Part shown: in pieces, positions 1 through 64,000 of the stretch
How the letters are laid out: each line of letters opens with the position of its first letter
How positions within the stretch are numbered: position 1 is the stretch's first letter
NCBI GenBank assembly: GCA_020853775.1
Contig: JADYYH010000035.1
Span: 1-64,000 of the forward strand
Origin: Nitrospira sp.
GTDB taxonomy: Bacteria; Nitrospirota; Nitrospiria; Nitrospirales; Nitrospiraceae
Direction of reading: 5' to 3'
Length of the DNA: 64,000 nt
Program-made: the position numbers and the translations under genes
The notes under the pieces: model-generated
Database searches by the model: none
What the model was told of the DNA's origin: nothing
What the model saw: only the letters and a program-made list of their open reading frames with translations

Positions 1-524
1 AGAATGCCCTTTTCCTTCGCGATCTTCCCGATTGCTTTGACCGGGTTGATGGTGCCGATCTCGTTATTGGCGAACATGACGGAGATCAAGATGGTCTTGT
101 CGGTGATGGCGTTCCGCACGTCTTCCGGATTCACCATGCCGAACTTATCGACCGGCAGATAGGTGACCTTGACCCCGCGTTTGGCTTCAAGGGTTTTGGC
201 CGTGTCCAACACCGCGCGATGTTCGGTGGACGACGTAATAATGTGGTCGCCCTTTTCGTGATACATCTCGACGACGCCTTTGAGCGCTAGATTGTTCGAT
301 TCGGTGGCGCCGCTGGTGAAGACAATTTCCTTGGCATCCGCATGGATGAGCTTGGCGATCTGTTTTCGCGCGGCTTCGACACCTTCTTCGGCATCCCATC
401 CGAAGGCGTGGTTGCGACTGGCGGCGTTCCCGAATTTTTCCGTAAAATAGGGCAGCATCGATTCCAGCACCCGTGGATCCATCGGGGTGGTCGAATGGTT
501 ATCCAGGTAGATCGGGAACTTCAT
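1..524 (-). CDS. iscS: Cysteine desulfurase IscS, N-terminal part (runs off left edge)
   Basis: The reading frame starts at an ATG whose last base is 524 and is open to the window edge, so only about 174 N-terminal residues are present. The protein begins MKFPIYLDNHSTTPMDPRV, the hallmark start of IscS/NifS PLP-dependent cysteine desulfurases. It continues with the conserved FTSGATESNN and SSTEHRAV segments, the latter holding a catalytic histidine. The enzyme takes sulfur from cysteine for Fe-S cluster assembly in the cytoplasm. It overlaps the iscR stop by four bases (ATGA), so the two are translationally coupled. The active-site cysteine loop and PLP lysine lie beyond the window and cannot be checked. 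Confidence 0.93.
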   Translation of the reverse strand, partial: MKFPIYLDNHSTTPMDPRVLESMLPYFTEKFGNAASRNHAFGWDAEEGVEAARKQIAKLIHADAKEIVFTSGATESNNLALKGVVEMYHEKGDHIITSSTEHRAVLDTAKTLEAKRGVKVTYLPVDKFGMVNPEDVRNAITDKTILISVMFANNEIGTINPVKAIGKIAKEKGI

Positions 525-1000
525 CGCTCGACTCCTTGTTGTTCCGTCGCGACGGATTGAATGGTGATGAGTGGGGTGCCCCCCATCATATCTTGCAAGG
601 TCATATTGTTGAGAAGCTGATAAATACTGCTCTGGATTTTCAGCAACGGGGTCCGAATGTTACAGTGCTCGCGCTGCATGCAGGCATCGCCGTCTTTTTC
701 GTGTGAGCAGTCCATGATACCGAGTGGACCTTCCAGGCTTTCGAGTACGTGGGCAATCGTGATCTCACGCGGATTCTTGCCGAGCAGATAGCCGCCCTTG
801 GGGCCGTTATGACTCTCAATGATTCCGCTCTTGGAGAGGGTCTGGAGAACTTTGGCAAGTAATTCGACCGGAATGTGATATTCCTCGGCGATTTCCTTTG
901 TGTTTACTACGCGAGCTTGGGCGACATCGCCGTATTGGTTAGAGGCGATGTGCTGGAGTGCCATCAACCCGTAGTCAGCTTTTTTCGATAATTTCAGCAT
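521..1000 (-). CDS. iscR: Rrf2-family Fe-S regulator IscR
   Basis: This 159-residue protein has an N-terminal winged helix typical of Rrf2 (MLKLSKKADYGLMALQHIA; GPKGGYLLGK in the wing region). Its three cysteines, C98, C107 and C113, resemble the IscR 2Fe-2S ligand set in number and place; E. coli IscR uses three Cys and one His. The known role is to sense cluster status and repress the isc genes. It is the first gene of the minus-strand iscR-iscS unit and overlaps iscS by 4 bp. A divergent ferredoxin gene starts about 200 bp upstream, so the shared spacer may hold its operator. The three cysteines favour IscR over NsrR or CymR. Confidence 0.9.
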   Translation of the reverse strand: MLKLSKKADYGLMALQHIASNQYGDVAQARVVNTKEIAEEYHIPVELLAKVLQTLSKSGIIESHNGPKGGYLLGKNPREITIAHVLESLEGPLGIMDCSHEKDGDACMQREHCNIRTPLLKIQSSIYQLLNNMTLQDMMGGTPLITIQSVATEQQGVER

Positions 1001-1024
1001 GGGCCTATTGCCGATCCTTCAAGT

Positions 1025-1045
1025 CGGAGACTATAATGATCTCCG
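1025..1045. promoter_or_regulatory. Inverted repeat in iscR/ferredoxin divergent spacer (candidate operator)
   Basis: A perfect 6-bp inverted repeat, CGGAGA (1025-1030) and TCTCCG (1040-1045), flanks an AT-rich 9-nt centre (CTATAATGA). It lies 25 bp upstream of the iscR start and about 160 bp upstream of the ferredoxin gene. Rrf2 proteins bind imperfect palindromes in such positions, so this is a candidate autoregulatory site. It does not closely match the E. coli IscR consensus and could be chance. Confidence 0.35.
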
Positions 1046-1206
1046 ATCAAATCAGTCGTACAAAAGGTATCATGTGGTCTTTGGGCCTGTCAAGCGAGCG
1101 GAGGGGCGGAATAAGTAAGAATGTCGCTCTCTGGAGGCTTGCGACGAGTGATACGGAAGCAGCACGATACATTGCACCACATGCATGACAAAAGGGGCTA
1201 AGCAAC

Positions 1207-1623
1207 ATGGGTGGGACAAATCCCTACATTGAAAAGGCAGACGTGGAGCTGCCGCAAAAATCTTATATCGTGACCTTCATTTTTCCCGACAAAACGGAAA
1301 AGAAGGTTGAGGTACAACCGGACAAGATTCCGTACGGTCCTACGGGCCTGCCGGGAAGTATTCTCGACATTGCGATGGGCAATGGGATCGACCTGGAACA
1401 TGTGTGCGGTGGCGTCTGCGCCTGCTCCACCTGCCATGTCATGGTGAAGAAAGGCTTGGAGACGTGCAATGAGGGGACGGATGACGAGTTCGACCAGTTG
1501 GACGAAGCGCCCGTCACGACGTTGCAGTCCCGACTCGGCTGCCAATGTGTGCCGAATGGAACGGTGGAAGTCGTGGTAGAAATTCCTGCCATCAACAAGA
1601 ATCTGGCGAAAGAAGGGCACTGA
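1207..1623 (+). CDS. fdx: 2Fe-2S ferredoxin, adrenodoxin/Isc type
   Basis: This 138-residue ferredoxin carries the adrenodoxin-type ligand pattern: C67-x5-C73-x2-C76, then C112 in SRLGCQ. C71 and C114 are additional cysteines. Isc-type ferredoxins supply electrons for cluster assembly and related reductive chemistry. The N-terminal 20 residues extend beyond the usual start (Fdx is about 110 aa). A GGGG stretch precedes the ATG. It is transcribed divergently from iscR-iscS. The reductase-like gene downstream is convergent, not in the operon. Confidence 0.92.
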   Translation: MGGTNPYIEKADVELPQKSYIVTFIFPDKTEKKVEVQPDKIPYGPTGLPGSILDIAMGNGIDLEHVCGGVCACSTCHVMVKKGLETCNEGTDDEFDQLDEAPVTTLQSRLGCQCVPNGTVEVVVEIPAINKNLAKEGH

Positions 1624-1661
1624 AGGCAAAGAGATGGAGTGCAGGTCGTATAGCGGTCGTA

Positions 1662-2360
1662 TCAGTCGTACGTTTCCAGCTTCACTTCCCGCCGATCGAA
1701 CCCCAGTTCCATCAACAGTGCCCGCAATGGGCGTGCAAATGCTTTGACCCCGGCAATCATGGGGGTCACCCGCCGACCGTTTCCCGCGATTTGTTTGATC
1801 ACATCCACAGTCTCGGCATTGCTCTCTGGGCCTTCGTTGACAAACGGCAGATACCGGAAATTGGATTGGCTTGCCGCCAGGGCCATGAATTCCTCATGGT
1901 AGAGCTGTTCGGCAGTGGTGGGTGCTTGGGCGATCAGCGTGCTTGAAGGTAGCGAGCCCTGGCTTGCCAGTGCGCGGAGCATACAGCGCAGTGGGACGAG
2001 CCCAGAATAGCGTCCGATCAACAGCAAGTGCTGAGGTTCCGAGTCGGGCAGCACAAAGTGGCCATAGGGGCCTGACAGGGGAATGCGATTCCCCGGCTTG
2101 AGCGACGCGAGATAGCCGGATCCTTTCCCGCCTGGAACGTGGTCGAAGAGCAGTGTGAGGTGGCCGGCGGTAGACGGCGGTTCCGCCAACGAGTAGGCAC
2201 GATTCAATGGCGGATGGTCTCCGACCGGCAATTGCAGTGAGATCCACTGCCCGGGCTTGAAGGACAGCGGGTGCTCGATCGGGCGGAGCACGAGTTCCGT
2301 CGTATGCGGAGTCAGGGTCGTGAGCGAGATGATTTCGGCAATCTGTGTTGGTTCGGCCAT
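1662..2360 (-). CDS. Ferredoxin reductase-type FAD/NAD(P)-binding oxidoreductase
   Basis: This 232-residue protein resembles the FNR superfamily. The FAD-binding barrel (about residues 1-105) contains the RAYSLAEPP motif, equivalent to RxYS, and a GGKGSGYLASLKPG segment typical of the isoalloxazine region. It is followed by an NAD(P)-binding half starting LLLIGRYSGLVPLRCML. In place of the usual GxGTGxxP pyridine nucleotide loop it has GRYSGLVPL, so nucleotide specificity is uncertain. It converges on the ferredoxin gene with a 38-bp gap and may serve that ferredoxin; this is inference from position. Confidence 0.8.
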   Translation of the reverse strand: MAEPTQIAEIISLTTLTPHTTELVLRPIEHPLSFKPGQWISLQLPVGDHPPLNRAYSLAEPPSTAGHLTLLFDHVPGGKGSGYLASLKPGNRIPLSGPYGHFVLPDSEPQHLLLIGRYSGLVPLRCMLRALASQGSLPSSTLIAQAPTTAEQLYHEEFMALAASQSNFRYLPFVNEGPESNAETVDVIKQIAGNGRRVTPMIAGVKAFARPLRALLMELGFDRREVKLETYD

Positions 2361-2476
2361 GGTCTGTTCTTAACAAAAACGGATTCAGAATGGAACAGGC
2401 CAGTTCTGTACATCATTCCAACGCCATGTTATAGATAGCGCCCCGTTTACTATTCCACACGAACTACGGTGATGCG

Positions 2477-3892
2477 ATGAGTCAGGTCAGGGTTCGATTT
2501 GCGCCCAGTCCGACAGGTTTTCTGCATATCGGCGGGGTACGGACGGCCTTGTTCAACTGGCTGTTTGCGCGGCAGCAGAACGGGGTCTTTGTCCTTCGCA
2601 TTGAAGACACCGATCAAAGCCGTTCTACCGATGACTCCATTCAAGCCATTCTTGACGGCATGCGCTGGGTCAAACTGGATTGGGACGAAGGGCCCTTTCG
2701 GCAGACCGAGCGAATGGATCTCTATCGTGAACACGCGATGCGATTATTCGAGCAAGGCCATGCCTATTGGTGCGTCTGCTCCTCGGAAGAGCTGGAGGCG
2801 CGTCGAAAAGAGGCCGAAACCAAAGGCGGATCGCCCAAGTATGACGGCCGGTGTCGGAATCTCGGTCTGACAAAACCGACCGGGGAAGCGGCGCTCCGCT
2901 TTAGGGCTCCGCAGGACGGGCAGACGGTTGTCGATGATTTGATCAAGGGCCCTGTGGTGTTCGACAACCAGATTCTGGATGATGTCATCATTCTCAGATC
3001 CAATGGGTATCCTACCTATAATTTCTCCGTCGTCGTGGACGATGCCTTGATGGGGATTACCCATGTGGTGCGGGGCGATGACCATCTCACGAATACGCCG
3101 CGCCAGATTCCAATTTTTCAGGCGCTGGGATTTCCGTTGCCGCGATTCGGGCATTTACCGATGATTCTTGGACCGGACAAGGCAAGGTTGTCGAAACGGC
3201 ACGGCGCCACCTCGATCATGGCCTACAAGGACATGGGGTATCTCCCCGACGCGATGGTCAATTACCTGGTTCGCTTAGGCTGGTCGCATGGCGATCAGGA
3301 GCTGTTCTCGCGCGCAGAACTGATCGAGAAGTTCTCCTGGAAGAATGTGCAGACCTCGGCGGCTGTGTTTAATCCGGACAAGTTGCTGTGGCTCAATGCT
3401 GAATACCTCAAGACCAGCCCTCCGGCTGAGATTGCTCAGGCGCTCGTGCCGCTTCTTGAGCAGGCCGGACTCAAAGAGGAGGTTCGTGCCGTGTCGACCG
3501 AATGGCTCGCGCAGCTGGTCGTCTTGGTGAAGGAACGAACGAAGACATTGGTGGAGATGGTCCACTGGGTGACACCCTACTTCGGCCAGGCGGTCGTGTG
3601 TGACGAAGAGGCGGCCAAGAAATTCCTCACGGCCACTCACGCGCCGGTGTTAGCCAAACTGCTGAGCCGATTCGAAGCCTTTCCCACGTTTTCCAAGCAG
3701 GAGTGGGAAGAGTCATTTAAGCAACTGGTCGAGGAAGAGGGGATCAAGATGGGGCAACTGGCCCAGCCGGTGCGGGTGGCCCTGACGGGACGGACGGCAA
3801 GCCCCGGTCTCTTCGAGGTGATGGAGGTGCTAGGCCGCGATCGCACCTTGCTCCGACTTCGCAAGGGGATCGAGCAGGCCTCCAGATCCTGA
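2477..3892 (+). CDS. gltX: Glutamyl-tRNA synthetase
   Basis: A full-length class I synthetase of 471 residues, the normal GluRS size. The N-terminal signature RFAPSPTGFLHIGGVRTALF includes the HIGH equivalent. The KMSKS equivalent is ARLSKRHG near residue 240. The Rossmann fold, the connective domain and the helical anticodon-binding C-terminus are all represented. It charges tRNA-Glu; in organisms lacking GlnRS it would also mischarge tRNA-Gln, but a GlnRS gene is present here at 6642-8345. Two tRNA-Gln genes follow directly downstream. Confidence 0.97.
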   Translation: MSQVRVRFAPSPTGFLHIGGVRTALFNWLFARQQNGVFVLRIEDTDQSRSTDDSIQAILDGMRWVKLDWDEGPFRQTERMDLYREHAMRLFEQGHAYWCVCSSEELEARRKEAETKGGSPKYDGRCRNLGLTKPTGEAALRFRAPQDGQTVVDDLIKGPVVFDNQILDDVIILRSNGYPTYNFSVVVDDALMGITHVVRGDDHLTNTPRQIPIFQALGFPLPRFGHLPMILGPDKARLSKRHGATSIMAYKDMGYLPDAMVNYLVRLGWSHGDQELFSRAELIEKFSWKNVQTSAAVFNPDKLLWLNAEYLKTSPPAEIAQALVPLLEQAGLKEEVRAVSTEWLAQLVVLVKERTKTLVEMVHWVTPYFGQAVVCDEEAAKKFLTATHAPVLAKLLSRFEAFPTFSKQEWEESFKQLVEEEGIKMGQLAQPVRVALTGRTASPGLFEVMEVLGRDRTLLRLRKGIEQASRS

Positions 3893-3922
3893 GAATCGGC
3901 CGGTCAAGAATCAGCATCGATC

Positions 3923-3949
3923 TTGACGCAGTAGAGAAGCTTATATTAC
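3923..3949 (+). promoter_or_regulatory. Candidate sigma-70 promoter for tRNA-Gln genes
   Basis: A -35-like TTGACG (3923-3928) is followed 15 bp later by TATTAC (3944-3949), 14 bp before the first tRNA base. The spacing is slightly short of the optimal 17, so this is a plausible but unproven promoter for the tandem tRNAs. Confidence 0.35.
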
Positions 3950-3962
3950 TGTGTGGACCGGT

Positions 3963-4036
3963 TGGGGGATCGTCTAGCGGTAGGACGTCAGTCTCTGGAT
4001 CTGACTACCTAGGTTCGATTCCTAGTCCCCCAGCCA
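3963..4036 (+). tRNA. tRNA-Gln (anticodon CTG)
   Basis: A cloverleaf with acceptor stem TGGGGGA/TCCCCCA, a D arm, anticodon loop CTCTGGA and T loop GGTTCGATTCC can be drawn. Position 34-36 reads CTG (decodes CAG). A 3' CCA is encoded (4034-4036). The anticodon stem has one T-T mismatch at its loop end. The sequence is nearly identical to the second copy outside the anticodon arm, so the pair probably arose by tandem duplication. Confidence 0.95.
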
Positions 4037-4089
4037 AAATCTTTTCCACGCCTTGCTCTTCAGCTCGATGTCTCGGTTCCGTACCGCGC

Positions 4090-4163
4090 TGGGGGATCGT
4101 CTAGCGGTAGGACGCCAGCCTTTGGAGCTGGCTACCTAGGTTCGATTCCTAGTCCCCCAGCCA
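4090..4163 (+). tRNA. tRNA-Gln (anticodon TTG)
   Basis: It shares acceptor, D and T arms with the tRNA 53 bp upstream but has a fully paired anticodon stem CCAGC/GCTGG and loop CTTTGGA, giving anticodon TTG (decodes CAA). CCA is encoded at 4161-4163. Together the two genes cover both glutamine codons. Confidence 0.95.
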
Positions 4164-4173
4164 ATCTATCCCG

Positions 4174-6021
4174 TCACGAGCTCTGCACGGTTTGGGCGCG
4201 TTTCTCATCCAACTCGGCCCAGCGGGCGTAGAGCCGCTCCACTTCAGCCTGAGCCTCCACCAAGGCCTCACTACGTGCCTGTAATTCCGCGGCATTCGAC
4301 ACCACCGCCGGATCCTGCAGGGCATCCTGACAGCTCGCGACCAGCTCTTCTGCTTTCAGAATACTGTCTTCGATCGTGCCCCATTCCTTCTGTTCCCGAT
4401 AACTGAGTTTCTTAGGCTTGCGAAGCGTCGCAGCCTCTGTCACTTGGTCGGTCGTTGAGGAGGCGGTGGTCTCCTCGTTCGCGCCTGTCTCGGATTGCGC
4501 GGCCCGTTCCTGAGCGTTTTCCCACTGGGCATAATCGGCGAACCATTCGAGGCGACCGGTGCCGTTCAGGGCCAGCAGGATGGTGGAGACTCGATCCAGC
4601 AGCCACCGGTCATGGGTGACGAGCACGAGCGCGCCGGGGAATTCGAGCAAACTGTCTTCCAACACATCCAGCGTGGGAATATCCAAATCGTTGGTCGGTT
4701 CGTCGAGAATGAGCAAGTCGGCCGGTTGCAACATCAGTTGAGCGATCAGCAGTCGCGCCTGCTCACCGCCCGAGAGCCGTGACACGGGAAGATCCAGCTG
4801 TTCGGGTCGAAAGAGAAAGCGTTTTGCCCAGGAGGCGAGATGGACTGAGCGTCCTTGGTAGACGACCGCATCGCCTGAAGGGGCCAGCGCGCGCCGCAGG
4901 GGAGCGGCCTGATCCAGCGATTCACGGTGTTGTTCGAACGAGACGATGCGCAGCTCCTCTGCGCGTACAATCGTGCCTGCGTCCGGTTCCAGCGTGCCGG
5001 CCAGCAATCGAAGCAGCGTGGTTTTCCCGCTGCCGTTCGGGCCCAGGAGGCCCAGGCGTTGACCAGGCCCGAGGATGAGATCCAGATGTGCGACGACGGG
5101 CTTCTCGTTGAAGCGCTTTGTCACGTCTTTCGCAACCAGCAGTTGTTTCGACTTGCGCCCCGAGGCGGAAAAGTCGATGCCGATCGACGACTGTGCGGCG
5201 CGGGATTCGACCTGGTCCAGTTCCTCGATGAGTTTGCCGGCTGATTGAATGCGGCCCTTCGCTTTGGTCGTGCGGGCTTTGGGCCCTCTGCGCAGCCACT
5301 CCACCTCGCGCCGCACACGATTGGCCAGCGACGATTGATAGTCGGCCTGCGCCTGCAATGCGGCATCACGTTGTTCCAGAAAGTCGCTGTATCGACCTTT
5401 GGCTTCAAAGCGGCCTTCGGGGTAACAACGGTTGAGTTCCACCATGCGCGTTGCGATCGACTCCAAAAAACGACGGTCGTGACTGATGACGAGAAAGGCC
5501 TTGGCGCGGTTCTTGAGCAGCCGCTCCAGCCAAAGGATGCCCTCGACGTCCAAATGGTTGGTCGGCTCGTCCATGAGCAGCACATCCGGCTCGAGCAACA
5601 ATGCCTGCGTGATGGCCAGCCGCTTGCGCCAGCCTCCGGAGAGCGTCTCGATGTTCTGTTCCGGATCGGGGAAGGTGCCGATGCTCAGGGCTCGGGCGAT
5701 GAGGCCGCCTTCCTCATGCGGATCACGACCGGTTGCAGTGAGGGTCTCCTGCAACACCTGTTCAATGCTGGAACCGGCGGGGAAGCTGGGCTCTTGCGGC
5801 ACATATCCCACACGGGTATGCCCACGTACGGTGCGCGTCCCTTCGTCGGGCGATTCGAGGCCGGCCAGGATTTTGAGGAGGGTGGATTTGCCGGACCCGT
5901 TCGGGCCGATCAGGCCGACATGGTCACCCTCGCACAAGGCCAGGGTGAGATTGGCAAACAGGGCTCGCACCCCATAACTCTTACGAATCGATTCGCAGCT
6001 CAACAGGATGTTGGGGGCCAT
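4174..6021 (-). CDS. uup: ABC-F family ATPase, Uup-like
   Basis: A 615-residue soluble protein with two ABC ATPase domains and no membrane segments. Domain 1 has Walker A GPNGSGKST (residues 39-47), signature LSGGWRKR and Walker B LLMDEPTNHLD. Domain 2 has GPNGSGKTT, LSGGEQAR and LLILDEPTNDLD. Between them is the charged ABC-F linker (MVELNRCYPEGRF to RRGPKARTTKAKGR). The last 80 residues form a heptad-rich coiled coil beginning KKLSYREQKEWGTIE, the Uup C-terminal DNA-binding type. ABC-F proteins act on ribosomes, and Uup also affects replication or transposon excision. It converges on the tRNA-Gln genes. Confidence 0.92.
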   Translation of the reverse strand: MAPNILLSCESIRKSYGVRALFANLTLALCEGDHVGLIGPNGSGKSTLLKILAGLESPDEGTRTVRGHTRVGYVPQEPSFPAGSSIEQVLQETLTATGRDPHEEGGLIARALSIGTFPDPEQNIETLSGGWRKRLAITQALLLEPDVLLMDEPTNHLDVEGILWLERLLKNRAKAFLVISHDRRFLESIATRMVELNRCYPEGRFEAKGRYSDFLEQRDAALQAQADYQSSLANRVRREVEWLRRGPKARTTKAKGRIQSAGKLIEELDQVESRAAQSSIGIDFSASGRKSKQLLVAKDVTKRFNEKPVVAHLDLILGPGQRLGLLGPNGSGKTTLLRLLAGTLEPDAGTIVRAEELRIVSFEQHRESLDQAAPLRRALAPSGDAVVYQGRSVHLASWAKRFLFRPEQLDLPVSRLSGGEQARLLIAQLMLQPADLLILDEPTNDLDIPTLDVLEDSLLEFPGALVLVTHDRWLLDRVSTILLALNGTGRLEWFADYAQWENAQERAAQSETGANEETTASSTTDQVTEAATLRKPKKLSYREQKEWGTIEDSILKAEELVASCQDALQDPAVVSNAAELQARSEALVEAQAEVERLYARWAELDEKRAQTVQSS

Positions 6022-6158
6022 AAGCCTGACGACCTCTCTCGCGACAGTGAAAGCTGGCAGTATACGGTGTGGAGAGGGCCAAGGGCTAGCGGCCCGGCGC
6101 GATCAGAGCCCCGATTTCCCTACTGAAGAGAAGGCAAGATCGATGGCGCGGGGCAGGG

Positions 6159-6497
6159 TTAGTGAGCGGTCTTGGCGCGTCCCGTGCTGAGCCGGTGCTG
6201 AAAGCAGGCGGGGCAGAGATGGTAACCGCCTTGTGACGACGTATGAAACGACTCCATCCTGGCGGTCCCGCAATCGAAGCAGCGCAGGTGGCTGACGAGG
6301 GAGCGGGGCAGGAGAGGCGTGACATCGATGCACTGCAGTTGATCGTGCAGCCGACGAACGGCGCGGTGAATGTGTCCGAGAAGTGGTTGTATCTCGATGG
6401 CGGCGCCAGGAATTGCCGCTTCCAGCCGCAGGAGCTGCTCCCGAAATGAACCGCGTTCCTCTTGCTGATCATCGCTGCCGGATCCTGTCATCATCAT
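6159..6497 (-). CDS. Small zinc-ribbon protein of unknown function
   Basis: This 112-residue protein has two CxxC knuckles, LRCFDCG and LCPACF, separated by about 17 residues in the C-terminal half, suggesting one bound zinc. The N-terminal half is predicted helical and acidic to neutral. The ATG at 6497 has a GGAG five bases upstream in the transcript, supporting this start. I do not recognise a named family. It lies between uup and glnS on the same strand. Confidence 0.6.
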   Translation of the reverse strand: MMMTGSGSDDQQEERGSFREQLLRLEAAIPGAAIEIQPLLGHIHRAVRRLHDQLQCIDVTPLLPRSLVSHLRCFDCGTARMESFHTSSQGGYHLCPACFQHRLSTGRAKTAH

Positions 6498-6641
6498 TGT
6501 CGCTCCGTGGTTGGGAATGAATTCACCGCCTGCGTGAGGCGTGATTCTCGTTCATCAACGGGGAATGGTTCAAGGCGGCAGAAGGCTGGCGCTCCAGTAC
6601 TTTGCGTGGGAATTTGGCTGATTGAAGGCGGAGTGAACTGA

Positions 6642-8345
6642 TCAACGCGGGGTGTGGGACTTTTCTATCTTGGCCCAGGCGTCTTTGAGCGTGACGGTGC
6701 GGTTGAAGACCAGCGTGTTGGGCGCAGAATCGGGGTCGGCACAGAAGTAGCCGACGCGTTCAAATTGGACGCTGGTGCCGGGGGCGATCGAGGCCAGGCT
6801 GGGTTCTACTTTGCAGGCCGGCAGCCGTTCCAGGGAACGGGGATTCAGGTGTTGCGTCCAATCCTGGTCGGCCGGGATCTGGGCCGGATCCGTGAGCATG
6901 AGACTCTCATAAAGCCGGATTTCCGCGTCGACGGCATGGGCCGCCGACACCCAGTGGATCGTCGCCTTCACTTTTCTCTGTGCCTGGGCTCCGCCGCTCT
7001 TGGTTTCGGGATCGTAGGTGCAGCGGAGTTCCGTGATCTCACCGGTGGCCGGATCCTTCACGACGCCGACGCAGGTGATGATGTAGGCATACCGCAAGCG
7101 CACCTCGCGGCCTGGGGCGAGGCGGAAGAACTGCTTGGGCGGATCTTCTTTGAAGTCTTCCTGGTCGATATACAGCACGCGGGAAAAGGGCAGTTGCCTG
7201 GTTCCGGCGGACGCATCTTCCGGATTGTTGATGGCATCGAGCTGCTCGACTTGTCCATCGGGATAGTTTTCGATCACGAGGCGCAAGGGGCGCAGCACGG
7301 CCATCACCCGGGGCGCGCGCTTGTTCAGGTCTTCGCGGACAAAGTGTTCGAGTAGCTGCATTTCGACGATGGCATCTCGTTTCGCCACGCCGATGGCTTC
7401 GCAAAACGCGCGTAGCGCTTCAGGGGTGAAGCCGCGACGGCGCAGCCCCTTGAGCGTCGGCAGGCGCGGGTCGTCCCAGCCGTTGACCAGCTTGCGTTCG
7501 ACGAGATCGAGTAACTTGCGCTTGCTCATGACCGTGAAGGTCACATTCAGCCGGGCAAATTCAATTTGCTGCGGCCGATGAGGCGTGTCGCATTGCGCCA
7601 CGACCCAGTCGTAGAGCGGCCGGTGGTCTTCGAATTCCAAAGTGCAGATCGAATGGGTGATGCCCTCGATGGCATCGGACAGGGGATGGGCGAAGTCATA
7701 TGCGGGGTAGATACACCAGGTCGTGCCGGTTCGATAATGGGCCACATGCCGAATGCGGTACAGCACCGGATCGCGGAGATTGATATTGGGCGAGGCCATG
7801 TCGATCTTGGCGCGAAGTACATGAGCGCCGTCGGGAAATTCTCCCGCCCGCATCCGCTTGAACAGATCCAAGTTCTCGTCGATGCTGCGGGTACGATGCG
7901 GGCTGGGCTGCCCCGGTTCCGTGAGCGTTCCGCGATACCGGCGCATCTCGTCGGCCGTCAGGCTATCGACATAGGCGAGGCCTTTTTCGATGAGGCCGAC
8001 GGCAAACCCGTAGAGTCGCTCAAAATAATCGGAGGCGAAGAACATGTTGTCGCGCCAGTCGAATCCGAGCCAGCGGACATCTTCTTGAATCGCCTGCACG
8101 TATTCAGGATCTTCTGTCGTCGGGTTCGTATCATCCATGCGGAGGTGGCAGATCCCGCCCGGTTGCTCATTGGCGATGCCGAAGTTGAGGCAAATCGACT
8201 TGGCATGGCCGATATGGAGATAGCCGTTCGGTTCCGGCGGAAAGCGAGTGACCACCCGGCCGCCATGTTTGCCTGCGGCACGATCGGCGGCAACCAGTTC
8301 ACGAATGAAGTCGGAGCGTGTCGGAGGTTCTGGCGTGGTGGACAT
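6642..8345 (-). CDS. glnS: Glutaminyl-tRNA synthetase
   Basis: A class I synthetase of 567 residues when started at the ATG ending at 8345, close to the 554 of E. coli GlnRS. The open frame continues upstream to 8936, but that extension overlaps another gene and is not conserved-looking. Signatures are [19 protein letters not shown] (HIGH), LRMDDTNP, and [11 protein letters not shown] (KMSKS). The C-terminal half has the two beta-barrel anticodon-binding domains of the GlnRS/eukaryotic GluRS type. It charges tRNA-Gln directly and so matches the two tRNA-Gln genes 2.5 kb away. Bacterial glnS is generally regarded as acquired from eukaryotes. Confidence 0.96.
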
Positions 8346-8540
8346 ACCGGGTGCGATTCCGTCGAGTGGCCGATGATCAAACGCGAATGGTTCTATCACA
8401 GAACGGCGGGCGGGAGAAGGGGGACTGATCCGCGGCCTGTGCCGTGTCGATTTTCGCTGGATCGATCGGGGGGAGTATTTTAGAATCAATTTTTTCTGGC
8501 AGGTTTGCCGACCCGTGGTGATTTCAGTGAGGGGGATTGG

Positions 8541-9686
8541 ATGATGCGTCGTCAACGAATGCTTCTGGTGCTTGTGGTGCTGCTTGGCATGGGCGGGATG
8601 GAATGGGTTCAGGCGGAACAGCCGGCCCCGCCAGAATCCTGTCGCACTCAGCCCTATGAGACCAAGATGGAATGCTACCAGCAGCATTTGGAAACGGTGT
8701 TGCAAGCCGAAGGGACCGAGGGGGCGCTCACGGCGCTTGAGCAGATCACGACACAAGATCCTGAAGCGCTGCGCGAGGCGCATCCGCTCGTCCATCACAT
8801 CGGCCAACAATCGTTTGCGCGGTACGGGACGGCCCCGCTCGCCATGTCGCATTGCCGGGACGTGTTCTGGTCTGGTTGCTACCATGGCGTGCTGCAGGCG
8901 TTCCTGAGCAGTCTGGCCGCGGTGGAACCGGAGCATATTCTGCCTCTCTGTCCCATCAGCGAAACAGTCTCGGCCTATTCATTCCAGCGGTACAACTGTC
9001 TCCATGGATTGGGCCATGGCCTGACCATTCAGTTTCGCTACGATGTGCTGAAGAGTCTCGCGTTCTGTGATGCCTTGCCGGGAAGTTGGGACCGCGAATC
9101 CTGCTATGGCGGCGTGTTTATGGAGAACATCGTGACGTTTCAGCAAGCGCGCCGTGCGCAACCGGCCGGCCATCATCATCACGAGGCGACCAGCTTTTTG
9201 AATCCGCAGGATTTGTTGTATCCCTGCTCGGTTTTGACGGAGAAGTATCTGCGCGCCTGTTACCTGATGCAGACGTCTGCGGTGCTGACCTTCCTGAATT
9301 ACGACTTCGCGCAGGCGTTCACGCAATGCGCCCGGGTACAGGGGGAGCATCAGACGACCTGTTACCGCAGTTTGGGGCGGGATATCAGCGGCTACACGCT
9401 GCGTGATGCCCAGCAGGTGAATGCCCTGTGTCGGCTCGGTCAGGGCGATCAGATTCAGCAATGCTTCATCGGCGCCGTGAAGGACTTTATCCTCACTGAT
9501 GCCAATCCGGATCCCGGTCTGGCGCTGTGCCGGAGCCTCGATGGACCGTTCAAAAAAGACTGCTATGCCACCGTCGGCGAAATGGTCGTGCCTCTGTACG
9601 ACGATAAGAATAGGCGGGCGCACGCTTGTCGCAAGAGCGAAGATGCGTACGTCGACGCCTGCCTCGCCACGGCTACGGCGTTCTAG
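8541..9686 (+). CDS. Secreted cysteine-pair repeat protein, function unknown
   Basis: A 381-residue exported protein starting at the ATG at 8541, preceded by AGGGGG; the frame extends upstream to 8505 without support. A signal peptide ([23 protein letters not shown]) is clear. The mature part contains about nine repeats in which two cysteines are 10-17 residues apart and the second is usually followed by Y, F or L. Examples are [72 protein letters not shown] and [14 protein letters not shown]. Conserved HHIG, GLGHG and HHHH motifs also occur. This suggests a disulfide-stapled helical repeat in the periplasm, possibly metal binding. It is divergent from glnS. Confidence 0.85.
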
Positions 9687-9819
9687 CCAGCCCCTCATTT
9701 CGATTGCCGCTCGACTGGCCTCTTCGCCTAAACTGTCCGGGTGAGCGTGAGCCGTCTGTCTCGGATGCAGGGCAGCATCCTGATCGCGTACGCCGTCGTA
9801 TCCCAGTCGGACGGGCAGT

Positions 9820-10233
9820 CTAGGCCGCGGATGGGGCAGGCAATTGGATGACGTGGAAGTCTTTTTGCGCAATCACGCGGCCGTTCATGCGCAAGCGAAA
9901 CTCGTAACGACCGGGAGTGGGGAACAGCAGCGCGGGAATGTTGATACCGAAATCAGCAATCTGCAGGCGATCGTGGATGGCGATGTCGGGAAGTGAGGCG
10001 CGGCAGACCAACTGATCGGTGTTCACATACACCAGATCGATCTCCAAGTGATAGGTCCCTTCAGCATCGGTCATACAGAAGTACAAGCCCAGCTGATGGT
10101 GCTGAAACGGGAAGGTCATGGCCTGCAGATGGGAGAAGATACCGATCAGGGATTTCTTCTTGGTGAGGCTGTCTTCGATGACGCTGTCACAGACCAGAAA
10201 GGCCTGGATGCTGGGAGTCGGACTCTCAGTCAT
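9820..10233 (-). CDS. DUF6941-like protein
   Basis: This 137-residue protein has the pattern of the DUF6941 family: an early AFLVCDSVIEDSLTKKKSLIGIF segment, here split as AFLVCDSVIED and KKKSLIGIFSHL, followed by beta strands of an immunoglobulin-like fold (YHLEIDLVYVNTD, FPTPGRYEFRLRMNGRVIA). No signal peptide or catalytic motif is seen. The function of this family is unknown. It lies 15 bp downstream of the next minus-strand gene and is probably co-transcribed with it. Confidence 0.75.
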   Translation of the reverse strand: MTESPTPSIQAFLVCDSVIEDSLTKKKSLIGIFSHLQAMTFPFQHHQLGLYFCMTDAEGTYHLEIDLVYVNTDQLVCRASLPDIAIHDRLQIADFGINIPALLFPTPGRYEFRLRMNGRVIAQKDFHVIQLPAPSAA

Positions 10234-10248
10234 AGCATCCGGCCTGCG

Positions 10249-10773
10249 TCAGCCGAGCACTGCCGTACCGCCGCGCGCCTCGAAGACATCTCCGAAGAGG
10301 GTATGCGTGGAGCCGACCCGGCAGAAGTGCGAGGTGATTTCGATGAGTTGCCCGCGATGAGAATAAAATTTGCCCGTCGCCACGTGGATCTTTTCACCCG
10401 GTGCCACCGCTGCCTCTAGGACCGTCTCGCCTGTTTCTTGATCCGTGACCTTGAGCCAGGGAAGATTGGGAAACAGGGTCGGTGGGGAGTCACTCGTGTT
10501 CAGCGAAAAGCGATTGCCATCGTTGAACGCCCAGCGATTGCGGCGAAGATGTGCCACGTGGTTGCCGCTCCCGTCATATAAGTCGATCGTCAGTAGGATG
10601 TGGTCCTGTTCCGGGGCCAGTTCCAAAACAAGTTGTTCCTTGCCCTGCACCCGGATCACGCCGTTGGTATTGCGGAAGATGTTGGAGCCGAGCCGAATCT
10701 CCAAGCTGTGTTTGTGCCGCTCAGATTCGGCCTCGTGCGAAGGATGTGATGCGTCAGGCTTGCGTAGTTCCAT
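10249..10773 (-). CDS. Hypothetical cytoplasmic beta-rich protein
   Basis: With the ATG ending at 10773 the product is 174 residues and begins MELRKPDASHPSHEAESERH. The frame is open upstream to 10881, but that stretch has proline/arginine-rich non-coding character. The body alternates short beta strands and turns (VIRVQGKEQLVLELAPEQDH, LLTIDLYDGSGNHVAHLRR, FNDGNRFSLNTSD), suggesting a beta sandwich. I do not recognise the family. It probably forms a two-gene unit with the DUF6941-like gene. Confidence 0.65.
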   Translation of the reverse strand: MELRKPDASHPSHEAESERHKHSLEIRLGSNIFRNTNGVIRVQGKEQLVLELAPEQDHILLTIDLYDGSGNHVAHLRRNRWAFNDGNRFSLNTSDSPPTLFPNLPWLKVTDQETGETVLEAAVAPGEKIHVATGKFYSHRGQLIEITSHFCRVGSTHTLFGDVFEARGGTAVLG

Positions 10774-10899
10774 GCGTAGACATCTAGTGCGACCTGAAGA
10801 CCGGTTGGGGGACGGATTCGGCCATCGGTGCCGGCCTGAGCAAGTCGGATGCAAGGTAGGCCCAAAGCGGGGCGCTGTCAAGTCTGTTCTAGTGGTGGC

Positions 10900-11334
10900 C
10901 TAGGGGGTTGCGGGGCCTTCACGGTCGTCGGAATCAGTGGCCGTCACGCAGACGGTCACCTCCTGTTCGGCCTGGTTTGGCATGGGTATCATGATGACCT
11001 GAGAAACGGCTGCCCCGCCGGTCTTTTGGGATGCCGGTACCACCTTAGCGATCACGGGCCCATCCCCGGCATTATAGTAAATGGTGGTGTAGGCCAGGTT
11101 AGTCAGGGGTTTGCCGTCCGTGCCTGTGGTGGGTTCTGTGTAGGCGACCGTAATAGTGGATTTCGGCGGCTTCACGCGTACTTTGGTCGTGCTGCCGCAC
11201 TTTGTCCAGGCGCTCGAATTCGGCGGCGCGATGGTGCCCTCAAGGAAACTGGCCCCGCAGCCGGCCAAGGTGAGCAGGGCGGGAAGCAGGCCCGCGACAA
11301 GAACGCCTCTATAATGGAAATAACGACCGTGCAT
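10900..11334 (-). CDS. Putative lipoprotein
   Basis: A 144-residue exported protein with a lipobox: the hydrophobic segment GVLVAGLLPALLTLAGC ends in LAGC, placing the lipid-modified cysteine near residue 26. The mature part is beta-rich (STITVAYTEPTTG, NLAYTTIYYNAGDGP, EQEVTVCVTATDSDDREG), resembling a single fibronectin-III-like domain. It is likely attached to a membrane on the periplasmic side. Its function is unknown. The start has only an AAGG partly overlapping the ATG. Confidence 0.6.
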   Translation of the reverse strand: MHGRYFHYRGVLVAGLLPALLTLAGCGASFLEGTIAPPNSSAWTKCGSTTKVRVKPPKSTITVAYTEPTTGTDGKPLTNLAYTTIYYNAGDGPVIAKVVPASQKTGGAAVSQVIMIPMPNQAEQEVTVCVTATDSDDREGPATP

Positions 11335-11492
11335 CCTTGTACTGTAGGCTAATTCAAAAGCCTCTGCAAGCAGGCCTGGTGAATTCGATCCGTGCTGGCC
11401 CTGGAGGCCATTCTTTCTGACTTGCCGTTTGAAAAGCCAAAACTTGCTATGGTACAGTCCGATTCTTTCCGATGCCGTTGGACTACCTCTCC

Positions 11493-11570
11493 GGTCCCAT
11501 CGTCTAGCTTGGCCTAGGACGGAGCCCTCTCAAGGCTCAGACACGGGTTCAAATCCCGTTGGGACCACCA
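11493..11570 (+). tRNA. tRNA-Glu (anticodon CTC)
   Basis: The acceptor stem GGTCCCA/TGGGACC, anticodon stem GAGCC/GGCTC with loop CTCTCAA (anticodon CTC, decodes GAG) and T arm CGGGTTCAAATCCCG are all fully paired. The 3' CCA is encoded at 11568-11570. It is a substrate for the GltX encoded at 2477. The 3' side is followed by a decayed gene remnant. Confidence 0.95.
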
Positions 11571-11653
11571 CCTTTTCAGGCAGTAAGCATGAGCCGAGCC
11601 CTTCCATCTTTCCCTCGCAAACTTATCCACCACTCTACGGTCCGCTAACAATC

Positions 11654-11860
11654 TTACCGTTCCTCCCCCATCTTCGAGAGCACGATGTGTCTCGCGTTCG
11701 GCGTGGGTACATGCTCCGTGCATCAATACCCGAGCTGGTGTGCATCGAGATCGCGGAAGAGATATTCGCCTGAACCAAGCAGCACCGGAGCCAGGACCAA
11801 GTGCATCCCCCCGGCCACGAGGCGTTGCCACGCGGATAGACGCGCACGCGTTGCCTAGTT
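11654..11860 (-). pseudogene. Remnant of a dihydrofolate-reductase/RibD-C family protein
   Basis: On the minus strand one frame reads GGMHLVLAPVLLGSGEYLFR, then DLDAHQLGY, an in-frame TGA, then CTEHVPTPNARHIVLSK and TAA. This closely follows the C-terminal signature of RibD-C/DHFR-like reductases (MHLxxxPVLLGSGExLF, then LGYxxTE, then THVxL). No N-terminal half is readable upstream, where stops appear. It is therefore a truncated and interrupted remnant, perhaps left after recombination beside the tRNA-Glu gene. Confidence 0.7.
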
Positions 11861-12194
11861 GCTCATGGGAAGGACTGGGAATTATCGCCGGCACTGAGCG
11901 ATTCCGCACAAGCCGCACAGGAGGACACTCCTTCGTACTCCAGACGCCTATCCCCCAAAACGACTTCGGTCCTGTTTGATTGATCCTCCTTGATCCTTCG
12001 ATTCAGGCCAGAAGATCGCTGCTCGTCGGGCAGGTTCTACGCGGATTCTTGTCCTCCTACAGACGTTCGTCGTTCACGTCTCCACGGCCGAAAAAATCAG
12101 CGCTTCAATTGACAGGGAGAAAAAGACGGCTAAGGTAGAAATCGCGTAGTGCGTTTGTGCGGGGCAGCGGTCACAGCGAAACAAAGGAGATCCT
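11861..12194. other. Non-coding stretch before DUF3015 gene
   Basis: No convincing coding frame, RNA gene or repeat is visible in these 334 bases. Short open frames lack ribosome binding sites and recognisable proteins. The last 15 bases hold the AAAGGAG ribosome binding site of the gene at 12195. Confidence 0.5.
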
Positions 12195-12707
12195 ATGAAG
12201 CAACCATGGCTCGTCGCGTTCGTCGGAGTGGTGATTGGTGTTCAGTCCGGCACAGCCTTCGCGGTCAATCCGGACAACGGACCGGGATGCGGATTGGGAA
12301 AATTGGCCTGGTCCGACTATAAGACGCCGAAAAATATTGCGCCCCAAGTCATGATGGCCACGACTAATGGGACCTTCGGCAGCCAGACATTCGGAATCAG
12401 CTTTGGCACCTCGGGCTGCACCAATGACGGAAAGGTGATGGCGTCGCAGGAGACGAATGCCTTCGTGGCCAGCACGTTCGACACGCTATCGACAGATATG
12501 GCGAGGGGCGGCGGGGAACACCTGACGGCCTTGGCGACGTTGATGAACGTGCCGCTCGAACAGCAGCCGGCCTTTTTTCAGTTGGCGCAACAGCAGTACC
12601 TCGCGCTCACGGAGGCTGGAGAAGTCTCTTCAGTGGCAGTGGTCAAGGCATTGCAGGAGGCGATGACCGGACATCCGACTCTGGCTCGGCTCGCCGGCGC
12701 ACGCTAA
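12195..12707 (+). CDS. DUF3015 family secreted protein
   Basis: This 170-residue protein has a clear signal peptide (WLVAFVGVVIGVQSGTAFA). It then shows the DUF3015 pattern: NPDNGPGCGLGKLAW near the N-terminus, NGTFGSQTFGISFGTSGC in the middle, and a helical C-terminus. Two cysteines (GPGCG and TSGCT) probably form a disulfide. Family members are periplasmic proteins of unknown function. An AAAGGAG site nine bases upstream of the ATG supports the start. Confidence 0.88.
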   Translation: MKQPWLVAFVGVVIGVQSGTAFAVNPDNGPGCGLGKLAWSDYKTPKNIAPQVMMATTNGTFGSQTFGISFGTSGCTNDGKVMASQETNAFVASTFDTLSTDMARGGGEHLTALATLMNVPLEQQPAFFQLAQQQYLALTEAGEVSSVAVVKALQEAMTGHPTLARLAGAR

Positions 12708-12888
12708 CGGAATCGTCTGTCACGCTGTCGAGGGCGGCGACTTCTGTGCCGCCCTCGCCGGTCCTGCCTCCTGGTCACGTCATCTCTCATTGTCTTGGAG
12801 CTGCTCCTCGGGTAGGAGCGCATCTCCCCCATCTGCTGCGGTCTCCCTGCTTGAAGCCGTCTGTCCGGGGGAGGATAATCGCGCTTCC

Positions 12889-14055
12889 ATGACGCAGCCT
12901 TCCCACCGATTGCTCCTCGTCACGATCATCGTCTTGGGGATCGGTCTCTACACCCTTGATCTGTATCTGCCATTGGGGATCGGAAACGGTGTGCTCTATG
13001 GCGGCCTCGTGGTCTTGTCGTTGGCAATTCCTGATCGCAAGATTCCAGTTTTGGTGGCCGGCACCTGTTCTGCGTTGGCCCTCTCGGATGTGTTTCTCGG
13101 CGTCACGCTACCCAACGTGCCGCTGTGGATGGGCCTGAATAATCGAATGTTCAGCCTGACGGCGATCTGGGTTCCGGTCGTCTATGCCTTCCAGCGGCGA
13201 AAGAGTGAAGAGGCGCTCCGAAATGCCCACAATGAGCTGGAAAGTCGAGTGGCAGCGCGCACCCGCGAGCTGGCGTTGGTCAATCAGGCGCTGGTGGAGG
13301 AGATCGGGGAACGGATGGAAACGGAACGGTCTCTTCGCGCAAGCGAATCTTCCCTCAAGCTGAGTCAGGAAGAGCTGCGACAGAGTCGGGAAGAACTCCG
13401 GGCCTTGGCCGGACAGCTGCTGACGGCGCAAGAAGAGGAGCGCCGACGCATCGCGCGTGATTTGCACGATGATGTCAACCAACGGCTGGCCATGTTAGCC
13501 ATGGATCTCAGGCGGATCGAAAAAGGCGAGGCGGGGGATCTTGGCGACATTGGGGGGATGGTGCGTTCGATCACTGGTCGATTGACTGCGGTGTCCGACG
13601 ATGTTCGTCAGATGGCATATCGCTTTCATCCGTCGATTTTGGATGATTTGGGCCTCATCAAAGCCGTCCGTCGATTGGTCGATGATTTTTCCGCCAGCAC
13701 CGGGGTCCAGGCCGTGTATGTTTACCAGGATTCGTTGTGCCCCGTGTCGACCGATCTGGCGACCTGCGTGTACCGGATTGCTCAGGAGAGCTTGAACAAT
13801 GTGGCCCGCCATGCCAAGGCATCCGAGGTGGAAGTGGAATTGATTTGTGACGAGGGGATGATTACTCTTTCGGTCCGTGACAACGGCATCGGGTTTGATG
13901 CCGTGCCTATCTCGCAGGGACAGGGGCGTCTGGGATTGCTGAGTATGAAGGAGCGGGTGCGGCTGGTGAGGGGAACCTTGCATGTATCGTCGTCGCCGGG
14001 GGGCGGGACGCATATTGAAGTCGGTGTGCCGCTGTCCGGGAGGCACCATGTCTAA
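12889..14055 (+). CDS. Membrane sensor histidine kinase, NarX/UhpB (HisKA_3) type
   Basis: Starting at the ATG at 12889 (GGGGGAGG upstream) the kinase has 388 residues; the frame runs upstream to 12790 without support. The first 100 residues contain about four hydrophobic segments (RLLLVTIIVLGIGLYTLDL, VLYGGLVVLSLAI, ILVAGTCSALAL-type). A coiled coil of about 100 residues follows, then the HisKA_3 box EEERRRIARDLHDDVNQRL with the phospho-His. The ATP-binding domain has DNGIGFD and GLLSMKERV. The stop overlaps the response regulator start by 8 bp. The ligand is unknown. Confidence 0.9.
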   Translation: MTQPSHRLLLVTIIVLGIGLYTLDLYLPLGIGNGVLYGGLVVLSLAIPDRKIPVLVAGTCSALALSDVFLGVTLPNVPLWMGLNNRMFSLTAIWVPVVYAFQRRKSEEALRNAHNELESRVAARTRELALVNQALVEEIGERMETERSLRASESSLKLSQEELRQSREELRALAGQLLTAQEEERRRIARDLHDDVNQRLAMLAMDLRRIEKGEAGDLGDIGGMVRSITGRLTAVSDDVRQMAYRFHPSILDDLGLIKAVRRLVDDFSASTGVQAVYVYQDSLCPVSTDLATCVYRIAQESLNNVARHAKASEVEVELICDEGMITLSVRDNGIGFDAVPISQGQGRLGLLSMKERVRLVRGTLHVSSSPGGGTHIEVGVPLSGRHHV

Positions 14056-14692
14056 ACCGCGCGTCTTGCTCGCGGACGATCATTCATTGGTGCTCGAAGG
14101 GTTTCGCCGCATTCTCGCAGACCAGTGTGAACTGGTCGGAATGGTCGAGGACGGACGCGCATTGCTTGAGGCGGCCGGTCGGCTCGATCCCGATATTGTG
14201 ATTCTCGATGTGTCCATGCCTCTCTTAAACGGCATCGATGCGGCTACCCGACTCAAGAAAACCCATCCATCGGTGAAGGTTATTTTTGTCACCATGCATT
14301 CGGATGCCGACTATGTTCGATCCGCCTTTGAGGCCGGAGCCTCGGGATACCTCCTCAAGCGGTCGGCAGTCGATGAGTTGGAGCAGGCTATTCGAGCGGT
14401 GTGGGCCGGGCATACCTATATCACGCCGTTGATCGCGAAGGATCTCCTCGACGTATTGCTCACCACGGGGCCGGGGCAGGGACAACAGAAAAAAACGCTC
14501 ACCTTTCGCCAGCGTGAGGTGCTCCAGTTGTTGGCGGAAGGGCGAACGGTGAAGGACATCGCGCTCCGCCTCAAGATTTCCACGCGGACGGTCGAGTTTC
14601 ACAAAGCGCAAGTCATGGAACAGCTGAATCTGCGGACCACGGCGGACTTGATCAAATATGCCTTGATCCACGGTTTTCTGGCTCCTTCCTGA
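14048..14692 (+). CDS. NarL/LuxR-family response regulator
   Basis: This 214-residue partner of the upstream kinase starts inside its last codons. The receiver domain has the acidic pair in LLADDHS, phosphoacceptor Asp in VILDVSMPLL and the conserved Lys in GYLLKRS. The C-terminal LuxR helix-turn-helix is LTFRQREVLQLLAEGRTVKD followed by IALRLKISTRTVEFHK. It should bind DNA as a dimer when phosphorylated. Its targets are unknown and no obvious site was identified nearby. Confidence 0.93.
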   Translation: MSKPRVLLADDHSLVLEGFRRILADQCELVGMVEDGRALLEAAGRLDPDIVILDVSMPLLNGIDAATRLKKTHPSVKVIFVTMHSDADYVRSAFEAGASGYLLKRSAVDELEQAIRAVWAGHTYITPLIAKDLLDVLLTTGPGQGQQKKTLTFRQREVLQLLAEGRTVKDIALRLKISTRTVEFHKAQVMEQLNLRTTADLIKYALIHGFLAPS

Positions 14693-15017
14693 TTGCGGTC
14701 TTCGGCCCATTCGATTCCGCGTCCTGTGTTTGAACCGGCCTCCCATCCCCAGCCCCCGGGTTTTCTCATCAAAATTTCATGCGGTCTTCAGTCGGTCTTC
14801 ATCTTTTGGCCGTACCATCGAGTCTCTCGTCAGGAGAGCCAGGCCTCCCGAGGTACCTGACGGGACGGCTCGCTCTTCTTCACGAATAACGCCGGATCGC
14901 ATGGTCTCACCCGTCACGCCATGTCTGGATAGGCTCGTCTTGAGTCGGCGGACGAACAGATGCTTGGCAAGTCATGGGGTGGTTGTGCAGTGCCGAACAA
15001 GAAAGGGAAGGACAGGT
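14693..15017. other. Intergenic stretch, no gene seen
   Basis: An open frame continues through this region into the next gene, but the translation is arginine/proline/serine-rich and looks non-coding. A short direct repeat CGGTCTTCA occurs twice around 14780-14800. The ribosome binding site GGGAAGGA of the next gene lies at its end. Confidence 0.4.
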
Positions 15018-15662
15018 ATGCGCATTGCTCAGGTCGGTCAGTTTTTCGAGGAGGTGTCCAACGAGAGTGAACGTCTGGACGTGAGAGGCGTGGAGTTCCT
15101 GGCGAGGAGTCTCGCCCGGTTCGGTCATGAGGTGACCGTCTTCGCCAGTGGAGATAGTCGCGTATCAGGGAAACTCGTCCCCGTGTCGCCTCAGGCGCTT
15201 CGGCACTATCCGTCTCCCAAGCGCCATCTCTCGGAAGGCTTGATGTTTCTGGCGCTCGAAAAGGCTTTTTCCATGAGATCGTCCTTTGATCTCCTCCACG
15301 TCCATGCGGGGTTTGCCGCCTTCCCTTTGATGCGCCGCAGTCCCCTTCCCACCGTGGCGACCGTCTATGGCTCGCTGGATGCGCCTGAAGTGCTGCGAGT
15401 GTTCAGGGAGTTCAGCGAATTATCCCTGGTGGCGACATCGGCCGAGCAGATTCGCCAGTGTCCCGACCTTAATTGGCTGGCTCTCATTCCTGTTCCTGCC
15501 GCATGTCAGTCCAGCGAGGTCGATGCGGAAACACTGGACTCACTGGTGGAAACCGCGACTGCCTACACGGCTGTCTATGAAGGAATCGTGAAGCGAGCAA
15601 CCAGGCACGTCCAGGCAGTCCGACCGGTCCATAGCCGTCAGGGCGTACAGACTGTTTTCTAA
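15018..15662 (+). CDS. Isolated N-terminal domain of a GT4-type glycosyltransferase
   Basis: From the ATG at 15018, with GGGAAGGA upstream, the product is 214 residues. The start MRIAQVGQFFEEV, then LARSLARFGHEVTVFASGDS and FDLLHVHAGFAAFPLMRR, match the first Rossmann domain of GT4 glycosyltransferases (typically MRIAQIAPLFESVPP and GHEVTLFASGDS). The family is normally 350-400 residues; here the nucleotide-sugar-binding C-terminal domain with its EPFG-like motif is absent. It may be a truncated, inactive or partner-dependent protein. The usual glycine-rich N-terminal loop is replaced by SNESERLDV. Confidence 0.7.
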   Translation: MRIAQVGQFFEEVSNESERLDVRGVEFLARSLARFGHEVTVFASGDSRVSGKLVPVSPQALRHYPSPKRHLSEGLMFLALEKAFSMRSSFDLLHVHAGFAAFPLMRRSPLPTVATVYGSLDAPEVLRVFREFSELSLVATSAEQIRQCPDLNWLALIPVPAACQSSEVDAETLDSLVETATAYTAVYEGIVKRATRHVQAVRPVHSRQGVQTVF

Positions 15663-15708
15663 CGAGCCGGCTACATCTAGCCTGCGGCTTGGGGTGAATT
15701 TGGATATT

Positions 15709-15737
15709 GGCGTCACCGGGATTTTCCCTGTGGCGCC
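15709..15737 (+). terminator. Hairpin downstream of the glycosyltransferase-like gene
   Basis: GGCGTCACCGGG (15709-15720) can pair with CCCTGTGGCGCC (15726-15737) around an ATTTT loop, with one mismatch and one G-T pair. There is no U tract after it, so it may be a 3'-end stabiliser or a weak or Rho-assisted terminator. Confidence 0.35.
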
Positions 15738-15983
15738 GGTTCCGATGTTACCCTGCCTCAGGGATCGTCAATCTTGAATCGTGTTCCCTCCCTGCCTTGG
15801 ACTAGCCGCCAGGTTTCGGTCAATCGCACGCAGAACCATCGTTGCTCATACCTCGTAATCTTCTTCTAGAAACTATCGGGCTTTACGAGTTCCGGCTTCC
15901 GGCACGGTGCCGTACAACCTGTGTTTGGTTCGACATGCCATCCCGAAGATGGCCTGAGATGTCTAGTGGAAGGAACGGTGGCC

Positions 15984-16199
15984 ATGAACCGCAACGATTT
16001 TCTGGTGGCATTATTCGGGCGCCCCGTCTGGTTCCAGTGTAAGAGATGCCGCCGGGTGATGGCCCGAGAAACGCAGGAATCTTCGCCTGATACGTGGCAG
16101 GAAGAAGGGGCAGCCATGGAGGCATGGCGCGTGAGGCCTGAAGATCTCTGGTGGTTCGATACCGTCTGTATTCCCTGCGAAGATCAGCAAAGGAGTTAA
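15984..16199 (+). CDS. Small CxxC protein, unknown function
   Basis: This 71-residue product starts at the ATG at 15984, which has GGAAGGA about nine bases upstream; the upstream in-frame ATG at 15921 lacks a site. It holds two cysteine knuckles, FQCKRCRR and VCIPCED, that could bind one metal ion, with an acidic tryptophan-rich segment between them (EDLWWFDTV). I recognise no family. It stands alone between long non-coding stretches. Confidence 0.5.
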   Translation: MNRNDFLVALFGRPVWFQCKRCRRVMARETQESSPDTWQEEGAAMEAWRVRPEDLWWFDTVCIPCEDQQRS

Positions 16200-16722
16200 A
16201 TTCCGTTTGATGGAAGTCTCGTCCGGACGGCAATCGAGAGTGTAGGCCTTGATCTGGCATAGCGAACGCCCGGCGTTTCTGGCGTTCCACCAATTCGAGA
16301 CGGGATGAGTAGATCATGCCGGGGTCAAGGGTGCGTTGGCGCATGGGCTCGAATGGGACCTCCCAAGCTCCCAACGCGCAGGGACAGCAGTGCCGAGGGC
16401 TATCGACCGCCCACCGTTCCATCCTTTCTCGACCGGCACATGCACATCGGCGTCCTGATCGAGCTCTGGCGGCAGCTTGCCGATGCTGCCGGTCACCTTA
16501 CGGCGGCGGCAATGGCCGAAACCGCCTCCATCAATCGCGCTTTGCCCTTATTTCATCGGTGACGCCTGGCCTGTTCCCGTAAGGGCGTAGAGGGTCTCAT
16601 CCGTCGTAAGAACATACTCCACAATGAATAGCTGCCGCCCGCCTGGTCATGCCGCTCCAATGCGTTCACACTATTCTCCGTCGGCCTTTCATCCGGAGCC
16701 CATATTCTGATAGAAGCGTGCC
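16200..16722. other. Long intergenic stretch without a supported gene
   Basis: Several overlapping open frames occur on both strands but none has a ribosome binding site plus a protein-like composition. No RNA gene, repeat or terminator was recognised. The ZIP gene that follows has only a weak GATAGAAG upstream. Confidence 0.45.
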
Positions 16723-17475
16723 ATGCTTGATGTCATTGCTCTTGGTGCCGTCGCCGGCCTCATTCCGGTCTATCTCGGGATTTTCGCCGCCCTCTATCTG
16801 GGGAAGGTGTTGCCGCGAACCTGGGAGGGCGGGCTGATCGGGGTGGCCAACGGGGTGCTGGTCTATCTTTTCTTCGATCTTATGCACGAGGCCACCGAGC
16901 AGACCGGCGCGCGTGACCCCATCTCATGGCTGGTGTTTCTGGGCAGCCTGGGCATCAGTTTCGTCGGCTTGGTCGCACTGGAATCCAGTCAGGTATTCGG
17001 CGCGCGTGCCGGAAACCGGATCCTGTCGTTGCCCTACATGATTGCGGTAGGGATGGGATTGCATAATCTGGGCGAAGGGCTCGCGATCGGCGCCAGTTAC
17101 GCCGGTGGTGAATATACGCTGAGCGCGTTGCTGGTGGCGGGGTTCGGTCTGCATAACGGAACCGAAGGATTCGGCATCGTCGGGGCCGCAGGGAAAACGC
17201 CGATCTCCTGGCGCGATGTGGCGCTGCTCGGGCTGATCGCCGGGTTGCCGACCTGCGTGGGAACGTTTCTCAGCGGGCAGGGCGTGTCGTCCTATTTCTC
17301 GATCGGCTTTTATGCGCTGGCTGCCGGGTCACTGCTCTACGTGGTGCTTTCGCTCACGGTGATGTCGTACACGGCGTCGCGGCGGGTGCAAGTGTCGGCA
17401 GGCATATTTACCGGCATCGCGATCATGTATCTCACGGCCATGATCTTGACTCTGGTCAGCGGCGTGCGCAGCTGA
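16723..17475 (+). CDS. ZIP-family divalent metal transporter
   Basis: A 250-residue inner-membrane protein with about eight hydrophobic segments. The transport-site helices carry the ZIP signatures GLHNLGEGLAIG (near residue 108) and GFGLHNGTEGFGI (near residue 143), whose His, Asn and Glu residues bind Zn, Fe or Mn in this family. The large His-rich loop found in many eukaryotic members is absent, as is usual in bacteria. It stands alone. Confidence 0.9.
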   Translation: MLDVIALGAVAGLIPVYLGIFAALYLGKVLPRTWEGGLIGVANGVLVYLFFDLMHEATEQTGARDPISWLVFLGSLGISFVGLVALESSQVFGARAGNRILSLPYMIAVGMGLHNLGEGLAIGASYAGGEYTLSALLVAGFGLHNGTEGFGIVGAAGKTPISWRDVALLGLIAGLPTCVGTFLSGQGVSSYFSIGFYALAAGSLLYVVLSLTVMSYTASRRVQVSAGIFTGIAIMYLTAMILTLVSGVRS

Positions 17476-17691
17476 CGGAGCGGTTTTACGCCAGCGAGAC
17501 TCCTTTCGCTCCCCGCACGTCACCTGCACATGTCCGGATGGCGCCAATCCGTGCACTCCCACTAAGCGTCACGCAAGAATGGATGAGTCGTGACGGGCTA
17601 CCGGTGGTGCTTCAATTGACCCCGCGACAGTCGGTTGTGTATAAAATGGTCTGCTGATTGGCAAGCTGATTTTTTTCGGGAGGCGTTCATC

Positions 17692-18795
17692 ATGGCAGGA
17701 CGGGAATTTCATGACGGAGCCAAGGATGGCCTGGAGGCCTTGGAGCCTCTCGACCCCGAGAAGATTCATTCTTTCACGGCCTTGCTGGAAGCGATGCGGA
17801 AGACGGCGTTCGGCGGCCGTCGCCTGGGCGAGGCGTACGAAACGCTCGCCGCGATGATCGAGGATCCCGAGTGCAAAGTCGTGTTGACCCTCTCGGGCGC
17901 CATGACGATTGCCAAAATGGGGAAGATCATCAGCACCATGATCGATCGCGGCATGGTGCAGGCGATTGTCTCGACCGGCGCGCTCGTGGCGCACGGATTG
18001 AGCGAATCGGTGGGCAAGCTGCATTACCGCCACGAACCCTCCCATTCCGATGAGGAGCTGTTTCAAAAGGGCTATAACCGCGTCTACGATACGCTCGAGA
18101 TGGAGTCGAACCTGAACTATGTCGAGCATGTGGTGTCGCAGACCATGAAGCGCATCAATGTCGACCAGCCCCTCTCGTCGAATTTTTTGACCCGCGAATT
18201 GGGCAAGACCCTGGCCGAGGAGTTTGAGGGGCCCGGCATTCTCAAGAGCGCCTATCTCAAGAACGTGCCGGTGTATATTCCCGCGTTTACCGACTCTGAA
18301 ATGGGCCTGGACGTCGGGACTTGGGCCATGGGCAAGCAGATCGATTTTACCCGCAGCCAGATCAAAGAAGGCGGGGACGTGGCGGTGCTACGTGCGTTGC
18401 ATCAGACCTGCCCGGTGTTTAATCCCTATCTCGACCTGAACCATTATGCAGAGGAAGTCCTCGGCTCCGCGAAGCTCGGGATTTTCACGATCGGCGGCGG
18501 CGTGCCTCGCAATTGGGCGCAGCAGGTGGCGCCCTACATTGAAATCACCAATACGCGTCTCGGTCTCAATGTACCGCCTCCGCGCTTTCATTATGGCGTG
18601 CGGATCTGTCCTGAGCCGGACTATTGGGGCGGATTAAGCGGCTGCACCTATCAAGAAGGCATCTCCTGGGGCAAGTTCGTCCCGCCGGCCGAAGGCGGCC
18701 GTTTCGCCGAAGTGCTCAGTGACGCCACGCTGGTGTGGCCGCTGCTCATGGTGGGATTGTTGGAGCGGTGCGCCGCGAAGAGTGTCTCCGCATGA
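17692..18795 (+). CDS. Deoxyhypusine-synthase-like protein, probable homospermidine synthase
   Basis: This 367-residue protein begins at the ATG at 17692 with GGGAGG upstream. It matches the deoxyhypusine synthase family: LTLSGAMTIAKMGKI near the N-terminus, NAD-binding FTIGGGVPRNWAQQ, and the C-terminal EGISWGKF whose Lys (residue 328) aligns with the catalytic Lys329 of human DHS. Bacteria lack eIF5A, and bacterial homologues act on putrescine as homospermidine synthase. The same strand encodes arginine decarboxylase and agmatinase, which make putrescine from arginine. Its stop overlaps the next start (ATGA). Confidence 0.85.
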   Translation: MAGREFHDGAKDGLEALEPLDPEKIHSFTALLEAMRKTAFGGRRLGEAYETLAAMIEDPECKVVLTLSGAMTIAKMGKIISTMIDRGMVQAIVSTGALVAHGLSESVGKLHYRHEPSHSDEELFQKGYNRVYDTLEMESNLNYVEHVVSQTMKRINVDQPLSSNFLTRELGKTLAEEFEGPGILKSAYLKNVPVYIPAFTDSEMGLDVGTWAMGKQIDFTRSQIKEGGDVAVLRALHQTCPVFNPYLDLNHYAEEVLGSAKLGIFTIGGGVPRNWAQQVAPYIEITNTRLGLNVPPPRFHYGVRICPEPDYWGGLSGCTYQEGISWGKFVPPAEGGRFAEVLSDATLVWPLLMVGLLERCAAKSVSA

Positions 18796-19445
18796 TCCCC
18801 CTGGCCGGTTGGATGATCAGGTTCGGGGCGCCATTCGTGCTGCTTGCGGTCACGACGGCCTCGGCGTTGGCGGCAAGCTCGCCGGCGGTCGACAATCGTA
18901 TGCGAGGCAAGGCGGATGCGCCGATCACCCTGATCGAGTATTCGGACTTCACCTGCGGCTACTGTTTGAAATTTTTCAAGGAAACCTGGCCGAAAATTCA
19001 ATCGCGTTACGTCGAGACGGGGAAGGTGCGGTTTCTGTACAAAGATTATCCCCGTGCCGACCAGGGCCCCGGTGTGACGGCCGCCCTGGCCGCTCGCTGT
19101 GCGGGAGATCAGGGCCCATACTGGCCGATGCACGACCGCCTGTTCGCCGCCGACGGCCGGCTCGATGTAGATAGTTACTTCCAGCATGCCAAAGCCATCG
19201 GGCTCGACCAGCCGAAGTTTCGGGAATGTTTGCGCGACGCGCCGCATATGAAGGCGATTTTCCAAGATCGCGACGAGGCCAATGCGTGGGGGTTTCACGG
19301 CACGCCCGGCTTCATTCTGATGCGCACGACGCAGCAGCCGACGGCCCAGAATCCGGCACTCGCGATTCCCGGAGCCTTCCCCTTTGCCGCGTTTGAGGAA
19401 GAAATCGAGAAACTGCTCGCGGCCCCGGGAGCGAAGGCGAAGTAA
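18792..19445 (+). CDS. DsbA-like periplasmic thiol oxidoreductase
   Basis: A 217-residue exported thioredoxin-fold protein. The signal sequence (WMIRFGAPFVLLAVTTASALA) is followed by ITLIEYSDFTCGYCLKFF, containing the CGYC active site, and by the cis-proline segment GFHGTPGFILM. The arrangement fits DsbA/BdbD-type proteins of the thioredoxin_4 group. Translation is coupled to the DHS-like gene by a 4-bp overlap, which is odd because that enzyme is cytoplasmic. Whether it catalyses oxidation or isomerisation cannot be told. Confidence 0.88.
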   Translation: MIPLAGWMIRFGAPFVLLAVTTASALAASSPAVDNRMRGKADAPITLIEYSDFTCGYCLKFFKETWPKIQSRYVETGKVRFLYKDYPRADQGPGVTAALAARCAGDQGPYWPMHDRLFAADGRLDVDSYFQHAKAIGLDQPKFRECLRDAPHMKAIFQDRDEANAWGFHGTPGFILMRTTQQPTAQNPALAIPGAFPFAAFEEEIEKLLAAPGAKAK

Positions 19446-19527
19446 CGCCTCTCATGGGCGCGAACGACAGCAGGGTGACTATCGTGACGAGCATCATCGT
19501 TTAGCCAGGAAAAGAGGAAACTGCACT

Positions 19528-19806
19528 ATGGGGTCTAAACAAGCTTTTTGGACTGTGCCTGCAAAGGATGGAGAGCCGGATCTGTGGGTGTGCATGTCCT
19601 GTTTGAGCGAAGTGTTTTGCCGGAAGGTGCCGATGCCCGCCTGTCCGAGCTGTCACGGGGTCTCGACCTATGAAGCGTTCACCTTGGCGGCGGTGCAGGA
19701 CTGGGGAACCGACGAGTTGATTGCCAAAGCCGCGGCCGCTCAGCAGGAAGAGGCGGCGCTCAGCGCGGCGGCTTCCGCGACGCCTCCTGTGGAGTCCGTG
19801 CAGTAG
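19528..19806 (+). CDS. Small zinc-ribbon protein in the polyamine cluster
   Basis: A 92-residue protein starting at the ATG at 19528, preceded by AAGAGGAAA. It has CMSC (in WVCMSCLSE) and CPSC (in PACPSCHG) knuckles about 20 residues apart plus two extra cysteines, a rubredoxin-like or zinc-ribbon arrangement. The C-terminal third is alanine/glutamate-rich and probably helical. It sits between the DsbA-like and aldehyde dehydrogenase genes with short gaps, so it is likely in the same transcript. I do not recognise the family. Confidence 0.65.
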   Translation: MGSKQAFWTVPAKDGEPDLWVCMSCLSEVFCRKVPMPACPSCHGVSTYEAFTLAAVQDWGTDELIAKAAAAQQEEAALSAAASATPPVESVQ

Positions 19807-19833
19807 CGAATAGCCTCTCCGGGAGTTGGTCCG

Positions 19834-21264
19834 TTGGAAAATGGACGTCCATTTCTAATCGGCGGCCGCTGGTCTTCATCCACGACGGCTGCCCCCGTAC
19901 GAAATCCCTATACAGGCGAGACGATTGCCCATGTCTGCCAGGCAAGTCCGGCGGATGCGGAATCGGCCATGCAGTCTTCGGTCGAGGGTGCGGCGGCGAT
20001 GCGTCGCTTGTCGGGCTATGCGCGATCGACGTTGCTGGCCAACGCAGCCCAGGCGCTGCAGGCGCGGCAGGAAGAATTCGCGCGTACGATGACGGCGGAA
20101 GCCGGCAAACCGCTGACTGATGCCCGTCGTGAAGTCGGTCGCGCCATTCACACGCTTTCGATTGCCGGGGAAGAAGCCAAACGAATCGGCGGCGAGGTGG
20201 TGCCGCTGGATTGGTCGCTCGGCATGGAGTCCTATTGGGGCGTGACGCGGCGGTTTCCCATCGGGCCGATTCTTGGGATTACCCCGTTCAACTTTCCCCT
20301 CAATCTCGTCGTGCACAAAGTCGCTCCGGCCTTGGCGGCGGGCAACTCGATTTTAATCAAGCCGGCTCCCCAGACACCGCTGACGGCGCTGTTGCTTGGC
20401 GATCTGCTGCTCAAGGCCGGTGCGCCGCCGGGGGGGCTCAATATTCTGCCGTGCGACAATACCGTCGCCGAACACATGGTCGTGGATCCTCGATTCAAGC
20501 TCCTGAGCTTCACGGGCAGCGCGCCCGTCGGCTGGATGCTGAAGGCCAAGTGCGGCAAGAAAAAGGTCGTGCTTGAACTGGGCGGCAATGCCGCGGTGAT
20601 CATCGAACCGGATGCGGATCTGGAGTATGCGGCCCAACGTTGCGTCACCGGGGGGTTTACGTATGCGGGGCAGACCTGTATTTCGGTTCAGCGGATCTTC
20701 GTGCATGCATCCATTGCCGAGTCGTTTACCGAACGGCTCATGACCCGGGTGCGAGGGTTGGCGACCGGGGACCCGGGCGATGAGCGTACCGTGGTTGGCC
20801 CATTGATCGACGCCGGTGCGGCGCAGCGCATCGAGGGTTGGATTGGCGAAGCGGTCGCGCAAGGCGCGCGTGTGCTGTCGGGCGGATCGCGTGAGGGATC
20901 GGTGGTGCAACCCACGGTCTTGTCCCAGGTCACTGCCGCGATGAACGTCTCCTGCCGCGAGGTCTTCGGGCCATTGGTGACGATTACGCCCTATCGCGAG
21001 TTTGACGCGGCGTTGAATGCCGTCAACGAGTCGGACTACGGGCTGCAAGCGGGTATCTTCACCGACAATATCGGGCGCATTTTTCAGGCCTTCGAGCAGT
21101 TGGAGGTCGGCGGCGTGCTAGCCAACGAGATTCCCACCTTCCGCGCGGATCACATGCCCTATGGCGGCATCAAGGATTCCGGCATCGGTCGCGAAGGGTT
21201 GCGGTATGCGATCGAGGATATGACCGAGCCGAAATTGCTGGTCGTGAATCTCCGGCGTCCGTAA
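19834..21264 (+). CDS. NAD(P)-dependent aldehyde dehydrogenase
   Basis: A full-length ALDH of 476 residues. The best start is TTG at 19834 with GGGAG eight bases upstream; an ATG at 19841 is out of frame. Motifs are PFNFPLNLVVHKVAPALAAG (substrate/cofactor channel), FTGSAPVGW (dinucleotide loop), LELGGNAAVI with the general base Glu, and YAGQTCISVQRI with the catalytic Cys. The preference cannot be read from sequence; in this neighbourhood 4-aminobutyraldehyde or succinate semialdehyde is reasonable, but glyceraldehyde-3-phosphate-type enzymes look similar. Confidence 0.9.
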   Translation: MENGRPFLIGGRWSSSTTAAPVRNPYTGETIAHVCQASPADAESAMQSSVEGAAAMRRLSGYARSTLLANAAQALQARQEEFARTMTAEAGKPLTDARREVGRAIHTLSIAGEEAKRIGGEVVPLDWSLGMESYWGVTRRFPIGPILGITPFNFPLNLVVHKVAPALAAGNSILIKPAPQTPLTALLLGDLLLKAGAPPGGLNILPCDNTVAEHMVVDPRFKLLSFTGSAPVGWMLKAKCGKKKVVLELGGNAAVIIEPDADLEYAAQRCVTGGFTYAGQTCISVQRIFVHASIAESFTERLMTRVRGLATGDPGDERTVVGPLIDAGAAQRIEGWIGEAVAQGARVLSGGSREGSVVQPTVLSQVTAAMNVSCREVFGPLVTITPYREFDAALNAVNESDYGLQAGIFTDNIGRIFQAFEQLEVGGVLANEIPTFRADHMPYGGIKDSGIGREGLRYAIEDMTEPKLLVVNLRRP

Positions 21265-21437
21265 AGAAAGCGGCGGCTGGACAAAAAAACCCTCTCGCCG
21301 TATTGCGGATGCGGAACAAACTTGGTACAACTTTCGCGCGTGTCGCCGCATGATCGCACGTGCGGTTCAAGCCTTGTGACAATACATCGAACACTCACCT
21401 GGAGTGCGTTCGACGCGGGATGAAGAGGGAGACCTAC

Positions 21438-22013
21438 ATGGTACCAACACACATGTTTTTGACGAGGGGCGTCGGAGTGCACAAGGAAAAGCTGGCTGCG
21501 TTTGAGCAGGCCTTGCGTAGTGCCGGCGTGGCCTATTGTAACCTCGTCAGTGTCTCGTCCATTCTTCCCCCGAACTGCAAAATCCTTCCGCGCAAGCGCG
21601 GCGAGAAGTTGTTGAATCCAGGGGAGATCACCTTTTGCGTCATGGCCCGCTCGGAAACCAACGAACGCAACCGGCTCATCTCCGCGTCCATCGGTTTAGC
21701 GATCCCAACCGATCGTGATACCTACGGCTATCTCTCCGAGCACCATGCCTATGGTGAAACGGACGAGGAATCCGGCGAATACACGGAAGACCTCGCGGCC
21801 CAGATGCTCGCCACGACCCAGGGGATCGAATTCGATCCTGATGTCGCTTGGAAAGAGCGCGAACAGGTCTTCAAGATGGGCGGGAAAATCGTCCGGACCC
21901 TCAACATCACACAGTCTGCAGTAGGACGGCCGAACCGTTGGACCTGCGTGATTGCCTTGGCAGTGTTTATCCCCACGGAAAACATTCCCAAGAGTCTTCG
22001 GAATAAGGCCTAG
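21438..22013 (+). CDS. pdaD: Pyruvoyl-dependent arginine decarboxylase
   Basis: This 191-residue protein starts at the ATG at 21438; the frame is open upstream to 21360. It shows the PvlArgDC pattern: an N-terminal [14 protein letters not shown], the self-cleavage region [14 protein letters not shown] with Ser40-Ser41 as the expected cleavage pair that yields the pyruvoyl group, and [15 protein letters not shown] with the active-site region. It converts arginine to agmatine. The agmatinase gene starts 8 bp downstream, so the two-step route to putrescine is encoded as one unit. Confidence 0.93.
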
Positions 22014-22021
22014 GGGCGGCG

Positions 22022-22954
22022 ATGGCGCTTCCGTCTGGGTGGCTTGGGCAAGCCGACAATTTTCTTGGAATCGACGAGCCCTGGTGCCATCCCGATCAGG
22101 CCGGCGTCTACGTACTCCCGGCTCCCTACGAGCATACGTCGAGTTACATCCTCGGGTCTGACCGCGGTCCTTCCGCCATCATCGACGCGTCCCAACAGGT
22201 TGAGTTGTACGACGAAACGTTACGGTACGAGCCCTATCGCGAGTGGGGCGGCGTCGCCACGGCCAACACGCTCAACCTGGCCGGGCGCGTGAATGGACAA
22301 GCGGTACAGGCCATTCAGGAGTTTGTGCAGCCGCATGTCGGGCGGGGAAAATTCCTGGTGACTCTCACCGGAGAGCACACCGGCGCGTTAGGCGCCATCC
22401 GCGCGCATGCACAACAGTATCCGGGCATGTGCGTCGTCCAAATCGATGCCCATGGCGATCTGCGTCAGGCGTACCAGGACAATCCCTACAGCCACGCGAG
22501 CGTCATGGCCCGGGTGGTGCAAGATGGATTGCCGCTGGTGCAGGTCGGTATCCGGTCGATCAGCCAAGAAGAAATCGAGCTCATCGATAAGACACCCCGG
22601 ATCAAGACCTTTTTTGCCGCGTCGATTCTGGATCCTTCCGGACCCTACGAGGGCCGGGCCGCTCGTTGGATTCCTGAAGTGGTGGCAGCCTGCACGGGGC
22701 CTGTGTATCTCACCTTCGATTGTGACGGCCTGGACGCGTCGCTTGTTCCGGCCTTGGGAACACCGGAACCGGGAGGGTTAGGCTGGTACGACACCCTCGC
22801 CCTGGTCACGGCCCTGGCCAACGGGCCGGGCATCGTCGGCATGGACATCAGCGAGATTGCGCCCATTGAAGGATTCGTCGCCCCTCAGTTCAGCATTGCT
22901 CGCTTGATCTACCGCATGCTGGGACGGATTCGAGCGGGCCGCCGGGTTCATTAA
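22022..22954 (+). CDS. speB: Agmatinase / ureohydrolase
   Basis: A 310-residue member of the arginase-agmatinase family. The dinuclear Mn ligands are visible as GEHT (in place of the usual GGDHS), QIDAHGDLR and TFDCDGLDASL; SHAS follows the DAH motif as in other members. It should hydrolyse agmatine to putrescine and urea, next to the arginine decarboxylase that produces agmatine. The GEHT variant keeps the His ligand while replacing the preceding Asp by Glu. Substrate assignment rests on the neighbour. Confidence 0.9.
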   Translation: MALPSGWLGQADNFLGIDEPWCHPDQAGVYVLPAPYEHTSSYILGSDRGPSAIIDASQQVELYDETLRYEPYREWGGVATANTLNLAGRVNGQAVQAIQEFVQPHVGRGKFLVTLTGEHTGALGAIRAHAQQYPGMCVVQIDAHGDLRQAYQDNPYSHASVMARVVQDGLPLVQVGIRSISQEEIELIDKTPRIKTFFAASILDPSGPYEGRAARWIPEVVAACTGPVYLTFDCDGLDASLVPALGTPEPGGLGWYDTLALVTALANGPGIVGMDISEIAPIEGFVAPQFSIARLIYRMLGRIRAGRRVH

Positions 22955-23051
22955 GCGGATCGTGAATAGCTCAGCCAGCTCTTTTCTCACACCGCTGAGA
23001 CGTCCGTACGGTTCATAATACACCTCGCCTTGTCATTCGCGCGGCCGCGCC

Positions 23052-23762
23052 ATGCGCATCAATAAATTCTTTACGGAACAGGGGTTGTGTTCACGGCGCG
23101 AGGCTGACCGGCTGGTTGCCGAAGGCCGGGTCACGATTAACGGTGTGGTGGCGAAGCTCGGGGATCAGGTTTCGCCGCAGGATATTATCGCACGTGACGG
23201 AACGATCCTGCAGCGTGGCAACCGCGCGGTCTATATCAAATATCATAAGCCGGTCGGGGTGACGACGACGACCGAGCTGCATGTGCCGCGGAATATCATT
23301 TCGGAAATCAATCATCGCGAGCGGATTTTCCCCATTGGACGGCTCGACAAGGATTCGTCCGGTCTTATTCTTCTGACCAATGACGGCGATATCGTCAACG
23401 AGATCTTGCGGGTGGAGCACGGGCATGAGCGCGAGTATCGCGTGGAAGTGGATCATGAGTTCGACGACGCGTTCCTCTCCCGGATGGCCGAGGGCGTGGT
23501 CATATTGGGAGAGCGAACCCGTCCATGCCTCATGGCGCGACTGGGCCCGCGTCGATTCCGCATCATCCTGACCGAGGGCCGCAATCGGCAGATCCGTCGG
23601 ATGTGCCAGGCGCTCGGCTATCGGGTGGTCTCACTCCATCGTGTGCGGATGATGCACGTCACCATCGAAGGGCTTCATGCAGGGCAGTGGATGGACTTGA
23701 CCCAGGAGGAACGTTGCCGACTGTTCGAGGCTCTGGGCCGGCCGCCGGAATCGTCGATGTGA
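23052..23762 (+). CDS. rluF: 23S rRNA pseudouridine synthase, RluF-like
   Basis: This 236-residue protein has an N-terminal S4 RNA-binding domain (RINKFFTEQGLCSRREADRL) and the RsuA/RluB/E/F catalytic core with FPIGRLDKDSSGLILLT, holding the catalytic Asp, plus GRNRQIRRMCQALGY. The overall pattern, including YIKYHKPVGV and LTQEERCRLF near the end, follows RluF (modifies U2604 in E. coli 23S rRNA) more closely than RsuA. It may belong to RluB or RluE instead. It converges on the membrane-protein gene at 23782. Confidence 0.88.
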   Translation: MRINKFFTEQGLCSRREADRLVAEGRVTINGVVAKLGDQVSPQDIIARDGTILQRGNRAVYIKYHKPVGVTTTTELHVPRNIISEINHRERIFPIGRLDKDSSGLILLTNDGDIVNEILRVEHGHEREYRVEVDHEFDDAFLSRMAEGVVILGERTRPCLMARLGPRRFRIILTEGRNRQIRRMCQALGYRVVSLHRVRMMHVTIEGLHAGQWMDLTQEERCRLFEALGRPPESSM

Positions 23763-23781
23763 AGGCGGGGCGAGTTGGCCC

Positions 23782-24582
23782 TTATTCGGCGCGGAGCGCC
23801 GTATTGGACCGGTTGCCAGGCACGTTCAATGAGGATTCTTCTGATCTGGATGCGGGCAGTGGCGCTCTGGTCGTTCGGTTGAGGAAGAGATTCAACAACG
23901 CGATGAAGAAACTCCCGCCTACGATCCAATAGCTGGTCGAGCGGATCGTTTTGGTGCCTTCGTCCCGCATATCCTTGGCGACTTCCGCCACGGTTTCCAG
24001 TAGACGATCCAACGCCAGACTCACCTGCATGACTTTCGGCCCGCCGTTGTCGGCGGCATGGATTTCAGCTTTGCGCCGGAGCTCCGCCGCCTCTTTCGCC
24101 GATCCCGCCCTCCATTCCTGAGCCACCAGTTCGATTGTTTTGCCGGCGACATGGAAGTATTGATCGAGGCTTTCACGCACGGCCTGAATGTCTTTTTCTT
24201 CGCTGCGTCCGCTCCGGGACACGCGCAGGCCTGCGGCGGCATATCGATCCACCGCATGTTGAATGCGCGCGCGTTGCGCCGGGAGAGATTCGGTAATGCG
24301 CTCGAAGACCACCTGATTTTCCGCTTCCAACGAACGGATGATGGTGTTGCGGTATCGGATGACGTCGGCCGAAATATGCGCGAGGTCGGCGGCCCCCAGC
24401 GTGTACTCCGTATACATGATGCGCAGGTCTTGATCGATGCGGCTGAGAGCCTGGCCGCTGATCCATCCCAGTCCCGCGATCAGGATGCTGATGATCAATT
24501 GGTTCGTGCTGGGAAAGGACACTTTGAATCGCGAGGCAAACGACACGGAGGTCCCTTTCGTCAGGCCGGAAGCGAAGTGCAT
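23782..24582 (-). CDS. Two-helix membrane protein with a four-helix-bundle sensor-like domain
   Basis: This 266-residue protein has a first membrane segment (QLIISILIAGLGWISGQAL), a periplasmic helical region of about 170 residues, and a second membrane segment (STSYWIVGGSFFIALLNLFL) followed by a 30-residue tail. This is the layout of the 4HB_MCP sensor module of chemoreceptors, but no HAMP, kinase or signalling domain follows. It is the last gene of the minus-strand export cluster, 79 bp after the second ABC gene. A scaffolding or sensing role there is inference. Confidence 0.7.
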   Translation of the reverse strand: MHFASGLTKGTSVSFASRFKVSFPSTNQLIISILIAGLGWISGQALSRIDQDLRIMYTEYTLGAADLAHISADVIRYRNTIIRSLEAENQVVFERITESLPAQRARIQHAVDRYAAAGLRVSRSGRSEEKDIQAVRESLDQYFHVAGKTIELVAQEWRAGSAKEAAELRRKAEIHAADNGGPKVMQVSLALDRLLETVAEVAKDMRDEGTKTIRSTSYWIVGGSFFIALLNLFLNRTTRAPLPASRSEESSLNVPGNRSNTALRAE

Positions 24583-24661
24583 GGCCAGGGAGTTTCAACC
24601 ATTGAGTCTAGCAGATCGTGCCTCAAGAAAGAAATCGAGGCCGGTTTTGCGACGCTGCCGG

Positions 24662-26350
24662 TCAATCGAGTATGACGCGGCGCTCGACCAGTTGACCGAC
24701 TTCCGGATCATTCGAGACGAATACAGTCGACCAGGGCTCCTCTTTAGAGCAGAGCCTTCGCAGGAGCGTCAGTCGCACGGTCGGGTCGATATTGTGAAGA
24801 CTGCCGTTGAAAATCAGCAATTCCGGCCGGGTCACAATCATTCTAGCCAGAAGAATGCGAAGTACCTGGCTGCGGCTCAAATTCGCCCCGTTCCCGTGCA
24901 CGAGCGTTTCCAAGCCCTGGGGCAGCGCGTCGATTTCCTCCTCCAGCTCCACGAATCGGAGCGCCCAGCTCACATCGGCAAACTGAATTGACGGGCGCTG
25001 GAGCGTGATGTTTTCTTCCAGTGTCCCATCGAACAACGTGGGGTGGGAATCCAGCATCAAGCCACGGCAGCGATTCACATAGTTAAGCGACACGTCGCGC
25101 AGGTCGATGTCGTTGTAACGGATCACCCCGCTGGTGGGATGATAGAGGCCGGCCAGGAGAAGTGCGAGCGACGTTTTGCTTGTGCTCGTGCCCGTGAGCA
25201 CCGTGATCTTTTCGCCCGGCAGCACTTCCAGGTTGAAATGATCGAACAGCATCGGGCCGTCCGAGCCGGCAAAAGACACGTCTTTGCATGTCAGACGGAC
25301 TCCCTGCAGGGTGGGATTGGGAAGCCAGGCGGCGATCGGACCGGAGACCTCTTCCTTCGGCATGTCGAACAGCGCGGAGAGCTCCTGCAGTGAGGTGGCG
25401 ACATAGATGGCGGCGTACATGCGCCGGGCGACGACGTCGAGGTTGAGCAGCAGGGTGCCGACAATGACTTCCGCCGCCACGAACTGGCCGAGGGTAATAT
25501 CCGCCAGTGACAGCAACCATCCGCCGAGGCCGATCATGCCGCTGTGGGCGAAGGCCTGAAAGATGACCGCACTCTTATACTGAGCCCCGCTCAAAATATC
25601 GGAGCGGGTCTTCCTCGCCATGACATAGGCTTGCACCAGGGCATCGGTTTTCTTGAGCAGGAGGGGCAGGCTGTCGGTAGATTTGAAATGGAGCCGGTTG
25701 ATGCCGATGTCCTGCAACCAGTGAAACGTCTGGTAGTGGAGGCTCGACACCCGTTGAGTGATACGGAGCCCTCCGCGACCAAAAAATGTCAGAAGAAAGG
25801 CAAAACCCGTCATCAGGAAGACGTTATAGCCGAGGAAGTAGGGATGGTACATGATTAGGATTGTCATGCCGATCATGCCCGACACGAACACATTGATGAG
25901 GTCCACCAGCATGGCGACCAGCGCGCGCGGCAGCAGCTCCGCTTCGATGAACGTGTTCGTATGTTGGGGAAGAAAGACGTTCTCTCGAAAACGGGGTAAC
26001 GCTTCCGTGAACGCGACAGCCAGCCGGGTATAGATCCGCTGAACCAGGATTTCTACCGCTCGTCCTTGCAAGACCCGGAATGTCCCCATCAACAGCAACG
26101 CGCCCAACATGATGGCGACGAGCGTCACGATCATGATCGGTTGGATGGCGAAGGCGAAGGTGTTGACGAGCTCCTGCACGGTGAGCGGTACGATCAACGC
26201 AAACAGTCCGATCACGACGGCATAGGAGGCGATGATCGCCAGAATGCGCCGCTCAAGTCCGATGAGGAGATTGAGACGGGAAAGTATCGTCCAGGCTGAA
26301 GGGGTGGTGATCGTGGTTTCGGTGGCGTTGTGATTCACGCGAGGACTCAT
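24662..26350 (-). CDS. ABC exporter half-transporter with degenerate ATPase domain (second of pair)
   Basis: A 562-residue protein with an ABC exporter membrane domain (about residues 25-320, six helices) fused to a nucleotide-binding domain. Every catalytic motif of that domain is changed. Walker A is TGTSTSKT, with all three glycines lost and Lys392 kept. The Q-loop position reads SHPTLF, the signature is LSRSQ, Walker B plus catalytic Glu is LLIFNGS, and the switch His is Asn in VSNDP. The fold is otherwise retained (GTLEENI, ARMIVTRPELLIF). ATP hydrolysis by the usual mechanism is unlikely. It lies 130 bp from its paralogue and probably pairs with it. Confidence 0.85.
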   Translation of the reverse strand: MSPRVNHNATETTITTPSAWTILSRLNLLIGLERRILAIIASYAVVIGLFALIVPLTVQELVNTFAFAIQPIMIVTLVAIMLGALLLMGTFRVLQGRAVEILVQRIYTRLAVAFTEALPRFRENVFLPQHTNTFIEAELLPRALVAMLVDLINVFVSGMIGMTILIMYHPYFLGYNVFLMTGFAFLLTFFGRGGLRITQRVSSLHYQTFHWLQDIGINRLHFKSTDSLPLLLKKTDALVQAYVMARKTRSDILSGAQYKSAVIFQAFAHSGMIGLGGWLLSLADITLGQFVAAEVIVGTLLLNLDVVARRMYAAIYVATSLQELSALFDMPKEEVSGPIAAWLPNPTLQGVRLTCKDVSFAGSDGPMLFDHFNLEVLPGEKITVLTGTSTSKTSLALLLAGLYHPTSGVIRYNDIDLRDVSLNYVNRCRGLMLDSHPTLFDGTLEENITLQRPSIQFADVSWALRFVELEEEIDALPQGLETLVHGNGANLSRSQVLRILLARMIVTRPELLIFNGSLHNIDPTVRLTLLRRLCSKEEPWSTVFVSNDPEVGQLVERRVILD

Positions 26351-26480
26351 GTCGGCCGATGGTGGGGCGCAGTGTGGGCGAATGCCGCATCGCTGTCAAG
26401 GACGGGACGCATGGTGGTCGGGCAGTGGAGGGAAAAGCGAAAGTCCCAGTCCAGTGGCCTGGTGACGCTGCGGCATGCCG

Positions 26481-28148
26481 TCAATTCAGCATGATTCGGC
26501 GATCGACATGCGGAGTCAGATTCGGATCGTTCGAGACGAAGATGACCGACCAGGGTTCTTCTTTGCTGCACAGGCGGCGGAGAATCGTCTCCCGCATCGC
26601 GGGGTGCATATTGTGAAGAATGCCTTCGAATATGAGGAGCTGCGGGCGTCCCAGGATCGCTCGCGCCACCAGGATGCGCACGATGTGTGTCGGGGCGAAG
26701 ATTTTGCCGGCGGACCGCACATGCGTTTTCAGGCCGTAGGGAAGGGCATCGACTTCTTCTTCCAGTTCGGTGAAGCGCAGCGCCCATCGCACATCGCTAT
26801 AAGGGATGTATTCCCGGCCCAGCACGATGTTTTCTTCCAGCGTTCCCTCGAACAAGGACAGTTGTGAATCCAGGATGAATCCTCTGAAGCGATTGACGGA
26901 ATCCAGATTGAGGTGGCGAAGATCGACGCCGTTGTAGCGGATCACGCCCGCCGTGGGTGATTCGAGTCCGCCGAGCACGCGGGCCAGCGCGGTTTTGGCC
27001 ATCGTCGTGTCCGCATAAATGCCGATTTTTTCACCCGGCGTCACTTCCAGGTTGAAGTGCTCAAACACGGGCGGGCCGCCGGCTGGCGCAAAGGTGAGGT
27101 CTTTGCACGTGACTCGAATGCCGTGCACCGTCGGATCGGGCAAGGGAATAGACAGTGTGGCCGCGTCCTGATCTTTGGGCAGCGAAAAGAGGAAACTCAA
27201 TTCGGTCAAGGCGGTGAGGAAATAATAGATATGTCCCATGCGCTTGACGACGCCGTCGAAGCTGGAGAGGATGCCGCTCACCACGACTTCCGCCGCGACG
27301 AATTGTCCGAGCGTCAACTGGCCGATTCCCAGGAGCCAGCCTGCCGTTGCGATGAGACCGCTGTGGACGATCGCCTGCCATCCGAGCGATCCGAGATACT
27401 GCCGGATAAGGATTCCGAAGCGGGTTCTGCGGACCCCGACATAGGTATCCAGGAGCTGGTCCGTCTTTTTGATCAGCAGCGCCTGGCTATCAGTGGATTT
27501 TAAGTGGAGCAGGTTGTACGCAATTTCCTGAAACCAGTGCAGGGTGTCGTATTTGGCGTGTGACATGGCCATGTCGGCCTTCAGACCGCCATGGCTCATG
27601 AGGAAAAATACCACGTTGAATCCCACCAGCAGGATGGCATTAAACAGCAAGAAGTACGGGTGATAGAACACGAGGATCGTCATGCCGACCGCCCCGCCCA
27701 CGATCACGTTGATCAGATCGACCAGCAGGACCGACACAGCCCGCTGCATGAGAATGGTTTCGACGAAGTAATTGGCATACCGAGGCTTGAACCCCTGATA
27801 GCGTAAATGCGGCAGCTGCTGGGCCATGGCAATGGCCACCCGGGCGAAGATGCGCCGCTCCAGCACTTCCACTGCATAGTATTGGAGGGCTCGGAAGGCG
27901 CCGACAAAGAGCAGGCCCGCGACCATGACGGCGGCTAGGGTGACAATGGTGATGGGTTGGAGCGCGAAGGCGAAAGTGTTGACGAGTTCTTGAACCGTGA
28001 GAGGAACGATCAGCGAGAAGAGCCCGATGGCGATCGAATAGGAGACGATGAGGCCGAGGATGCGCCGTTCGAGACGAAACAGGAGACCCAGATGGCCGAC
28101 GACCGCTTGGAACAGATTGCTCTGGTTGTCGGAATGATCCTGGGCCAT
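26481..28148 (-). CDS. ABC exporter half-transporter with degenerate ATPase domain (first of pair)
   Basis: This 555-residue paralogue has the same layout as the next gene and shares long segments with it (GLFSLIVPLTVQELVNTFAF, GQLTLGQFVAAEVVV, LLRRLCSKEEPW-like). Its ATPase domain is equally degenerate but by different residues: Walker A ADTTMAKT with Lys385, Q-loop SQLSLF, signature region FAPTH, Walker B LLIFEGI and switch VSNDP. Independent replacements at the same sites with both genes intact suggest selection for a non-hydrolysing pair rather than decay. An upstream TolC and HlyD-like pair makes this a type-I-secretion-like set. Confidence 0.85.
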   Translation of the reverse strand: MAQDHSDNQSNLFQAVVGHLGLLFRLERRILGLIVSYSIAIGLFSLIVPLTVQELVNTFAFALQPITIVTLAAVMVAGLLFVGAFRALQYYAVEVLERRIFARVAIAMAQQLPHLRYQGFKPRYANYFVETILMQRAVSVLLVDLINVIVGGAVGMTILVFYHPYFLLFNAILLVGFNVVFFLMSHGGLKADMAMSHAKYDTLHWFQEIAYNLLHLKSTDSQALLIKKTDQLLDTYVGVRRTRFGILIRQYLGSLGWQAIVHSGLIATAGWLLGIGQLTLGQFVAAEVVVSGILSSFDGVVKRMGHIYYFLTALTELSFLFSLPKDQDAATLSIPLPDPTVHGIRVTCKDLTFAPAGGPPVFEHFNLEVTPGEKIGIYADTTMAKTALARVLGGLESPTAGVIRYNGVDLRHLNLDSVNRFRGFILDSQLSLFEGTLEENIVLGREYIPYSDVRWALRFTELEEEVDALPYGLKTHVRSAGKIFAPTHIVRILVARAILGRPQLLIFEGILHNMHPAMRETILRRLCSKEEPWSVIFVSNDPNLTPHVDRRIMLN

Positions 28149-28279
28149 CCTGCTACCTCTGCCGCACTCGATCAGACCGCCGGCCGTGCTGTGACGCCGT
28201 CGGGATAATGTAGTTGCGGCGACCTGTCTGCGCAGGCCTACACCTGCTAAAACCTATCAGAGCGCATCGTAAAATACTA

Positions 28280-29767
28280 CTATTTGGAGAAGCTCGCGCC
28301 GACCCGGTAATTGACCGGGACGGCCGACGGCTGGCTCTTGGCCCAGGAGCCGGTCGCCCATTGATAGAGGGCGAGGGCCTTCTGATAATCCGCCTTCGCC
28401 CGCACGAGTTGCATCTCCGAATCGACGGAATTCCGTTCGCGCAGGTTCACGAAGAGCACGCTGGTCGCGCCCAGGCTGAACCGGAAGCGTTCGCCTTCCT
28501 CCAAAGTTTTGGCCATACGCAGCGATTCCGCCGCCGCCGCCACCCGTTCCTTCGCCCGTTCAATGGCGGACACGGCGTTGTCGACATCCACGACCACCTG
28601 CTGTTCCCGGTATTTCTGTACCAGCACCAGCCGATCGGCCTGCGCCTGGGCTTCCATCACTTCACCGCGGCTTCTGCGTTGAAGGATCGGGATGCGCAAC
28701 TCCGCTCCGAATCGATAACCCAATCCCAGCACAAACTTCTCCGGGGCCCTGGCCGGGGCCGCTTCCAGGTCGAAGCTCGGCAGGAGATTGTTCTTGGCGA
28801 GTTCCAGATCGATATTGTTGACCTTCGCCTCGATATCGACTTCGCGAATCTCCGGGCGATCGCTTTTCGCTTGCAGTTTATCGGCCTTGACGGCTTCTGC
28901 CGTCGGGACAGCGGCGGGAGTGGGGAAATCGGGCACGCGTTCGAGCTGCGGCGCCGTGGGCGTCTGGTTTTCCCACAGGAACATCGACATTTTGTACTGT
29001 TCCTGCTCCACGGCTCGCTGCGCGGCGATGGCGATTTCCCGGCGGCGTTGCACTTCCTGGCCTGCCTCGACCACGTCGAGCGGCGCCACCGCTCCAGCCT
29101 TGGCTCTCCCCTCCACCTGCCTCAACCGTTCCTCCGCGACGCCGAGGGCCCGGCGTTGCACGTCCACAAACTTCGCGGCCGAGACCCAATCCCAGAATTG
29201 GCTTGCGGCGGCTAAAAAGAGATCCTGTCTCGTCTGTGAAATTTTGACCTCGGCGCGAGGATCGGCCAGTTCAGAACGCTGCAGTTCCGCGTTCTCCGGG
29301 TTGATCATGAGTCCTTTCAGAAGGGGGAGGAAGCCGCCGAGAATAACCTGCTGGCCGTTTCCGAACGAGAGGTCCGGAATCTTCGCGTCACCGATGGCCT
29401 GTCGAACACCCGCGCTCCCCCGGAAGCCCCATGGGGTCCGCGCTTCGACCAAGGTATCGTTAAAACCCACGCTTTGCGTTTTGGTGGTGCCCTTGTCGAT
29501 GAAGCGCTCAATCTCCGTATCGTTCACCAAGATCGGTTCGAATGCGCCCAGCGCCTTGAGCATTTTCCCGCGTGCCGACACCTTTTCCGTGCCGGCCCCC
29601 TTCAGGAGGGGATGGGAGCGATCGATCCAGGCGTGAACCTCGTTCAGGGACAGGGGAATCGGCGGAAGCGCCCTTGATTTGGCCGCCTCTTCTGCCCTGG
29701 CGCTGCCTTCCGGCAGCCCGCAGAGCGTACAGGCGGCAATGACCAGGATCCATGCAGAGTTCTTCAT
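28280..29767 (-). CDS. TolC-family outer membrane channel protein
   Basis: Starting at the ATG ending at 29767 the product is 495 residues; AGGAG lies eight bases upstream in the transcript, while an earlier GTG at 29776 has no room for one. A signal peptide is followed by two long helical repeats typical of outer membrane efflux proteins (for example RRALGVAEERLRQVEGRAKA and the related KERVAAAAESLRMAKTLEEG). It would form the trimeric outer membrane duct for the adaptor and ABC proteins encoded on both sides. It is the second gene of the cluster, 87 bp after the adaptor. Confidence 0.9.
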   Translation of the reverse strand: MKNSAWILVIAACTLCGLPEGSARAEEAAKSRALPPIPLSLNEVHAWIDRSHPLLKGAGTEKVSARGKMLKALGAFEPILVNDTEIERFIDKGTTKTQSVGFNDTLVEARTPWGFRGSAGVRQAIGDAKIPDLSFGNGQQVILGGFLPLLKGLMINPENAELQRSELADPRAEVKISQTRQDLFLAAASQFWDWVSAAKFVDVQRRALGVAEERLRQVEGRAKAGAVAPLDVVEAGQEVQRRREIAIAAQRAVEQEQYKMSMFLWENQTPTAPQLERVPDFPTPAAVPTAEAVKADKLQAKSDRPEIREVDIEAKVNNIDLELAKNNLLPSFDLEAAPARAPEKFVLGLGYRFGAELRIPILQRRSRGEVMEAQAQADRLVLVQKYREQQVVVDVDNAVSAIERAKERVAAAAESLRMAKTLEEGERFRFSLGATSVLFVNLRERNSVDSEMQLVRAKADYQKALALYQWATGSWAKSQPSAVPVNYRVGASFSK

Positions 29768-29853
29768 GAAATGCACTCCTTTCTGAGATCACAAGACAGA
29801 GATGAGCGTCGAAGGGTGTCTGTGCTCCGGCATGCGCCAGGACACGGGAGCGG

Positions 29854-31302
29854 TTACTTGGCCCCGCGACCGGCTTTCGGCAGGAGAGTATCGATCAGGC
29901 TTGGAGGCCGTTCCTGGTAGTCGGGCGGAAAGAGATTGAACCGGCGCCAGAGCTCGTACCAAAGCGGGACGCGATTGAGAATGACCCATCCCATGGCTTT
30001 GGTTCCCTGCCGGACATGTTCTTGCGGAGGCCAGGGGCGTTCTTCCAGATCGGGGACGACCCAGAAGCGGAAATTCCCCTTGCCGTCATCGACCTGGTCG
30101 ATAACCTTGATCACCCCGTTGTACGTGCCGGCCATCATTTCCGGCCAGGCCGGCAGCGGGATGGCGGGGATGCCATAGAACAGAATCTTGACCTTTCGGC
30201 CCACATTGAGCAGCGGGGCGTCGATGCCGTCCGCTACCATTTCGATTGCCCGGTCCGTGCTATTGGGCGAAATTCGGACGAGTTTTTCACCGGGCCGCAC
30301 GGTTTCGCCGGCGCCCGCCTGCGCCATCTTCACGACCGTACCGTCAATGGGCGAGATAATCCGGCTGGCGACCCGCCGCTGGTTGGCATTGGAAAGACGT
30401 AAAGAGACATCCGCGACTTGATCGGCGGCGCGCGCCGCTTCGCCGATGGAGGCATCCCGCGCCGCTTCGGCGTCAAGGAGTCGTTGCAGGACTTCTGCGC
30501 TGACCTGTTCCCGTCCGAAACTCAAGGCCTTCATGCCCTGTTCGGCGGCGGCCAGGTTGGCTTGTGCCCCCTGCAGATCTGCCTTGCTGGCGATGGCGGC
30601 TTGAATCGTGAGTTCCAACTCGCGCTGGGAAACGAGCCCCTGCTGCGCCAGTTGTTGATGCCGTTCCACGTTGAGTTCAGCCGTGGCGACAGCGATTTTC
30701 GACGCCTCGATTTTTTGCCGTGCCTCACGCACTTTGCTTTCGGCTTCGAGCACACGCGCGCCCGCCGACGGCACCGCAGCCTTCACCAGGTTCTGCATTT
30801 CCTTGATGCGTTTATCGAGCTGATCGGCGCGACTGAGGGCGGCCTTCCGCGTATCTTCCAGCGCCTGCTTGCGCTGTTCGAGTAGGTTCAAGAGATCCGG
30901 AGCCATGAAGTTTGGGTCGTAGTCGTCGAGTTCGAGAATCACGTCGCCCGCTTTGACCCGCACGCCTTCGAAGATATGCCACTTTCTGATGCGGCCGGTA
31001 ATCTGCGCTTCGATGTCCTGCGGGCGTTCAAAAGGAGTGTAGGCGGACAGTTGGCCGGTGACTGTAATGGTTTGGGTCCAGGGGACGAAGGCTACAATCA
31101 GCATGAAGAAGCCGACCAGGAGGATGGCCAGCCGTGAGGAAAACCGAAGCCGTTCGGGGATTTGGACGGCTTCCCAGGACTGCAGCTTGGTCGACGTCGC
31201 CAGATCATCGACGGCCATTTCGTCCAAGCCCGTGCGCTGGGTGACGAGGGAGCGGAATCGGGTTTTAAGTCCCTCACGGATACGCTGCACGTAACCCTCC
31301 AC
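29854..31302 (-). CDS. HlyD-like periplasmic adaptor protein
   Basis: Started at the GTG ending at 31302, with AGGGGA six bases upstream, the protein has 482 residues; the frame is open to an ATG at 31479, which would overlap purE. A cytoplasmic N-terminus of about 65 residues is followed by one membrane helix (LAILLVGFFMLIVAFVPW), a lipoyl/barrel segment (GQLSAYTPFERPQDIEAQIT), a long coiled-coil hairpin and a C-terminal return (IISPIDGTVVKMAQAGAGET). It should bridge the inner-membrane ABC pair and TolC. The N-terminal end is uncertain. Confidence 0.85.
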   Translation of the reverse strand: MEGYVQRIREGLKTRFRSLVTQRTGLDEMAVDDLATSTKLQSWEAVQIPERLRFSSRLAILLVGFFMLIVAFVPWTQTITVTGQLSAYTPFERPQDIEAQITGRIRKWHIFEGVRVKAGDVILELDDYDPNFMAPDLLNLLEQRKQALEDTRKAALSRADQLDKRIKEMQNLVKAAVPSAGARVLEAESKVREARQKIEASKIAVATAELNVERHQQLAQQGLVSQRELELTIQAAIASKADLQGAQANLAAAEQGMKALSFGREQVSAEVLQRLLDAEAARDASIGEAARAADQVADVSLRLSNANQRRVASRIISPIDGTVVKMAQAGAGETVRPGEKLVRISPNSTDRAIEMVADGIDAPLLNVGRKVKILFYGIPAIPLPAWPEMMAGTYNGVIKVIDQVDDGKGNFRFWVVPDLEERPWPPQEHVRQGTKAMGWVILNRVPLWYELWRRFNLFPPDYQERPPSLIDTLLPKAGRGAK

Positions 31303-31461
31303 GCACCGTCCCCTGTAGGGATGCGCAGACGTATCATAGTGGAAGACAAAGGAGTTGGTCAATTCAATGAGGGGTTCCGTCGTGCCTTGGCTTGACCCTT
31401 CGACCGGAGACGGGCTATGGTTCGCCGCATCATTCTTTCCTTCAGCCAGAGGTGTTGGTCC

Positions 31462-32016
31462 ATGCCGAAGAACAAGCATGCGGATCGGGCGTTGGTCGGG
31501 GTCTTGGGCGGCAGCACATCAGACTTTCCCATTCTGGAGAAGGCCGTGGCTCTGTTGAACGAGCTCGGGATTCCCAATGAGTTGCTCGTGGTGTCGGCCC
31601 ATCGCACCCCGGACCGTCTCTTTGTCTATGCGGAACAGGCTGTGGAGCGAGGGATTCAAGTCATCATTGCCGGCGCCGGCGGCGCGGCCCATTTGCCGGG
31701 AATGGTCGCGGCCAAGACGTTGTTACCGGTCATCGGCGTGCCTATTCCCACCGAACATCTCCGCGGCCTCGATTCCCTTCTGTCGATTGTTCAGATGCCC
31801 CGAGGAATTCCGGTGGCGACAGTTGCTATCGGGGGTGCGGAAAATGCGGCCATCCTGGCAGCGCAAATTCTGGGATTGCAGTCCGCTTCTATCAGGCAGC
31901 GCCTCGAACGATTCCGTGCCGCGCAAACACAAAAGGTGCTCGATTCTCAGGATGACGCCCGGTTGTCCCCTGTCTTCCCGATTCCACGCCGTGCCAGGAC
32001 GAGCCGCAGGCCGTGA
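31462..32016 (+). CDS. purE: N5-carboxyaminoimidazole ribonucleotide mutase
   Basis: This 184-residue protein, ATG at 31462 with AGAGG eight bases upstream, has class I PurE motifs: [26 protein letters not shown] with the active-site His, and [17 protein letters not shown]. It converts N5-CAIR to CAIR in purine synthesis. The last 25 residues are a basic extension past the usual end. The stop overlaps the purK GTG start (GTGA), so purE and purK form an operon. Confidence 0.95.
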
Positions 32017-33179
32017 AGCTCACAGCGATTGATCCTGGCGCGACCTTGGGCGTGCTCGGAGGAGGGCAACTCGGCGCGATGTTTGCCACCGCTGCCCGCC
32101 GCATGGGGTATGCGATCGCGGTCTGGGATCCCGATCCGGAAGCGCCTGCCCACCGGATTGCCGACTATTCACTCATTCGCCCCTTCACGGACGCCGACGC
32201 ACGGGCCGACTTTATCCGACGGGTCCGTGCCGTCACCTATGAATGGGAAAATGTCCCCGCCGATCTTTGCGAACAGTTGGAGCGCGACCTTCCGGTTCGT
32301 CCATCAAGCCGCGTGCTTCGGGTAATTCAGGATCGCATCGAACAGAAGACGTTTTTGCGGACTCGGGGATTGCCCGTGCCAGCCTTTTCGACCCTGTCAT
32401 CACCTGATGAACTCGGCGGGCAGACCATGCCTCCGTATCCGCTGGTGTGCAAGACTGCCACAGCCGGGTATGACGGCAAGGGACAGTGGAAAATCCTTCG
32501 AGCGGAAGATTGCGCGGCGGTGCGGCAGGAGTTGGCCCGAAATCGCAAATCGGATTCGCGATGGATTCTGGAAGAATGGCTTCCGTTCGAACGTGAGCTA
32601 TCGATTCTGATTGTGCGAGGAGCCGATGGCGCGTTGCAGGCGTATCCATTAGTAGAGAATGTTCATGAGGACGGCATTCTCTGTCAGACGATTGTTCCGG
32701 CCGATGTGCCGCAGGCGGTTGCCGACCTGGCCGACAAGATCGCGTGTGAGGCCGTGCAGGCCTTGGATGGGGTGGGCGTGTTTTGCGTGGAATTGTTCCT
32801 GATGGCCGGTGGACGGTTGCTGATCAACGAAATCGCACCCCGACCGCATAACTCCGCTCACTACACCCTCGATGCTTGTACCGTTTCGCAATTTGAGCAA
32901 CAGGTGCGGACCTTGTGCGGCCTGCCGCTCGGAGAGGCCCGACTGCTCAGTCCCGCCGTGATGCTCAATCTGATTGGTGACAACGTTCGACTGGTGACGC
33001 ACTCACCCGCGTCGCATGACCTTCTGCGTGTGCCCGGTGCGATTGTGCACCTCTATGGAAAACGTGTGATTCGACCAAAGCGGAAAATGGGCCACATTTC
33101 CTTCCTCGCTCCCACCCGCGCGGAGGCGCTCGCAGCCGCATCGACATTCCGCTCGCGGTTTGTTCCAACTCAATCGTAA
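32013..33179 (+). CDS. purK: N5-carboxyaminoimidazole ribonucleotide synthase
   Basis: This 388-residue ATP-grasp enzyme starts with GTG inside the purE stop. Signatures are [20 protein letters not shown] at the N-terminus, [13 protein letters not shown] in the ATP-binding lobe and [19 protein letters not shown] with the metal ligands. It makes N5-CAIR from AIR, ATP and bicarbonate, feeding PurE. Length and motifs are normal. Confidence 0.95.
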
Positions 33180-33430
33180 AAACGACAGCACACACAACAT
33201 GACCAGGCTGATTGTATGGCCTGGATGTATCCGTTCCTGTCGGTTGAAATCGTTCGGTCGGTCTGGGCCTGTCCGTTTTTGTGAGACGAGGAGAGGTCAC
33301 CGGCCGTTCATGGCCACCCCTGATTGTCCTCCTCCTGAAATTGCGATGACTTGCCGAGCTGGAACATCGGTATGGGACTTGCTGTCTTTCCCGCTGGGTT
33401 CATATTTTTCTCCAAAGGGCACGGACAGCA

Positions 33431-35290
33431 GTGAGCGTTCCACTCTCCTCCGAACTCGATCAAACCGGACGACATCCCACCATGCGAGGACTGGGCCGAT
33501 TGCTCTCTCATTCGCGCGTGCGCGTGATGTTTCTGCAAAGCCTCGTGGCCGGCATTCTGTCCTATGAACTGCTGGTCAGTAACGAGACAATCTACGGGCA
33601 GAACGTCAGCCGGATGGTGGCGCTTGGATTGATCCTGATCAGTACGGGAATCATCCTGCTGCCGAAATCGGCGCTCGAGAGCGCCTGGTTTCCCGGCGCC
33701 TTGATCAGCATCAATACGCTGCTGGTGACGGGAACCATTTACCTCTCGGGAAACGCCAGTTCGGAATTGTATCTCACCTATTTCCTTCTCCTCCTCATTG
33801 CCTCATCCGCCCCCTCCCTGAAGCAACTGCTCGGCCTCTCCGTTATCATTTGTGCCGGGTATGGGGTCTTGGTTTATGAGCACGCGATGCAGTCCGGCAC
33901 CCTTGCGGTGGGACACCTGCTCGGCATTCCTGTCTTGCTGATCATGTCGGTATTTTACGGCCTCACGCTGGAAACCGTGGCGGTCGAGCGTCGACGGAAT
34001 CGTTTGTTGCGGGAAAACGTGCAGGGGTTGAAGCAGTCGGAGCAGGTGCTGGAGGAACGGCGGACGCAACTGGAAACCCGTGTGCAAGGGTTGAAGCAGG
34101 GCTTGTCCCGTGCCAACCAGGAAATTCGCCAAGGTATGGTCGAGCGCACCGGGCTGGAGCGGCAGTTGCGCGAAGCGCAAAAATTCGAGGCGATGGGGCG
34201 TCTGGCTTCCAGGTTGGCGGATGAATTCAATCAGGTACTCGCGGTGATCGGGGCTCAGACCGGTGCCATTGTCTCCAAGTTGAAACCCGATGATCCATTG
34301 CATGGGCCGGTGGAGGACATCTTCCGGAGCGGTGAGCGTGCGGCAACCCTCACGGCGCAACTGCTTGCGCTAGGCGTGCGCGAAACGAGCATTCGCGATA
34401 CGTTGTCGCTCGGCGATGCGATGCTGTCGATGCGCGAAGCGCTTCAAGGACTGCTTCCCGGGAGGATTGATGTGCAGGTGCCCGACGAGTCCAAGCCGGT
34501 ACTGGTGGAAATCGGGCATGACAGCCTGGAGTATCTATTGTTGCATCTGGTCGCGAATGCGCGAGATGCCATGCCGGGCAGCGGCCGGGTGGATATTTCG
34601 CTGGAGGTCGTGAGCGGAGAGTTGTTGCCGGCAGAACAACTGGAAAAGAATCCCCGGAAACGCATGGCGCGGATTGCCGTGAGTGATAGCGGCGGGGGGA
34701 TGAATCTGGATGTCCAGGCCCAGATGTTCGAGCCGTTCTTCTCGACCAAGGAGACCCATGCCGGTCTCGGACTGACGCTGGTCTATGGGATTGTGCGCCA
34801 AGCCGGCGGAACGGTGGAAGTGCAAAGCCAGCCCGGACAAGGCACGACGGTGCGCGTCTATCTGCCTCTGGTCGAGCGGAACGCGGTGTTGCGTGACACC
34901 AGGGTCCTCCCTGAGGCCTTGTCGAAGGGCGCGGAAACGGTGCTGCTCGTTGAGGAGGATGAAATCGCCAGGAAGCTGGCCCTGTCGACGCTGCACGGCC
35001 ATCGGTACCATGTGCTCGAAGCGGGGTCGGCGGTGGAAGCCTTGCTCGTCGTCCAACAATACCAAGGGCCGATTCACCTTACGGTCAGCCACCTCTCGAT
35101 GCCGGAAATCAGCGGCCGCGAGTTGGCGAAGCGGCTGGTGATGCAACATCCAAAAATGAAGGCGTTGTTCGTATCCGGATTCTCCGACGAGACGATCGCC
35201 AGTCATCGCGTGAATAGGAAATATTTCCTGCAGCAGCCCTATCGGCAGCACGACCTGGCTGGAAAAGTCCGCGAATTGTTGGATGTGTAA
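33431..35290 (+). CDS. Hybrid sensor kinase with exchanged phosphoacceptor residues
   Basis: A 619-residue protein with about five to six membrane helices (residues 30-185), a coiled coil (about 190-250), a HisKA-like box, an HATPase domain and a C-terminal receiver domain. The HisKA box reads GRLASRLADEFNQVL: the phosphoacceptor His of the usual AHDFNN is Asp264. The ATPase motifs look intact (HLVANARDAM, DSGGGMN, GLGLTL). In the receiver, the Asp of the usual LxTDxxMP is His554 (TVSHLSMPEISG), and the conserved Lys is Gln602 (FLQQPY). The start is GTG; an in-frame ATG at 33482 has no better site. Normal His-Asp transfer is not possible as drawn. Confidence 0.88.
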   Translation: MSVPLSSELDQTGRHPTMRGLGRLLSHSRVRVMFLQSLVAGILSYELLVSNETIYGQNVSRMVALGLILISTGIILLPKSALESAWFPGALISINTLLVTGTIYLSGNASSELYLTYFLLLLIASSAPSLKQLLGLSVIICAGYGVLVYEHAMQSGTLAVGHLLGIPVLLIMSVFYGLTLETVAVERRRNRLLRENVQGLKQSEQVLEERRTQLETRVQGLKQGLSRANQEIRQGMVERTGLERQLREAQKFEAMGRLASRLADEFNQVLAVIGAQTGAIVSKLKPDDPLHGPVEDIFRSGERAATLTAQLLALGVRETSIRDTLSLGDAMLSMREALQGLLPGRIDVQVPDESKPVLVEIGHDSLEYLLLHLVANARDAMPGSGRVDISLEVVSGELLPAEQLEKNPRKRMARIAVSDSGGGMNLDVQAQMFEPFFSTKETHAGLGLTLVYGIVRQAGGTVEVQSQPGQGTTVRVYLPLVERNAVLRDTRVLPEALSKGAETVLLVEEDEIARKLALSTLHGHRYHVLEAGSAVEALLVVQQYQGPIHLTVSHLSMPEISGRELAKRLVMQHPKMKALFVSGFSDETIASHRVNRKYFLQQPYRQHDLAGKVRELLDV

Positions 35291-35305
35291 GCGAGGCTCG
35301 CGACG

Positions 35306-36010
35306 CTAGTATCGCCAGGTCTCGGTGCGGCTGGGTTTAAAAAATCGTACGTCCGGGCGTTTGAAAAATCCGATCAGCAGCATGCCCGCAATAAACCCGC
35401 CGATGTGCGCAAAGAAGGCTACGCCTCCGCCCTGCGATCCCAGGCTCGCGCCCCCGTTCAGCAACTGCATGACGAACCACAAGCCCAACACGATCCCGGC
35501 CGGCACGTAGGTGGTGCCCACCACGGGGGCAATCAGCAAGACGCGGGCATGAGGAAAGAGCAGCAGGTACGCACCCAGTACGCCTGAAATGGCTCCGCTC
35601 GCGCCGACCATAGGGACCGTCGAGCTCGGGTCGGTCAACGCGTGGCTTAACGCCGCCAGGATTCCACATCCCACGTAAAAGACAATAAATCGGCCGTGCC
35701 CCATGATGTCTTCGATGTTGTTGCCGAAGACCCAGAGGTACAGCATGTTGCCGATCAGATGCATCCAGCTGCCATGTAGAAACATGCTCGTCAGAATGGT
35801 CGCATACGGGGGGATGGTGGCAAGCTCCGGAGGGAGCGTGGCCTGGCCGAACACGAGGGAGGGGATGGCCCCGTATTGATAGACGAAGGTTTCACCGGAA
35901 GCCGACCCGAGGGAGCTTTGGTAGAGGAAGATGAGGGAGCAGGCGACGATGAATGCGACGGTGACGACTGGCGTGCGTTCGGTCGGGTTATCGTCACTCA
36001 GGGGCAGCAT
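35306..36010 (-). CDS. Rhomboid-family intramembrane serine protease
   Basis: A 234-residue inner-membrane protein with about six to seven helices. The catalytic Ser lies in VGASGAISGVLGAYL and the His in FFAHIGGFIAGMLL, the family dyad; the loop SMFLHGSWMHLIGNMLYLWV matches the conserved L1/helix-2 region. Such proteases cut transmembrane substrates in the lipid bilayer. It converges on the hybrid kinase gene with a 15-bp gap. Confidence 0.93.
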   Translation of the reverse strand: MLPLSDDNPTERTPVVTVAFIVACSLIFLYQSSLGSASGETFVYQYGAIPSLVFGQATLPPELATIPPYATILTSMFLHGSWMHLIGNMLYLWVFGNNIEDIMGHGRFIVFYVGCGILAALSHALTDPSSTVPMVGASGAISGVLGAYLLLFPHARVLLIAPVVGTTYVPAGIVLGLWFVMQLLNGGASLGSQGGGVAFFAHIGGFIAGMLLIGFFKRPDVRFFKPSRTETWRY

Positions 36011-36032
36011 GGCAACACCTGGAAGCCAACGG

Positions 36033-36890
36033 CTATGAGGCGGCCGGTCGCGGCAGACGAGGATTTACCGGAGGGAGGCCGTCAGCTTGCAGCGGCACCG
36101 AAAATCCAGCCGCATGGGTATGGCCACCGCCACCGAAGGATGCCGCGATTGCCCCGACATCGGTTCCATCCTCGCGGGAGCGCATGCTGAAGTAGCGGCG
36201 ACCGTTGCGATCGTGCCAGATCACACAAAACGGATGCTCGGCGGACAACCGTTCGCCGATTTGACTGGTGAGGACGGAACTCTGGACCGACGGAACGGTG
36301 GCGCCTTCGAACACCACCAGCGTCGCATGTGAGGCCAGCTTCGTGACCAGTTCGTTTTCGTAGCGGAGAATCGCCCGGCCCTCACGTTCCAGCTCCCGTT
36401 GTTCAAAACGGGTCCAGAGCTCAAAGTCGAAGGGGTAGGAGGCCAGCGCGGCGCTGATCTCCCGGCTGTGTGGAAGCGCCCAGTGCCATAAATCCTTGTC
36501 CTGGATATAGCGGAGCAGCCAGGGGGCCGGCTCATCGTGAGCCCATTCCCAGCCCAGCACCGCTCCCGATTTATTCAGATCGAAATAGGCGTAGGGAAGG
36601 TCGGCCAGTGCCTGCTCCGCGGTGATGTGGTGGTCCAGCACGACCAGACTGGCGGCATCCTTGGCCATGGCTTCCAGTGTCGCCCTGTTATAGCTGAAAT
36701 CCACCATGACAATGTGATGACCGGCGAGACTGGTCGGCGGCGCTTCGCCGTGTTTCACGGGGCGATATTCCGCCTCGGGATACCGACGCCAAATCGCCCA
36801 GGCGCCGCCGAAGCCATCCGCACATTCCGCGTGATAGAGGATCAGCGTGGGAGCAGAGGAAGACAGGGTTCGCATGGTGGCTGCGCTCAT
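36033..36890 (-). CDS. DHH-family phosphoesterase
   Basis: This 285-residue protein has the DHH superfamily layout: an N-terminal YHAECADGFGGAWA, central LVVLDHHITAEQA with the DHH metal ligands, and a C-terminal DHHA1-type segment FGGGGHTHAAGFSV. Such proteins hydrolyse short oligonucleotides or cyclic dinucleotide products. The GGGH motif lies in the substrate-binding domain. An internal ATG at 36875 is an alternative start. It lies 22 bp upstream of the rhomboid gene on the same strand. Confidence 0.85.
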   Translation of the reverse strand: MSAATMRTLSSSAPTLILYHAECADGFGGAWAIWRRYPEAEYRPVKHGEAPPTSLAGHHIVMVDFSYNRATLEAMAKDAASLVVLDHHITAEQALADLPYAYFDLNKSGAVLGWEWAHDEPAPWLLRYIQDKDLWHWALPHSREISAALASYPFDFELWTRFEQRELEREGRAILRYENELVTKLASHATLVVFEGATVPSVQSSVLTSQIGERLSAEHPFCVIWHDRNGRRYFSMRSREDGTDVGAIAASFGGGGHTHAAGFSVPLQADGLPPVNPRLPRPAAS

Positions 36891-36976
36891 ACGTCAACCA
36901 CCTTAGCATGTCCGTTCATGGAGTCTAAAGAGCTATCTCGGATTGTGGGCATGGCTGCCGGCCTCCCTGCATTCGC

Positions 36977-38035
36977 TTAGGTGGTCGCCGGCAGGTGATT
37001 GAGGTGATTGATCAACTGCCGGAGGCGGCCCGCATTGCGGCGATTGAAGGAAAACGTCAATCGTGCCAGGTCTTTTAAGCCCGGCTCATCGATTTCTTCG
37101 GGGAGCGACGGCCGTTGCTCGAACGTGCCTTCCGTCAGCATGTCTTTGAACTGGCGCTGCACCTCTTCGACTTGCTCCGCGGTCAATGGCGTCTTCAGCC
37201 TGATGACGAGCTGCCGTCCCACGAATCGGAGGGAGTGATAGCGCCGATAGAATGTGCGGATCTCGGTGACCGCATCCTCCACGTTATCGACGATGGTGAA
37301 GAGGGCCAGGTCTTCCGCATTGATCAGGCGGCGCTTCAACAGCTGATCGGTAATAAACGAGTTCCAGTGGTTCCAATAATCGCAACCCGGCGCCTGGAGG
37401 CACACGATCGGCTTCGGATCGCTTTTGCCGGTTTGCACGAGGGTCATGATTTCAAAGCCCTCGTCATGGGTGCCGAACCCGCCCGGGAAGAGCGCGATCG
37501 CGTGGGATTCTTTTTGGAACATCAGTTTGCGCGTGAAAAAATACTTAAAGGTGACAAGCTTGGGATCGTCGGCGATGACGGCGTTGGCGCCCTGTTCGAA
37601 CGGCAGCATGATGTTCACGCCGAAGCTGTGTTCGCGGCCGGCGCCTTCCTGCGAGGCCCGCATAATGCCGTCGGCGCCGCCGGTGATAGTCATGTAGCCT
37701 TCTTCCACCATGCGTCGGGCGAATTGAAACGCCAGTTGATAGTTCGGATCGTCGGCGGGTGTACGTGCTGAGCCGAAGACGCTGATTTTCAGGCGGTTGC
37801 GATAGCCTTGAAACACCCGGAAGGCATGCCGGAGTTCTTTGAGCGCCCGATTGACGATCTTCAGGTCCAGGACATCCAATTGCGATTCAGAGAGCCGGAT
37901 GACGCCGGCGAGGATTTCTTTCATGAGCGCGGCCTGGACATCGTCGTCCGGCCGGTCGAGCAGGGTGGTGATTTGTGTGAGAATTTCGTCTTTGGTCGGA
38001 ACGGGTTTGGAACGGGCGGCAGGACTTTTCATCAA
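36977..38035 (-). CDS. LOG-family nucleotide monophosphate nucleosidase, PpnN-like
   Basis: A 352-residue protein whose core has GGADGIMRASQEGAG and FPGGFGTHDEGFE, equivalent to the lysine decarboxylase-like/LOG motifs GGxxGxM and PGGxGTxxE. Flanking N- and C-terminal helical parts make it longer than plant-type LOG proteins (about 200 aa), as in the E. coli PpnN group. The expected reaction is cleavage of purine or pyrimidine 5'-monophosphates to base and ribose-5-phosphate. The substrate cannot be read from sequence. Confidence 0.82.
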   Translation of the reverse strand: MMKSPAARSKPVPTKDEILTQITTLLDRPDDDVQAALMKEILAGVIRLSESQLDVLDLKIVNRALKELRHAFRVFQGYRNRLKISVFGSARTPADDPNYQLAFQFARRMVEEGYMTITGGADGIMRASQEGAGREHSFGVNIMLPFEQGANAVIADDPKLVTFKYFFTRKLMFQKESHAIALFPGGFGTHDEGFEIMTLVQTGKSDPKPIVCLQAPGCDYWNHWNSFITDQLLKRRLINAEDLALFTIVDNVEDAVTEIRTFYRRYHSLRFVGRQLVIRLKTPLTAEQVEEVQRQFKDMLTEGTFEQRPSLPEEIDEPGLKDLARLTFSFNRRNAGRLRQLINHLNHLPATT

Positions 38036-38133
38036 TGGTCACCTAATGCACGGTAAACTCCGGACGGGTATCGCCGGAGAATGAAATCATAACAAGCCGG
38101 GGAGCTTGAAGCAAAAGATTCATCGGAGGACGC

Positions 38134-38910
38134 TTAGGAGAGATCGGAGGCACGCGGCAGGTTTTGCAGCACCCACGCACGAATTCTGGATTCGTCGGAA
38201 GATGGCACGGATGCGAATTGGATATCGATCCCGGAATAGGTGCCAAGCACATTCCGGTCTTCGTGGAATTCCGGTTCATAGCTGCTGGTAAGGATGGTGC
38301 CTGGCAGCGAGAAGCTCAAATCCGTGCCGGGAAGCATGAACGACAGCACAATGCTCGTCCCGGGCAGCAGCAGGGTGCGACTCTCGATCGAGGCGCCGAC
38401 ATGGCTGAGTTGCCGGATCGTCGCGGTGTGTTTCGCGCCTTCGCCCTCGCCGTTGGTCACGCGAATGGTGGCGGGAAGGCAGGTCTCGCAGCGTTTCGGC
38501 GCGAGGGCCAGGTCCCGCGCGGTCAGGATGCCGACCGGCTGCCCCTGTTTGGTGACGATCAATAGCGAGGCGCCGGTGGAGGCCATCACGCTGGTGGCGT
38601 CGTCAAGAATCTGGTCGCATTCCACGGAATGGACGGGCTTTGACATGATGGACCGTACTTCCACATCGTGCGGTTCCAGCCCCAGGGCGACGACTTTTTT
38701 GACAATGTCGCCGGAGGTCATGATGCCGAACGCGGCCTCGCCGTCTTTGACCAGCAGGCAGGGCATCTGTTCCCGATCGAGGAGCGAGGCGGCCTCGCTG
38801 ACAGAGACATCCCCGGGAATCTGTACTACGCCGGGTGTCATCATATGGGCCACCATAGGGGTTGTCGTCTGAGTCGGTTTGTCGCGGAGCATGGAGCCGG
38901 TTTTTGTCAT
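38134..38910 (-). CDS. CBS-pair protein with PilZ-like C-terminal domain
   Basis: This 258-residue cytoplasmic protein has two CBS motifs (about residues 18-75 and 82-140, ending in GIMTSGDIV and GILTARDLA). A short cysteine pair (RCETC) links to a beta-rich C-terminal domain with IRQLSHVGASIES, similar to the DxSxxG strand of PilZ domains. The PilZ RxxxR c-di-GMP motif is not evident, so c-di-GMP binding is uncertain. CBS pairs usually bind adenosyl compounds. The combination suggests a nucleotide-responsive regulator. Confidence 0.75.
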   Translation of the reverse strand: MTKTGSMLRDKPTQTTTPMVAHMMTPGVVQIPGDVSVSEAASLLDREQMPCLLVKDGEAAFGIMTSGDIVKKVVALGLEPHDVEVRSIMSKPVHSVECDQILDDATSVMASTGASLLIVTKQGQPVGILTARDLALAPKRCETCLPATIRVTNGEGEGAKHTATIRQLSHVGASIESRTLLLPGTSIVLSFMLPGTDLSFSLPGTILTSSYEPEFHEDRNVLGTYSGIDIQFASVPSSDESRIRAWVLQNLPRASDLS

Positions 38911-39071
38911 GGTATAAGCCTATTTCTCGCCGTGAGAGCGGCTAACGGTGCGGCCCGGCGACCACCACGTCGAAAGAAAGTATATCAGATGGATGTGCCG
39001 GACCCGTGTTCCCATCTTCCCTTGTCAACCAAGAGGTTAGGCGCTTAGACTGCACAGAAACTATAGTCACT

Positions 39072-40583
39072 ATGGTTGCTTCAAAATATGCCAAATGCGA
39101 TCTGATGAAAAGCGAATTCACACAACGCGCGAATAACCTTCCTGCACATGGGCTAGGGCTGTCCGTGGACGTGTATTCTCCGGATCTGCTGGAACTGGTT
39201 CGCGCGCTTCGTGATGCCGCGCTGGAGCCGGGATACCTGGAGGTGTTCAAAGCCACGACATCAGCCCTGCAGTGGATGCGGCAACAATTGCCGGATATCC
39301 AGCTTCCCTATCATGGTGAAGGCCTGTGGAGTACGCAACCGGAATTTCCCTGCAGTGGCTCGGGGCGACAAGGAGTGGCGGAGGCCTGCGCGCAGCTCGC
39401 GGCCTTGCGCAGCGCCTGGCTGAATCACGAATGCGCCACGAAGCAGATGGCGGGCTATGCGTTCGGGACCTATCTGCCGCCGCTGTATACAGAGCTGTCG
39501 GCCAGAAAGACGGCTGAAAATCTGGCCTATCTGCAAGACCAAGTCAATCAGGATGCACGCGCACGCGGGATCGAGCCTGCCCTGGTGCTCTTAGAAATGC
39601 CGCCGCTCACATATTTCGGCTGCGGTACGCTTCCGATTCCGGAGTTTTTCCACACGGTGACCCAGCAGGCCTCCTGCGGCCTGGTGCTGGATATCGGACA
39701 CCTCTGGACCGTGTATCGCTATACAGGGAGCTGGCAACGACAGCGGTTGGGAGAGTTCACCGCCGAGTTCCTTGATACATTTCCCATGGAACGGGTGATC
39801 GAGATCCATGTCGCAGGGTTGGCGGAATTGACGATTCCCCACGCTCCGGGAAGCGGCGCGAACGCGCAGGGGTTGCCCTATTGGATCGATGCTCATGGGG
39901 CTCCGATACCAGGCGTCTTATTTGAGTTGTTGGAGCAGGTCCTGTCCCATCCCGGCCTGACGTCGTTGAAAGGCGTCGCGCTGGAAGTCGATACGAAGCC
40001 GATTGCGCTGATCGTCGAGGAGTTCGGACAATTCCGGAAGCGGTTTGAATCGAGGGTCCTGGAAAAGGTCCATCATGAACATCTCAGTGCCCTGCATCCG
40101 CAGCGCTCGCCGATTGGTCGTGCGGCTGAGGGTGGGCAACTGACTCCGGAAGACGAAGCCGCTCTGCAGCAACAGTATCGCAGCTACGTGCACCTGGCCA
40201 CGTCGCGTAATGCTCCTGCCCCTTTGAGCGACGTCTCCTTGCTCGGTGGATCGCTGGAAGATCTCAGCCGGTACCGGGATACGTACTTACCGCATGAGCT
40301 CCTCCATTGGGGCGGCGATGTGCAGGATATGTTTCCGGACACCTGTCGTGCCCTCACGGAAGGGAATGTCCCATTGGCGGGGTTCGTTCCCTTCTGGTTC
40401 AGCCGACCCAGACCAGAACAGGACGACTACGATTTTTTTCTGCTGAAGATCGACCGATTCGTGGAATTCGCGAGACAGACGTGCCCGGCGGCTGCGAGGA
40501 TCGTCGTGCGTGAAGCCGACGAGCTACGGGACGCGTATCGCGCGGCGAACGAACCGATCGGCTCGGCACAGGTGCGCCCATGA
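39072..40583 (+). CDS. MNIO (DUF692)-like protein fused to an unknown C-terminal domain
   Basis: Residues 20-320 follow the DUF692/MNIO TIM-barrel plan: HGLGLSVDVY near the start, LPYHGEGLW, LLEMPPLTYFG (in place of the usual LENPSSY), CGLVLDIGHLWTVYRYTG (usual GLLLDVNNxYV), VIEIHVAGLAE and WIDAHGAPIPG. The His, Glu and Asp ligands of the iron site have counterparts. The remaining 180 residues form a domain I do not recognise. MNIO enzymes modify cysteines in peptides, usually with a partner; no precursor peptide was seen here. Starts at 39072 or 39105 are both possible. It overlaps dus by ATGA. Confidence 0.65.
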   Translation: MVASKYAKCDLMKSEFTQRANNLPAHGLGLSVDVYSPDLLELVRALRDAALEPGYLEVFKATTSALQWMRQQLPDIQLPYHGEGLWSTQPEFPCSGSGRQGVAEACAQLAALRSAWLNHECATKQMAGYAFGTYLPPLYTELSARKTAENLAYLQDQVNQDARARGIEPALVLLEMPPLTYFGCGTLPIPEFFHTVTQQASCGLVLDIGHLWTVYRYTGSWQRQRLGEFTAEFLDTFPMERVIEIHVAGLAELTIPHAPGSGANAQGLPYWIDAHGAPIPGVLFELLEQVLSHPGLTSLKGVALEVDTKPIALIVEEFGQFRKRFESRVLEKVHHEHLSALHPQRSPIGRAAEGGQLTPEDEAALQQQYRSYVHLATSRNAPAPLSDVSLLGGSLEDLSRYRDTYLPHELLHWGGDVQDMFPDTCRALTEGNVPLAGFVPFWFSRPRPEQDDYDFFLLKIDRFVEFARQTCPAAARIVVREADELRDAYRAANEPIGSAQVRP

Positions 40584-41764
40584 GCTTTTGGACGACGCTG
40601 CCACAGCCTATTTTAGGATTGGCTCCCATGGACGGGGTGACGGATGCCGCGTTCCGTCGTGTGGTGGCTTCTCAAGGCCGGCCCGACATCACGTTTACTG
40701 AGTTCACCAATGTCAATGAAATCTGCCGCGGACCGGACCATCTGCTGTCTTCGTTGATTTACAGCGAAGCCGAGCGGCCCATTGTGGCGCAGCTCTATGG
40801 GAAAGATCCGGAGCAGTTCTATCGTGCGGCGCAGGTGGTCTGCGAACTGGGTTTTGACGGGCTCGATATCAATATGGGCTGCCCGTCGAAAAGTGTCGCG
40901 GCGTCCGGTTCAGGAGCCGCGCTCATCAAGACACCGGATCTGGCCCATGCCATCCTGAGAGCCGCGAAGCAGGGGTTGGAGGATTGGGCCGGTGGGCAGT
41001 CGATCCACCAGCAGGGATTTAAACCGTCTCGCATCGAATTCATTCACGAGTTGAATCACCGGCGCTCCGGTTCTCCCGTCGTGCCTCGGCGGCGGCTCCC
41101 GCTTTCCATCAAGACGCGGCTGGGGTTCGATTGTGTGGTGGTCGAGCGATGGGTGGAACATTTGCTGGAGGCGCATCCGGCCGCCATTACGGTGCACGGC
41201 CGGACGTTGCAGCAGATGTATCGAGGCGCCGCCGATTGGACGGCCATTGCCGAGGCGGCCAAGGTCGCCCGTGATACGGGAACCTTGGTTCTGGGGAACG
41301 GCGATCTCAATACCTTGGTCGATGCCGTTCGACGCACGGCTAAGAGCGGGGTACAGGGCGTGTTGGTCGGGCGCGGCACGCTCGGCGCGCCGTGGTTCTT
41401 CCGTGAAAAGGAGCAAGCCCGCCGCGCGTTCGCTGAACGGCTCGATCTGTCGGCCCTCCCAACCACCATGTGGGAGCCGCCCGTCTCCCTGCGTCACCGC
41501 ATGCAGGTCATGCTCGATCATGCGCGGCAATATGAGGCCATTGCCGGTTTGGACTGTTTCCGCTCCATCCGGAAACATCTCGGATGGTACTGCAAAGGAT
41601 TTCCTCACGCGGCGGCCATGCGGGGGAAAATGTTCGCCGTATCGACGGTGCAGGATGTCGAAGGCATCATCGCAGAGTTTTGCCAGGACCTCATGCTGGA
41701 AGAGGTCGCCGGATCCGACGACCCTCCCATGGCCGCTCACCTTCCGTACCCGCGTGCTTCCTGA
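40580..41764 (+). CDS. dus: tRNA-dihydrouridine synthase
   Basis: This 394-residue FMN enzyme has the Dus signature LAPMDGVTDAAFRR, DINMGCPSKSVAASGSGAAL with the catalytic Cys region, ITVHGRTLQQMYRGAADW and VLVGRGTLGAPWFF. It reduces uridines in the D loop of tRNA. An insertion of about 25 residues near residue 135 (GLEDWAGGQSIHQQGFK) is longer than in DusB. Which Dus class it is cannot be decided. It overlaps the upstream MNIO-like gene by 4 bp and is followed within 5 bp by maf. Confidence 0.92.
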   Translation: MSFWTTLPQPILGLAPMDGVTDAAFRRVVASQGRPDITFTEFTNVNEICRGPDHLLSSLIYSEAERPIVAQLYGKDPEQFYRAAQVVCELGFDGLDINMGCPSKSVAASGSGAALIKTPDLAHAILRAAKQGLEDWAGGQSIHQQGFKPSRIEFIHELNHRRSGSPVVPRRRLPLSIKTRLGFDCVVVERWVEHLLEAHPAAITVHGRTLQQMYRGAADWTAIAEAAKVARDTGTLVLGNGDLNTLVDAVRRTAKSGVQGVLVGRGTLGAPWFFREKEQARRAFAERLDLSALPTTMWEPPVSLRHRMQVMLDHARQYEAIAGLDCFRSIRKHLGWYCKGFPHAAAMRGKMFAVSTVQDVEGIIAEFCQDLMLEEVAGSDDPPMAAHLPYPRAS

Positions 41765-41768
41765 TTCC

Positions 41769-42401
41769 ATGCGATTGATTCTGGCGTCCACCTCGCCGCG
41801 CCGGCACGAATTATTGAGTCTGTTAGGGGTGCCGTTTGATGTCGTGGCCCCGCCATTCATCGAACAGGTCCGGCCGAACCTGCCTGCTGAAGAGCAGGCG
41901 CTGGAATTCGCCGAAGGCAAGGCCAAATCTTGCCAGTCTTCCTGTCCCGATGCCCTCATTGTCGGAAGCGACACGCTGATTCATCTGGGCGCTGAGGTGT
42001 TGGGCAAGCCTGTCGATTTAGCCGACGCCGAGGTGATGCTCCGCCGGTTGGCCGGGCAGACGCACCGGATTGTGACAGCCGTGGCGCTGGTTGGCCCTGA
42101 GCCGGATCGGTGCGACGTCCGGTTGGCAGACGTGCTGGTGACCATGAAGCCGCTGAATGAAGCCTCGTTGGCCGCCTACCTCCAGACCGGCGATAGCCTG
42201 GGCAAGGCGGGCGCTTATTCCATTCAGGGGGGCGGGGCCGCATTCATTGAGCGGATCGAGGGCGATTACACGGCGGCCGTGGGACTGCCGCTGCGGCTGG
42301 TCGCGGAGATGTTGCAGGAGCGCGGCCTGTCCTGCCCGATCGACATCGATCAACTGTACGCCCGCCGACCTTATCCCAACTGGGACCGCTTCAGCGCCTA
42401 G
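41769..42401 (+). CDS. maf: Maf-family nucleotide pyrophosphatase
   Basis: A 210-residue protein whose ATG lies 5 bp after the dus stop; the frame is open far upstream but that is a shadow of dus. Motifs are LILASTSPRRHELLSLLGVP, VGSDTLIHLGAEVLGKP, GQTHRIVTAVAL and GDYTAAVGLPLRLV, all typical of Maf/YhdE. These enzymes remove non-canonical nucleoside triphosphates. The usual SxSPRR start is STSPRR here. Confidence 0.92.
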   Translation: MRLILASTSPRRHELLSLLGVPFDVVAPPFIEQVRPNLPAEEQALEFAEGKAKSCQSSCPDALIVGSDTLIHLGAEVLGKPVDLADAEVMLRRLAGQTHRIVTAVALVGPEPDRCDVRLADVLVTMKPLNEASLAAYLQTGDSLGKAGAYSIQGGGAAFIERIEGDYTAAVGLPLRLVAEMLQERGLSCPIDIDQLYARRPYPNWDRFSA

Positions 42402-42508
42402 CCGAGCCGCGTCGTTGCCCCTTCGATCTCAGTTCGCGCCAGATTGAAATGGTCTTCCCAATCCTTTTACAATGCGCCCTTGTTTAGTGACGTGTCAGGG
42501 AGGTACTC

Positions 42509-43183
42509 ATGCGCGCGAATCATGGCAGGGTCGGTCGGCGTGGGCAAACCCATGCGGTAGTCGGGTTGGTGGTCGGAGCGATGGCGTGGGCTGTCAGCGG
42601 GCCGGCGTGGGCGATCGACGTCAAGTTGTCCCCCGAAGAGGCCAGGAAAGCCCTGGAAGCCGGGCGAGCGCCGATGGAGAAAGCTGGCTCACCGGAAGAC
42701 GTCAAGAAAATCTTGCAGCAGGCTTCGCTCGTCACACGAGTCGGTGCGGATCCCGAAAAAGACTCGTGCGGCGCCAGCGCCATTCTGCGCACCAAGCGCT
42801 ATCGCTTGGAGGCGTTCGGCAGGCAGGACGCGGCCGAATCGAAAAAACAGAAAAAAGATGTGCGCATGCCCGACGAGTTCATCCAGAAAGTCGTGGATAT
42901 GCCGAACATGGAAGTCGAAGTGCAGTTGTGCGGTGATGATGAATACTTCGCCGAGAAGGCCGACATCGTGTTTCAGCAGAAGGGTAAACATATCCGTCCC
43001 GTGGATCTCAGCCCGGCGGATCGAGGCAGAAAAAACGACGGCACGGGTCCCGCCTACCGGTCGCGTTTCACCGCCCGGTTCGGGTACGAGTCGTTTGACC
43101 CCAATGCCAAAACCACCATCATTGTCACCTTGCAGGATGGTCAGACGATGCAGTTCGATGCCGACTTTTCGCAAGTCAAATAA
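42509..43183 (+). CDS. Secreted hypothetical protein
   Basis: A 224-residue protein with a signal peptide (AVVGLVVGAMAWAVSGPAWA) and GGGAGGT-like ribosome binding site upstream. The first part of the mature chain is helical and charged (SPEEARKALEAGRAPMEKAG). The rest is predicted beta-rich with two cysteines (CGASAILRTKRYRL and VQLCGDDEYF) that may pair. I recognise no family. It ends with a short hairpin (CCCGC/GCGGG at about 43190-43205) that may terminate transcription before the regulator promoter. Confidence 0.7.
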   Translation: MRANHGRVGRRGQTHAVVGLVVGAMAWAVSGPAWAIDVKLSPEEARKALEAGRAPMEKAGSPEDVKKILQQASLVTRVGADPEKDSCGASAILRTKRYRLEAFGRQDAAESKKQKKDVRMPDEFIQKVVDMPNMEVEVQLCGDDEYFAEKADIVFQQKGKHIRPVDLSPADRGRKNDGTGPAYRSRFTARFGYESFDPNAKTTIIVTLQDGQTMQFDADFSQVK

Positions 43184-43436
43184 TAGGCCCCCCGCTCTCG
43201 GCGGGTGTCTCTCTCGAGACTCGAACCGGTATGCTTGGGCCTAGCGTATGGTGAGTCAGGCAGTGTTACGGATGATCACAACGGTGGATTGCCGGAGCCG
43301 TCTGTCGCTCTGACGGTTCTGGACGAAAGACGTAGGCCGATGTCCTCACCATGGCGTGCCCATTCGCAGATCATCGCCCCCCTTCACCACGCCGACCCGG
43401 GTACTTTTTTCACGACGGTCTCAGGACGCTCTGATG

Positions 43437-43451
43437 TGGCACGCGGGTTGC
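43437..43451 (+). promoter_or_regulatory. Sigma-54 type -24/-12 promoter before the NtrC-type regulator gene
   Basis: TGGCAC (43437-43442), five bases, then TTGC (43448-43451) gives the GG-N10-GC spacing required for sigma-54. It lies 122 bp upstream of the regulator ATG, so transcription would begin about 43463. This suggests autoregulation by the intact activator. It is found by eye only. Confidence 0.55.
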
Positions 43452-43573
43452 GCGGCACAGGTTCCGGTCCGGGCCGCGAGACTCCTCGACGCGAGAGCCA
43501 TCTCGGCATGCAAAGCCCGTATTTCTCACGCCTCCCGCAGTAGGGAGGCCCGCAGTGCACCACAGGAGGTCCG

Positions 43574-44992
43574 ATGGGGAACGCAGGTACCATACTCATT
43601 GTCGATGACGAAGTTGATGCGTTGGACAATTGTCGGCGCATTCTGGGGCGTCTCGGGCATCGGTGTCTGACGGAGAATGATCCGCTGCGGGCCCTCAATG
43701 TGATGCAGGCAGAACGGCCTGAGTTGGTACTGACTGATCTGCGTATGCCCGGTCTGGACGGCATCGGTGTGCTCAATGCGGCGAAGGACCTGGATCCGAA
43801 CATCAAGGTGGTGCTGTTGACGGCTTACGCGACGGTACAGACGGCGGTGACCTCTCTTCGCCAAGGCGCGCTGGATTACATTCTGAAACCCTATACGAGC
43901 ACTGATCTTGAGAATGTCACCCGCCGAGCGTTTGCCGAGCAGGCGAAGGATGCAGAGGCGTCAAGGGGGCAGGCAACCGCGATAGAAGGTGAGCCGTCTG
44001 CCTCCCTCGCTGAATATCCTGCCGGCCGAGAGTTGTTGGGCGAGAGCCGGGCCATCCGGGACGTGCTGGCCTTGATCAACAGAGTGGCGGCCACAGACGC
44101 CAACATTTTGATCTACGGTGAAAGTGGAACTGGAAAAGAACTGGTGGCTCGCGCCATCCATCACCGGAGTCGCCGGGCCGCCCAGCCGTTTGTGCCGGTG
44201 GATTGCGCGTCGCTCTCCGATGCGTTGCTCGAGTCCGAGTTGTTCGGTCACGAGAAAGGAGCCTTCACGGGCGCCTATGCGGCAAAACCGGGGCTGTTCG
44301 AGGTCGCTCATGGCGGGACGGTCTTTCTCGACGAAGTGAGCAGCATGAGCCCGACACTTCAGTCGCGGCTGTTGCGCGTGTTGCAGGAACGGCATGTTCG
44401 TCGGGTGGGCGGTGCGCGATACACCGACGTGGATGTGCGGATGATTGCGGCCTCCAACCAGGGGCTTGAAGAGGCCTGCCAGGCGGGCGCATTTCGAGAA
44501 GACCTGTACTATCGTCTGAATGTCATTCCCATTCAGCTGCCGCCCCTTCGCGAACGGGACGGGGATGTGGAGTTGTTGGCGTATGAGTTTCTCACTCGGT
44601 TCATGGCGAAACATCGGTACCTGTCCGGTTCGACGCCGCTGTTTTCGCCGGATGCGCTTACGCTGATGAAGGGGTACTCGTGGCCGGGCAATGTGCGGGA
44701 GCTTCAGAATGTCATCGAACGAGCCAGTGCGCTCGCCGATGGACCGGTCATTCAGACGGAGCACTTTCCGGAGCGGCTACGCCTGATGCAGGATGACGAA
44801 CGATCCGCCGTCGAAGGGGCATCGTACAAACAGGCGAAGCAGGAAATGGTCCGTTCCTTTGAGCGCAGCTTTCTCTCCGACCTCCTGCATCGTCATCAAT
44901 GGCACATGAGCCATGCTGCTCAGGAAGCAGGTGTCGATCGTAAGACGATTGAGCGGATGGTTAAGCGTCACGGTCTTCGCGACACGCGCTGA
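43574..44992 (+). CDS. Sigma-54-dependent NtrC-type response regulator, intact
   Basis: A 472-residue regulator with all three expected parts. The receiver domain has ILIVDDEVDALD, phosphoacceptor Asp in VLTDLRMPGLDG and Lys in YILKPYTS. The AAA+ domain has Walker A YGESGTGKELVA, the sigma-54 contact loop HEKGAFTGAYA, Walker B TVFLDEVSS and the Arg-finger region. The C-terminal Fis-type helix-turn-helix is SHAAQEAGVDRKTIERMVKR. A clear GGAGG precedes the ATG. Two genes downstream is a second, incomplete copy, then a giant oxidase with its own sigma-54 promoter. The cognate kinase is not adjacent. Confidence 0.93.
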   Translation: MGNAGTILIVDDEVDALDNCRRILGRLGHRCLTENDPLRALNVMQAERPELVLTDLRMPGLDGIGVLNAAKDLDPNIKVVLLTAYATVQTAVTSLRQGALDYILKPYTSTDLENVTRRAFAEQAKDAEASRGQATAIEGEPSASLAEYPAGRELLGESRAIRDVLALINRVAATDANILIYGESGTGKELVARAIHHRSRRAAQPFVPVDCASLSDALLESELFGHEKGAFTGAYAAKPGLFEVAHGGTVFLDEVSSMSPTLQSRLLRVLQERHVRRVGGARYTDVDVRMIAASNQGLEEACQAGAFREDLYYRLNVIPIQLPPLRERDGDVELLAYEFLTRFMAKHRYLSGSTPLFSPDALTLMKGYSWPGNVRELQNVIERASALADGPVIQTEHFPERLRLMQDDERSAVEGASYKQAKQEMVRSFERSFLSDLLHRHQWHMSHAAQEAGVDRKTIERMVKRHGLRDTR

Positions 44993-45325
44993 ACGGCTGG
45001 TTCCCCCCCCCAGTTTTGTAGACGGCCTCCCTTCTCTCTTTTCTTGCGATGGGGCGTCAGCGTCCCATCTGTCTTTGCCGCTAGACAGCTCAAATCAACG
45101 GCCCTTCACATCGTTCATCGGCATTGTTGGCTCGTCATGGGGCACTCGCTCCCCATTTGGCCGCAGCTCGCCGCGAGGCGGAACTGCCGTGTATTGAAAT
45201 TTCCACTACTTATCTCGTTCGTCGTGCAATCGTCAGCGGGCATATATATTGCTGATAGTTTTTGCGAGTGGTGTGGAGTTTTGGAAGGTGTCGGGATTGA
45301 ATCTCGTGACGGTGCTGAGAAGCCT
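44993..45325. other. Intergenic stretch between the two regulator genes
   Basis: No second gene is supported here. A run of nine C (45003-45011) and an AT-rich box CATATATATT (45241-45250), a possible -10 region about 75 bp before the next ATG, are visible. No GG-N10-GC element was seen, so the second regulator probably uses a different type of promoter. Confidence 0.4.
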
Positions 45326-46540
45326 ATGAACGGTCCTGGAAAAATTCTCGTCGTTGATGACGAACCGGATGCATTGGAAAACTGCCGCCGCATTTTGAGT
45401 CGGCACCGTTACGATTGTTTCGTCGAAGCAGACCCCAGTCGAGCGATCGGCGTGATTGAGCGGGAACATCCCCGATTAGTGCTGACCGATTTGCGGATGC
45501 CTACGCTGGATGGAATCTCCCTGCTCAAAGCCATCAAACGTGTCGACCCTGGGATACAGGTCGTGTTGCTGACGGCCTATGCCAGCATCCAGACGGCGGT
45601 CACCTCGATGCGATGCGGCGCCTTTGATTACCTCGTTAAACCCTTCACCAGCGCGGAACTCGAAGGGGTCGTGCGACGCGCCTTTGGAGAGATCGACCCG
45701 GCAGTTGAGCCGGATCGTTCGCCGCTTGCGGTCGGCGGACAAGGTCCGGCTCGCGCGCCGGAGCGGCCTGCGCTCAAGGAGATTATCGGGACGAGCCCGT
45801 CGCTCTGCGCGGTTCGTGAATTAGTCGCCCGAGTGGCGCCGACCGAAGCCGCCGCATTGATCATGGGAGAGGGCGGAACCGGGAAGGAGTTTATCGCGCG
45901 GGCGATCCATGCTCGCAGTGCCCGTGCCCGGCGCGCCTTTGTGCCGCTGGACTGCTTGGCGGCCATGGAGACGGCGCTGGAAGCGGAGTTGTTCGGTTGC
46001 GAGCCCCAGCCGTCTCTGAGTGAGAGCCGTGCCACGCCCGGCCTCTTCGAATTGGCCGACGGGGGGACGTTGTTTCTGGATGAAGTCGCTGGGCTGAGCC
46101 TCCGGCTGCAAGCCAAACTGTTTCGGGCGTTGAAGGAGCAACGATTCCGTAAAGTCGGCGGCACTCGTTTCATGCCCGCCGATGTTCGAGTAATCGCCTC
46201 GTCAACGCAGGATGTGCATCGTGCAGCCGGTGCGGGAGAGTTCCGCCAAGATTTGCTCGCCTACCTCACGGTGATCCCCATTACGCTGCCGCCCCTGCGG
46301 GTACGGAGAGAAGACATCGTGCTGCTCGCGCACGAGTTCCTGCAGGCATTCCTGCGCCGTAAACGGAACGTCCCTCCCCAGGAAGGCGTGGTGGCGCTGG
46401 AAGCCATCGCCTTGCTGCATCGGTATTCGTGGCCCGGCAATGTGCGCGAGTTACAGCATGTGATCGAGCGGGCCGCCGCCCTGTCCGAGAGTGCCGTCAT
46501 TCACGTCGAACACCTTCCTGATCGGTTCCATCACCTGTAG
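45326..46540 (+). CDS. Degenerate NtrC-type regulator lacking GAFTGA loop and DNA-binding domain
   Basis: This 404-residue paralogue of the preceding regulator starts at the ATG at 45326; the frame is open to 45044 but the extension is not conserved. The receiver keeps its residues (VVDDEPDALE, VLTDLRMPTLDG, YLVKPFTS). The AAA+ domain keeps Walker A GEGGTGKEFIA and Walker B LFLDEVAG. However, the sigma-54 loop between FGCEP and TPGLFE reads QPSLSESRA where its neighbour has KGAFTGAYA. The chain ends after VEHLPDRFHHL, so no Fis-type helix-turn-helix is present. It cannot activate sigma-54 in the usual way and might instead modulate the intact regulator by mixed oligomers. Confidence 0.85.
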   Translation: MNGPGKILVVDDEPDALENCRRILSRHRYDCFVEADPSRAIGVIEREHPRLVLTDLRMPTLDGISLLKAIKRVDPGIQVVLLTAYASIQTAVTSMRCGAFDYLVKPFTSAELEGVVRRAFGEIDPAVEPDRSPLAVGGQGPARAPERPALKEIIGTSPSLCAVRELVARVAPTEAAALIMGEGGTGKEFIARAIHARSARARRAFVPLDCLAAMETALEAELFGCEPQPSLSESRATPGLFELADGGTLFLDEVAGLSLRLQAKLFRALKEQRFRKVGGTRFMPADVRVIASSTQDVHRAAGAGEFRQDLLAYLTVIPITLPPLRVRREDIVLLAHEFLQAFLRRKRNVPPQEGVVALEAIALLHRYSWPGNVRELQHVIERAAALSESAVIHVEHLPDRFHHL

Positions 46541-46748
46541 CCTCTACCATGGCCGTCAGGTCCCTGGTGTGAGCAGATTCTCTAACGCACGCGAGTCGCG
46601 TCCACTCGATAAGGTCCAGCAACTTACAGCTTGACCGCACGCCCTCCCTGTCCCGCCGCGCCACAGTTTCACATTTCTCCGTCTAATCTTTTAGGCATAC
46701 GTATCTTGTTGATTTTCCGAGACTCCCGTTTTTCTGCTTCGCGAATCA

Positions 46749-46766
46749 CGGGACGCTCACGTCCCG
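46749..46766. promoter_or_regulatory. Perfect palindrome upstream of sigma-54 promoter (candidate activator site)
   Basis: CGGGAC (46749-46754) and GTCCCG (46761-46766) form a perfect 6-bp inverted repeat around GCTCAC. Its centre is about 108 bp upstream of the -24 element, a usual distance for enhancer-binding proteins. No T tract follows, so it is unlikely to be a terminator of the preceding gene. Which regulator binds is unknown. Confidence 0.4.
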
Positions 46767-46865
46767 AAGCCTGTTGCGCCCGTCTGTGAAGGCCGTCATC
46801 GCTTACTGCGATTTCAGCCGCGCGTAATCAGCGAATTCTTACATTGGTCGCGCGAATGCGGCGAG

Positions 46866-46881
46866 TGGCACTGATGTTGCT
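46866..46881 (+). promoter_or_regulatory. Sigma-54 type -24/-12 promoter of the giant multicopper oxidase
   Basis: TGGCAC (46866-46871), five bases, then TTGCT (46877-46881) matches the consensus, with GG-N10-GC spacing exact. It points at the oxidase gene; transcription would begin near 46892, leaving a leader of about 230 nt. It lies in the 580-bp gap after two sigma-54-type regulator genes, which strengthens the reading. Confidence 0.7.
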
Positions 46882-46895
46882 GAAGTGTGTCACCG

Positions 46896-46966
46896 CTGGT
46901 GAAGGGATCGGTTATCGGACCGGCCTCCGAGTAACCTGTGTCTCATGTGGGACCACCCTTCACCAG
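46896..46966 (+). other. Structured 5' leader element of the multicopper oxidase transcript
   Basis: CTGGTGAAGGG (46896-46906) and CCCTTCACCAG (46956-46966) are perfectly complementary over 11 bp. Inside lies a second stem, GGTTATCGG (46910-46918) against CCGAGTAACC (46927-46936) with one bulged G. If transcription starts about 46892, the RNA begins almost at this structure. It could stabilise the 5' end of a highly expressed mRNA or act as a control element. No known riboswitch class was recognised. Confidence 0.5.
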
Positions 46967-47121
46967 TACCTCATTCATGTTCCGAAGTGACGGGTTGAGG
47001 TCCGACGTACACGGCAGGAATGACGGGGCAAGGCCGGAAAGTTTGTGAGGGTTAGTGAGGGGGCGAGGTCATCTCAGCCCGCTGCTGAAAGTCGGCAGCG
47101 GCAGAGTAAGGAGGCCACTGT

Positions 47122-50100
47122 ATGAGAGGGACGGGAGGAAGGCGTAAGCGCTACGCGAAACGCGTAGCGGCCGGTCTGCCGATGGCGCTACTCGCGAGTA
47201 GCCTGTTGGCGGCACCGTTAGGGCTCGCCGCCGATCGGCACAGTCACGGAAGCGATGACAGTGCGGCATCGGCGGAGAAGGTGATCTACCGTGAAGGTGG
47301 GTCGGTGCTGCATGACCGGATGATGGATGAGGTCAAGCGGCAACAGGAATTTGTGGGACAAAAAGGAGGGTATGCATCGGGAGCCAACAGCCACATGATG
47401 CAGCAGGGTGTCCTGCTGGTGGCGGAGGATCCGGGCAAAGTGTCGGTCACGAACGGGCAACGTTGTCCGGCGAATGCGCCGACGAAAGAGTACAACGTCT
47501 CGGCGATCAACATCGAGATTACCCTGAGTCGGTTTCTCGATTATTTCCCGGGATACATGTACGTGTTGTCGGAGGATGTCCAAAAAGCGCGGGCCGAGGA
47601 GGCCTCCAACAAGGCGGCTCGCGACAAAGAGAATGACCCCGGTGCCGTCTCCAACGGTCTGCAGGGAGACATCATTCAGCCGCTCGTCATTCGCGCCAAC
47701 CAGGGCGATTGCGTCAAGCTGACGTTGAAGAACGAGATTGCAGAAGAGCCCACCAATCTGATCATCAACGGGTCGTCGATGGTCGTGGCCTCCACGGGCA
47801 AGCCGGCGACGCCGTCCACCTCGGACGCAACCGTGTTGCCGGGTGCGAGCCAGACGTTTGAGTGGTACATCAAGCCCGAGACGCAGGAAGGCGCGCACTT
47901 CTTCCGGTCCCATGCGTCGCGTGATCAGTTCAATCAAGGCCTTATCGGGATGTTGGTCGTGGAGCCACGCGGTTCCCGCTATTTGAGCCCGTTCGATGGG
48001 AAGCCAATGGCCAGCGGGTGGGAAGCGATGATCGAAGATCCGAGCGGCGCGGACTTCCGCGAGTTTGCGATTTTCTATCATGAGGCGGGAGACGAAGCGT
48101 TCCGGTTGTTGAACAAAAAAGGGGAGATGCTGCCGCAGCGCGATCCCCATACCGATTCCTATCGGCCTGGTGCGCGGTTGCTGAACTATCGCAGCGAGCC
48201 GCACGGCACCAGACTCGAATTGCAGGCCCACATGGGCTTCTATGCCGATGAATCGATGGGCTACGGGTCGTATACGTTCGGAGACCCGGCGACCACGGTT
48301 CCGCGATCCTACTTAGGCGATCCGGCCAAGTTCCGGATGGCCGGCGGGTCGGAAATCGTGCACTCTCATCACCTGCACGGCGGATCCATCCGCTGGGCGA
48401 GACAACCGGGCAACAGCCGGTTGGACTTTGCCGCGTCCGCCAATGGGCCGGTGAAGTTTCCGTTGATCGCCGACACCTCGGACCGATTGGATGTGCAATC
48501 CATCGGTCCGACGGAGATCTACGATCAGGTGATCGAAGGCGGATCGGGAGGCCTGCAGGCGCTCGCCGGTGAGTTCGTCTTTCATTGCCACATTCCGCAA
48601 CATTATGTGACGGGCATGTGGGGGTTCTGGCGCGTGTACAACACGCTGCAGCAGGAAGGCTCGCAGACCGATGTGATGAAGCCGTTGGTCGAATTGCCGG
48701 ATCGTGTCGGCAAGATCAAGGCCGGCATCGGCAGCGATAAACTCGTCGGCACCACCGTGGACTGGTATGGCGGCAAGAAATTCCAGGTCACGAAGGACGA
48801 GACCAACTGGCATGCCAACCCGGCGAAGGTGTCCTTGAAGGACTGGGTGGAAATGCAGTTGGTGCCGCAAGGCAAGCCCGGCCATAAGAACGCCGAGAAG
48901 GAGCAGACGCTGGCCTACGACGCGACGGTGAATGATTGGGCCTGGGACGGGCAGAAAGCCCTGAGCGAGCCCGAGACCACGTACGAGTGGGTCAATTATA
49001 AGTCGGCGACTCCGGGGAAACGGCAGACCATTCTGTTCGATCCAAAGAGTGGAAAGGTAGCCTGGCCATGGCTGCGCCCGCATTTGGGACGGCGCGTGCC
49101 GTTCTCACCCAGCCACAGCGGAGCGCCCTGGTTGGAACCGATCCATCGTCGGGACGACGGGAGCAATTCAACGGAACCGGCCAAACCGGGTGAAAACGGG
49201 CCGTGGAGCCTGTGTCCGGAGGGTGCCCCGGTCAAGTACTTCAACATTCATGCGATCACCCTGCCGATCACGCTGAAGTCCAAGACGGCGAAGACTCCGG
49301 CGATCGTCGATCCGGATGGGTTGTTGTATGTGCTGCATGAGGAAGAAGAAGAAGTCCGGAAGAACCCTGCGAAGCAGATGCCGTTGGTCATTCGCGGCAA
49401 CGTGCAGGATTGTGTCGATGTTGTGTACAAGAGCGAACTGAAGGACGATGAGCGGCAGGGCTTCTCCAGCAAGACGAACCTGCATCCGCACATGTTCCAG
49501 TTCGACACGCAGGCCTCGGACGGCCCGATCATCGGGTTCTCGTACGAGATGTCGTTGCGGCCGTTTGCGATTCTGAAGGACGAGCATCCCGGCAAGGGCA
49601 TGCCCGTTCCAGCCAACACCACCATCCAGGCGGATGTCGCCAAGGGGGCCACGACCCTCACGGTGAAGGATGCCTCCCGCTACCATCTGAAGACCGAATT
49701 GGGCGTGGGCATGGATGAGGTGGGTGGATTCGAATCCGCGCGCATCAGCAAGATCGAGGGTAACACCATTACCTTCGAGCGTCCGCTGAAGTATGCGCAC
49801 AAGAAGGGCGAAATCGTGTCGGTGGAGTGGATTCGTGAGCGCTGGTATGTGGATGCGGATTTCGGCACCACGTTCTGGCACGATCACGTGTATGGCTTGG
49901 ACGGATGGGGACATGGATTCTATTCCACCTTCATCGCCGAGCCGCCTCGTTCCACGTATCATGACCCGGTGACCGGCAAGGAACTGCGGAGCGGCCCTGT
50001 GGCCGACATCCATACGACCGAACCGGTGTCGGCGCATATCACGGGTTCGTTCCGCGAGATCGTGACGCAGGTCATGGACTCCAATCCGCGGACGGCCGAG

Positions 50101-51882
50101 TTGATTACGTCCGACAACCCGCAAGCGCGCGTCGGCGCCATCTCGGTGGATGGCACGCCGTCTGCGGTCTATCCCGCCAAGCTGAACACGTCGCCGATGG
50201 GTTTCCTCAACGGTGGCGAAGCGACGACGGGCGGCGGCTACAACATGCGTGTGGAGCCGTTGTCGGTGCGGTTGGCGAACAATGGGGACCCATCCCTGCT
50301 GTTCAGCAGCCGTGTGCACGGAGATCCCGAGACGCCGATCTTGCGCGCGTATCTGGGTGATCCGATCGTGGTCCGGCTGATCGAAGGATCGGCCAACGAA
50401 GTCCACTCGTGGCATATCAGTGGACACTGGTTCCCGATGGAGCGGTACAGCAAGAACTCCATCCCCCGAAGCTCGTTGCATGTGGTGATCGGCGAACGGT
50501 ATGACGCCGCGATCCCGGCCGCGGGTGGGCCGCAGCAAATGGCGGGTGACTATCTGTATTACAGTGGTCGCGCCTCGCACTTTGCGGAAGGCAGCTGGGG
50601 ACTGTTCCGCGTGCAGGACAAACCGGACCAGACGTTGAAGCCGCTGCCGGGACGTGAAGAGATCCCGCAGTCGGCGAAATCGGTCTGTCCGGCGGACGCT
50701 CCGCTCAAGACCTTCAATGTGTCGGCCATCGACAAGGCGATCCGCTTCAACAAGGGGACGCCGGGCGTGATGGAAGTGGACCTGGAGCGGAAGATGGTGC
50801 TCGGGAATGAAACGGGCAAGATGTACGTCCTCGAAGGGGAGAAGGTCAAAGTGGCCTCGGGCAGCGTCGAGCCCAGCCCGTTGACCCTGCATGTGAATGT
50901 CGGCGATTGCATCAAGGTCAATCTCAGGAATGAGATGGCCAAGGATCGTGCGGGATTCCATGTGGATCATCTGGCCTTCGATCCGAAGGACTCCATGGGT
51001 ATCAACGCCGGCAACAATCCGGGCGACCAAACGGTGGCGCCGGGTCAGAGCCGGACCTACACCTACTATGCCCATCCTGAATTCGGCGAAAACGCCGCCT
51101 TGATTCAGGACTGGGGCAATGTGATTGCGAATCCGCGAAACGGTCTGTTCGGAGCGATCATCATCGGTCCGAAGGGGTCGCAGTACCGGGATCCAGTCAC
51201 GGGTGAGGACTTGGCCCAAAAGAGCTCCTGGAAGGCAGACGTGATTGTGGACCGGGGCCTGTCGGGGAACGAGACCCGTCAGAATTACCGATCCTTCGCG
51301 TTGATGTTCCAGGACGAAGACAACATCATCGGCACCAGCTTCATGCCGTACATCCAAAAGGTGGCCGGTGTCACGGCAGTCAACTATCGGTCTGAACCGA
51401 CTGACTACCGTGTCGAAAAAGGCTGTGCCTATAGCGAAGTGTTCGCATGCGTGAAGGCGGGCGACACCCCCGTCACGCCGACGATCGCGGCCCATGTGGG
51501 CGACCAAGTCGTGGTCCACGTGCTGGGCGCGTTCAGCGAACAGGTGCAACTCTTCAGCGTGTCTGGTCACGAGTGGAAGCACGAGCCCTATATGAGCGGT
51601 GCGGATCTCGTCAGCACGATGGAGTTCGGTGGCACCGAAGTGATCAATGCCTGGTTGAACGGCGGCGCCGGAGGGCCGAATGGCATTCCCGGCGACTACA
51701 TCTGGCTGAATCAACGGCCGGGGTACCTGGATGCCGGGCATTGGGGCATGTTGCGGGTGCTTGACCGTGACAGCCGTGCGATTCTGCCGCTCAGCGGACA
51801 GGCGCCGGCCACGCAGCAGGCGGAGGAACCAGCTCCGGCCCAGGTGATCCCTGTGGTCTCGAAAGCTGAGGCTGCTCGCTAG
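47122..51882 (+). CDS. Giant secreted multicopper oxidase with three cupredoxin modules
   Basis: A 1586-residue exported protein; signal region ends near LAAPLGLAADRHSH. Three modules each begin CPxxAPxKxxNxxAI (residues 115, 698 and 1189). Module 1 carries VHSHHLHGG (H414, H417, H419, an HxxHxH motif) and FHCHIPQHYVTGM (C489, H494, M499: complete type-1 site plus type-3 ligands). Module 2 carries NLHPHMFQF (H788, H790) and FWHDHVYG (H920, H922), the two HxH motifs, and a damaged HSWHISGH. Module 3 lacks ligands (DWGNVIANPRNG at the HxH place). One complete four-copper set can thus be assembled across modules 1 and 2. Size recalls MnxG-type metal oxidases. The substrate is unknown. Confidence 0.88.
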   Translation: MRGTGGRRKRYAKRVAAGLPMALLASSLLAAPLGLAADRHSHGSDDSAASAEKVIYREGGSVLHDRMMDEVKRQQEFVGQKGGYASGANSHMMQQGVLLVAEDPGKVSVTNGQRCPANAPTKEYNVSAINIEITLSRFLDYFPGYMYVLSEDVQKARAEEASNKAARDKENDPGAVSNGLQGDIIQPLVIRANQGDCVKLTLKNEIAEEPTNLIINGSSMVVASTGKPATPSTSDATVLPGASQTFEWYIKPETQEGAHFFRSHASRDQFNQGLIGMLVVEPRGSRYLSPFDGKPMASGWEAMIEDPSGADFREFAIFYHEAGDEAFRLLNKKGEMLPQRDPHTDSYRPGARLLNYRSEPHGTRLELQAHMGFYADESMGYGSYTFGDPATTVPRSYLGDPAKFRMAGGSEIVHSHHLHGGSIRWARQPGNSRLDFAASANGPVKFPLIADTSDRLDVQSIGPTEIYDQVIEGGSGGLQALAGEFVFHCHIPQHYVTGMWGFWRVYNTLQQEGSQTDVMKPLVELPDRVGKIKAGIGSDKLVGTTVDWYGGKKFQVTKDETNWHANPAKVSLKDWVEMQLVPQGKPGHKNAEKEQTLAYDATVNDWAWDGQKALSEPETTYEWVNYKSATPGKRQTILFDPKSGKVAWPWLRPHLGRRVPFSPSHSGAPWLEPIHRRDDGSNSTEPAKPGENGPWSLCPEGAPVKYFNIHAITLPITLKSKTAKTPAIVDPDGLLYVLHEEEEEVRKNPAKQMPLVIRGNVQDCVDVVYKSELKDDERQGFSSKTNLHPHMFQFDTQASDGPIIGFSYEMSLRPFAILKDEHPGKGMPVPANTTIQADVAKGATTLTVKDASRYHLKTELGVGMDEVGGFESARISKIEGNTITFERPLKYAHKKGEIVSVEWIRERWYVDADFGTTFWHDHVYGLDGWGHGFYSTFIAEPPRSTYHDPVTGKELRSGPVADIHTTEPVSAHITGSFREIVTQVMDSNPRTAELITSDNPQARVGAISVDGTPSAVYPAKLNTSPMGFLNGGEATTGGGYNMRVEPLSVRLANNGDPSLLFSSRVHGDPETPILRAYLGDPIVVRLIEGSANEVHSWHISGHWFPMERYSKNSIPRSSLHVVIGERYDAAIPAAGGPQQMAGDYLYYSGRASHFAEGSWGLFRVQDKPDQTLKPLPGREEIPQSAKSVCPADAPLKTFNVSAIDKAIRFNKGTPGVMEVDLERKMVLGNETGKMYVLEGEKVKVASGSVEPSPLTLHVNVGDCIKVNLRNEMAKDRAGFHVDHLAFDPKDSMGINAGNNPGDQTVAPGQSRTYTYYAHPEFGENAALIQDWGNVIANPRNGLFGAIIIGPKGSQYRDPVTGEDLAQKSSWKADVIVDRGLSGNETRQNYRSFALMFQDEDNIIGTSFMPYIQKVAGVTAVNYRSEPTDYRVEKGCAYSEVFACVKAGDTPVTPTIAAHVGDQVVVHVLGAFSEQVQLFSVSGHEWKHEPYMSGADLVSTMEFGGTEVINAWLNGGAGGPNGIPGDYIWLNQRPGYLDAGHWGMLRVLDRDSRAILPLSGQAPATQQAEEPAPAQVIPVVSKAEAAR

Positions 51883-51900
51883 CAACGGTCTGGGCTAAGC

Positions 51901-51946
51901 GGTCGGGGGGATTCGGACGCGAAGTATGGTTCGAGTCCCCCCGATC
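51901..51946 (+). terminator. Strong GC hairpin after the multicopper oxidase gene
   Basis: TCGGGGGGA (51903-51911) pairs perfectly with TCCCCCCGA (51936-51944), extended by G-C and G-T pairs, and the loop contains a small TTCG/CGAA stem. The sequence after it is TCTCGTTCTTC, only moderately T-rich. It may terminate, or protect and separate the oxidase message from the downstream genes. The GGTTCGAGTCC inside resembles a tRNA T arm but no tRNA can be built. Confidence 0.5.
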
Positions 51947-52031
51947 TCGTTCTTCAAAACGTGAGCGAGACAAGTCGTTGAGAAACAGGTCGGGTGAAGA
52001 GCGTGGATGGTGGAGGGCAAACCGCCTCGTC

Positions 52032-52634
52032 ATGATGCAGCACCGACGCGGCTTGAGCATTGCTGGGCTGGTCGTGTCCAGCCTGTTGGGGTGCACGACC
52101 GGATCCGCCTGGGCCTTTGAGTTCTCAGGGGAGCGGATCGTCACGATCCAAGGCGTCCGGGTTGCGGCACAGGTGAATGCGAAGGACGACCGCTGGCGGT
52201 TTGAGTATGCCTACCCGCAGGGTAGCGTGATGGCGGCGATCATCCGGCAAGATCGTCAGACAGCATGGCTGCTCCTGTCCAATCGTCGATTGTATCTCGA
52301 AGTGCCGATCGCGCGGGAACACGGGTTATTTGTTGGCAAGACCTTGGACGGCGAAGAGTCGCGCGAGCGAATCGGCGTGCAAGAGCTCAATGGTCATGCG
52401 ACGGAATTGTTCGAGGTGACCGTTCTGGAAGGAGCGGAGCGAAAACAGTATTATCAATGGGTGACGGTGGCGGAACACTTCCCTCTGAAAACTGTGAGCA
52501 AGCAGGGCGACTGGTCGGTGGAGTATCGGCGCGTGGTGTTTACGGAACAATCGGCGCTGATCTTCGAGTTGCCGCAGCGATTTGATCGAGGCAATCCCCC
52601 GCCCCCGCGGGAGGAGACCCACTCGGCGCAGTAA
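52032..52634 (+). CDS. Exported hypothetical protein of the oxidase locus
   Basis: From the ATG at 52032 the product has 200 residues; the frame is open to 51978 and the true start is unclear because the nearest GGAGGG is about 14 bases away. The signal sequence (GLSIAGLVVSSLLGCTTGSAWA) contains LLGC, which could be a lipobox. The mature part is beta-rich (VTIQGVRVAAQVNAKDDRWR, LLLSNRRLYLEVPIAREH, YYQWVTVAEHFPLKTVSKQG), similar in style to LolA/LppX-like half-barrels. No family is named with confidence. It is the first small gene behind the oxidase. Confidence 0.65.
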   Translation: MMQHRRGLSIAGLVVSSLLGCTTGSAWAFEFSGERIVTIQGVRVAAQVNAKDDRWRFEYAYPQGSVMAAIIRQDRQTAWLLLSNRRLYLEVPIAREHGLFVGKTLDGEESRERIGVQELNGHATELFEVTVLEGAERKQYYQWVTVAEHFPLKTVSKQGDWSVEYRRVVFTEQSALIFELPQRFDRGNPPPPREETHSAQ

Positions 52635-52680
52635 CGGAGCAGGCAAACCGTCGACCAGAGAGGGCGGAGGTCAGAAGCAT

Positions 52681-53457
52681 ATGGGCAAGCGTCGGGTGAC
52701 ACGTGCGGCAATGGTCAGTTGTGCAGTCTTCCTTGGGTTGCTGGGTGTTCAATCGCAAGAGCTTCGCGCCTATGAGGTGCAGCCCGTCTCCAGCGGGGGC
52801 ATGTTGCAAGGAACGGTGAAATTGAAGGGCGAGGCCCCGGCGCCCAAACAGTTCGAACTGCGGCGATATCCGGACCGGACCTTTTGCGGGGCCCTGTCTG
52901 ATGGCAGCGGGTATCGCCTGCTTCGGGAAGTCAATGTGGGACAAGCGGGGGGACTGAAGGATGTCGTCGTTGTGATCGAAGACATCAGCCAAGGCAAACC
53001 GTTCGCGGCCGTGGAGGCGCAGGTGGAAGCCAACGTGTGCCAGTTTTTTCCCTTCGTGACGATTGTCGCGCAGCAGCAGGGCATCACGGTGACGAATCGC
53101 GACCCGGTGTTTCACGATATCCAGGGCTATACGTACGATCAGGCGGGGATTGATATTGTCCTGCATCGCCCATCCTTGAAAGCGACGGGTACGACCGAGA
53201 TGGTGAAGCTGGTGAAGGGCCGGAAAGTCTTCACCATGCAGTGCGGCATGCACCCCTATATGCAGAATTGGGGCTATGCGGTGGATAATCCCTATTACGC
53301 CGTGACGGATCTGGAGGGAACCTTTTCAATCGGCGACCTCCCGCCGGGCACCTACAAGGTGCGGGTGTGGCATCCCGTTCTCGGCGTGCAGGAACATCCT
53401 GTGACGGTGACGGCTGGGGGAGCGACGACACTGGAGGTTTCATTTGAAGACAAATAG
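52681..53457 (+). CDS. Periplasmic cupredoxin-like protein with carboxypeptidase-regulatory-like end
   Basis: This 258-residue exported protein starts at the ATG at 52681 with GGAGG upstream. The central domain has a possible type-1 copper site: His in DPVFHDIQG and CGMHPYM, a C-x2-H-x2-M ligand set as in plastocyanin-like proteins. The C-terminal part (LEGTFSIGDLPPGTYKVRVW) resembles carboxypeptidase-regulatory-like beta sandwiches. An electron-transfer role with the upstream oxidase is a reasonable inference. It overlaps the next gene by 14 bp. Confidence 0.8.
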   Translation: MGKRRVTRAAMVSCAVFLGLLGVQSQELRAYEVQPVSSGGMLQGTVKLKGEAPAPKQFELRRYPDRTFCGALSDGSGYRLLREVNVGQAGGLKDVVVVIEDISQGKPFAAVEAQVEANVCQFFPFVTIVAQQQGITVTNRDPVFHDIQGYTYDQAGIDIVLHRPSLKATGTTEMVKLVKGRKVFTMQCGMHPYMQNWGYAVDNPYYAVTDLEGTFSIGDLPPGTYKVRVWHPVLGVQEHPVTVTAGGATTLEVSFEDK

Positions 53458-53974
53458 TCGCACAGGTGTATTGCCCTTGTTGCTGGGCTACGTCCTGTGT
53501 CTCATGGGGCTCGGGTGGTTCGGCGATGCATGGGCGGCAGAGACGGATGCCGCCCGTCCCGGGCGAGTAGAGGTCGTGTTGGCCGCTGAGTATCGGAAGG
53601 ATGGCGAGGCGATTAAGCAAGATTTCGTGGAGGCCGGCCTTGCCAATGTGCACCTTCAATTTATGAAGCAAGGTCAGCCGCCGCCGAATATCGGCGTGGG
53701 GAGGGAGGTGACGGCCGAGCGGGCTCGAACAGCCATTCGCCTGGCCAAGAAATACAATCGTGGCGTGACCATTCTGTTGCCCACGCACCTCTTTCCCCCC
53801 CACTATGTGACAATCGCGTCATCCAGTTTCGATGATACGGTGGAGTATGCGATTCAGGAGGACGAACTGAGGCAGTTGGAAGATCCGGCGTTGACGACCG
53901 AGCAGTTTCATGAGCTCTACCGGCAATTCACCGTCATGCGAGTGCCGGCCTCTAAGAAAGGGCGGGTGTTTTGA
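53444..53974 (+). CDS. Exported hypothetical protein
   Basis: A 176-residue product starting with TTG at 53444, which has GGAGG about seven bases upstream within the end of the cupredoxin gene. The signal sequence is clear (LPLLLGYVLCLMGLGWFGDAWA). The mature protein is mixed alpha/beta with no cysteine or obvious metal motif. The overlap with both neighbours shows it is translated as part of the operon. I recognise no family. Confidence 0.7.
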   Translation: MKTNSRTGVLPLLLGYVLCLMGLGWFGDAWAAETDAARPGRVEVVLAAEYRKDGEAIKQDFVEAGLANVHLQFMKQGQPPPNIGVGREVTAERARTAIRLAKKYNRGVTILLPTHLFPPHYVTIASSSFDDTVEYAIQEDELRQLEDPALTTEQFHELYRQFTVMRVPASKKGRVF

Positions 53975-54381
53975 TGAAGACCAGCCTCTGTGTCGTAGCG
54001 ATTCTCTTGTCAGTATCCGGCCTGGCCCACAGTGCCCTCGCGGGGTCAGTGAAAGATGCCCGTGAGCACGGGGCTGCCATGTTGCGGGACGCCGAGGACA
54101 TGGTGATGCATGGAGGAATGGGGGATGCCAAGGCGATCGTTCACCACTGTCGTGAAGTCACAAAACATGCGGAAGCCATCATTAAAGCCCTCCCCCCGGC
54201 CGATCAACATGGCAAGGATGCCTTGCCTCACCTGAAAGATGCGATTGCCTATTGTGAGCGGGTGGCCAAGATGGGAGATGACGTTGATCCCGGGGCGACC
54301 TTGAACCCCGCGACGAAGGCGCGTGCGGCCGCCCGGGAGGCGATGAAGCATGTGACCGCGGTCAAGGACGGCGGCGCCTAA
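53974..54381 (+). CDS. Small metal-binding protein, SmbP-like
   Basis: This 135-residue exported protein has a signal peptide (LCVVAILLSVSGLAHSALA) and a helical mature part in which His recurs: REHGAAMLRDAEDMVMHGG, VHHCREVTKHAEAI, DQHGKDALPHLKDA, MKHVTAV. This resembles SmbP of Nitrosomonas europaea, a small four-helix periplasmic protein that binds several Cu and other divalent ions. Unlike SmbP it has a few cysteines. Its position behind a multicopper oxidase and a cupredoxin fits a copper-buffering role. Confidence 0.75.
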   Translation: MKTSLCVVAILLSVSGLAHSALAGSVKDAREHGAAMLRDAEDMVMHGGMGDAKAIVHHCREVTKHAEAIIKALPPADQHGKDALPHLKDAIAYCERVAKMGDDVDPGATLNPATKARAAAREAMKHVTAVKDGGA

Positions 54382-54388
54382 CGAGCCC

Positions 54389-55033
54389 TCAGCGCGCTGG
54401 GGACGAAGGTGGCGACGGTGGTGTGACGGTCGCGGGAGTAAAGGGGCTCACCGTGTTTTGGTCCCGCCCGGCTTGAAACAAGGCGAGGAACTGTTTCACG
54501 GCAGGCAGCAGTGCGCCTTTGCTTGCGGCCGGCAGTTTAATTCTCACCCCTCGGCCTTCGTTGCGGCCTAGTGAAAAAATGTGCATCTCCAGAACGGTGG
54601 TCTTCTTGTCGTCTTGATACGTGAAGCTCAGTTGTTTGGCGGGAAATCCGGCCAGCGTCGTCGCTTGTTCCTTCTCCCAGGTCACGGTTCTCTTCCGTTT
54701 GGCATGCAGTTCCGTGATGATGCGTCGGTGAGCCGCGGTAAATTCGTCGAGCGTTTGTCTCCCATCCTGACTCTTCCCTTCGATCACGTTCATAAATCCT
54801 GATAACGCAACCTGACTGCTCTCCACCGGCGGGTACAGCGTCACGCCCATGCCGTCCGGCATCGGGTCGCCAAGCCGCCAATCTTGCGGGTATCGCACAG
54901 AAAACTCGAAGCGGGCGTTCGTATACAGTTGCGAACCGGGGGTCTCCTCTGCGAAGGCCGAAGAGGTGGAAGAGATCGTCCCCGCGATGGGACTGAACAG
55001 CAGCACGCTCAAAAGTACCCGACACATCCTCAT
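54389..55033 (-). CDS. Exported PsbP-like hypothetical protein
   Basis: With the ATG ending at 55033 it has 214 residues; ATGs at 55057 and 55060 in the same frame are alternatives, and an AGGAG lies between them and 55033. A signal peptide is present (VLLSVLLFSPIAGTISSTSS). The mature N-terminus LYTNARFEFSVRYPQDWRLG matches the strand-turn of PsbP/MOG1-fold proteins. The end is proline-rich. The function of bacterial members is largely unknown. It converges on the SmbP-like gene with a 7-bp gap. Confidence 0.7.
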   Translation of the reverse strand: MRMCRVLLSVLLFSPIAGTISSTSSAFAEETPGSQLYTNARFEFSVRYPQDWRLGDPMPDGMGVTLYPPVESSQVALSGFMNVIEGKSQDGRQTLDEFTAAHRRIITELHAKRKRTVTWEKEQATTLAGFPAKQLSFTYQDDKKTTVLEMHIFSLGRNEGRGVRIKLPAASKGALLPAVKQFLALFQAGRDQNTVSPFTPATVTPPSPPSSPAR

Positions 55034-55064
55034 AGGATTTTCATACTCCTTGTGCATCAACGAA

Positions 55065-56066
55065 TTATTGGGTCAGTGATCGCGCGCAGCGGACGCCGAC
55101 CGTGGCGCTGCGCTGGTCCGGAGACGCACCCCCGCGAGTGGCGGTGCGCAACAAGGCTGGCGCACTTTTCCAGGACCCGCCGCGCACGACTTTGTAGCGG
55201 CCGGTGTGGGGGCCTGGCGGGTTTCGCTCGGGCATGACCTTGTAGTAATCGATGCCGAACCAGTCTTGAACCCACTCCGCGGCATTGCCGGCCATGTGGT
55301 ACATGCCATAGGGACTTCGTCCCTGCTCCCCGCTGTCGGTCGGTGCCACAATCGGAATCTCGTGCACGTGATATTGCCCGAACGTCGCAAGGCCCGGTTC
55401 AGGCATGGTGTGTCCCCAGGGGAACAGATTCGCTTCTGAGCCGCGCGCCGCCTTTTCCCATTCCGCCTCCGTCGGCAGGCGTTTGCCCTGCGCCAGGCAG
55501 AACTGCGAAGCCTCAGCCCAGGTGAGATAGAGAGCCGGCCATCGCGCGAGCGTCTCGTCGGAGACGGCATGGACCGAGACCATATGCCAAATCAGGCGCT
55601 GCAGTTCAGGCGAGGGTGTTCGTTGCTGGCGCTGCAGAGAGGCGAGGTATTGCCCCAGACTGACTTCATCCCGATCCATCTCATACCGGTCGAGCCAGAC
55701 GCGGCGCTGCGGCTGCTCCGTATCGTCGTAGTGACTGTTGGATTCGAAGAGCAATTCGGTCGTCTGATTCGTTCCCATGAGAAACCACCCCTCCGGCACC
55801 TGGAGCATGGGCGAGGCGGGGGCCGATTCGGCAATCGCAGTCAGATGACGCGACAACTCCGGTTTCATGTCAGAGACGGCCGTCGAAGGAAAGAACAAGA
55901 AGACGACGATCATCAGCACCAGCAGAAGCCGATGGGTGGCAGGGGCGCTAGAGGAGATATATGCGGGGATGTGACTGCTAGGGATCACGTGCGTACGGGT
56001 TTCGCGCTTCTGCGATGCAGGTAATCCGGCCACGCCTACTATACCGGCATCCGATTGCCAGGACAA
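55065..56066 (-). CDS. Sulfatase-modifying-factor-fold protein without catalytic cysteines
   Basis: A 333-residue protein with a membrane anchor or signal (RLLLVLMIVVFLFFPSTAV) and the FGE-sulfatase fold: VPEGWFLMGT, RLPTEAEWEKAARG, GNAAEWVQDWFG and VVRGGSWKSAPALLRTATRG. In true formylglycine-generating enzymes the GGSW segment is followed by two catalytic cysteines; here those places are Ser and Leu. It is therefore unlikely to make formylglycine and may be a structural or binding member of the family. The exact start is uncertain. Confidence 0.8.
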   Translation of the reverse strand: MSWQSDAGIVGVAGLPASQKRETRTHVIPSSHIPAYISSSAPATHRLLLVLMIVVFLFFPSTAVSDMKPELSRHLTAIAESAPASPMLQVPEGWFLMGTNQTTELLFESNSHYDDTEQPQRRVWLDRYEMDRDEVSLGQYLASLQRQQRTPSPELQRLIWHMVSVHAVSDETLARWPALYLTWAEASQFCLAQGKRLPTEAEWEKAARGSEANLFPWGHTMPEPGLATFGQYHVHEIPIVAPTDSGEQGRSPYGMYHMAGNAAEWVQDWFGIDYYKVMPERNPPGPHTGRYKVVRGGSWKSAPALLRTATRGGASPDQRSATVGVRCARSLTQ

Positions 56067-56154
56067 GGTTCATATGCTTCAACAGGCGGAAGATGATTAT
56101 GGGGACGGCGGTTCCTGATATCAGGGTTGAGTCCCTCGATGGCCGCCGTGCATA

Positions 56155-57132
56155 ATGGCCGACATGGACAGAGACGATCTGCTTTCCCTCTATCGCCAGA
56201 TGTTGCTCATCCGCCGGTTTGAAGAAAAATCGGCCGAAATGTACGCCCTCGCCAAGATTGCCGGATTTCTGCATCTCTATATCGGGGAAGAAGCCATCGC
56301 CGTCGGCGCGATTGCCGCGCTGCGGCCCGATGATTATGTCATCAGCGCGTATCGCGACCACGGACATTGCCTGGCTCGCGGGTCGGATCCCGGCAAGGTG
56401 ATGGCTGAACTCTTCGGCAAGGCGACCGGATTGTGTCAGGGCAAGGGTGGCTCGATGCATCTGGTGGATCTCGCGAAGCGTTTCATGGGCGGCTACGCCA
56501 TCGTCGGCGGGCACATTCCCTTAGCCACCGGACTCGCCTTCGCCTCGAAATACCAGAAGCAGGACCTGGTGACCGTCTGTTTCTTCGGGGAAGGCGCGGT
56601 GCCGAGCGGCCAGGCGCATGAGGCGTTTAATCTGGCGGCCCTGTGGAAACTGCCGGTGATTTTTATCTGTGAGAACAATCGCTATGGCATGGGCACGCCG
56701 GTGCAACGGGCTGTGGCCTTGTATGAGAATGTCGCGGAAGCCGCGCGCTCCTATGGGATTGCGGCTGAGCGCGTTGATGGCATGGATGTGTTGGCCGTGC
56801 GGGACGTGATGCGCAAGGTGGTCGATCAGGTTCGAGCGGGGCAAGGGCCGTATTTTATTGAAGCGATGACGTATCGCTTCATGGGGCATTCGATGGCCGA
56901 TCCTTCCCACGGTCACTACCGGACCAAAGACGAAGTGGCGGAACATCGCAAGCGCGACCCGCTAGTCGTCCTGAAGGAGACGATGTTGAACCAGGTGCAC
57001 TGCAGCGAGGCCGACTTCAAGGAACTTGAGCGGGAGGTCGGTGACCTGGTGACGGCAGCGGTGAAATTCGCGGACGAAAGCCCGTTCCCCGATCCTGCGA
57101 GCTTGTATACCGACGTGATGGCGGAGGACTAG
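56155..57132 (+). CDS. pdhA: Pyruvate dehydrogenase E1 alpha subunit
   Basis: This 325-residue subunit has the E1 alpha pattern: GAIAALRPDDYVISAYRDHG, the GGKG-like GKGGSMH, IVGGHIPLATGLAFA, the thiamine-pyrophosphate motif CFFGEGAVPSGQAHEAFNLA with GDG replaced by GEG, and a phosphorylation-loop-like YRFMGHSMADPSHGHYR. It decarboxylates pyruvate with TPP. pdhB starts 8 bp downstream. Because acetoin and branched-chain dehydrogenases share these motifs, pyruvate specificity rests on the order pdhA-pdhB-pdhC-lipA. Confidence 0.9.
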   Translation: MADMDRDDLLSLYRQMLLIRRFEEKSAEMYALAKIAGFLHLYIGEEAIAVGAIAALRPDDYVISAYRDHGHCLARGSDPGKVMAELFGKATGLCQGKGGSMHLVDLAKRFMGGYAIVGGHIPLATGLAFASKYQKQDLVTVCFFGEGAVPSGQAHEAFNLAALWKLPVIFICENNRYGMGTPVQRAVALYENVAEAARSYGIAAERVDGMDVLAVRDVMRKVVDQVRAGQGPYFIEAMTYRFMGHSMADPSHGHYRTKDEVAEHRKRDPLVVLKETMLNQVHCSEADFKELEREVGDLVTAAVKFADESPFPDPASLYTDVMAED

Positions 57133-57140
57133 GATCACCC

Positions 57141-58118
57141 ATGCTGTTGTCCTACCGGGAAGCCCTCAATCAGGCCATGCGGGAAGAGATGCGGCGAGAC
57201 TCGCGCATCTTTTTGATCGGCGAAGAAGTCGGGTATTACCAGGGCGCGTTCAAGGTCACCAAGGGATTCGTCGAGGAGTTCGGGCCGCAGCGGGTAGTGG
57301 ATACGCCCATTACCGAGGCCGGGTTTACCGGACTGGCGATCGGCGCGGCCATGGCGGGTTTACACCCGATCGTCGAACTGATGACCATGAACTTCGGCAT
57401 TGTGGCGCTCGATCAGATCGTGAACAACGCCGCTAAGATCCGCTACATGTCCGGCGGTCAGCTCTCGGTGCCGTTGGTGATTCGCGGGCCGGGCAGCGCG
57501 GCGCATCAGTTGGGGGCGCAGCATTCGCAGAGTTTGGAGGCCTGGTTCTGCCATGTGCCGGGCTTGAAGGTGGTCGCGCCATCGACGCCCCAAGATGCCA
57601 AGGGTTTGCTGAAGAGCGCGATCCGCGATCAGAATCCCGTGATTTTTATCGAGGCGCAACTGCTGTACGGCACGAAGGGTGAAGTGACGGAAGGGGAGTA
57701 CACGATTCCGCTCGGTCAGGCTGAGGTGAAGCGGACGGGCATGGATGTGACCCTCGTGGCCTATTCCAAGATGCTGCTTGTCGCGCTGGAGGCGGCGGAG
57801 CAGTTGAGCCGTGAAGGGCTCGATGTCGAGGTGATCGACCCGCGCACGCTCAAGCCCTTGGATCTCGACACGATCGTCACCTCGGTCAAAAAGACCGGAC
57901 GTGTGGTGATCGTCGAAGAAGGCTGGCGCTTTTGCGGTCTAGGCGCGCAGATTGCCGACAGCATCTACACGGCGGCGTTCGATTACCTGGATGGCCCCAT
58001 CGTTCGCGTGACCGGCGAGGACGTGCCGATGCCCTACAGCCGTCCATTGGAAGACGCCGCGATTCCCGACGTGCCGCGCGTGGTCGCCGCCGTCAAATCG
58101 GCCTGTGGTGTAGCGTGA
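57141..58118 (+). CDS. pdhB: Pyruvate dehydrogenase E1 beta subunit
   Basis: A 325-residue transketolase-like partner with the E1 beta hallmarks IFLIGEEVGYYQGAFKVTKG, VVDTPITEAGFTGLAIGAAM, QLGAQHSQSLEAWFCHVPGL and DPRTLKPLDLDTIVTSVKKT. It forms the heterotetramer with PdhA and binds the TPP pyrimidine side. Length and motifs are normal. Confidence 0.93.
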   Translation: MLLSYREALNQAMREEMRRDSRIFLIGEEVGYYQGAFKVTKGFVEEFGPQRVVDTPITEAGFTGLAIGAAMAGLHPIVELMTMNFGIVALDQIVNNAAKIRYMSGGQLSVPLVIRGPGSAAHQLGAQHSQSLEAWFCHVPGLKVVAPSTPQDAKGLLKSAIRDQNPVIFIEAQLLYGTKGEVTEGEYTIPLGQAEVKRTGMDVTLVAYSKMLLVALEAAEQLSREGLDVEVIDPRTLKPLDLDTIVTSVKKTGRVVIVEEGWRFCGLGAQIADSIYTAAFDYLDGPIVRVTGEDVPMPYSRPLEDAAIPDVPRVVAAVKSACGVA

Positions 58119-58181
58119 TCGGCGTGCGCAGAATGGTCCATCTTGACAGTCAACGGTCGTTGGCATCCGGGAGGAGAACAG

Positions 58182-59384
58182 ATGGCTAGCCGCGTCGTCA
58201 TGCCCAAGCTGACCGACACCATGGAGGAGGGCGTTCTGCTTGCCTGGAAGAAACACGAGGGTGATCCAGTGCAGGCGGGCGAAGTGATCGCCGAGATCGA
58301 AACCGATAAAGCCGTTATGGACCTGGAGGCCTTTGCTCCCGGCATTCTGCGCAAGATCCTCGTGCGTGATGGAGAGACTGTGCAGTCCGGCACCTTGATT
58401 GCGGTGATCGCCGAGGCCGATGAAGACATTGCATCGGCCTTGTCAGGCGGAGTGACGGCAGCGCCGTCGATCGGCAATGGCGCCAAAGCCGGCGCAGTGA
58501 AGAGCGAGGCCCCGGCCCCGGCGCAAGCTGCGCGTCCCGAGGGGGCGCGTCCGTTCGCTTCTCCGCGAGCGAAAGCCCTGGCCGCTGAGCGGGGCATCGA
58601 GCTTACCACCCTTACCGGCACCGGTCCGGGCGGGCGAATCATCGAAGAAGATGTGCTCGCTGCCTCGGCGCCCACCGCGCAATTGATGCCTGCCGGCACC
58701 GACCAGCCCTTAAGCCAGATGCGGAAAGCCATCGCCAGGTCGACGGTCCAGAGCAAGGCTCCGGTGCCGCATTTTTATCTCACGGTCGACATCGACATGG
58801 AGCAGGCCGAACGGGTGCGCGATGAGTTCAAGCAGAGCCGCCAGCCCCATCCGTCCATCACCGATGTGCTGATCAAGGCCGCGGCGCTGACGCTCAAGCG
58901 GCATCCGGAGATCAACGTGTCGTTTACAGGCGAGGCCATCAGGCGGTATACGCAGATCGATATCGGTGTGGCGGTTGGGATGGAGGACGGCCTGATTACG
59001 CCGGTGGTTCGTAATTGCGGCGCGAAGACCCTCGCCAATATCTCTGAAGAGACGAAGCAATTGATCGACCGGGCCAGGCAGAAACGCCTGCAGCCGCAAG
59101 AATATACGGGGGCGACCTTTGCCATTTCCAATCTCGGCATGTTCGACGTGGAGCAGTTCATCGCGCTGCTCATGCCGCCGCAGGCGGCGTCGATCGCAGT
59201 GGGCGCGATCCGCGATGTGCCGGTCGTCTCCAAGGGGGCGGTGGTCGCCGGCCGGCGGATGAAGGTCACGCTCTCCTGTGATCACCGCGCGCTGGATGGA
59301 TTGATGGGCGCGCAGTTTTTGAAAGAGTTCAAACGTGTGTTGGAGCATCCGCAGGAACTCGTGGCGCCGGTGGTGACGTCATGA
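58182..59384 (+). CDS. pdhC: Dihydrolipoamide acetyltransferase E2
   Basis: From the ATG at 58182 with GGGAGGAG upstream the protein is 400 residues; a TTG at 58143 in frame is not needed. It has one lipoyl domain ([14 protein letters not shown] with the lipoyl-Lys), an alanine/proline linker, a peripheral-subunit-binding domain ([16 protein letters not shown] to [11 protein letters not shown]) and the catalytic domain ending in [16 protein letters not shown], which has the His-Asp active site. It moves acetyl groups to CoA. The E3 gene is not in the window. Confidence 0.94.
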
Positions 59385-60289
59385 GTTTCATTCAAATCGA
59401 TTCGCGGCACAGCCCCGACACCCATCAGTCTTCGGCCGCTCCATCTCGCCGCCTGCCGCCCTGGTTCAAAGTTCGGCTTCAGACCGGGCCGGATTATCAC
59501 GACATTCGCCAGACCATGGACCGGCTCAAGCTGCACACGATCTGCGAGGAAGCGCGTTGCCCGAATGTGTGGGAATGCTGGAATGCGCGCACCGCGACCT
59601 TTTTAATTCTCGGCGATATCTGCACGCGACGCTGCCACTACTGCTCCGTCACCACCGGCCGGCCGCATGCCGTCGATCACGAAGAACCGCTGCGCGTGGC
59701 GGAGGCGATTCAAGCGCTCAATTTGCGCCATGCCGTGATCACGTCGGTCAATCGCGACGAACTTGAGGATGGCGGGGCATCGGTCTTTGCCGAGACGATT
59801 CGCCATATCCGGCGCTTAATTCCCAGTTGTACGATCGAGGTCCTCATTCCCGACTTTGAAGGCAATGAAGCGGCGCTCGCGACGGTTGCGGCAGAACGAC
59901 CCGACATCCTGAACCACAATATCGAAACGGTGAGACGGCTGTTTCCTTCGATCCGGCCCCAAGGCAAATATCAGCGGTCGATCGAATTGTTGGGACGCGC
60001 CAAGCAGATGGGGATGACGACGAAGTCCGGCTTGATCGTCGGCATGGGTGAATCGACGGACGAAGCGCGCGAGGTGATGCGCGACCTGCGATCGGTCGAT
60101 TGCGACATCATGACCATCGGCCAATATCTTCAGCCGACAAAAGCGCATCTCGCTGTCGCACGGTTTTACCATCCCGACGAATTCGCGACCTTGAAGGAAG
60201 AAGGCTTTGCTCTCGGCTTCCGTCATGTCGAATCTGGCCCGCTCGTCCGCAGTTCCTACCATGCGGAGCAGCAGGTAGCAGGGCGTTAA
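59381..60289 (+). CDS. lipA: Lipoyl synthase
   Basis: A 302-residue radical SAM enzyme that overlaps pdhC by ATGA. The auxiliary cluster motif is [14 protein letters not shown] (CxxxxCxxxxxC) and the radical SAM motif is CTRRCHYC. The C-terminal SSYHA-type motif (VRSSYHAEQ) carries the Ser ligand of the auxiliary cluster. It inserts sulfur into octanoyl groups on lipoyl domains and is coupled here to the E2 it modifies. lipB or lplA is not in the window. Confidence 0.96.
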
Positions 60290-60298
60290 AAAGAAGTG

Positions 60299-60391
60299 GC
60301 GGGCGGCCGGGGCACTCCGCTGCTCGCGCAACGCGCGGCCTCAGAAGGCCCTCGTTGGACGCGCGCAATCGTGAGCATCCCGGCCGCCCGC
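60299..60391. repeat. Cruciform-forming palindromic element downstream of lipA
   Basis: A perfect 13-bp inverted repeat (GCGGGCGGCCGGG at 60299-60311, CCCGGCCGCCCGC at 60379-60391) encloses nested stems TGCTC/GAGCA (60321-60325 with 60373-60377), CAACG/CGTTG (60329-60333 with 60353-60357) and GGCCT/AGGCC (60337-60341 with 60346-60350). The order of arms is compatible with one long hairpin. It looks like a dispersed intergenic palindrome and may also act as the operon terminator. Only one copy is in the window. Confidence 0.55.
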
Positions 60392-60559
60392 GTGAGGAGT
60401 GAAGGCGCTTTGGGCAGTTTGCTGCTGGATGGTTCATTGGTACTGTGGATTGTATTAGTTGGAAGATAGTGGCTACAACCGTACCGATCACTTTAGGTAC
60501 CTGCTGTAGAGCATAGTGATGAGCGGCATCACGTTCGAGTGAGGGGGCAAGTGTCCTTG

Positions 60560-60880
60560 CTATGCACCACCGGTCGATTCAGCGTTTGGAGTACGACCAA
60601 CCCAATATCCAGGTCGACGGCTTTGATGCGCCACGGCCAAAATGAGCACGCCATTATTCTCTGTTGAGTAGATGAGCGAGTATCGAAATTTCTGGAGAAG
60701 ATGTTTGCGAATGCTTGGCCTGATCTCTGGGGCCGATTCTGGGAATTGCGAGATGAGTCGTTCAGCTCGACGAACCTCTGCATAGAGGCGGCGTCCTAGG
60801 CCATGGGCTTGTAGCTCAAGGTAGCCGATCTCGTTGAGCAATTCATCTTCAGCTGCTTCGTGGTACCTGAGTGATATCAC
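60560..60880 (-). CDS. ParE/RelE-superfamily toxin
   Basis: This 106-residue protein begins MISLRYHEAAEDELLNEIGY and contains RRAERLISQFPESAPEIRP and LLQKFRYSLIYSTENNG, the usual ParE pattern with its basic C-terminal strand (LILAVAHQSRRPGYW). It overlaps the antitoxin gene upstream by 4 bp (ATGA), the normal antitoxin-toxin arrangement. ParE types poison gyrase and RelE types cut mRNA; the motif set favours ParE but does not settle it. Confidence 0.88.
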   Translation of the reverse strand: MISLRYHEAAEDELLNEIGYLELQAHGLGRRLYAEVRRAERLISQFPESAPEIRPSIRKHLLQKFRYSLIYSTENNGVLILAVAHQSRRPGYWVGRTPNAESTGGA

Positions 60881-61104
60881 TGGAAGAGTTGTTCAACTTT
60901 CTTGTGAACCTCTTCCGCCTGGACCGCTTGGGCGCGGCCAGCGCGATATTCGTTCAATCGCCGCTCTGCCTCCTCTGCCCAGAGCTGCTCGGCTTCCTCT
61001 TCTGTGATCTCGTCCAGGCTGGCCAAGAGCCTTTCCGCGAGAGTCGCACGGTCACGAACCTCAAGGCTCAAGGCATTTTTTAAAACTTCGCTCAAGTTTG
61101 CCAT
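60877..61104 (-). CDS. Addiction-module antitoxin
   Basis: A 75-residue acidic helical protein starting at the ATG ending at 61104, with GAGGG upstream in the transcript; the longer frame to 61203 looks non-coding. The pattern SLEVRDRATLAERLLASLDE and LWAEEAERRLNEYRAGR is that of the PF09720-type addiction-module antitoxins. It precedes the toxin gene and would neutralise the ParE-like product and probably repress the pair. Confidence 0.85.
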   Translation of the reverse strand: MANLSEVLKNALSLEVRDRATLAERLLASLDEITEEEAEQLWAEEAERRLNEYRAGRAQAVQAEEVHKKVEQLFQ

Positions 61105-61277
61105 ATTGCCCTCGCATCGGAGCAATGCTGAACTGCATGCTCCATTGAGTGTGGCCTCACGTCTTCGCGACCATCGACCAATTTCCGGACAGCCCTCAGC
61201 CAAGTTATGCCTATGACAATATCGTCACTTCCTCTAATCCTGTCAAGAACTGTCCATCGAAGGTTCGGGTATATCCC

Positions 61278-62510
61278 CTACTCATAGTGCAGCGCTTCGA
61301 TCGGGTTCATGCGCGAGGCCTTGTTCGCCGGATAGAGGCCGAAGAAGATCCCCACCGCCAGCGAGAACAGAAACGCCACCGCGATGGATTGAGAGGAAAT
61401 GATGGTGGGCCAGCCGATCAGGTGTGTCAGCACACGCGCCCCCAGAATACCGAACACCACCCCGGCTACCCCGCCGATTGCCGTGAGGATGATCGCCTCG
61501 ACCAGAAATTGCAGCAGAATGTGGGCGCGTTTGGCACCCACCGCCATGCGAATGCCGATTTCCCTCGTGCGCTCGGTCACCGACACGAGAAGAATATTCA
61601 TAATGCCGATCCCGCCCACCACCAACGAAATGGAAGCGATGCTCAGGAGCATCATCATCATGGTACGGCTGGCCCCGGCGACGGTTTTCGCCACGTCTTC
61701 CATCGTGCGAATGGTGAAGTCGTTTTCCTCGGCGGGGTGGATCCGATGTCTCACGCGTAGGAGGTCCGTGATTTCTTCAACGGCGGCGGGCACACTGTAG
61801 CGATGTTGGGTGGCGACCATGATGATCCCGACCGTTCCCAGGAACTTGGTGCCCAGCACCTTTCGCTCCGCGGTTGTGAACGGCAGGATGACGATGTCGT
61901 CCTGATCCTGTCCTGAGAGAGATTGGCCCTTTGACGAGAGGACGCCGATCACGCGCAAGGGCACGTTCTTGATCCGGATCTGCGCGCCGAGAATTTCCTC
62001 GCCACGCTCGAATAGATTATCCGCGACGGTTTTCCCCAACACCACCACCTTGGCGGCGGCGTCTTCATCGGCCTGCGTGAAAAAGCTGCCAATGGCCACC
62101 GGCCAGTTGCGAAGGTCGGGAAACGCGGTGGTCGTGCCGATGGCGATCGTGTTCCAGTTCTTGTGCTCGTGAATGACCTGCAGAACCGACCGTGAAGCGT
62201 AGGTCACCAGGCCGATGTCGCCGACGCGTTTTTCGATGTCCCGGGCATCGTCCACGGTCAGGGTCGAGACGCTGCCGAGCCCGCCGCGTACGCCGCCGGT
62301 GGTGGTGGCGCCAGGGATGATGATCAGGACGTTCGTGCCGAGGCTGGCGATCTCGCGTTGCACCGAGGCGGTGGCGCCTTGTCCGAGACTGACCATCCCG
62401 ACCACGGCGCCGACTCCGATGATGATGCCCAGCATGGTCAGGCCTGCGCGCAGGGGATTGCGCCGGAGCACGCGCAGCGCGGACTGAATCGTCAACCAGA
62501 GAAAGCTCAT
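61278..62510 (-). CDS. MacB-like ABC permease (no ATPase domain)
   Basis: Starting at the ATG ending at 62510 the product has 410 residues with the MacB/FtsX layout: one N-terminal helix (GLTMLGIIIGVGAVVGMVSL), a periplasmic domain, and three C-terminal helices with SLVVGGIGIMNILLVSVTER and GIRMAVGAKR motifs. Classical MacB has an N-terminal ATPase of about 220 residues, which is missing. In many bacteria this ATPase is a separate gene, but none follows or precedes here. It lies 10 bp after the adaptor gene. Confidence 0.88.
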   Translation of the reverse strand: MSFLWLTIQSALRVLRRNPLRAGLTMLGIIIGVGAVVGMVSLGQGATASVQREIASLGTNVLIIIPGATTTGGVRGGLGSVSTLTVDDARDIEKRVGDIGLVTYASRSVLQVIHEHKNWNTIAIGTTTAFPDLRNWPVAIGSFFTQADEDAAAKVVVLGKTVADNLFERGEEILGAQIRIKNVPLRVIGVLSSKGQSLSGQDQDDIVILPFTTAERKVLGTKFLGTVGIIMVATQHRYSVPAAVEEITDLLRVRHRIHPAEENDFTIRTMEDVAKTVAGASRTMMMMLLSIASISLVVGGIGIMNILLVSVTERTREIGIRMAVGAKRAHILLQFLVEAIILTAIGGVAGVVFGILGARVLTHLIGWPTIISSQSIAVAFLFSLAVGIFFGLYPANKASRMNPIEALHYE

Positions 62511-62520
62511 AAGGGATGGC

Positions 62521-63840
62521 TCACCGCATCTTCGGCCCGAACTCAAACCCCGGCGGCAGTTTTTCCTGCGCGGAATCTTCCGCCGTCGCAAGGCCCACAA
62601 TGGCGGCTTCCCCTTCGCGGACCTCGCTGGATGTGATGTCGGTATACAACGAATCCGCAATGCCGAGGGTGACCGGGACGGGCCGGACCCGCCCGGTCGC
62701 GTCCAGTATCCATAGTTGCGGGGTTTTGCGGTCCACCGGCACACCCGGCATGCGGAATCGCAACGCCGCGTTCGGGGCGCGAAGCGCGTCTTCATTGCGG
62801 GCAGTCACGATAGTGATGTTGGCCGTCATGCCGGGTTTGAGTTTGAGTTCAGGGTTCTCGACCGAAATGATCACGTCGTAGGTCACAACATTCTGGATGC
62901 TGACGGGCGCATTTCTGACCTGCGTCACGATGCCATGGAAGGATTCTCTCGGATAGGCATCCACCCGGAAGTCCGCGGATTTGCCTTCGGTGACGCCGCC
63001 GATATCGGACTCGCTGACGTTGGCAATCACCTGCATACGGGTGAGATCCTGCGCGAGGACGAAGAGCGTGGGAGTTTGAAAACTCGCGACGACGGTCTGA
63101 CCTTCCTCGACATTGCGCGAGACGACCGTGCCGTTCACCGGAGAAAAAATGGTGGTATAGCCGAGATCCAATTCGGCGGATGCCAGCGTGGCCTTGGCCT
63201 GGTCGATTTGCGCCAGCGACACGTCCACTTGCGCCTCGGCGTCGCGAGCATTGGTGCGGGCCAGATCTAAATCCGATTGGGCGACGAACTGCTGCTCTCG
63301 GAGCACGGCCATACGATTCAGTTCCAGCCTTTTTTGCACGAGCATGTTGCGGGCTTTGGCGAGACCGGCTTGCGCGCTTTTGAGGGCCGCCTTGGCCTGG
63401 CTCACCTTGGCTTGATAGGGTTTCTGGTCGATGGAGGCGAGGACCTGGCCTTCCCGCACGATGGAGTTAAAGTCGGCGTAGAGTTTCGCGATCTTTCCGG
63501 AGACCTGGCTGCCGACTTGTACGGAGATCACCGGGTTGACGGCCCCCGTCGCGGTGACGAGGGACGTGATCGGCCCGCGATCGATGGGTAGCGTTTTGTA
63601 GTGACCATTCACCGGGTCATTGGACCACCAGTACCAGAGCGCGGCGGCCAACATGGTGAGGACGGCCACTATTCCCATGATGATCGGTCCTCGTCGGCGG
63701 TCGCGGGGGAGAGGCTGTTGGCCGATGGTTGCGGGGGCTTGAGCATGGCCTTGACCTTGCACTACCGGCACCGCAGTGATGACGACCGGCGTAGGGTGGG
63801 AAGTCCGTGACTGGTCATGTTTCGAATGGTCTGAGGCCAT
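62521..63840 (-). CDS. MacA-like periplasmic adaptor
   Basis: A 439-residue protein with a cytoplasmic tail, one membrane helix (GPIIMGIVAVLTMLAAALWY), then the adaptor order: TATGAVNPVISVQVGSQVSG, a helical hairpin with alternating charged heptads, a lipoyl half (FSPVNGTVVSRNVEEGQTVV) and a beta-barrel/MP domain. It would link the MacB-like permease to an outer membrane channel. The outer membrane partner is not adjacent. The ATG at 63840 is used. Confidence 0.88.
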   Translation of the reverse strand: MASDHSKHDQSRTSHPTPVVITAVPVVQGQGHAQAPATIGQQPLPRDRRRGPIIMGIVAVLTMLAAALWYWWSNDPVNGHYKTLPIDRGPITSLVTATGAVNPVISVQVGSQVSGKIAKLYADFNSIVREGQVLASIDQKPYQAKVSQAKAALKSAQAGLAKARNMLVQKRLELNRMAVLREQQFVAQSDLDLARTNARDAEAQVDVSLAQIDQAKATLASAELDLGYTTIFSPVNGTVVSRNVEEGQTVVASFQTPTLFVLAQDLTRMQVIANVSESDIGGVTEGKSADFRVDAYPRESFHGIVTQVRNAPVSIQNVVTYDVIISVENPELKLKPGMTANITIVTARNEDALRAPNAALRFRMPGVPVDRKTPQLWILDATGRVRPVPVTLGIADSLYTDITSSEVREGEAAIVGLATAEDSAQEKLPPGFEFGPKMR

Positions 63841-64000
63841 GCTGTTCCTGCCGTTTCTCTTACGGCAGACGCAAGAGAAGTGCCGTTTCTATTCCGGCTG
63901 AAATGCAACGTGGTCGTCGCTGGTCATTGATTGAGCTGCTCGCACGTCATCAATGTTGGGGCATTATGCAACAGAATGCAGAAGCCGTTTGCGGCAGGAC

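Follow-up and report, generated by a model that had tools for sequence, protein, structure and literature searches.

We observe that two neighboring half-exporters of a Nitrospira-type genome, ABC-A and ABC-B, belong to a clade that combines the fold of HlyB and PCAT1 with a dead ATPase. In our best reading, held at a probability of roughly 0.6, they form with an HlyD-type adaptor and a TolC-type channel an envelope complex resembling a type I secretion system (T1SS), in which the membrane domain (TMD) would be working and no ATP would be hydrolyzed. Sequence comparison documents the motif losses in the ATPase domain (NBD), their conservation throughout the family, purifying selection, the operon linkage, and the existence of members that have no NBD.

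The window, the whole 64,000-nucleotide stretch of DNA that was analyzed, is part of a 72-kb contig in a genome of 4.25 Mb. It contains a minus-strand run of five genes with spacings of 77 to 131 bp, listed here in gene order:

29854-31479, minus strand: HlyD-type periplasmic adaptor, first gene of the run; Pfam HlyD_3, 6e-8; listed open reading frame of 541 aa
28280-29776, minus strand: TolC-type outer-membrane channel, 498 aa; Pfam OEP, 6e-31
26481-28148, minus strand: ABC-A, half-exporter, 555 aa; TMD at about residues 1 to 340, motif-less NBD at residues 342 to 555; ABC_tran, 28.9 bits
24662-26350, minus strand: ABC-B, second half-exporter, 562 aa, with the same losses as ABC-A; ABC_tran, 39.5 bits
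23782-24582, minus strand: 4HB_MCP-type membrane protein; Pfam 4HB_MCP_1, 2e-9; no signaling domain

Both half-exporter genes lie exactly where the original prediction had placed them, and the OEP and HlyD_3 matches bear out the TolC and HlyD-like genes that it had seen upstream. ABC-B is a paralog of ABC-A (54% identity). Synteny identifies the 4HB_MCP gene as the conserved next gene downstream of A or B in Nitrospiraceae, and it is missing outside this family. The adaptor scores 77 bits against TIGR01843, below the cut-off of 208.65, and its orthologs are 478 to 541 aa long. Since the longest HlyD reading frame overlaps the divergent purE gene (31417-31479) and the next Met is residue 88, the real start probably lies downstream of the listed one.

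Motif losses and selection in ABC-A and ABC-B

Alignment of A and B to five intact exporters of the same genome located the following degenerate elements:

26991-27014, minus strand: ABC-A, degenerate Walker A ADTTMAKT, residues 379 to 386
26685-26699, minus strand: ABC-A, degenerate signature FAPTH, from the alignment to the intact exporters
26622-26639, minus strand: ABC-A, degenerate Walker B LLIFEG, Gly at the position of the catalytic Glu
26526-26540, minus strand: ABC-A, H-loop FVSND, His replaced by Asn
25172-25195, minus strand: ABC-B, degenerate Walker A TGTSTSKT, residues 386 to 393
24803-24820, minus strand: ABC-B, degenerate Walker B LLIFNG, Gly at the position of the catalytic Glu

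The three Walker A glycines read A/T/A in A and T/S/S in B, the Walker B Asp has become Glu (FEG in A) or Asn (FNG in B), and LSGGQ is absent from both. The other strings of B are MLDSH, LSRSQ, and FVSND, and the Q-loop region of A reads ILDSQ. The A-loop aromatic is apparently gone too (TFAPA / SFAGS in A and B versus FAYP in relatives). In this alignment, neither A nor B supplies Walker A and B with the catalytic Glu, or LSGGQ, for a canonical composite site. The motif strings had originally been read correctly to the residue, including the Walker A Lys that survives in each protein. The accompanying statement that every catalytic motif was lost holds for the glycines, the Walker B Asp, the Glu, the signature, and the H-loop His, but is slightly too strong, since the P-loop Lys and the following Thr are kept in both A and B. 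The reported replacement of the Q-loop Gln by Ser depends on the alignment, as the family has one additional residue here (ILDSQ versus VLQ-E), and in A the next position is a Gln.

A strict Walker A pattern is present in 52 of the 57 ABC_tran fragments of this genome, indicating that the losses in A and B are not due to chance. The five exceptions are A, B, a paralog on another contig (C15), a near-consensus GPSRAGKS, and one fragment that covers the C-terminal domain part only. The C15 paralog (L059:7533-9224), a third motor-dead protein of the same genome, is solitary, adjoins glycosyltransferase-like genes, and has no HlyD or TolC gene beside it.

With respect to selection, each of the 28 congeners examined has A, which in one of them is divided between contigs, and the gene is in frame in all but one MAG, which carries a single TAG (G010); Nitrospira records match A at 92 to 99% identity. 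Pairwise omega against orthologs is 0.013 to 0.048 for A and 0.054 to 0.093 for B, with TMD and NBD alike. The degenerate strings are themselves conserved, with FEG, FAPTH, and VSNDP found in nearly every genus member, and GTSxSKT and LSRSQ/LTRSQ conserved in B among genus members. The B-type gene is frameshifted in one genome (L067:7382-9481), and two Nitrospira genomes (L041 and L042) have A but no B. These broken or absent copies of B, and the TAG in one copy of A, are what speaks for gene decay, but the omega values of 0.01 to 0.09, frames that are intact in nearly all other genus members, and conservation across phyla refute decay for A and make it a negligible explanation for the two genes. 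The original argument against decay proved correct, the degeneracy being conserved with dN/dS well below 1, and the refuting condition that had been set with it did not arise: a search for canonical-motif orthologs in close relatives found none. Furthermore, in A the constraint on the NBD equals that on the TMD, which argues that the NBD has some job in Nitrospira.

A family with a conserved membrane domain and a dispensable ATPase domain

Matches at E 1e-70 occur in 77 of the 296 Nitrospirota genomes sampled, all from Nitrospiraceae and one further Nitrospirales family. More distant homologs (23 to 28% identity), sampled on plasmids only, come from Bacteroidota (Persicobacter, Aureibacter, and Riemerella) and Sphingomonadales, each beside HlyD and TolC genes. 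In a PMSF tree, A, B, and all homologs form one clade (support 100/100) apart from eight canonical exporters, with Bacteroidota, Sphingomonadales, and Nitrospirales as separate groups and some long branches, and with A and B as a duplication within Nitrospiraceae. Judged by this distribution, the clade is ancient and widespread. A and B are adjacent in their genus (g1), and A occurs without B in many relatives (L041, L042, and L046-L055); the degenerate heterodimer is therefore not the unit of conservation, and the obligatory pair implied by the original prediction was rejected.

A profile search over all loci returned 139 rows, comprising 136 family rows and three canonical outgroup matches. 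The H-loop His is present in none, and the catalytic Glu in two (Riemerella and Croceicoccus), of the approximately 108 to 110 family members with an NBD, and canonical exporters of this genome and of plasmids from the same searches have intact motifs. The P-loop Lys is kept in 113 of the 139 profile-hit rows and in most Nitrospiraceae members, and three paralogs (L061, L063, and L073) retain both GK[ST] and the Asp of Walker B. In sphingomonads and in one family (f3) the P-loop is gone, with Lys replaced by Arg in f3 and in most sphingomonad members, and one sphingomonad protein is no longer matched as ABC_tran by Pfam. Across the family, this pattern reads as a stepwise dismantling of the motor. 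As the Lys is kept in most Nitrospiraceae members, and L061 has TGKST together with the Walker B Asp, some of these NBDs may still bind nucleotide.

Gene content also varies around the core. Two loci (L076:3464-8327 and L146:3116-7888) have three tandem TolC-like genes before A and HlyD, the first of them at the same chromosomal site as the window locus (agmatinase ... purEK). The Persicobacter members (L077:5572-5980 and L081:5566-5980) carry an additional N-terminal stretch of about 130 aa, which, judged by eye, may represent the remains of a C39-like (CLD) domain such as HlyB has.

Three MAGs of a single f3 genus (G080, G082, and G096) encode a protein of 337 to 346 aa that stops after the TMD, at loci with the order LysR|HlyD-TolC-TMD. 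There is no NBD remnant in any frame at these loci and the next gene lies 46 to 494 bp downstream, so a frameshift origin was rejected. Provision of the NBD by another family gene was also rejected: the three genomes contain no such gene, and the other matches in them do not exceed 38% identity and are of canonical type. The TMD-only proteins form one nested clade, are 78 to 92% identical to one another, and evolve at omega values of 0.24 to 0.30, indicating that the NBD was lost once and that the TMD-only form was then maintained. The model of a TMD-only protein has the helices of an exporter and weakly matches ComA, HlyB, and PCAT1.

The balance of conservation between the two domains is likewise unusual with respect to canonical exporters, in which the NBD/TMD identity ratio is 2.08 (range, 1.49 to 2.73); within groups of the family it is 1.00 in Nitrospirales, 0.57 in Bacteroidota, and 0.73 in Sphingomonadales. 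Across phyla, constraint is strongest within the membrane domain (Q53, H163, Q250, Q282, and E287), and the NBD has family-specific invariant residues of its own (G509, H512, W533, and D541). Two of the membrane positions stand in family-wide motifs:

27651-27665, minus strand: ABC-A, TM4, YHPYF with His163; YH in 134 of the 139 profile-hit rows (three canonical outgroups included)
27288-27308, minus strand: ABC-A, TM6, GQFVAAE with Glu287 (GQxVAxE); 134 of the 139 profile-hit rows (three canonical outgroups included)

Both residues are absent from canonical exporters. Glu287 is replaced by Gln in two family rows (L076-type lineage) and His163 by Ser in L069, exceptions that weaken a strict proton-relay reading. 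His163 and Glu287 might belong to an ion pathway or might contact HlyD, and the data favor neither.

The AlphaFold2 model of A has a mean pLDDT of 75, with about 90 in the NBD and less than 50 in parts of the TMD, and predicts an intact NBD fold despite the dead site. Its best Foldseek matches are PCAT1 (8vox, 2e-20) and the HlyB-HlyD complex (8dck, 9e-20), and it matches exporters generally with VIA Z scores of 24 to 26; the structure models rest on Nitrospirales sequences only.

Neighborhood of the operon

In f3, the operon is accompanied by a divergently oriented LysR gene that is NhaR-like (above the NCBIfam cut-off). A DAB inorganic-carbon pump (DabB, a companion, DabA, and P-II) follows directly after the operon on the same strand in the TMD-only genomes. 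In a further genome (G084), the same NhaR-like regulator faces DabB-DabA-P-II, which is followed on that strand by HlyD-TolC-A. Four loci (L072:4444-11731, L075:8352-15736, L136:997-8744, and L148:413-10772) join HlyD-TolC-(TMD or A) to DAB under one NhaR-like LysR, in two gene orders. A second phylum with a DAB link is represented by the Sphingobium plasmid pHAL16 (L085:173-4475), where DabA (DUF2309) lies 43 bp upstream of the family ABC gene; among the best 60 of 123 plasmid DabA records, only this one was also among the adaptor matches listed, and the DAB link may be due to chance. The linkage is absent in most f3 members and in the window; DabA is elsewhere in the genome. DAB is described as driven by the PMF (PMC13144422). 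The DAB and NhaR linkage suggests a role of the family in carbon, pH, or ion physiology. A bicarbonate link through neighboring purE/purK (window) or PEP carboxylase (Persicobacter) was set aside, as either could be chance.

Possible mode of action and relation to known systems

In the reading that we prefer, an HlyB-like TMD platform would span the envelope together with HlyD and TolC and would conduct something, with opening or drive independent of ATP, perhaps through the action of an ion gradient on His163 and Glu287 in the membrane, or passively. In Nitrospira the NBD would be kept under selection for another job (dimerization or assembly, docking, or gating), and one related lineage would have discarded it. 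The original prediction of a non-ATP export machine or scaffold is strengthened by the natural homologs without an NBD, while the driver and transport itself are what we infer. Tentatively, one may go further and see the TMD as a secondary, ion-gradient-driven transporter or a gated HlyD-TolC conduit whose motor was dismantled stepwise and then deleted, and which serves inorganic-carbon or ion homeostasis with DAB.

The complex might instead be a sensor or scaffold and no transporter, anchoring HlyD-TolC or relaying a signal, for example from the adjacent periplasmic 4HB_MCP bundle. This would fit the 4HB_MCP gene following A or B across Nitrospiraceae, the conserved but motor-dead NBD, the solitary C15 paralog without adjoining HlyD or TolC, and the existence of ABC-fold regulators such as SUR. 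It is rather unlikely, given that the strongest cross-phylum constraint lies in the membrane domain, and that HlyD and TolC are the partners that stay constant, while 4HB_MCP does not occur beyond Nitrospiraceae. We also consider it improbable that residual nucleotide binding at the P-loop opens and closes the complex without hydrolysis. The widely kept Lys and the near-complete sites of L061, L063, and L073 would allow for such gating, but A and B have none of the three glycines and apparently no A-loop aromatic, Arg replaces the Lys in f3 and in most of the sphingomonad proteins, and three genomes have no NBD at all.

ATP hydrolysis itself could be rescued in two ways. A or B might pair in trans with a canonical half-exporter encoded elsewhere, as the genome has several intact exporters and heterodimers in which one half is dead are common (PMC7756269). 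No linked locus, however, contains a canonical partner gene, where A has a conserved neighbor this is B, which is just as dead, and the TMD-only members have no NBD to pair, which makes this explanation very unlikely. Hydrolysis through non-canonical residues, for which the invariant NBD positions of the family might be invoked, is more doubtful still, because Glu, His, signature, and P-loop glycines are missing together and the NBD is dispensable in one lineage.

The non-ATP reading places the family close to, but outside, several known systems. T1SS (HlyB-HlyD-TolC) and PCAT1/ComA share with A and B the predicted fold, the adaptor and channel partners, and the operon layout; they differ in that the NBD of A and B lacks the catalytic residues and was lost in one lineage, and that the window proteins have no C39 or CLD domain. 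The window has no obvious RTX-type or leader-peptide substrate gene among the listed neighborhood reading frames. The family has the predicted ABC-exporter fold, a HlyD-type adaptor (linked in three phyla), and a TolC-type channel; a catalytically competent ABC ATPase (Walker A/B, LSGGQ, and H-loop), the defining feature, is lacking, so it is not to be classed as a T1SS, though it may work like one. No named NCBIfam family fits either, the best scores (NHLP, LssB, and CydC exporters) all being far below cut-off.

The heterodimeric exporters TM287/288, TAP, TmrAB, and BmrCD also combine the exporter fold with degenerate NBD motifs, but have one degenerate site and a canonical second composite site (PMC7756269), whereas neither A nor B is canonical and A is often alone. 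EmrAB-TolC, which is driven by an ion gradient, offers a possible working analogy, with an HlyD-like adaptor and TolC around a non-ATP transporter; its inner-membrane part is an MFS protein and here it is an ABC-exporter TMD. CFTR and SUR likewise use the ABC fold other than as a pump, but both bind ATP, one CFTR site hydrolyzes it, and they have no HlyD or TolC. The SecA_DEAD-M50-HlyD loci, type-I-like systems with HlyD and no ABC pump that have also been reported in Nitrospirae (PMC4452313), consist of different proteins and have no ABC-fold TMD. The open-access literature searched yielded no account of exporters in which both sites are dead beside HlyD and TolC, and this lends weak support to novelty.

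An ATP motor is the defining feature of ABC exporters, and what appears to be new here is a type I secretion architecture without that motor. The loss of working ATP-motor parts throughout the family, and of the entire motor domain in one branch, suggests that the HlyD-TolC tube of A and B does not run on ATP. Among genes annotated as "ABC transporter ATP-binding protein" beside HlyD and TolC, one class is thus probably not ATPases. A dead-motor family that spans phyla and includes members without an NBD is a natural experiment on what the membrane domain is capable of alone.

Follow-up and report, generated by a model that had tools for sequence, protein, structure and literature searches.

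Previous studies have found that 0.9% of HisKA domains lack the His and 2.0% of receivers lack the Asp (PMC12632262). A PF00072 domain lacking any of five active-site residues is termed a pseudo-receiver, and those without the Asp form the aspartate-less subset (PMC12632262), itself a described class (PMC4395418); the control of bacterial pseudo-receivers has been described as an open question (PMC12632262). ShkA and CikA carry a receiver fold minus its active-site residues within a hybrid kinase (PMC12632262, PMC4395418). Their kinase part is kept active and is inhibited by the pseudo-receiver, whereas in the Nitrospira protein analysed here the kinase part is dead too. Transmitters without His also occur in hybrid or phosphorelay sensors, namely CCNA_03265 of Caulobacter and RcsD of E. 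coli (PMC11481889, PMC3842833). CCNA_03265 was reported as a hybrid kinase that keeps its receiver Asp (PMC11481889), and RcsD serves the Rcs system as a phosphorelay; the Nitrospira protein, in contrast, has no active acceptor left. Signalling in the absence of kinase activity has a characterised precedent in DivL of Caulobacter crescentus, which has a HisKA/HATPase_c fold without the phospho-His, signals by contact and is neither a kinase nor a phosphatase (PMC4211667). A search of an open-access library turned up neither a described Nitrospira pseudo-kinase nor any account of the present family.

The window, a stretch of 64,000 nucleotides from a Nitrospira sp. contig (JADYYH010000035.1), contains an intact frame at 33431-35290 (+) with a GTG start. 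It encodes a pseudo hybrid histidine kinase of 619 aa, which, as judged from the frame and its orthologues, consists of a membrane domain, a coiled coil, a DHp domain, a CA (HATPase_c) domain and a pseudo-receiver. The N-terminal membrane domain (about residues 29-190; 33515..34000, +) was recognised from its hydrophobic segments and its conservation; it probably forms several hydrophobic helices, carries a conserved motif (YLSGNA..LYL.YF) and gave no Pfam family match. It is followed by a putative coiled-coil signalling helix with a heptad-like sequence (about residues 191-245; 34001..34165, +). A Pfam search of the 619-aa protein matched HATPase_c (PF02518, E=6e-20; residues 364-480; 34520..34870, +) and Response_reg (PF00072, E=5.6e-10; residues 504-611; 34940..35263, +), and matched neither HisKA nor PAS. 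An AlphaFold model from 16 close orthologues showed the coiled coil as a continuous helix with low confidence; the model was too poor (pLDDT 50, pTM 0.34) for the conserved surface to be mapped on it and carries no argument. The closest models for the DHp-CA-receiver part were CckA-type hybrid kinases (NCBIfam NF046020 and NF046026, E=1.9e-76), and a CckA structure was among the best PDB sequence matches. The score of 257.7 bits falls below the equivalog cut-off of 1000 bits, and the Nitrospira protein differs from CckA in having no PAS region and in having lost the phosphotransfer residues.

A reading made from the sequence alone had placed Asp at the phospho-His site, His at the receiver phospho-Asp site and Gln at the receiver Lys site. 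Alignment to paralogues with AHDFNN and TDVVMP motifs bore out all three with exact numbering: Asp264 (A-D264-E-F-N-Q; codon GAT, 34220..34222, +), His554 (35090..35092, +) and Gln602 (35234..35236, +). The same reading held that the ATPase motifs were kept. This is correct for N376, D419, G421, G423 and K440, but only partly for G2: GLGL is there, but G2 lacks its first Gly, and the ATP lid falls two residues short of that in the paralogues (KETHAGLGL versus KEKGKGTGLGL), as it does in 86/89 orthologues. In addition, the acidic pair of the receiver is E508-E509 (E-D in the paralogues), and H+4 is Gln268 (34232..34234, +) where the paralogues have Asn. The residue at H+4 is usually Asn or Thr and is required for phosphatase activity. 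A sequencing or assembly error behind Asp264 was ruled out by a separate MAG (VOPT01000051; 98% identical) with the identical Asp. We counted the HisKA-type boxes in the fetched loci of the genome after removing overlapping fetches; all 44 other distinct boxes examined carry His, so the Asp264/His554/Gln602 combination is unusual within this genome. The receiver ranked 112 of 114 by score in its genome.

A functional hybrid histidine kinase has a phosphorylatable His in DHp, a HATPase_c domain with N, G1, F and G2 boxes, and D, DD, T and K in its receiver. The Nitrospira protein has Asp264 at the His position (72 of the 89 orthologues lack the His), all four boxes with G2 partly degenerate, and H554, E508/E509, S582 and Q602 in the receiver. 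By sequence criteria only, it belongs to two known kinds of protein: the pseudo-histidine kinases, with a kinase fold that has lost the His and the H+4 residue, and the aspartate-less pseudo-receivers, with a PF00072 domain in which the D and K positions are changed and the second acidic residue is Glu.

Orthologues with the same membrane domain were present in 28 of the 29 genomes of the window's genus, which includes Candidatus Nitrospira defluvii (named records). The single genome without one was 66% complete, and one of the 28 orthologues was split over two contigs. Further orthologues, with 35-53% identity, were found in other genera of the family. The gene order purE-purK-gene-rhomboid-DHH was conserved across the genus, and its purK-gene-rhomboid core was present in the three sister genera sampled, supporting orthology. 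In the window, the neighbours are purK upstream (32013..33179, +) and a convergent gene for a rhomboid-family membrane protein (35306..36010, -), both named from their sequences and assigned by synteny. The least conserved neighbouring gene (64-82% identity in the genus) is a 525-aa frame at 39006-40583 (+) that matches PF05114 (MbnB/TglH/ChrH, RiPP precursor modification). Elsewhere in the window, two adjacent half-size ABC exporters, 24662-26350 (-) and 26481-28148 (-), lie beside HlyD- and TolC-like genes. Their ATPase motifs are degenerate (Walker A GTSTSKT and ADTTMAKT, signature LSRSQ and FAPTH, Walker B IFNG and IFEG), the second equally so in five other Nitrospira, and they look like a conserved pseudo-ATPase transporter pair.

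Residue counts, entropy and tree changes were determined from 89 aligned full-length intact orthologues, 27 of them from the window's genus. The column at position 264 was among the most variable (98th percentile of entropy) and had changed at least 24 times on the tree. It contained 13 residue types: N 23, H 17, G 17, K 8, E 6, D 4, Q 3, S 3, V 3, T 2, and one each of Y, L and A. Its flanks were fixed, with A263 (H-1) in 87/89 and E265 (H+1) in 85/89; E265 had changed four times on the tree. In the genus, position 264 was H in 16 orthologues, N in six, D in two, and Q, Y or L in one each. All 16 His orthologues used CAT, and a single base separates each non-His codon (GAT, AAT, AAC, CAG, TAT, CTC) from CAT or CAC. 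The His of the genus may have been kept or may have been regained from Asn; Gln, Glu, Thr and Gly occupy this site in the deepest branches, which makes a regain possible. Position 554 was His in 26/27 of the genus whatever the residue at 264, encoded by both CAT and CAC. Elsewhere it was Pro in 30/30 of the sister genus g6, Asp in 19/21 of g10 and mixed in g2. The other catalytic positions were also degraded. The receiver Lys was retained in 4/89 and the aromatic residue at K-3 in 30/89; at H+4, Thr occurred in 3/89, Asn never occurred in the listed counts, and most orthologues had H, Q, A, E or S. No orthologue among the 89 combined all the phosphotransfer residues. His and Asp occurred jointly in just one member (L039), where Arg replaces the Lys and the acidic pair reads E-P.

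The drift was limited to the catalytic sites, and within the genus purifying selection acts strongly on the protein as a whole. Median dN/dS values were lowest in the coil (0.040) and the receiver (0.043) and ranged over 0.088-0.102 in the remaining domains. By mean entropy, the receiver was the least variable domain in g2, g6 and g10 and came second, after the coil, in the window's genus. The nucleotide-site residues N376, D419, G421 and G423 were present in 89/89 orthologues.

The sequence-only reading had proposed a reciprocal exchange of phosphoacceptors, possibly with an altered relay. In such a relay Asp264 and His554 would swap roles, and phosphate on His554 would be exchanged with other proteins. 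In favour of it, the two substitutions are genuine and sit in a single protein, and His554, fixed in the genus with two different codons, is probably selected there. However, the two residues are not found together as a rule, and positions 264 and 554 vary separately across the 89 orthologues. The sequence-only reading had itself named homologues with normal residues, or with only one of the changes in a scattered pattern, as evidence that would refute the exchange, and the relatives supply such evidence. Within the genus, D264 was found only in the window's species and its nearest relative; the next relatives (L006 and L007; 95-96% identical) have a normal His264 with His554 unchanged, and Asn, Gln, Tyr or Leu at 264 likewise accompany the same receiver (H554; Q554 in one). 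D264 was present in 2/26 H554 proteins, and H554 was missing from 2/4 D264 proteins, two g10 proteins with Asp and Gly at 554. Independent pairs that differ in His264 almost always agreed at the receiver site (on average 4.8 of 5 pairs), a comparison with too few pairs to give the sign test any power. The cross-table and this comparison led us to reject reciprocal co-evolution. The receiver also has no Lys and no Asp-type acidic pair, and CA domains are not known to phosphorylate Asp. We consider a swapped relay extremely improbable; Asp264 and His554 are a coincidence of two separately drifting sites, which changed at different times in different branches. The substitutions could instead be steps of a decaying gene towards a pseudogene, and the sister genus g6 offers examples. 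In six inspected genomes (G033, G052, G061, G107, G122 and G134; L171-L175 and L177), purK directly adjoins the rhomboid gene with no trace of the gene, a clean absence that suggests repeated deletion or one old deletion. In G101 the gene is reduced to a remnant, and in G105 (L178, about 1625-2580) a transposase-like frame (...GFVCPTCSG) has inserted into it and the reading frame is broken once more; a copy in G129, split at an assembly gap, was left out of the loss claims. Such deletion and breakage indicate that the gene is not essential everywhere: some relatives do without the protein, although almost every genome of the window's genus has it. There, 28/29 genomes hold a full-length or contig-split frame with dN/dS of 0.04-0.10, and the receiver, although altered more than any other domain, ranks with the best conserved. 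We regard decay as quite improbable.

Catalysis could also persist in a form that depends on a partner, with the CA domain still binding ATP and phosphorylating a partner kinase on its His within a mixed dimer, or with an active kinase only in the species that have His264. The conservation of N376, D419, G421, G423, K440 and GLGL agrees with this, as do six related hybrid kinases with intact His in the same genome and the His of 16/27 genus orthologues, in which some activity may remain as judged from their residues. E265 occupies the usual general-base position, and its strong conservation is odd if no catalysis remains. The shortened ATP lid, the loss of the first G2 Gly and the repeated loss of His, even between close species, count against partner-dependent catalysis, and we regard this explanation as unlikely. 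Conserved E265 would also suit a phosphatase, in which DHp dephosphorylates a response regulator without needing His264; the conserved His is generally non-essential for HisKA phosphatase activity (PMC12632262). The E/DxxT/N motif is broken, however, with the H+4 Thr so rare, and a phosphatase seems very unlikely. Because the window's protein has lost the His, has no T/N at H+4 and lacks a competent receiver site, it is not expected to have kinase, phosphatase or relay activity; orthologues that keep His264 may differ in function.

The reading that we prefer, with a probability of about two in three, is that the protein is a membrane hybrid kinase homologue that has lost phosphotransfer, whose sites drifted independently and whose fold is kept for contact-based action. 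This fits the alternative offered by the sequence-only reading, namely that phosphotransfer was lost and a nucleotide-sensing role remained. The His, the phosphatase position H+4 and, in the receiver, the D, DD and K positions were freed from constraint and have drifted independently, and the fold would have been retained because the protein acts through contact. The dimer would be reshaped by a membrane or periplasmic cue, probably together with bound nucleotide; the docking surface of DHp and the beta5-alpha5 region of the pseudo-receiver, both conserved, would then engage a putative partner and bias it. Such a partner might be a response regulator from the same cell or one of its active hybrid kinases. 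The motif losses, the independent drift, the purifying selection, the retained nucleotide-site residues and the uniform family-specific residues are shown by the sequences; we infer that the protein binds nucleotide and dimerises, that it has a partner and which one, and in which direction control runs.

Residues uniform in the orthologues and absent from five paralogues mark candidate contact surfaces. In DHp they include G274, T277, G278, F298, A309 and L314, and in the receiver K515, V552, S553, L555, R593, N595, Y604, R605 and Q606. Positions H+10 to H+14 of DHp are close to the docking spot of response regulators, and the alpha4-beta5-alpha5 side of a receiver is a common binding face; together with the uniform family-specific residues, this points to a conserved partner. 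The docking surfaces and the nucleotide-site residues have both been retained, which speaks for an allosteric or scaffold role like that shown for DivL (PMC4211667). DivL, which binds phosphorylated DivK, differs in having a conserved Tyr and PAS input, whereas the Nitrospira protein has a freely variable site (Tyr in one orthologue only), no PAS match, a membrane input and an attached pseudo-receiver. We hold only tentatively, at somewhat less than even odds, that a doubly dead hybrid kinase, selected throughout one Nitrospira genus, signals purely by binding active hybrid kinases in its own cell, under the control of both nucleotide and membrane.

Pseudo-kinases and pseudo-receivers are both already recognised, and the interest of this protein lies in a conserved double-dead hybrid kinase rather than in a swap. 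What looks like a reciprocal swap of motifs in a single sequence can be coincidence, and a few close relatives are enough to expose it when genomes are scanned. The nearly 90 orthologues form a natural series in which the catalytic sites drift and the rest is held, so that functional surfaces can be read from conservation. The protein would be a candidate regulator in nitrite-oxidising Nitrospira.

Follow-up and report, generated by a model that had tools for sequence, protein, structure and literature searches.

An MnxG-class multicopper oxidase with six domains beside sigma-54 regulators in a Nitrospira genome

In laccases and in CueO the pair of HxH motifs comes first along the chain and the HCH motif last. 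MnxG, which oxidizes Mn(II) as part of the Mnx complex, is one of the six-domain multicopper oxidases (MCOs). Ceruloplasmin and hephaestin likewise have six cupredoxin domains and one trinuclear site, as does the MCO described here. The sections of Vasin et al. (2013; PMC3600357) that deal with domain layout assign the chordate proteins a trinuclear site at the interface of domains 1 and 6, with type-1 sites in domains 2, 4 and 6 of ceruloplasmin and hephaestin. That study analysed 23 homologous prokaryotic sequences (1217-2681 aa), and according to the same sections all bacterial six-domain MCOs analysed place the trinuclear site in domains 2 and 3 and a mononuclear site in domain 2 only. The trinuclear histidines of green-algal ferroxidases are also described there in domains 2 and 3; the Fox1-type enzymes of Chlamydomonas resemble our MCO in this respect but have, according to the same study, an extra mononuclear site in domain 4. 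In our protein this place is degenerate.

Among nitrite oxidizers, the passages of Lucker et al. (2013; PMC3578206) on this enzyme class report a conserved MnxG-like MCO from both Nitrospina gracilis and Nitrospira defluvii and liken it to MnxG of Bacillus SG-1. That oxidase, of the same class as ours, lies in a nitrite-oxidoreductase gene cluster, whereas the copy studied here is set apart by its surroundings, standing beside sigma-54 regulators, a cupredoxin-like gene and a gene for a small metal-binding protein (SMBP). In the parts concerned with manganese, one study describes Nitrospira as abundant in manganese-removing sand filters and suspected of Mn oxidation, with MnxG-type genes in the Nitrospira MAGs (PMC12070406), and another finds MnxG-type genes in nitrifier MAGs from tunnel biofilm (PMC11995701); both call for tests. 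Each Manganitrophaceae genome is described as carrying two novel MCOs in the corresponding part of a further study (PMC9040806).

In the window, by which we mean the whole 64-kb stretch of DNA that was analysed, an intact ATG-to-stop frame encodes an MCO of 1586 aa (Table 1) whose N-terminus, judged by eye, is a signal-like segment. Its copper-ligand motifs follow one another in the order HSHHLH (414), HCHIPQHYVTGM (488), HPH (788) and HDH (920), and a motif scan placed H414-H419, H488...M499, H788-H790 and H920-H922 exactly where an earlier note on this DNA had put them. The degenerate sites listed in the same note were also found, RSH at residues 262-264, HSWHISGH at 1095-1102 and DWGN at 1330-1333. 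When the protein was shuffled 2000 times with its composition preserved, HxxHxH arose 0.042 times per shuffle, HCHx3Hx4M did not occur, and HxH appeared 1.55 times per shuffle vs six times in the real sequence; these counts lie far under those observed, which rules out a chance origin of the motif set. Opposite the MCO lies an antisense open frame (49168-51885, minus strand, 905 aa) that exceeds 1600 aa in relatives (loci L016, L028 and L093); such long antisense frames are likely a by-product of base composition.

Table 1. Positions in the window of the oxidase, its ligand motifs and conserved segments, the neighbouring genes and the promoter-like sites
Feature	Coordinates	Strand	Basis or detail
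Sigma-54 promoter-like site ahead of first response regulator	43437..43451	+	
Sigma-54-dependent response regulator (receiver, AAA+, Fis-type HTH)	43574..44992	+	Domain matches
Second response regulator with sigma-54 interaction domain	45044..46540	+	Domain matches
Sigma-54 (-24/-12) promoter-like site TGGCAC-N5-TTGC	46866..46880	+	About 240 bp before MCO start
Six-domain MCO, 1586 aa	47122..51882	+	ORF, Pfam, PDB match
Domain 2 HSHHLH, residues 414-419	48361..48378	+	H414 type-1; H417, H419 trinuclear; roles by homology
Domain 2 HCHIPQHYVTGM, residues 488-499	48583..48618	+	C489, H494, M499 type-1; H488, H490 trinuclear; roles by homology
Conserved 168-aa stretch joining domains 2 and 3, residues 530-697	48709..49212	+	Alignment
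Domain 3 HPH, residues 788-790, first HxH of trinuclear site	49483..49491	+	Motif and alignment
Domain 3 insert between the two HxH motifs, about residues 815-910	49564..49851	+	Alignment
Domain 3 HDH, residues 920-922, second HxH of trinuclear site	49879..49887	+	Motif and alignment
Small secreted-looking protein, conserved after MCO	51978..52634	+	No Pfam match
Cupredoxin-like protein, CarboxypepD_reg-like C-terminus	52675..53457	+	H147, C190, H193, M196 (from ATG at 52675)
176-aa secreted-looking cassette protein	53444..53974	+	No Pfam match
Small metal-binding protein SMBP (PF16785)	53971..54381	+	

The Pfam families Cu-oxidase_3 (residues 182-283) and Cu-oxidase_2 (residues 389-504) pass their cut-offs in the MCO, and among solved structures PDB chain 9bxa_A, MnxG of Bacillus sp. 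PL-12, is the best match by far, aligning in seven pieces (E = 1.1e-98); a profile of domains 2-3 finds the same MnxG with E = 5.6e-67. Sequence repeats, QPLVIRANQGDCV / MPLVIRGNVQDCV / SPLTLHVNVGDCI in the odd-numbered domains and FGDPATTVPRSYLGDP / HGDPETPILRAYLGDP / GDTPVTPTIAAHVGD in the even-numbered ones, resolve the three modules of the earlier note into six cupredoxin domains arranged as three pairs. These repeats and the piecewise match along MnxG, itself a six-domain protein, point to membership in the MnxG class; a complete set of type-1 and trinuclear ligands is present and, by ligand alignment, would be divided into a type-1 site in domain 2 and a trinuclear site in domains 2 and 3. 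Judged by sequence comparison, the architecture is well supported. The comparison with MnxG that the earlier note had proposed bears out a common layout: in 9bxa the HCH motif belongs to domain 2 and aligns with ours, and domain 3 carries HIH and HDH aligned with HPH and HDH of our protein, so that the motif order is the same. Counted in the alignment, the 9bxa chain has an alanine at position 340, where the type-1 histidine is expected, presumably the result of a deliberate H340A mutation; a Priestia relative has histidine at the matching place.

The two proteins differ in length (1227 aa in 9bxa vs 1586 aa here), and MnxG is without the domain 3 insert, a segment that is mostly missing in the Priestia and Halomarina relatives and shorter in Streptomyces. 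Among the neighbours of the window gene described below, nothing resembling the MnxE/MnxF partners of MnxG was noticed. Pfam searches gave no match for this insert and no family over the cut-off for the linker between domains 2 and 3. With the NCBIfam equivalog model NF041487 for Pseudomonas MnxG homology is detectable, but the score of 122 bits is far under the cut-off of 3100, and Mn(II) as substrate is therefore not implied by family rank. The three-domain layout of laccase and CueO does not apply, since HCH comes before the HxH pair, and the CueO model matched only a short stretch, far under its cut-off. A trinuclear site of the ceruloplasmin type at domains 1 and 6 is likewise absent, as both of these domains lack ligands. 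In the alignment the equivalent ligand places are incomplete in domains 1, 4, 5 and 6. AlphaFold2 models of domains 1-4 (21-sequence alignment) and domains 2-3 (25-sequence alignment) reached mean pLDDT values of 49.6 and 51.0, with about 20-35 over most of domain 2, values too low for the models to be of use and most likely caused by the shallow alignments.

The fetched loci gave 93 distinct open frames with a length of 1400 aa or more. Three of these proved to be antisense and were set aside, and in all of the remaining sense-strand homologues (90/90) the twelve ligands are kept. Position 262, within a degenerate site, is arginine in 36 and histidine in 53 of the 93 rows, a mixture indicating that dead sites drift. 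In the plasmid-borne relatives compared, from Streptomyces (32% identity), Priestia and the archaeon Halomarina, domain 2 holds HxxHxH together with HCH, and the HxH pair follows in domain 3. A tree built from 45 of the 90 sequences separates three Nitrospirota clades, which are about 87%, 68% and 54% identical to the window MCO, and places Streptomyces outside them, the deepest joins being unsure owing to long branches. Matches at E <= 1e-10 occur in 146 of 148 related genomes of the order, and a phylum-wide sample gave matches in 66 of 198 genomes. Of the named contigs with copies of at least 85% identity, almost all bear the label Nitrospira or Nitrospirae, and one is titled uncultured Nitrosospira. 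Within the window's own genus near-identical copies were seen in G027 and G018 only, with at most three candidates scored per genome, and other genera of the family have copies of 86-89% identity; this patchiness would reflect either patchy inheritance or transfer. A scan of viral contigs yielded no relatives of the MCO.

The window genome itself contains three full-length MCO copies as well as fragments. One paralogue, truncated by the contig end, lies on the same contig (C35:70992-72164, locus L024) and is preceded by a response regulator and a kinase-sized gene. A separate MnxG-like oxidase of 2435 aa on another contig (C78, locus L103:7007-14311) has the same motif order and scores 1966 bits with the Pseudomonas MnxG model vs the 122 bits of the window MCO.

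Several genes around the MCO recur with it. A small secreted-looking protein follows it in 22 of 25 orthologous loci, and the cupredoxin-like gene is found at most 3 kb downstream in 22 of the 24 that are long enough to tell and follows members of all three oxidase clades. Residues H147, C190, H193 and M196 of the cupredoxin-like protein are at least 95% conserved (91 aligned rows including the query), and we take their spacing to mark a type-1 site as in amicyanin. SMBP lies downstream within 5 kb of the MCO in 17/22 orthologous loci, a response-regulator match is found at most 3.5 kb upstream in 10/21, and matches to the 176-aa protein were limited to 5/22 at the distance allowed. A sulfatase-modifying-factor-like (FGE) protein (55065-56066, minus strand), in which the catalytic cysteine pair is absent by eye, also recurs beside the oxidase cassette. 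Further upstream, a 525-aa protein of the MbnB/TglH/ChrH family (PF05114; 39006-40583) has a long C-terminal extension; it was dropped as a partner of the MCO because no match was found beside MCO relatives. Among the paper titles found by the literature searches, none names sigma-54 control or this oxidase cassette.

The 64-kb window holds two exact copies of the sigma-54 motif TGGCAC-N5-TTGC, one ahead of the first response regulator and one ahead of the MCO, vs 0.2 expected; 2 of 100 shuffles reached this number. The exact motif is found upstream of 4 of 34 MCO orthologues, and sites agreeing at nine or more of the ten fixed positions are present in 27 of these 34 upstream regions vs about 1.5% of 6562 background tiles, counts that are not independent events because the upstream regions are related sequences. 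Where one position deviates it is mostly the first base, and most of the near-exact sites lie 244-272 bases ahead of the expected MCO start. In the other clades near-exact motifs were found for 6/41 members (68% clade) and 2/11 (54% clade). For a promoter of the sigma-70 type the region holds one site only, located elsewhere and without excess over shuffles.

Taken together, the protein is best explained as a secreted six-domain MCO of the MnxG class from a Nitrospira-family nitrifier, an enzyme that holds its type-1 copper in domain 2 and its trinuclear cluster where domains 2 and 3 meet, oxidizes one-electron donors, most likely a metal ion, and reduces O2; we assign this reading a probability of about 0.88. 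We infer copper occupancy, ring fold, electron route and substrate as follows. H414, C489, H494 and M499 would bind the type-1 copper, while H417, H419, H488 and H490 would form the trinuclear cluster with H788, H790, H920 and H922 across the domain 2/3 interface, roles that we assume for the twelve ligands by homology with known MCOs. The type-1 copper would oxidize one-electron donors and the HCH motif would carry the electrons to the cluster, where O2 would be reduced to water. Lacking a complete site, domains 1 and 4-6 most likely complete a ring-like scaffold, and the neighbouring type-1-like cupredoxin is a possible redox partner. As donor a metal ion is most likely, Mn(II) before Cu(I) or Fe(II), since the nearest characterized protein is a Mn oxidase.

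The motif order had been described in the earlier note as reversed. The order is real, but as an anomaly it does not stand, since it is standard for bacterial six-domain MCOs, in MnxG and the relatives compared here as well as in the layout that has been in print since 2013 (Vasin et al., 2013). The apparent reversal relative to laccase arises because a different one of several equivalent domain interfaces is occupied. That order unlike laccase and CueO could otherwise suggest a new architecture that arose through rearrangement in this organism, a reading to which we give practically no credence and which the homologue comparisons rule out together with the layout sections of Vasin et al. (2013): the order is common to all sense-strand homologues that were compared, which span Bacillota, Actinomycetota, Archaea and Nitrospirota. 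The proposal that a single type-1 and trinuclear set is split over modules 1 and 2 agrees with the predicted assignment to domains 2 and 3, and the comparison with ceruloplasmin, whose trinuclear site is at domains 1/6, sets the two proteins apart. The third module does lack ligands, as the earlier note held; the special purpose suggested for it finds no support, and it is the ordinary last third of a six-domain protein. Since ligand sets are absent from four of the six domains one might also think of a protein that stores copper or has a structural role and is inactive as an oxidase, but this is highly improbable given that the twelve catalytic ligands are retained throughout the homologues while other sites drift.

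What the enzyme does for the cell is more debatable. A role in copper tolerance, with CueO-like periplasmic oxidation of Cu(I) and with the cupredoxin-like protein and SMBP buffering copper, is possible if rather doubtful: both of these proteins, the former with conserved copper ligands, adjoin the MCO, and a gene named CopC lies near the Streptomyces and Priestia relatives, but among solved structures the nearest homologue is MnxG, an Mn oxidase, and not CueO, and neither a copper ATPase nor a copper-responsive regulator was found in the nearby frames examined. Protection against oxidative stress, in which the MCO would make Mn(III) as a periplasmic scavenger of superoxide, appears unlikely. 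It takes up the anti-reactive-oxygen role that is proposed, in the passages on the MnxG-like oxidase of N. gracilis and N. defluvii, by Lucker et al. (2013), yet the oxidase discussed there is the one encoded close to the nitrite oxidoreductase genes, and the literature search found no experiment on the proposed role. More speculative still, and in our estimate decidedly improbable, is that the sigma-54 regulator and promoter, the MCO, the type-1 cupredoxin and SMBP act as an inducible periplasmic metal-oxidation module, the cupredoxin taking electrons from the type-1 site so that oxidation of Mn(II), Fe(II) or Cu(I) would feed the respiratory chain and not O2 alone.

With the preferred reading of a secreted MnxG-class oxidase, the motif order becomes a mark of the six-domain class and not of a rearrangement, which corrects an apparent anomaly. 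For Nitrospira, the conserved sigma-54-linked cassette represents a second candidate for Mn oxidation, apart from the better-matching MnxG homologue, and the link to sigma-54 may offer a regulatory handle on possible Mn oxidation in these bacteria.
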